Source: Candidatus Cloacimonadota bacterium (GTDB taxonomy: Bacteria > Cloacimonadota > Cloacimonadia > JGIOTU-2). Taken from it: a stretch of DNA of 14,486 nt. Numbering within the stretch: the stretch's first letter is position 1; each line of letters opens with the position of its first letter. Location: the NCBI GenBank assembly GCA_021158425.1, contig JAGGUR010000148.1, positions 1 through 14,486 on the forward strand. The letters run 5' to 3'. A program made the translations under genes and the position numbers. The notes beneath the pieces are model-generated. The model searched no databases and was not told the origin of the DNA. It was given only the letters and a program-made list of their open reading frames with translations. Below are positions 1-14,486 of this stretch, in pieces.

Positions 1-57
1 ATATATTGGGATTAACTGACAATTTCAATAAAGAAAACTTTTTTAAAAGGATTTGTT

Positions 58-945
58 ATGAAAAGTATGACAGGTTTCGGTAGCGAGGAACTAAACAAAG
101 ATGGCTTAAATTTAAAAATCACTGCAAGGTCTCTAAATGATAAATATCTAAATATACGGTGTAAAACACCACCAGATTTTCCTGAATTTGTATCTTACAA
201 GATTGAAAGGATGATTCCAAAACTCCTTAGTAGAGGAACAATTTATATTACATTATTTATGATTAATAAAAAGGAAAAACTTCCGGAAGTATTACTAAAA
301 GAGGATTTACTAAAACAGTATTTTGATTTTATTAATGAGGTCTCAAAAAAATATGCGATAAAAGCAAATATTTCAATCTCAGATATCTTTAATTTTGAGA
401 AATTATATGAATCCCCTACCGAAGAGTATGACTCAGAAGAGTTTTTGGAATTAGTCCTTGAATTAGTCAAAAAAGCCGTTAATAAGCTTATAAAAGTTAG
501 ACAAAAAGAGGGCGAGGACCTGGAAGAATTTTTCATAAAATCAATTAATCAAATTGAAGTATCCTTATCAGCAATTGAGTTATCATTTCCAGATTATTTG
601 CAAGAACTAAAGATGAAAACAAAAAGCAACATTGAAGAAATTCTAAAGAACTATCTAAAAAAGATTGATGAGGAAAAAATTATTTCTGAAATTAAATATC
701 TTTGCGATAAAATAGATATAACTGAAGAAATTGTAAGATTTAGAAGTCATCTAAATAAATTTCGTGAATTAATTTCTATAAAGGATAAGCCTGTCGGATT
801 TTCATTGATTTTTGTAATACAAGAGATGCAAAGAGAGATTTCAACAATTTCGGCAAAGTATAACAACATTTCCGTCTTTCCAGAGATTTTGAAGATAAAA
901 GAAGAAATTGAAAAATGTAAGGAACAAGCATTAAATGTTGAGTAG
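58..945 (+). CDS. yicC: YicC family endoribonuclease
   Basis: The 295-residue protein opens with MKSMTGFG, the signature start of the YicC family, and ends with a helical region (EEIEKCKEQALNVE) like that family's conserved C-terminus. Length matches the usual 285-295 residues, so both the N-terminal YicC domain (about residues 1-155) and the C-terminal DUF1732-type domain (about 210-295) appear present. Known members are endoribonucleases linked to RNA turnover; substrate here cannot be read from sequence. AAAAGGA lies about eight bases before the ATG and supports this start. The gene overlaps the next by 11 bases, and with rnr two genes on, suggests an RNA-processing operon. In many bacteria yicC is followed by gmk; that is not so here. 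The 57 bases before it show no clear promoter. Confidence 0.93.
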   Translation: MKSMTGFGSEELNKDGLNLKITARSLNDKYLNIRCKTPPDFPEFVSYKIERMIPKLLSRGTIYITLFMINKKEKLPEVLLKEDLLKQYFDFINEVSKKYAIKANISISDIFNFEKLYESPTEEYDSEEFLELVLELVKKAVNKLIKVRQKEGEDLEEFFIKSINQIEVSLSAIELSFPDYLQELKMKTKSNIEEILKNYLKKIDEEKIISEIKYLCDKIDITEEIVRFRSHLNKFRELISIKDKPVGFSLIFVIQEMQREISTISAKYNNISVFPEILKIKEEIEKCKEQALNVE

Positions 946-1402
946 TCCAAAGGTTCCACCTCCACATCCGCTGGGCTTGGTGAAAAAGCCAATATTTTCA
1001 TGGGTTTCATTCCCTCTCATTGAATTTCCGATACATTCCATATTTGTTTCTGCATTCTTTATACTTGTAGCCATCTTTGTTTTTACAATCACCCATAATC
1101 TCTTCTGGGTGATATTATCACTATTTTTTCTTTTCTCTTCCCTGTTTTCCTATTTTGTGCCTACATACTACGAATTTTATGAAGACTATGTATTCATAAA
1201 AGTTCTTGTTTTTAAACGTGAACGTAAATACTCAGAATTCAAATGTTTTTATGCTGACAAAAAGGGTGTAATGCTTAGTACTTTTGGTAAACCACGAGGA
1301 CTTGATAGATTCAGAGGTCAGTCTATTAGATTTACAAAAAAGCAAAAAGAAAGAGAAGATGTGCTGAACTTCCTTGATGAAAAGATAGGAAACCGTTACT
1401 AA
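935..1402 (+). CDS. Small membrane protein with two TM helices and a PH-like cytoplasmic tail
   Basis: Function not recognised. The 155-residue protein has a proline-rich start (PPPHPLG, residues 8-14), two hydrophobic helices at about 34-52 and 55-75 separated by a very short turn, and a soluble tail (80-155) with alternating strands, a basic GKPRGLDRFRG segment and a final helix. TM pair followed by strand-rich tail and C-terminal helix resembles bacterial PH-domain (bPH/YdbT-like) membrane proteins; this is inference from pattern only. The start is supported by TAAGGAA ten bases before an ATG that lies inside the last codons of yicC. The stop TAA overlaps the rnr start as TAATG. The double overlap implies co-translation with two ribonuclease genes, so a role tethering or regulating RNA turnover at the membrane is possible but unproven. 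Confidence 0.8.
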   Translation: MLSSPKVPPPHPLGLVKKPIFSWVSFPLIEFPIHSIFVSAFFILVAIFVFTITHNLFWVILSLFFLFSSLFSYFVPTYYEFYEDYVFIKVLVFKRERKYSEFKCFYADKKGVMLSTFGKPRGLDRFRGQSIRFTKKQKEREDVLNFLDEKIGNRY

Positions 1403-3591
1403 TGACTAACAAAGACAAGTCTGAAGAAGTGATTCTTAATTTCCTTCATAAAAATGCAAACAAAGAATTCACAATTAGAAAATTAGCGAGAATATTCAGA
1501 ATTAAAAAGCGAAATTATTCAAACTTTAAAAAGCTCATACTTCAACTAACAAAGAAAGCCAAAATTCGTAGAAAAGGCAAAAAGTATTACTCTACACCTG
1601 TTTACAATACAATTGAAGGCATTTTTGATGCGTCAGCTCTTGCAAAAAACTATCCGTTTGCTTTTGTAAGAACTGATAAAGAAGACATTAAAATATACCT
1701 TGAGGATTGTCTAAATGCCTATCACAATGATACTGTTGAATTGGTTGTTACAAAGCGCAATCATCGTGGAGCAACCGGAAAGATCCTGAAGATTATCAAG
1801 CGAAAAAATGAAACGATAATTGGAAATACATATAAATTAAATGGTAAGTTATTTGTAATTCCTGATAATCAAAAAATTGATAATCATATTGAATTAATCA
1901 ATTTAAAAATAGACCAGAATGAATTTTTAGAAAAAAAGGTTATGGTGCGGATAACAGATTGGGGAAATAGGGAAAAAGATACATATCCAAAAGGTAAAAT
2001 AACTGAGATATTAGGAAATGCAAACGACCCCAATATTGATTTTCTGTCAGTATTAAAGCAATACAATCTTCCAAGAGAGTTCAAGCGAGATATTACTGAT
2101 GAATCGCTGAAGTTACAAGAATATATCGACAAACTGGAAATTAGAAGAAGAAAAAACTTTGTAGATATAACAACATTTACAATTGACCCTATAACAGCAA
2201 AAGATTTTGATGATGCAATTTCCTTGGAAGAAATAGAAACTGGATATAAGCTCTATATTCACATTGCTGATGTTTCTCATTATGTTAAAGTTGAATCCCC
2301 TATCTTTAAAGAGGCATTTAATAGAGGTACAAGTGTTTACTTACTTCAAAAAGTGATACCAATGCTCCCATCAAATCTGAGCAATAATATCTGCAGTTTG
2401 CAACCTGGCAAGGATAGACTTGCTATTTCTGTAATAATAGAATATGATAAAAACTTTAACCAAATTAAAGGGGAAATTTATCCTTCTATAATTCGGAGTG
2501 ATGCTCGACTTAATTATCAGCAAGTTGATAAATTTTTTGAAGGCAGTGATTTTTCGCCACAAAGACTCAAAGGCACTAAGAAAAATTATAACAAAAACAA
2601 AAATCATTCTTCGTGCCTTAGTGCCTTAGTGGCTAACTCTGAAATTGCGCCAGAAATCAAAGAAGTTTTATTAAAAATGCGACCTCTGGCAAAGCATTTG
2701 ACAGAATTGAGATACGCAAGAGGAGGACTGGATTTTGACCTGCCGGATTCTGAATTTGAATTTGATGAAAACGGAAGTCCGATAAATATCTTACGAACCA
2801 GGGAAACAGAGAGTCATCTCCTTATTGAAGAATTTATGCTTGCAGCAAATCAATATGTCGCAGAATTAATCGCAAAAAAGTGTAACTCAGCAATATTTCG
2901 CATTCATGAGAAACCTGACCCAGCCAAAATGGCCGAGTTCGCTTTGATAGTAAAATCATACAACTATAGCTTAAATTTTACTCAAAAAAATCAAAATCTA
3001 GCGCTGAAACAGTTTTTAAATTCTATCAAAAATGAAAACCATCATAGAGTTTTTGACAATTTGCTTTTACGAAGCCTTATGAAGGCAAAATATTCTTATA
3101 GAAACTTAGGTCACTTTGGGCTGGCTCTAAAATCTTATACCCATTTCACCTCCCCTATTAGAAGATTTCCTGATCTTGTTGTTCATCATCTTCTTAAACA
3201 AAATGTTTTTGGCTGGTCATCCACCAGATTTTCTCTCTCAGATATAAAGTCATTTGCACAAAAATCGTCAGAAATGGAACTCGTAGCAATGAATGCGGAA
3301 AGAACTTTAGGAAAATTGAAGAAGAATCGGTTTATGAAAGATAATATCGGAAAAGATTTTAAAGCTTTAATTGTAAATTTCAATAATAAAAATATCTTTA
3401 TTGAATTGGATAAATACCCAATTGAAGGCTTTATTCCCCTATCTTCTATAACCGATGATTATTATCAGTTTAATAACAATAAATATTGCATAATTGGAAA
3501 AGGGAGAAAACGTAGGTTCTTTTTATGCCAGCAAATCCAGGTAAAAGTCAAAAAAATAGAACACGAAATTGAGTTTGAGCTTATTAAATAG
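1402..3591 (+). CDS. rnr: Ribonuclease R, 3'-5' exoribonuclease (RNase II/RNB family)
   Basis: RNase R degrades structured RNA processively from the 3' end. Visible in order: an N-terminal winged-helix region (about 5-60, basic), cold-shock/OB-like region (about 65-230), RNB catalytic domain (about 245-600) and a C-terminal S1-like domain (about 645-725). The active-site motif DPITAKDFDDA runs from D262 to A272, giving metal-binding D262, D268, D270 and D271, and HFTSPIRRFPDL at 581-592 is the family signature near the active site. AGGAAA lies shortly before the start and the ATG overlaps the preceding stop. Oddity: residues about 385-411, between helix-forming segments in the middle of the RNB domain, come from a palindromic DNA repeat; E. 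coli RNase R has only a short linker there. The frame is kept and all catalytic motifs are intact, so the enzyme is probably active. Confidence 0.95.
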   Translation: MTNKDKSEEVILNFLHKNANKEFTIRKLARIFRIKKRNYSNFKKLILQLTKKAKIRRKGKKYYSTPVYNTIEGIFDASALAKNYPFAFVRTDKEDIKIYLEDCLNAYHNDTVELVVTKRNHRGATGKILKIIKRKNETIIGNTYKLNGKLFVIPDNQKIDNHIELINLKIDQNEFLEKKVMVRITDWGNREKDTYPKGKITEILGNANDPNIDFLSVLKQYNLPREFKRDITDESLKLQEYIDKLEIRRRKNFVDITTFTIDPITAKDFDDAISLEEIETGYKLYIHIADVSHYVKVESPIFKEAFNRGTSVYLLQKVIPMLPSNLSNNICSLQPGKDRLAISVIIEYDKNFNQIKGEIYPSIIRSDARLNYQQVDKFFEGSDFSPQRLKGTKKNYNKNKNHSSCLSALVANSEIAPEIKEVLLKMRPLAKHLTELRYARGGLDFDLPDSEFEFDENGSPINILRTRETESHLLIEEFMLAANQYVAELIAKKCNSAIFRIHEKPDPAKMAEFALIVKSYNYSLNFTQKNQNLALKQFLNSIKNENHHRVFDNLLLRSLMKAKYSYRNLGHFGLALKSYTHFTSPIRRFPDLVVHHLLKQNVFGWSSTRFSLSDIKSFAQKSSEMELVAMNAERTLGKLKKNRFMKDNIGKDFKALIVNFNNKNIFIELDKYPIEGFIPLSSITDDYYQFNNNKYCIIGKGRKRRFFLCQQIQVKVKKIEHEIEFELIK
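2556..2633. repeat. Palindromic repeat inserted in frame within rnr
   Basis: Arms of 25 bases at 2556-2580 and 2609-2633 are inverted copies of each other (20 of 25 match by eye), around a 28-base A-rich loop. Within the right arm the unit CCTTAGTG occurs twice, eight bases apart. The element is 78 bases, a multiple of three, contains no stop in the rnr frame, and encodes the basic stretch RLKGTKKNYNKNKNH plus flanks. The flanking protein aligns well with ordinary RNase R when these residues are removed. Similar CTTAGTGCCTTAGTGG-type palindromes are, from memory, common between genes in various uncultured bacteria; that needs a search. Confidence 0.85.
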
Positions 3592-3612
3592 GCATTTAGA
3601 AAGAATCAAGTA

Positions 3613-3726
3613 ATGGAAAACGAAATCAAAGAACAAGAAATTGTCAGTTTGTGTAAGTTCCATACCAGCATGCAGTTAGATGCTATTTCTGAAGTATTGG
3701 AAGAAAATAATATTCCTTTGAATTAA
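3613..3726 (+). pseudogene. Short DUF2007-like N-terminal fragment
   Basis: An ATG 21 bases after the rnr stop opens a 37-codon frame, MENEIKEQEIVSLCKFHT at its start and VLEENNIPLN at its end. The pattern (short strand, hydrophobic pair, helix with acidic residues, then NNIP) resembles the first half of DUF2007 'putative signal-transducing' proteins, where the segment after 'GIP' normally continues with another 30 or more residues. Here the frame stops at once with TAATAG. I read it as a truncated remnant, or as a genuine very small protein expressed at the end of the yicC-rnr operon. No strong ribosome site is seen (only AGAAAG upstream). The DUF2007 link is a by-eye judgement. Confidence 0.5.
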
Positions 3727-3797
3727 TAGAGCTAATTCTAAAAACCCTTTCGTCTTAAGAGTAAATTACATCTAAATATAAAAAATTTAACAATAAA

Positions 3798-4049
3798 TTA
3801 GTCAACTATTGTAATTGTTTCCAATCCCTTTCGTTTGCATTGTTTGTTTATAATTTTATAAGTATTTTGAAAAGCTTTTCTGTATTCTTCTAATTTCTCA
3901 AAAGTGTGATGGTCTCCTCTTTTTGTAAACTCCTGTTCTAAGATTTTAATTTGTGACTTGTAAAATAATGCTCTCCAGATAAGTTTTTCAATATCTTTTG
4001 GGAAGGCTCCTATTTTATCAGGGTCAAATTCACTGATTTCAATTCTCAT
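3798..4049 (-). CDS. Small helical protein of unknown function
   Basis: Not recognised. From the ATG at 4049 it gives 83 residues, starting MRIEISEFDPDKIGAFPKD, followed by two charged helices (about 25-45 and 50-72, with QIKILEQEF and EKLEEYRKAF) and a strand-like end LETITIVD. No cysteines suited to metal binding except one, no membrane segment. A longer reading from a TTG at 4112 (104 residues) is possible, but its first residues are encoded by a GC-rich repeat, so the ATG is preferred, although only a weak GAAG precedes it. It follows the AhpD-like gene by 22 bases and could be co-transcribed. It may be a short intact gene or the C-terminal remnant of a larger one whose start was disrupted by the repeat. 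Confidence 0.5.
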   Translation of the reverse strand: MRIEISEFDPDKIGAFPKDIEKLIWRALFYKSQIKILEQEFTKRGDHHTFEKLEEYRKAFQNTYKIINKQCKRKGLETITIVD

Positions 4050-4071
4050 ATAATCTTCAATATTTATCTTT

Positions 4072-4422
4072 TCAGTCTCGGCTAGGCCGAGCCTTGACGG
4101 AAAATAGGTCAATAGCTTTTTTCAAATCTGCAATATATGTAAAAGCAGGACCGCCACCCATAAGAATTGCAACTGTTGAAGCTTCCAATATCTCCTCTGT
4201 TTTTGCACCTGCCTTATATGCCTTTTCAACATGTAAACCAATACAATATCTACATCTTGCGGTTATGGCAGTTCCTATTGCTATCAATTCTTTAGTTTTA
4301 ACATCAAGTACACCCGGGGATAGGACTGAGTTCATGAATTCGGTAAATTTCATAATCTCATTTTTATTATACTTTGATAATTCTTTAATGCCTTCCTTAA
4401 AGTCATGCAGAGCGTCCTTCAT
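4072..4422 (-). CDS. Carboxymuconolactone decarboxylase/AhpD-like CxxC protein
   Basis: A 116-residue protein of the CMD/AhpD superfamily. The redox motif is visible as CRYCIGLH: C57, C60 and H64, within ITARCRYCIGLHVEKAYKAGA, the classic active-site helix; GVLDVKTKELIAIG before it is also typical. Members are small all-helical proteins that act as disulfide reductants or peroxidase partners in the cytoplasm; the partner here is unknown. The start at 4422 is chosen because TAGGAGGC sits five bases before it; an ATG seven codons upstream would place that site inside the gene. Oddity: the last nine residues (SVKARPSRD) and the TGA stop are encoded by a dispersed GC-rich hairpin repeat, suggesting the original C-terminus was replaced. 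The family core is complete, so it is probably functional. Confidence 0.88.
   Translation of the reverse strand: MKDALHDFKEGIKELSKYNKNEIMKFTEFMNSVLSPGVLDVKTKELIAIGTAITARCRYCIGLHVEKAYKAGAKTEEILEASTVAILMGGGPAFTYIADLKKAIDLFSVKARPSRD
4073..4104. repeat. GC-rich hairpin repeat, copy A (supplies gene 3' end)
   Basis: Begins CAGTCTCGGC and ends GACGGAAAA. A perfect 6-bp stem, CTCGGC/GCCGAG with a 3-base loop, lies at 4077-4091. The ends match those of copies at 4548-4589 (reverse orientation) and 12130-12190, while the middle hairpin differs. This copy contains the stop codon and final codons of the AhpD-like gene. Confidence 0.7.
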
Positions 4423-4427
4423 TGTTT

Positions 4428-4434
4428 GCCTCCT
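4428..4434 (-). promoter_or_regulatory. Strong Shine-Dalgarno site fixing the AhpD-like start
   Basis: Read on the minus strand the site is AGGAGGC, five bases before the ATG at 4422. It is the strongest ribosome site of the window and decides between two in-frame ATG groups. Confidence 0.8.
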
Positions 4435-4478
4435 ATTCATCATTTCTTTTATTTAATTAACAACTCAGAATTTAAGTT

Positions 4479-4508
4479 TTTATTTCATGAAATCAGAATC
4501 TATGTCAA
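4479..4508 (-). promoter_or_regulatory. Possible sigma-70-type promoter for the AhpD-like gene
   Basis: On the minus strand a perfect TTGACA (4508-4503) is followed after 18 bases by AATAAA (4484-4479), four of six matches to TATAAT. It lies about 60 bases before the start codon and just outside the end of the 220-bp inverted-repeat element. In such AT-rich DNA a chance match is possible. Confidence 0.35.
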
Positions 4509-4512
4509 ATTT

Positions 4513-4732
4513 TAATTAGTGTCTGTCCATAAACTCATTGTTTGTAGAACGACCTTTCCGTCTGGTCGCCGAGACTGACCAAGGTCGTTAAAGTAAATAG
4601 TTTTAAAATATGCCTTAAGAAAACGAGCTAAGAACCTCGTTCTACATTTACCCCGTTAGATAATTATATATAATATTTTAAAATATGATATAGAATAGCG
4701 ATCTAACGGGGTTTACGGACAAACACTAATTA
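4513..4732. mobile_element. 220-bp MITE-like non-coding element with 22-bp terminal inverted repeats
   Basis: The left end (TAATTAGTGTCTGTCCATAA..., 4513-4534) and right end (4711-4732) are inverted copies with 20 of 22 matches. Inside are further perfect inverted repeats: TGTAGAACGA/TCGTTCTACA (4543-4552 and 4637-4646), ACCCCGTTAGAT/ATCTAACGGGGT (4650-4661 and 4701-4712) and AACGAG/CTCGTT (4622-4641). No open reading frame of note and no transposase. The outer TAATTA is itself palindromic and could include a TA target duplication. The element fills most of the 334-base gap between the AhpD-like and gamma-carbonic-anhydrase genes. Size, terminal repeats and lack of coding match non-autonomous transposable elements; mobility itself is inferred. 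Confidence 0.75.
4548..4589. repeat. GC-rich hairpin repeat, copy B, nested in the 220-bp element
   Basis: Outer 9-bp perfect inverted repeat AACGACCTT/AAGGTCGTT (4548-4556, 4581-4589) with an inner GGTC/GACC pair. On the minus strand it reads GGTCAGTCTCGGC, then AGACGGAAAGG, shared with the copy at 12130-12190. Confidence 0.7.
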
Positions 4733-4756
4733 TTCTATTATGAAGAATATCAATTC

Positions 4757-5269
4757 TTAATTTTTTAGCATATAATCTTGTGCATATTTTACATAATGTT
4801 CTGCCGAGTCCAAAATTTCGTTATATTGTTCTTTGGAAACTGATTTTTTAATTTTTGCAGGAAAGCCCAAAATAACCGAGTGTGGCGGAACTTTAGTATT
4901 TGCCAGAACAACAGCACCAGCGCCAACAATAGAGCCCTCCCCTATCACTGCTCCATCCCAGATAATACTGCCAGTTCCAATCAAGCAGTTATCTTCAATC
5001 GTGCATCCGTGAAGAATTACTCCATGACCGATTGTAACTCCAGAACCGATATTCAGCGGTGCAGTCTCGTTTGTTACATGAAGCACACAATTATCTTGCA
5101 CATTTGTTTTTTCACCAATTTTGATGTAATTTACATCACCTCGCACAACAGCATTAAACCAGATACTGCTATAGTTTCCTATTTCCACATCCCCTATTAT
5201 CTTTGCTCCTTCTGCAATGAAAACATCTTTGCCGATTTTAGCTTTTGTGCCTAAATAATTTAAAATCAT
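4757..5269 (-). CDS. Gamma-carbonic-anhydrase-family hexapeptide-repeat protein
   Basis: A 170-residue left-handed beta-helix protein. Hexapeptide repeats run from about residue 10 to 135 (IGKDVFIAEGA, IIGDVEIG, IGSGVTIGHG, IGEGSIVGAGAVV), followed by a C-terminal helix. The three zinc-ligand histidines of the gamma class are present at H64 (CVLHVT), H82 and H87 (IGHGVILHGC), and the conserved RGDVNYIKIGEKTNVQDN segment is intact. Members of the Yrd/PaaY/CaiE group have this size; many are metal-binding trimers with or without carbonic anhydrase activity, so a precise reaction is not claimed. Start at 5269 is supported by GGAG five bases upstream and by the family's usual short N-terminus; an in-frame extension to 5434 is repeat-derived and rejected. 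It lies 189 bases downstream of the restriction enzyme. Confidence 0.9.
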   Translation of the reverse strand: MILNYLGTKAKIGKDVFIAEGAKIIGDVEIGNYSSIWFNAVVRGDVNYIKIGEKTNVQDNCVLHVTNETAPLNIGSGVTIGHGVILHGCTIEDNCLIGTGSIIWDGAVIGEGSIVGAGAVVLANTKVPPHSVILGFPAKIKKSVSKEQYNEILDSAEHYVKYAQDYMLKN

Positions 5270-5300
5270 TTTGACTCCACTATAGTATCTTACTATAAAC

Positions 5301-5440
5301 CTCGGAGTACTGAAACGATCCGCCAGACCCGATTTTATCGGGACTCCGTCTCGGAGCTGGCGGAGAACTTTCAGTATATTAGTAGAAGCGAAAAGTTCTC
5401 CCTCCCGACATATCTGGAGGAATCGTTTTCGCACTCCGAG
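5301..5440. repeat. 140-bp multi-hairpin palindromic element (cloverleaf-like)
   Basis: An outer stem CTCGGAGT/ACTCCGAG (5301-5308, 5433-5440), extended imperfectly by GAAACGAT/ATCGTTTT, closes over several inner hairpins: CCGCCAG/CTGGCGG (5320-5326, 5357-5363) enclosing CCCGAT/ATCGGG (5328-5342) and CTCCG/CGGAG (5344-5356); GGAGAACTTTC/GAAAAGTTCTCC (5362-5372, 5390-5401); CCTCC/GGAGG (5401-5405, 5416-5420). It is much richer in GC than its surroundings. It lies between the restriction-enzyme stop and the carbonic-anhydrase-like start, so any transcript of both carries it as a folded spacer. Likely a REP- or MITE-type repeat; no protein is encoded. Confidence 0.75.
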
Positions 5441-5458
5441 TAGCTCCGATTTAATATA

Positions 5459-8400
5459 TTAAACCTCTATAATGTTTTTCTCTATTTTTGGATAAATTTC
5501 ATCAATCGTTTTCTGAATTTCTATCGTCTTTTGAAGAGATGTAACAATCTTGCAATAATGCTTTATATCATCAAGGGATAATATTCTGTCTTTTTTATCC
5601 TTCAGCCATTTATGACAAACTTTATAACCGCCTATCTGATATTCCCACACTTCATTTGAAATACCATCAAAATGTTGGGCTTGATTGATATATACACGAT
5701 TTTCATTCTCATCATATCTCAATTTTTCAACCCGGTTATCACCTTTTATATGGAACTTTGCAATCGGCGTATCAAGTTCATCTGATTTAAGTAAATGTAA
5801 TTGGGCAAGTTTTTCTCCATATTCTGCCATTTTTATAAAAAGTTCATACTTCTTTGTAAAAGGAATTCTTGGAAAATCTATTTTTAAAAACTCTGCATAT
5901 TTTGTCCTATAAGTATTGGAGTAGAGAACACCATAAATATAATAGAAAATCTCTTCTGGTGTGGGTTCTCTTTTGTAGATTGCAGTCAATTGTTTAATTA
6001 CAACTGGAGATAGATTCGGTTCTTTTGTTTTATAATCTTCTCGTGAATCAAATACCATCATTGGTGTAATGTATTTCTTTTTCTCTTTAGGTTTGCTATT
6101 TTTATAGAGGTAAAGTGGGAAAAGATAATTTATATCAAGAGAAGTAATAGATGTTGCACCAGCTATAATCTTATCTGTTACAAAAGCATATTTCCAACTT
6201 TCCGAACTTCTTGAGCGACGAATAGTTATCAATCCCAGATTTTCCTGCATCATATGATGCATAACTTCTCTACGGGGGCGTTCAATTATTTCATCATGAT
6301 AGAATATCCATCTGACATCAAAAGGTCTGTACAGAATTTTAGTGGTTTTCTCTTTCCATTTTTCCTCTTCTTGTATATTTTCACGGGCAGTACTTAATTT
6401 CCAGTTTGGTTTATCATTTAGTCTAAATGTTTGCTTTATAATTTCATCAGGAAGGTTTTTATTGCAAATCATTCTAATTCTTCTCATTAGTGCTTGTTTA
6501 TCAAAATCTATCACAAAATTGTCCCGTGATGTTACAATTCCAACACTATTCACAGGAAATACTTCGGTTATTTTCGGATATTTATTGTAATTTCCCAAAA
6601 GCTTTTCATTCATTGGAATAAAGAGATATAATTCAGATTTTGGTGATAACTTCTGCCATTTTGTTGTTTTTATATCATTGTTTAAGAGCCAATCATCACA
6701 CTTGTATTTTCGCGAACCCCACAATTCGGCGTGATAGACATTGCACTTATGCTTCTTTGGCTTTTCTTTGGGTGGCTTTTCTACAAATAAATTTTTTTGT
6801 GGCGAAGGACGAAACATAGGATGTAATGGTTCGTTTTTCCTTTCCTGTCTTTTTACAAAGAGAGCAATAGCTACACCCTGCCTGATATCAAACACATTTT
6901 CATCTTTTGAACCATCTGGGCATTTCTCTTTTTTCAAACTATTCCCATGTAAATTCAGAAGATAAATCTCATCAAAACTTTTCATCAGGGATTGTCTCAT
7001 ACCTCGGAATGTAGGATTATCAAGGTAGCTGTGATTTGTTATGAACCCTAAAACGCCTTCGCCTGTTTGGTCTATTTTCCATTGTGCAAAGCGGATAAAC
7101 TTTACATAATCATCTTGAAGCCATTTCGGATTTCTTTCGCCAAGTGGCTTACTATCAACAAATTTGTAATTCTCAATAAGGTTGCCTATCCAGGTTTTTA
7201 CTTTCTTTCTTTTTTCTTTTCCATTCTTTGTCCTGATTGTGATGTATTTTTCGCTTGCATTTGCAGAATGTCCTGCATACGGCGGATTGCCAAGAATAAC
7301 TAAAATAGGTACTTCCTTTTTTACCTTGCCTGCAAGATGAGATTCTTCAGAGAGTGAAGACATCCCCGGCAAGTCGGTTTGCGCAAGGTCTTCCATTTCC
7401 AATGTATTTGTAAGATAAAGTTTGAATCTATCATCCTTCTGGAGTTTATACCCAAGTTCTTCCAGAAGAAAAGACATCTTCAGATGACCAACAGCATACG
7501 GAGCCATCATCAGCTCAAAAGCATAGAAATTTTTAAGGATATGCTCTTTGATAAAATTATCTTTCCCACCTTCGCCATATTTTGCAGTAAATTCTTTAAC
7601 TGCTACTTTGGTTGCTTCTGCTAAAAAGGTAAGTGTTCCAGCAGCCGGGTCTAAAACTGTAACTGATTCACTTGCCAACCCTTCAGGTCTATTAAAATGC
7701 TTTTTCAATATCTGATGCAGAGAACGAACTATATAGGACACGACTGGTTCAGGAGTGTAATACACGCCTCGCTTTTCTCTTGTTCTTGGGTCATATTCAG
7801 CCAGAAATGTTTCATAAAAATGCACGATTGGGTCTTTCCCTTTGGCTTCATGAAAATATTGACGAAGAATCTTTTTAACATCAGTAACAGCGAGGACTTC
7901 TGAGATGTCATCTATAATACATTCCATCTGAGGAGGCAGGTCTCCAAGGGAAATAAATTTAAAAACATCCTTTAATATTCCAATAGTATGTGGTATTTTA
8001 TCATAAGCAAGTTTTCTATTGAAGGTATTTTCAGAACGGGTTCTAGCAGCAAAAAGTCCATAAGTTATTGTTTGTGAATACAAATCTGCAAAATCTCTTT
8101 TTGATAGACCGCTGATTAGATACTTTTGAAATGCTTCATAAAAGCCGATTATAAAGCCTTTACCTTTTTCTTTCAGTTCCTCAGCAATAACCTCATCTTT
8201 AAGGAAGCGTGTTCGCTTTGCTAACTCCAATGCTAAATTTCTGGCATCTTTAACCTTTGGTAGAGAGAAGGAAAAAAATTTTTCAAGAAGCCCCAAAAAG
8301 TCTTTCTCATTTTTTATTTCCAAAAAACTCTCTGGTGCATATCCGCCAACAAATGGCCTGGCAATCTGAACTCTATCTATCAAAGAGCCATTCCGATAAA

Positions 8401-8731
8401 GTCTGAACTCAAAAAAGTTAGTCAATATCAAGTTAGGAAAGGTATGACGATAGCGTTTCAATTGTTCAGAAACTTCTACAAAATCCAGGTTTTCAATTGC
8501 GGGTGCTTTTGCTTCAAAATATCCAATTATATGCAGTTTTCCATCCCAGATTCTAAAATCTGGATTGCCTGCTTCGGTTTTCTTTGGTAAAGTTGTTATA
8601 TAAATTTCTTTTTTATTAGTACTTTTAGCATATTCATTTAACATCTCTGCGAGCACAGAGTAATAGCTCTCTTCCCTTGCATCGCCTTGACTTGCTACGG
8701 CAAAAATTTTCTTTAGATATGATTTTAGCAT
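5459..8731 (-). CDS. Single-chain restriction-modification enzyme: nuclease, N6-adenine methyltransferase and specificity domain (Type IIG / Type ISP-like)
   Basis: A 1090-residue enzyme expected to recognise one DNA site, methylate adenine in it and cut unmodified DNA. N-terminal PD-(D/E)XK nuclease: NPDF with D58, then YFEAK with E73 and K75. A helical linker (about 160-320) leads to the methyltransferase: GVYYTPEPVVSYIV at 322-335, SAM-binding DPAAGTL at 361-367, FYAFELMMAPYAVGHLK at 402-418, catalytic NPPY at 482-485. The C-terminal part contains YRPFDVRWIFYHDEIIERPRRE and FPRIPFTKKYELF, conserved in the Type ISP C-terminal target-recognition family. No helicase motifs are seen, so it is not a full Type ISP translocating enzyme such as LlaGI. 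AGGGAT precedes the ATG; the upstream gene stops one base before it. No breaks or missing catalytic residues. PglX of BREX is related in layout, but no BREX genes are nearby. Confidence 0.92.
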   Translation of the reverse strand: MLKSYLKKIFAVASQGDAREESYYSVLAEMLNEYAKSTNKKEIYITTLPKKTEAGNPDFRIWDGKLHIIGYFEAKAPAIENLDFVEVSEQLKRYRHTFPNLILTNFFEFRLYRNGSLIDRVQIARPFVGGYAPESFLEIKNEKDFLGLLEKFFSFSLPKVKDARNLALELAKRTRFLKDEVIAEELKEKGKGFIIGFYEAFQKYLISGLSKRDFADLYSQTITYGLFAARTRSENTFNRKLAYDKIPHTIGILKDVFKFISLGDLPPQMECIIDDISEVLAVTDVKKILRQYFHEAKGKDPIVHFYETFLAEYDPRTREKRGVYYTPEPVVSYIVRSLHQILKKHFNRPEGLASESVTVLDPAAGTLTFLAEATKVAVKEFTAKYGEGGKDNFIKEHILKNFYAFELMMAPYAVGHLKMSFLLEELGYKLQKDDRFKLYLTNTLEMEDLAQTDLPGMSSLSEESHLAGKVKKEVPILVILGNPPYAGHSANASEKYITIRTKNGKEKRKKVKTWIGNLIENYKFVDSKPLGERNPKWLQDDYVKFIRFAQWKIDQTGEGVLGFITNHSYLDNPTFRGMRQSLMKSFDEIYLLNLHGNSLKKEKCPDGSKDENVFDIRQGVAIALFVKRQERKNEPLHPMFRPSPQKNLFVEKPPKEKPKKHKCNVYHAELWGSRKYKCDDWLLNNDIKTTKWQKLSPKSELYLFIPMNEKLLGNYNKYPKITEVFPVNSVGIVTSRDNFVIDFDKQALMRRIRMICNKNLPDEIIKQTFRLNDKPNWKLSTARENIQEEEKWKEKTTKILYRPFDVRWIFYHDEIIERPRREVMHHMMQENLGLITIRRSRSSESWKYAFVTDKIIAGATSITSLDINYLFPLYLYKNSKPKEKKKYITPMMVFDSREDYKTKEPNLSPVVIKQLTAIYKREPTPEEIFYYIYGVLYSNTYRTKYAEFLKIDFPRIPFTKKYELFIKMAEYGEKLAQLHLLKSDELDTPIAKFHIKGDNRVEKLRYDENENRVYINQAQHFDGISNEVWEYQIGGYKVCHKWLKDKKDRILSLDDIKHYCKIVTSLQKTIEIQKTIDEIYPKIEKNIIEV

Positions 8732-8732
8732 T

Positions 8733-9290
8733 TTATCCCTTTAATTTATTTCTCTTCACCATTCCTAAAATATACCTGCCATCTCTTGCTAAAACCTCAT
8801 AGTTTCTATCATAGGGAACTGAAAGTAATGGCTTAAGTTTCGTGTTTTCGTTCTGCCATGAGTATTTTACTTCACCGATAAAAATTGTGTGGTCACCACT
8901 TCTTATTTGTGATATAGTTTTACATTCAAAATTTGCAACTGCATCCAGCAAAATAGGAATATCAGAGAGTTTCCCTCTTCCAACTTTAATATTAAATTCC
9001 TTAATCTTGTCAATATCTCTGCCAGATGTAATACCACAGGCAAGGGTCTGTTCTGCCATTTTGGTTGAAGGAATTGCTAAAACAAATTTCCTGTTCTCAG
9101 ATAAAAGTTTATAAGAAAATCGTGTTTGCTTTATAGAAATGGCAAACATCGGGGGCTCAAATGAGGTATGCATAAACCATTGCAAAGTAATAATATTGGG
9201 TCTACTATCCTCTGATTTCGAAACGACTAATGCCAAACGGGCTGGCTTATTCATTCTTTTTATAGCATCTACTCTACTACATTCTATCAT
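8733..9290 (-). CDS. Flavin-reductase-like FMN-binding split-barrel protein
   Basis: A 185-residue protein of the flavin reductase-like family (FMN-binding split barrel). Matching segments are RPNIITLQWFMHTSFEPPMFAISI (about residues 30-53, the substrate/flavin loop), FVLAIPSTKMAEQ (69-81) and GDHTIFIGEV (132-141), the family's typical final-strand motif. Members bind FMN and use NAD(P)H to reduce flavin or other electron acceptors in the cytoplasm; the acceptor is not known here. The start at 9290 overlaps the previous stop as ATGA, with AGGGAT just upstream; a longer frame reaching 9371 lies inside the neighbouring gene and is rejected. Its stop overlaps the ribosome site of the restriction-enzyme gene, so the three are probably translated together. 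Confidence 0.88.
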   Translation of the reverse strand: MIECSRVDAIKRMNKPARLALVVSKSEDSRPNIITLQWFMHTSFEPPMFAISIKQTRFSYKLLSENRKFVLAIPSTKMAEQTLACGITSGRDIDKIKEFNIKVGRGKLSDIPILLDAVANFECKTISQIRSGDHTIFIGEVKYSWQNENTKLKPLLSVPYDRNYEVLARDGRYILGMVKRNKLKG

Positions 9291-11323
9291 AATAATCCCT
9301 TTCTCCGTCTGATAAAAAGTTCTGAGGAAATTAATAAAATTGCAACAACAGGAATATACCATTTTTTCCACAATTCAATTTCTGTGGTTAATACAATTTG
9401 CTTCGGCTCTCTTCTTATAGTTAGCAAATTTTCAAAATCTTCTTCGTCCTCAACAATTTTACCATCTGTTTGGGATGCAATGAATTTTAGGAACGAGGTA
9501 TTAATTCCAGTAGAACTTTCTTCAAGGGGAAGAGGTTCAATCAAGAATTCGCCTTTATCAACAAGCAAATTATTCCCTAATACACATTCTACTTTATAAT
9601 GGTATTTTCCTTTTGTCAAGCCATCTAAAGTAGTCAAATACTTATTATCTTGTTCAGTTAAGTATTTTTCTATAATTTCATCATCTTTTTTTACTTTTAG
9701 TAAAACATCCTGATTTGAAATCGTATTCATTCTTTCGTCAAAAATCAAAGCGGAAAAATCTACTGGTTCACCTTCCATATACTGAAGTTTATCTGTTGCA
9801 CAAATAAAACGCTTCTTAATATCAGTATTGATAAGCCATTGGACAATTGAATTAAAGAACTCATCAAACCACTCACTTTGCGGGTCCTCCCACATTTTCC
9901 AAAGATAGAGACTGTTTGCAGCAAGCATCAAAACATTTCCATCAAAATATGATGAAAATGCAATAACAGGATTCTGAGTTGGCAAATCTGCAACTGCAAG
10001 AACCTCGGCATTTTTCTGTGGAGAATAGAAATAGGCAGAAATTGGTGGAAGTTCTTCCAATATTTTTTTCATTTCTTTTCCGCTTTCTCTAATTGAAAAT
10101 GTTTTATAATCATCAGCCAATGAGGTAAGTAATAAATTCACGCTAACTTCTTTTACATACTTACTCTGATATAATGGTAATATATCATTTAATTTTTTAT
10201 CAACTTTATCAATATACAGTATATTCCCACCCCGTTTGACAAAATTCTTTATCTCATTATATATTTTATCTGTAAAACCGAACCTATTTCTATTATGCAT
10301 TATTAAGAGGTCAGATTGAACCAGAAAATCCGCCACAGAAACTTTATCATTCTCTAAATAATAGCCATCTTTCCGTTTCTCAATAAGATTAACTTTCAGC
10401 TTTTCATTTTTTGCCAAAGCTTTATGAATAAATGCGATGTCCCAATTTAATTGTGAAGTTATAATGAGTATTTGAGCACGATCTTTCACAACATTTAGCA
10501 AGAATTCTCTTTGATTATTAATAAGATTTGATTCATTTTCTCCTTTCAATTCCACGGAAATTCTCATCTTTTTAAATCCGATATTCGTTGGTGTGTATGA
10601 AATCAGAAATTCATTTGATTTTCCTATATTTGAAAAATTCTTGCTGGAAACCAATTTATCCTCATCCCACAATTTCACAAGAATATCTTTGCCATACAGA
10701 TTACCTTCTACTACAACCTTTATCTCAGTTTCTGTATTAAGATAGACGGGATTATTTGTAATAACATCTTTTATCGCTATATCTAAATACTTTGGATTTT
10801 CCCCAAGAATAGCTACTGAAACTGGTATATTAATCTCTTTCAATACAGGAAAGTTATTGTTGTTATGATTTAGTCCGTCTGAAACAAGAATTATATCAGA
10901 AAGGTTCTGGCCTTTTTCCTTTTTTTGAATTTCATTTAATGAAAGAAAAATATCTGTTTTTAGAGTATCGCTTTGTAGTCCATTACTAAAATTATAAATT
11001 TTATAATTAATATTTTTTTTATTAAGAAAGTCTTCTAATTTTGAAACAAATTCTTTTGAAATCGTCTTTTTTGTCATCTCGTTTGCAAAGATTTGATTCA
11101 TGCTTCCACTTATATCAAGTGCAATTGCTGAAAAAGGTTGTTGTTTTTTCCCCCTATGAAAATGTAGGGTTGGAGTTATCAAAAGTATCAGTACAATAAA
11201 GAAGAACGAAAAGCGAATTATACCAAGTATCCACTTTAAAGAGGTTGAGATATGCGGATTTGTCTTATGATAGTAAAAAAAAACAAGTAATGCTGATATA
11301 ATTGCTAAAACAAAAAAAATCAT
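9287..11323 (-). CDS. Membrane-anchored VWA domain protein with amidotransferase-like domain
   Basis: A 678-residue protein resembling Bacteroidetes-type VWA/'glutamine amidotransferase-like' membrane proteins near the BatA group. Two N-terminal hydrophobic segments (about 1-18 and 30-50) and one C-terminal helix (about 656-671, followed by basic RRRKG) bracket a large soluble part. VWA domain: metal-site motif DISGSM with D70, S72 and S74, then DIILVSDG at 143-150. Beta-rich Ig-like region at about 180-280, then a Rossmann-like segment (RAQILIITSQLNWDIAFIHKAL from 282; LLIMHNRNRFGF at 339-350; FVKRGGNILYI) with the fold of class I amidotransferases but no visible catalytic cysteine-histidine pair. 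Topology suggests the soluble part lies in the periplasm. It follows rnc after two bases. Function is unproven; envelope stress or complex assembly is plausible. Confidence 0.85.
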   Translation of the reverse strand: MIFFVLAIISALLVFFYYHKTNPHISTSLKWILGIIRFSFFFIVLILLITPTLHFHRGKKQQPFSAIALDISGSMNQIFANEMTKKTISKEFVSKLEDFLNKKNINYKIYNFSNGLQSDTLKTDIFLSLNEIQKKEKGQNLSDIILVSDGLNHNNNNFPVLKEINIPVSVAILGENPKYLDIAIKDVITNNPVYLNTETEIKVVVEGNLYGKDILVKLWDEDKLVSSKNFSNIGKSNEFLISYTPTNIGFKKMRISVELKGENESNLINNQREFLLNVVKDRAQILIITSQLNWDIAFIHKALAKNEKLKVNLIEKRKDGYYLENDKVSVADFLVQSDLLIMHNRNRFGFTDKIYNEIKNFVKRGGNILYIDKVDKKLNDILPLYQSKYVKEVSVNLLLTSLADDYKTFSIRESGKEMKKILEELPPISAYFYSPQKNAEVLAVADLPTQNPVIAFSSYFDGNVLMLAANSLYLWKMWEDPQSEWFDEFFNSIVQWLINTDIKKRFICATDKLQYMEGEPVDFSALIFDERMNTISNQDVLLKVKKDDEIIEKYLTEQDNKYLTTLDGLTKGKYHYKVECVLGNNLLVDKGEFLIEPLPLEESSTGINTSFLKFIASQTDGKIVEDEEDFENLLTIRREPKQIVLTTEIELWKKWYIPVVAILLISSELFIRRRKGLL

Positions 11324-11325
11324 TG

Positions 11326-12105
11326 CTAAATCTTCTTAACAATTTTTAATCTTTTTACTAAATTCATTGCAGCATTTTGCTCAGCTGCTTTTTTAGTTTT
11401 CCCATTTCCTTTTGATTTATACTTATCAATCACTTTTACTTTAACATAAAACCTTTTTCTGTGCTCTGGACCAGATGCTTTTATTATTTCATATTCAGGA
11501 TTTTCCCCAAATTTAGATTGAGACCACTCCTGTAAGTAACTTTTGAAGTTTTTTAAATCTTCGGCATTTACCTCATTTTCCCAATTGCTTAATATAGTAT
11601 TTTCAATAACATATTTGGTTTCCACATAAGAGCTATCTAAAAATATTGCCGCAAATAGTGATTCCATAGCATCCGAGTTGATAGAAATATTTTTTCTCAA
11701 TTTATTCTTCAACCCATTATCACCAATGAGAATATATTTACTAAGTCCAATCTCTTTGGATTTTTTGTATAGGAAATTTTTACTTATTATTTTTGAGCGT
11801 ATTTTTGATAAATTGCCTTCATTTTCATCTGGAAATTTGTTATACAAGAATTCCGAAACAATTAATTCTAAAACAGAGTCACCTAAAAATTCCATTGTTT
11901 CAGATTTATTTCCAGCTGGAGATTTATTGGTTTTTATTCCCTCTTTAAAGGACTTATGTGTTAATGCATTTTCTAATAATTTTTTATTTTTAAATGAGTA
12001 GTTTATTTTCTTTTCTAAATCATTAAGAGATTTTCTCCAATTATTTATTTTTTTATCGTGGTTTGAAATAATTTTTCCAACAGCGTCATTTTTATTTTGT
12101 TTCAT
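11326..12105 (-). CDS. rnc: Ribonuclease III
   Basis: Cleaves double-stranded RNA in rRNA and mRNA maturation. The 259-residue protein has a short basic extension (1-30), an RNase III domain with signature MEFLGDSVLE at 71-80 (catalytic E72 and D76), the second catalytic pair D145 and E148 in NSDAMESLFAAIFLD, and a C-terminal double-stranded RNA-binding domain (about 187-255) ending in GNGKTKKAAEQNAAMNLV. Both catalytic pairs are intact. Start at the ATG 12105 is preferred (GGAA just upstream); a TTG three codons earlier is possible. It follows fabG, acpP and fabF in the conserved order. The 267 bases separating it from fabF, unusual for this cluster, hold two repeats. Confidence 0.95.
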   Translation of the reverse strand: MKQNKNDAVGKIISNHDKKINNWRKSLNDLEKKINYSFKNKKLLENALTHKSFKEGIKTNKSPAGNKSETMEFLGDSVLELIVSEFLYNKFPDENEGNLSKIRSKIISKNFLYKKSKEIGLSKYILIGDNGLKNKLRKNISINSDAMESLFAAIFLDSSYVETKYVIENTILSNWENEVNAEDLKNFKSYLQEWSQSKFGENPEYEIIKASGPEHRKRFYVKVKVIDKYKSKGNGKTKKAAEQNAAMNLVKRLKIVKKI

Positions 12106-12129
12106 ATTTTCCAATTTATTTTACTGTAT

Positions 12130-12190
12130 CGGTCTCGGTCAGTCTTGGCGGGGCCAAGCCCCGACAGGCGCCCAGACGGAAAGGTTCGTC
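12130..12190. repeat. GC-rich hairpin repeat, copy C, between fabF and rnc
   Basis: Starts CGGTCTCGGTCAGTCTTGGC and ends AGACGGAAAGG. The middle holds a perfect stem CGGGGC/GCCCCG with a 3-base loop (12149-12163). The ends match the copies at 4073-4104 and 4548-4589, and the middle is copy-specific. It lies just upstream of the rnc start. Confidence 0.7.
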
Positions 12191-12311
12191 AACTAATAAT
12201 AAAGAGTATAATAATATTTTTAATTCTGAACCAATTTTATTGAGATTTGTTAAAGTTTTAAGAATATCTTTTCAATAATTTCTTAATATTTAAAGTAATC
12301 TGTGCCTATCT

Positions 12312-12363
12312 GTTCGCCCTCAGTAGTCACGATGAAGTCAAGACGAAGAGTAAAAAGGCGGAC
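12312..12363. repeat. Possible second intergenic palindrome downstream of fabF
   Basis: GTTCGCC (12312-12318) can pair with GGCGGAC (12357-12363), one G-U pair included, around a 38-base loop that is more GC-rich than the surrounding DNA. It starts ten bases after the fabF stop. Without a run of T it is not a convincing terminator; a repeat is more likely. Confidence 0.4.
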
Positions 12364-12372
12364 GGCTAAATA

Positions 12373-13605
12373 TTAACTCAATCTTTTGAAAATAAGGACA
12401 GCATTATGGCCTCCGAAACCGAAAGAGTTAGTCATTCCATACTCAATTTGCAAATCAATGGTTTTTTTAGGATTATAATCCAAATCACATTCAGGGTCGG
12501 GTGTAAAAAGATTAATTGTCGGATGGATCTTCTGCTCTTGAATTGATTTCACTAAAATAAGTGCTTCAACAGCTCCAGCAGCGCCTAAGGTATGTCCAAT
12601 CATAGACTTTGAAGAGTTAATCTTCAATTTGTATGCATGCTCACCAAAAACTGTTTTTATTGCAAGGGTTTCACATTTATCATTGAGTGGGGTTGATGTA
12701 CCGTGAGCATTTATATACTGAATATCTTGGGGTTGAATATTCGCATCTTGAAGGGCATTTCTCATTGCTTGTGCGCCACCGTCCCCGTTTGGTGCAGGCA
12801 TAGTTATATGAAACGCGTCACTGGTAGCACCGTATCCCACCATCTCGGCATATATCTTTGCTCCGCGTTTCTTAGCATGGTCATATTCTTCTAAAATAAT
12901 TGTCCCTGCTCCTTCTGAGAGCACAAATCCATCCCTTTCCAAATCAAATGGTCTGCTTGCTGTTTCTGGTGAATCATTTCGGACGGAAAGGGCTCTCATA
13001 GCAGAAAATCCGGCGAGTGTAAATGGAGTTACAGCTGCCTCAGCGCCACAAGCAATTACCACATCTGCTGCTCCAAACTTTATAGCTCTATAAGCCTCTC
13101 CTATTGCATTCGCACTTGAAGCACAGGCAGATGTAATATTGAAATTAATCCCTTTTGCATTAAAATGAATAGCAATTCTCCCAGCAGCTATATTTGATAT
13201 CATCATAGGGATAAAAAATGGACTGACTTTACGCGGTCCTCTTTTAAGAAAGACTGCTGTCTGATGTTCAAAAGTTTGCATTCCTCCAATTCCTGTTCCA
13301 GTTATCACGCCTAATTTCTTATGTTCAATAGAGCCTAAATCAGCATCTTCCATTGCCTGAATAGCAGATACTAATGCATAATGGCAGTATTGGTCCATTT
13401 TGCGTGCTTCTTTTCTATCTAAATACTCAAGTACATCAAAATTTTTTACTTGGCCAGCTATTTTTGAAGCAATCGCAGTATCAAGCCCTTCTACACGAGA
13501 AATACCTGATTTTCCCTGACACAGATTTTTCCAGGTCTCTTCTACACTATTTCCTAATGGATTTATTGTTCCTAATCCTGTTACAACAACTCTTTTGGGT
13601 TTCAT
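12373..13605 (-). CDS. fabF: 3-oxoacyl-[acyl-carrier-protein] synthase II
   Basis: Condensing enzyme of fatty acid elongation: joins malonyl-ACP to acyl-ACP with release of CO2, in the cytoplasm. The 410-residue protein matches FabF length. The catalytic triad is visible: C161 in TSACASSANAIGEAYRAI, H301 in INAHGTSTPLND and H338 in KSMIGHTLGAAGAVEA, with K333 nearby; the C-terminal GFGGHN (396-401) is also present. Start at 13605 (MKPKRVVVTGLG) is preferred over one 11 codons upstream because AAAGGA lies eight bases before it and because family members begin this way. It follows acpP by 107 bases, most of which is a nested palindrome. Nothing looks damaged. Confidence 0.97.
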   Translation of the reverse strand: MKPKRVVVTGLGTINPLGNSVEETWKNLCQGKSGISRVEGLDTAIASKIAGQVKNFDVLEYLDRKEARKMDQYCHYALVSAIQAMEDADLGSIEHKKLGVITGTGIGGMQTFEHQTAVFLKRGPRKVSPFFIPMMISNIAAGRIAIHFNAKGINFNITSACASSANAIGEAYRAIKFGAADVVIACGAEAAVTPFTLAGFSAMRALSVRNDSPETASRPFDLERDGFVLSEGAGTIILEEYDHAKKRGAKIYAEMVGYGATSDAFHITMPAPNGDGGAQAMRNALQDANIQPQDIQYINAHGTSTPLNDKCETLAIKTVFGEHAYKLKINSSKSMIGHTLGAAGAVEALILVKSIQEQKIHPTINLFTPDPECDLDYNPKKTIDLQIEYGMTNSFGFGGHNAVLIFKRLS

Positions 13606-13631
13606 TATTTTTCCTTTCAAAAAGAAGGAAA

Positions 13632-13707
13632 CCCACATCCCTGTCTATGTCATTTGTGAGTTTTGGGGACAAATGAAGGCAAACTGAACAGTAGACAGGT
13701 CTGTGGG
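13632..13707. repeat. Nested palindrome between acpP and fabF
   Basis: Outer arms CCCACATCCCTGTCTA (13632-13647) and TAGACAGGTCTGTGGG (13692-13707) pair in 14 of 16 positions. Inner arms TCATTTGT (13650-13657) and ACAAATGA (13669-13676) pair perfectly around an 11-base loop. It fills most of the intergenic space and would fold in the acpP-fabF transcript. Could be an attenuator, an RNase III site or a repeat element. Confidence 0.65.
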
Positions 13708-13712
13708 GGGTA

Positions 13713-13952
13713 TTATTTTAGTTTTTCTTCAAGATATTTAATCGCCTTGCCAACCGTAGTCAATTTTTCAGCATCCTCATCAGGAATTTCTATATCAAAC
13801 TCCTCCTCAAACTGCATAATCAATTCCACTGTGTCCAGAGAATCTGCGCCAAGGTCTTCAATGAAAGCAGCTTCATCTGTGACCTCATTTTCTGTCACGC
13901 CTAATTGAGTAGTTATGATTTCCTTTACTTTCTCTTTGATGCTTTCGTCCAT
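13713..13952 (-). CDS. acpP: Acyl carrier protein
   Basis: A 79-residue acidic protein carrying growing acyl chains on phosphopantetheine. The attachment site is S38 in [13 protein letters not shown], fully canonical. The remaining helices ([45 protein letters not shown]) match the family. AAAGGAGAAAG immediately upstream is a strong ribosome site. It lies between fabG and fabF as in most bacteria and supplies both enzymes with substrate. Confidence 0.98.
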
Positions 13953-14006
13953 TCTTTCTCCTTTATAGTATCCGCTTATATCGGAAATTACTAATTTCTT
14001 TTAATT

Positions 14007-14486
14007 TTAAGTCATACCGCCATCAACTACAATAACTTGTCCAGTTATATAATTTGAATCTTCACAACATAAAAACAGTGCCAGATTTGCTACATCTTTT
14101 TTGGTACCAAATCTTTTTAAAGGGATATTTTTAAGATAATTTTCTTGAATATTTTCTGGGAGTTTATCCGTCATTTCTGTTTTTATAAACCCAGGAGCAA
14201 TTGCATTTACATTGATATTTCTTGCAGCCAATTCTTTTGCAATTGATTTTGTAAATGCAATTATACCACCTTTTGAAGCAGCATAATTGGCTTGCCCGGC
14301 ATTGCCAACAATTCCTATAACAGAAGCAATATTTAGAATCTTTCCTTTTCTTTGACGCATCATAACTTTTGATACCTTTTGCGTGCATAGGAATGTGCCT
14401 GTCAAGTTTACTCTGATAACATTTTCCCAGTCTTCAAGATTCATTCTCATCAATAACTTATCTTTTGTTATGCCAGCATTGTTAAC
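14007..14486 (-). CDS. fabG: 3-oxoacyl-[acyl-carrier-protein] reductase, 5' end outside the window
   Basis: The last 159 residues of a short-chain dehydrogenase that reduces 3-oxoacyl-ACP with NADPH. At the window edge the frame reads VNNAG, the family's NNAG motif, so about 85 N-terminal residues including the cofactor-binding glycine motif lie beyond it. Visible are the catalytic serine in [20 protein letters not shown] with catalytic Tyr and Lys, [16 protein letters not shown] after it and the usual end [14 protein letters not shown]. Followed after 54 bases by acpP; FabG rather than another reductase is supported by this context. A start within the window near 14453 is not real. Confidence 0.95.

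Follow-up and report, generated by a model that had tools for sequence, protein, structure and literature searches.

An in-frame palindrome of eight-base units in a Cloacimonadota RNase R gene and the dispersed family around it

Palindromic repeats in and between genes

The closest described counterparts of the repeat considered here are the RPEs, palindromic elements of Rickettsia and Wolbachia. In R. conorii, close to half of these elements lie in ORFs, according to the excerpted text of PMC10969869. Orthologous loci in different Rickettsia species hold different RPE groups (RPE-4/6/7), which has been read as a hotspot or as divergence (PMC3767692, excerpted part). The present locus resembles RPEs and WPEs in that a palindromic repeat sits in frame within a housekeeping gene, here rnr, and differing copies occupy one orthologous locus in related genomes, as in the excerpt of PMC3767692. 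As far as the excerpted sources reach, RPEs measure 100-150 bp, are often found in ORFs and have been described from Rickettsia and Wolbachia, whereas the rnr hairpin measures 78 bp and its family, called here the octamer-arm family, has one clear case within a gene among 121 sites of the genus and extends across phyla. The family is also periodic in eight bases, unlike RPEs, and it is these traits, not a sequence alignment, that set it apart. The original prediction had seen in the repeat a selfish palindrome of the RPE kind. Dispersal and in-frame insertion agree with this; the RPE habit of settling in genes does not. The rnr palindrome is RPE-like in effect, is not shown to be an RPE, and belongs to a chiefly intergenic, phage-associated, trans-phylum family.

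REPs are likewise short hairpins with many intergenic copies in several phyla, and CGTC REPs share with the octamer-arm family the lack of an evident dedicated transposase (excerpted text of PMC3733652). GTAG and CGTC REPs, as excerpted, have a tagged foot and a length of 20-40 bp, whereas the octamer-arm family has no consistent tag, is longer and consists of 8-base units. GTAG REPs pair with a RAYT, whereas no RAYT flanks octamer-arm copies in 30 loci. MITE, ERIC and RU elements are comparable as small non-autonomous inverted repeats with occasional in-frame fusion (PMC10969869, in part). In contrast to MITEs, the octamer-arm element is almost wholly arm plus loop, shows a weak 2-base flank excess only, and has no parental transposase found in the searches given below. 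The coding palindromes of Nematomorpha mitochondria are also translated inverted repeats in functional proteins, but their arms encode conserved protein, whereas the rnr palindrome forms an added, non-conserved loop (excerpted text of PMC6649704). In the cited papers, as excerpted, palindromic repeats go with a transposase, with tagged feet or with the Rickettsiales. Searches of the open-access literature by topic and by literal 15-base arm strings gave no description of the family, which does not prove its absence from print. Peptides resembling 'RHKGTK' presumably occur in environmental protein annotations.

The rnr hairpin and its counterparts in relatives

The window is the whole stretch of DNA that was analysed, 14,486 nucleotides long. 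Its features at rnr are the following.

1402..3591, plus strand: rnr, encoding RNase R (VacB/RNase II family, 729 aa), host of the insertion; from ORF and Pfam
2551..2634, plus strand: inserted 84 bp, residues 384-411 (FSPQRLKGTKKNYNKNKNHSSCLSALVA), predicted disordered loop; from alignment with relatives and AlphaFold2
2556..2633, no strand: imperfect palindrome (hairpin element) of 78 bp; from inverted repeat and folding
2556..2580, plus strand: 5' arm of the type GCCAC-N-AAG-R-CAC-N-AAG-R-CAC-N-AAG, with one core deviation, T at 2567
2581..2608, plus strand: A/T-rich loop, read in frame as KNYNKNKNH
2609..2633, plus strand: 3' arm of the type CTT-N-GTG-Y-CTT-N-GTG-Y-CTT-N-GTGGC

The RNase R ORF matches Pfam RNB at residues 250-601 (E 8.7e-108). 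The 78-base inverted repeat that the original prediction placed in this domain was recovered at exactly 2556-2633, within the ORF and in frame, a trait of RPEs. It consists of 25-base arms flanking a 28-base loop and ends in GCCAC...GTGGC. Folding of the region 2550-2640 as RNA yields -25 kcal/mol, where shuffled versions average -10.27 (z -5.20; equalled by 0 of 200 shuffles). All family traits, namely octamer arms, GCCAC/GTGGC ends and an A/T-rich loop, are present, and the one core base by which the 5' arm deviates places this copy outside exact full-pattern scans. The catalytic motifs, expected to be kept, are intact: Asp 262, 268, 270 and 271, which we take to be the catalytic residues, are invariant in 42 aligned RNase R sequences. 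An Rfam search of 2300-2900 with an E-value threshold gave six weak matches (miRNA, snoRNA, rox2) far under the gathering scores, and these were rejected as chance hairpins.

A search of the genomes of 58 relatives recovered RNase R from 52, and the close sequences with the most informative names are those of 'Candidatus Cloacimonetes' or 'Cloacimonadota'. Full-length matches are mostly split near residues 383 and 412, with one weaker unbroken match in G034, whose locus (L018) has a few other residues at the insert position. Alignment of 29 of the 52 RNase R-bearing relatives gave the clean gap that had been anticipated, a 28-residue segment being absent from all 29. DNA comparison with seven relatives sets the added length at 84 bp (2551-2634, residues 384-411), so that the in-frame addition stands and its size, first put at about 27 residues, is corrected to 28. 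The six outermost bases of the insert lie outside both arms, and there is no clear target duplication that accounts for them. Relative to its relatives the rnr segment is an insertion with a length that is a multiple of three and an open frame.

The protein modelled by AlphaFold2 from the 42-sequence alignment has a mean pLDDT of 89.1. Values below 50 occur only at residues 1-4 and 384-412, and the latter stretch sits between helices 372-381 and 417-440. The segment is therefore predicted as a disordered loop, in keeping with the linker position between helices first proposed for it.

Two close relatives, P0002 and P0003, retain the insert in frame with 28 and 30 residues, respectively. Outside the insert, the identity to the window is 651/700 in P0002 and 653/700 in P0003, and P0002 and P0003 form the closest pair of the three (664/700). 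Within it, P0002 shares 26/28 residues with the window and P0003 13/28, and the close pair agree with each other at only 13/28. The comparison was made on protein sequence, and the palindrome of P0003 is deduced from its amino acids: 8 of its 18 arm residues differ from the window, and 16 of the 18 still fit the hairpin DNA motif. After random single-base replacement of eight codons, a fit of at least 16/18 was reached in 17 of 40000 runs. In the simplest reading, the resident copy in P0003 would have been replaced by another member of the family, or re-inserted at the same site; selection on the DNA motif would be an alternative. Conserved amino acids from which the palindrome had vanished, the pattern named at the outset as telling against an inserted palindrome, were not seen, as the residues of P0003 are changed and yet fit the motif. 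The description of the segment as basic did not survive as a property of the insert, since the window insert carries a net charge of +6 and that of P0003 one of -1.

Distribution of the octamer-arm family

The arms of the family are built from the 8-base unit R-CAC-N-AAG, repeated and ending in GCCAC or GTGGC. The third arm unit shows the same consensus in 125 named copies, though it lay outside the search pattern, which also permitted the range of 54-84 bp that their lengths span. A 17-base arm pattern with one mismatch gave 44 matches in the 0.95-Mb bin that holds the window (G000) and 124 in the relative G001. Over 18 genomes (own and 17 relatives) there were 387 matches, overlapping ones counted, against 5 for the reversed control, and the pattern was absent from 3 of the 18. 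The arms thus recur across the own genome and its relatives, as the original prediction required, and the case of a repeat without further copies is excluded. Of 124 genomes in the phylum, just 4 contain the exact full palindrome; G000 is among these by way of a possibly stray contig (C136). The genus sites are mostly single arms, with both arms at 19/121.

This contig of G000 (C136, L008) and contig C14 of G017 (L056/L068) share 2.2 kb at 95.5% identity, including an identical palindrome, while their bins belong to different families; either bin may hold a stray contig. One octamer element carries a nested small GC-rich palindrome in each of two sister genomes, and in opposite arms (L081 at 1560-1960, L106 at 1719-2119), a sign of recent palindrome turnover.

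An exact full-palindrome scan of species genomes returned at least 118 stretches. Among the matches listed, the record titles of intact copies cover more than ten phyla, where we assigned the phylum of records titled with a lower rank from general knowledge. These titles, among the matches listed, include Desulfobacterota, other Deltaproteobacteria, Bacteroidota (with Balneolaceae and Ignavibacteria), Planctomycetota, Acidobacteriota, Aminicenantes, Nitrospirota, Nitrospinota, Calditrichaceae, Deferribacteres, FCPU426, Latescibacterota, Roseiflexaceae (Chloroflexota), Pseudomonadota, Cloacimonadota, and one Heimdallarchaeota contig. Most of the records are MAGs in which single-copy cases may be mis-binned, and the Heimdall genome has one copy. 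The complete chromosome of Desulfonema magnum holds 123 exact matches, many in tandem arrays; other isolates are Cnuella takakiae with 3 and Flavobacterium notoginsengisoli, F. aquidurense and Desulfobacter latus with 1 each. High-copy isolates such as D. magnum make hairpin movement accessible to experiment. One array of D. magnum (L189, 3300-3900) has an 87-base spacing with near-identical spacers, and further arrays exist in that genome.

The exact palindrome was also found on viral contigs, in 38 stretches on 28 contigs. Ten proteins from two of these contigs were tested. Those recognised are a portal, an S49-type maturation protease and a tail tube protein on L281, and a large terminase together with Mu F-like and Mu I-like proteins on L275. 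The palindromes sit in or at gaps between phage structural genes, which makes phages or prophages a plausible carrier. Selfish palindromes within proteins had been described at the outset as known from Rickettsia and few other groups; the octamer-arm family is not so confined, being present in more than ten phyla by title and on phage contigs. The same degenerate 8-base code in all of these points to a shared mover or to a phage-borne carrier. Four viral contigs (L281, L264, L275, L295) have up to four differing copies at gene gaps, with unusually mismatched arms.

The position of copies relative to genes was followed at 121 sites in four genomes of the genus (G000 26, G001 60, G002 22, G003 13), those of G001 being drawn from the 100 listed of its 124 arm matches. 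Five of the 121 fall inside crude gene calls. The rnr copy is the one clear internal case, and the other four lie toward the start of the called ORF. L080, L082 and L091 were rejected as in-gene copies because their arms read upstream of the likely start; in L304 of G002 (1440-1620), half an element may lie inside a gene, at the N-terminal end of the ORF as called. Among the 125 distinct named copies, tandem gaps hold 72, divergent ones 14 and convergent ones 10; a further 20 lie at the edges of their loci and 9 inside crude ORFs. The mix of gap types is similar to the background in these loci (245 tandem, 58 divergent, 44 convergent). Another round of crude ORF calls placed 12 of the 125 in ORFs, and Pfam on 7 of the 10 ORFs that overlap named copies gave one match, outside the element. 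As in-gene copies, L122, L131, L186, L198, L209 and L215 were set aside for having no Pfam match, L176 because its sole Pfam domain lies after the element, and L133 and L174 as shadow ORFs judged by eye; L114, L159 and L189 were left out of the Pfam check. No second clear internal copy besides rnr was found among the 121 genus sites. On average, 2.68 of the 6 frames are stop-free in 84 named copies, and if a third of lengths are multiples of three, some 15% of insertions at random into genes would stay open. Since almost no copies are located within genes, in-gene insertions are purged or avoided.

Single arms outside called genes show an orientation in the genus. The GTGGC end faces a gene start within 150 bp in 62 of 98 arms, 46 of these at 5-30 bp and 20 at exactly 14 bp from the ATG, and it faces a gene end in 12. 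No such preference is clear for intact named copies in tandem gaps, of which 39 are closer to a start and 33 to an end. Ahead of different genes in the genus, the arm often continues into GAAAGGATTTTCAG, identical or almost so, and then into ATG. This leader is identical at L074, L075, L090, L100, L317, L355 and L358, and near-identical at L319, L338 and L354. The pattern suggests that in this lineage arm and GAAAGGATTTTCAG make up a longer 5' leader that is repeated as a whole, and a leader for ribosome binding might thus have been dispersed in the genus.

Movement and rival explanations

Mobility of the octamer-arm palindromes is inferred from their dispersion. Flanking regions of up to 1.5 kb on each side were searched at 30 of the 54 listed PF01797 matches, from 10 genomes, for a link to RAYT; none was bracketed, and an arm with 2 mismatches allowed lay near 4 of the 30. 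When the 663 ORFs of 118 named loci were all compared with one another, no protein family lay beside more than 3 copies. The largest cluster spans 6 loci, 2 of them near an element, and three clusters have 3 members near elements, two of these coming from one shared locus of three related Flavobacteriaceae. This comparison covers the neighbours of the copies, and a parental transposon may lie elsewhere, unlinked to them. In the flanks of 125 copies, 2-base repeats occur 17 times against 10.0 expected and repeats of 3 to 6 bases at chance, and the flanks of the GCCAC/GTGGC feet carry no consistent tag, neither GTAG nor CGTC.

Pairing at the free positions of the arms depends on the set of copies taken. 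In the 125 named copies, N positions pair at 101/375 (105.5 expected, thus at chance) and the R positions 10 and 18 at 80/250 against 102.1 expected, as low in 1 of 1000 shuffles. Collapsing at 85% identity leaves 51 copies, in which the R deficit is much reduced (36/102 against 39.7) and N pairing rises to 57/153 against 43.0, as high in 6 of 1000 shuffles. The pairing shifts upon collapsing, and so no conserved mismatch pattern is claimed for cellular genomes. In the viral set, mismatches are pronounced, with N pairing at 10/165 against 42.2 expected, from few contigs and 11 copies after collapsing.

Taken together, the rnr segment is quite probably a non-autonomous, REP/MITE-like dispersed hairpin, a copy of which would have inserted into rnr in an ancestor of this Cloacimonadota species group and would later have been replaced in P0003, its peptide being tolerated cargo. 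Movement might proceed as single-stranded or cruciform DNA, with an enzyme acting in trans, and phages possibly ferry the hairpin between phyla. Its survival in rnr would be owed to a length, 84, that is divisible by three, to a frame free of stops and to a tolerant loop between the helices. In the P0003 lineage, a different family member may have taken the place of the resident copy through gene conversion or same-site re-insertion, and the peptide would have no selected function. What speaks against this explanation is that no mobilising enzyme was found at the 30 PF01797 loci or among the ORF neighbours of the 118 named loci, that the flanks show no clear target duplication, that the exact full palindrome is confined to 4 of 124 genomes in the phylum and that most sites of the genus have a single arm.

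The persistence of the motif in P0003 despite altered residues would also suit a hairpin kept for a role as nucleic acid, be it a structure in the rnr transcript through which translation or decay, perhaps by RNase R itself, is adjusted, or a DNA site that is bound. The gene-facing single arms of the genus, with their 14-bp spacing, and the copies near or between phage structural genes point the same way. We nevertheless consider such a role rather unlikely, as the free positions show no consistent co-variation in cellular genomes, intact named copies have no clear gene-start preference and the outgroups do without the insert. Less likely still is recruitment of the insert as a basic flexible arm that helps RNase R to bind RNA or partners. 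RNase R binds RNA, the loop lies within the RNB domain, and the window insert has its net charge of +6 and is nearly identical to that of P0002; on the other hand, the 30 residues of P0003 differ in composition and carry a net charge of -1, most of their changes follow the DNA motif, and the aligned relatives have no insert.

Arrival of a true Rickettsia- or Wolbachia-type RPE in Cloacimonadota is very improbable. An in-frame palindrome in a housekeeping gene would agree with it, as would the different RPE groups at the orthologous RPE-4/6/7 loci, much like P0003 against the window (PMC3767692, in part), but the element is shorter than 100-150 bp, almost never lies in genes and has arms periodic in eight bases, and no Rickettsia title occurs among the 118 matches listed. 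An assembly or binning artefact, or a chance palindrome, is the least credible of all. The genome is a 61.59% complete bin with the doubtful contig C136 mentioned above; yet insert-bearing RNase R recurs in P0002, with 4 member sequences and a longest contig of 12 kb, and in P0003, with 6 contigs of up to 143 kb. P0001 (9 member sequences, 2 contigs) has no stated source and might contain the record of the window itself. The frame is kept, and the arms match a dispersed family.

Returning to the inserted REP/MITE-like hairpin, the rnr case represents a hairpin turned protein part, with apparent replacement by a sister copy. A bolder proposal, which we put forward tentatively and with more doubt than confidence, is that a phage-carried, trans-phylum mobile hairpin of 8-base units, with three fixed bases and one free, might still turn over in rnr and rewrite a loop of RNase R by copy exchange instead of point mutation.

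Other repeats are present in the window. At 4513-4732 there is an element of about 220 bp with 22-nt inverted ends of the TTAGTGTCTGTCCATAAAC type that are 91% complementary; with 4 matches of its end in G000 and 17 in G001, it looks like a second dispersed palindromic family. A third repeat, of the CCGTCTGGTCGCCGAGAC type, lies at 4537-4597 and 12120-12200 in mutually inverted copies, the latter broken by a small GC-rich palindrome, and has 7 matches in G000, 38 in G001, 20 in G002 and 2 in G003.
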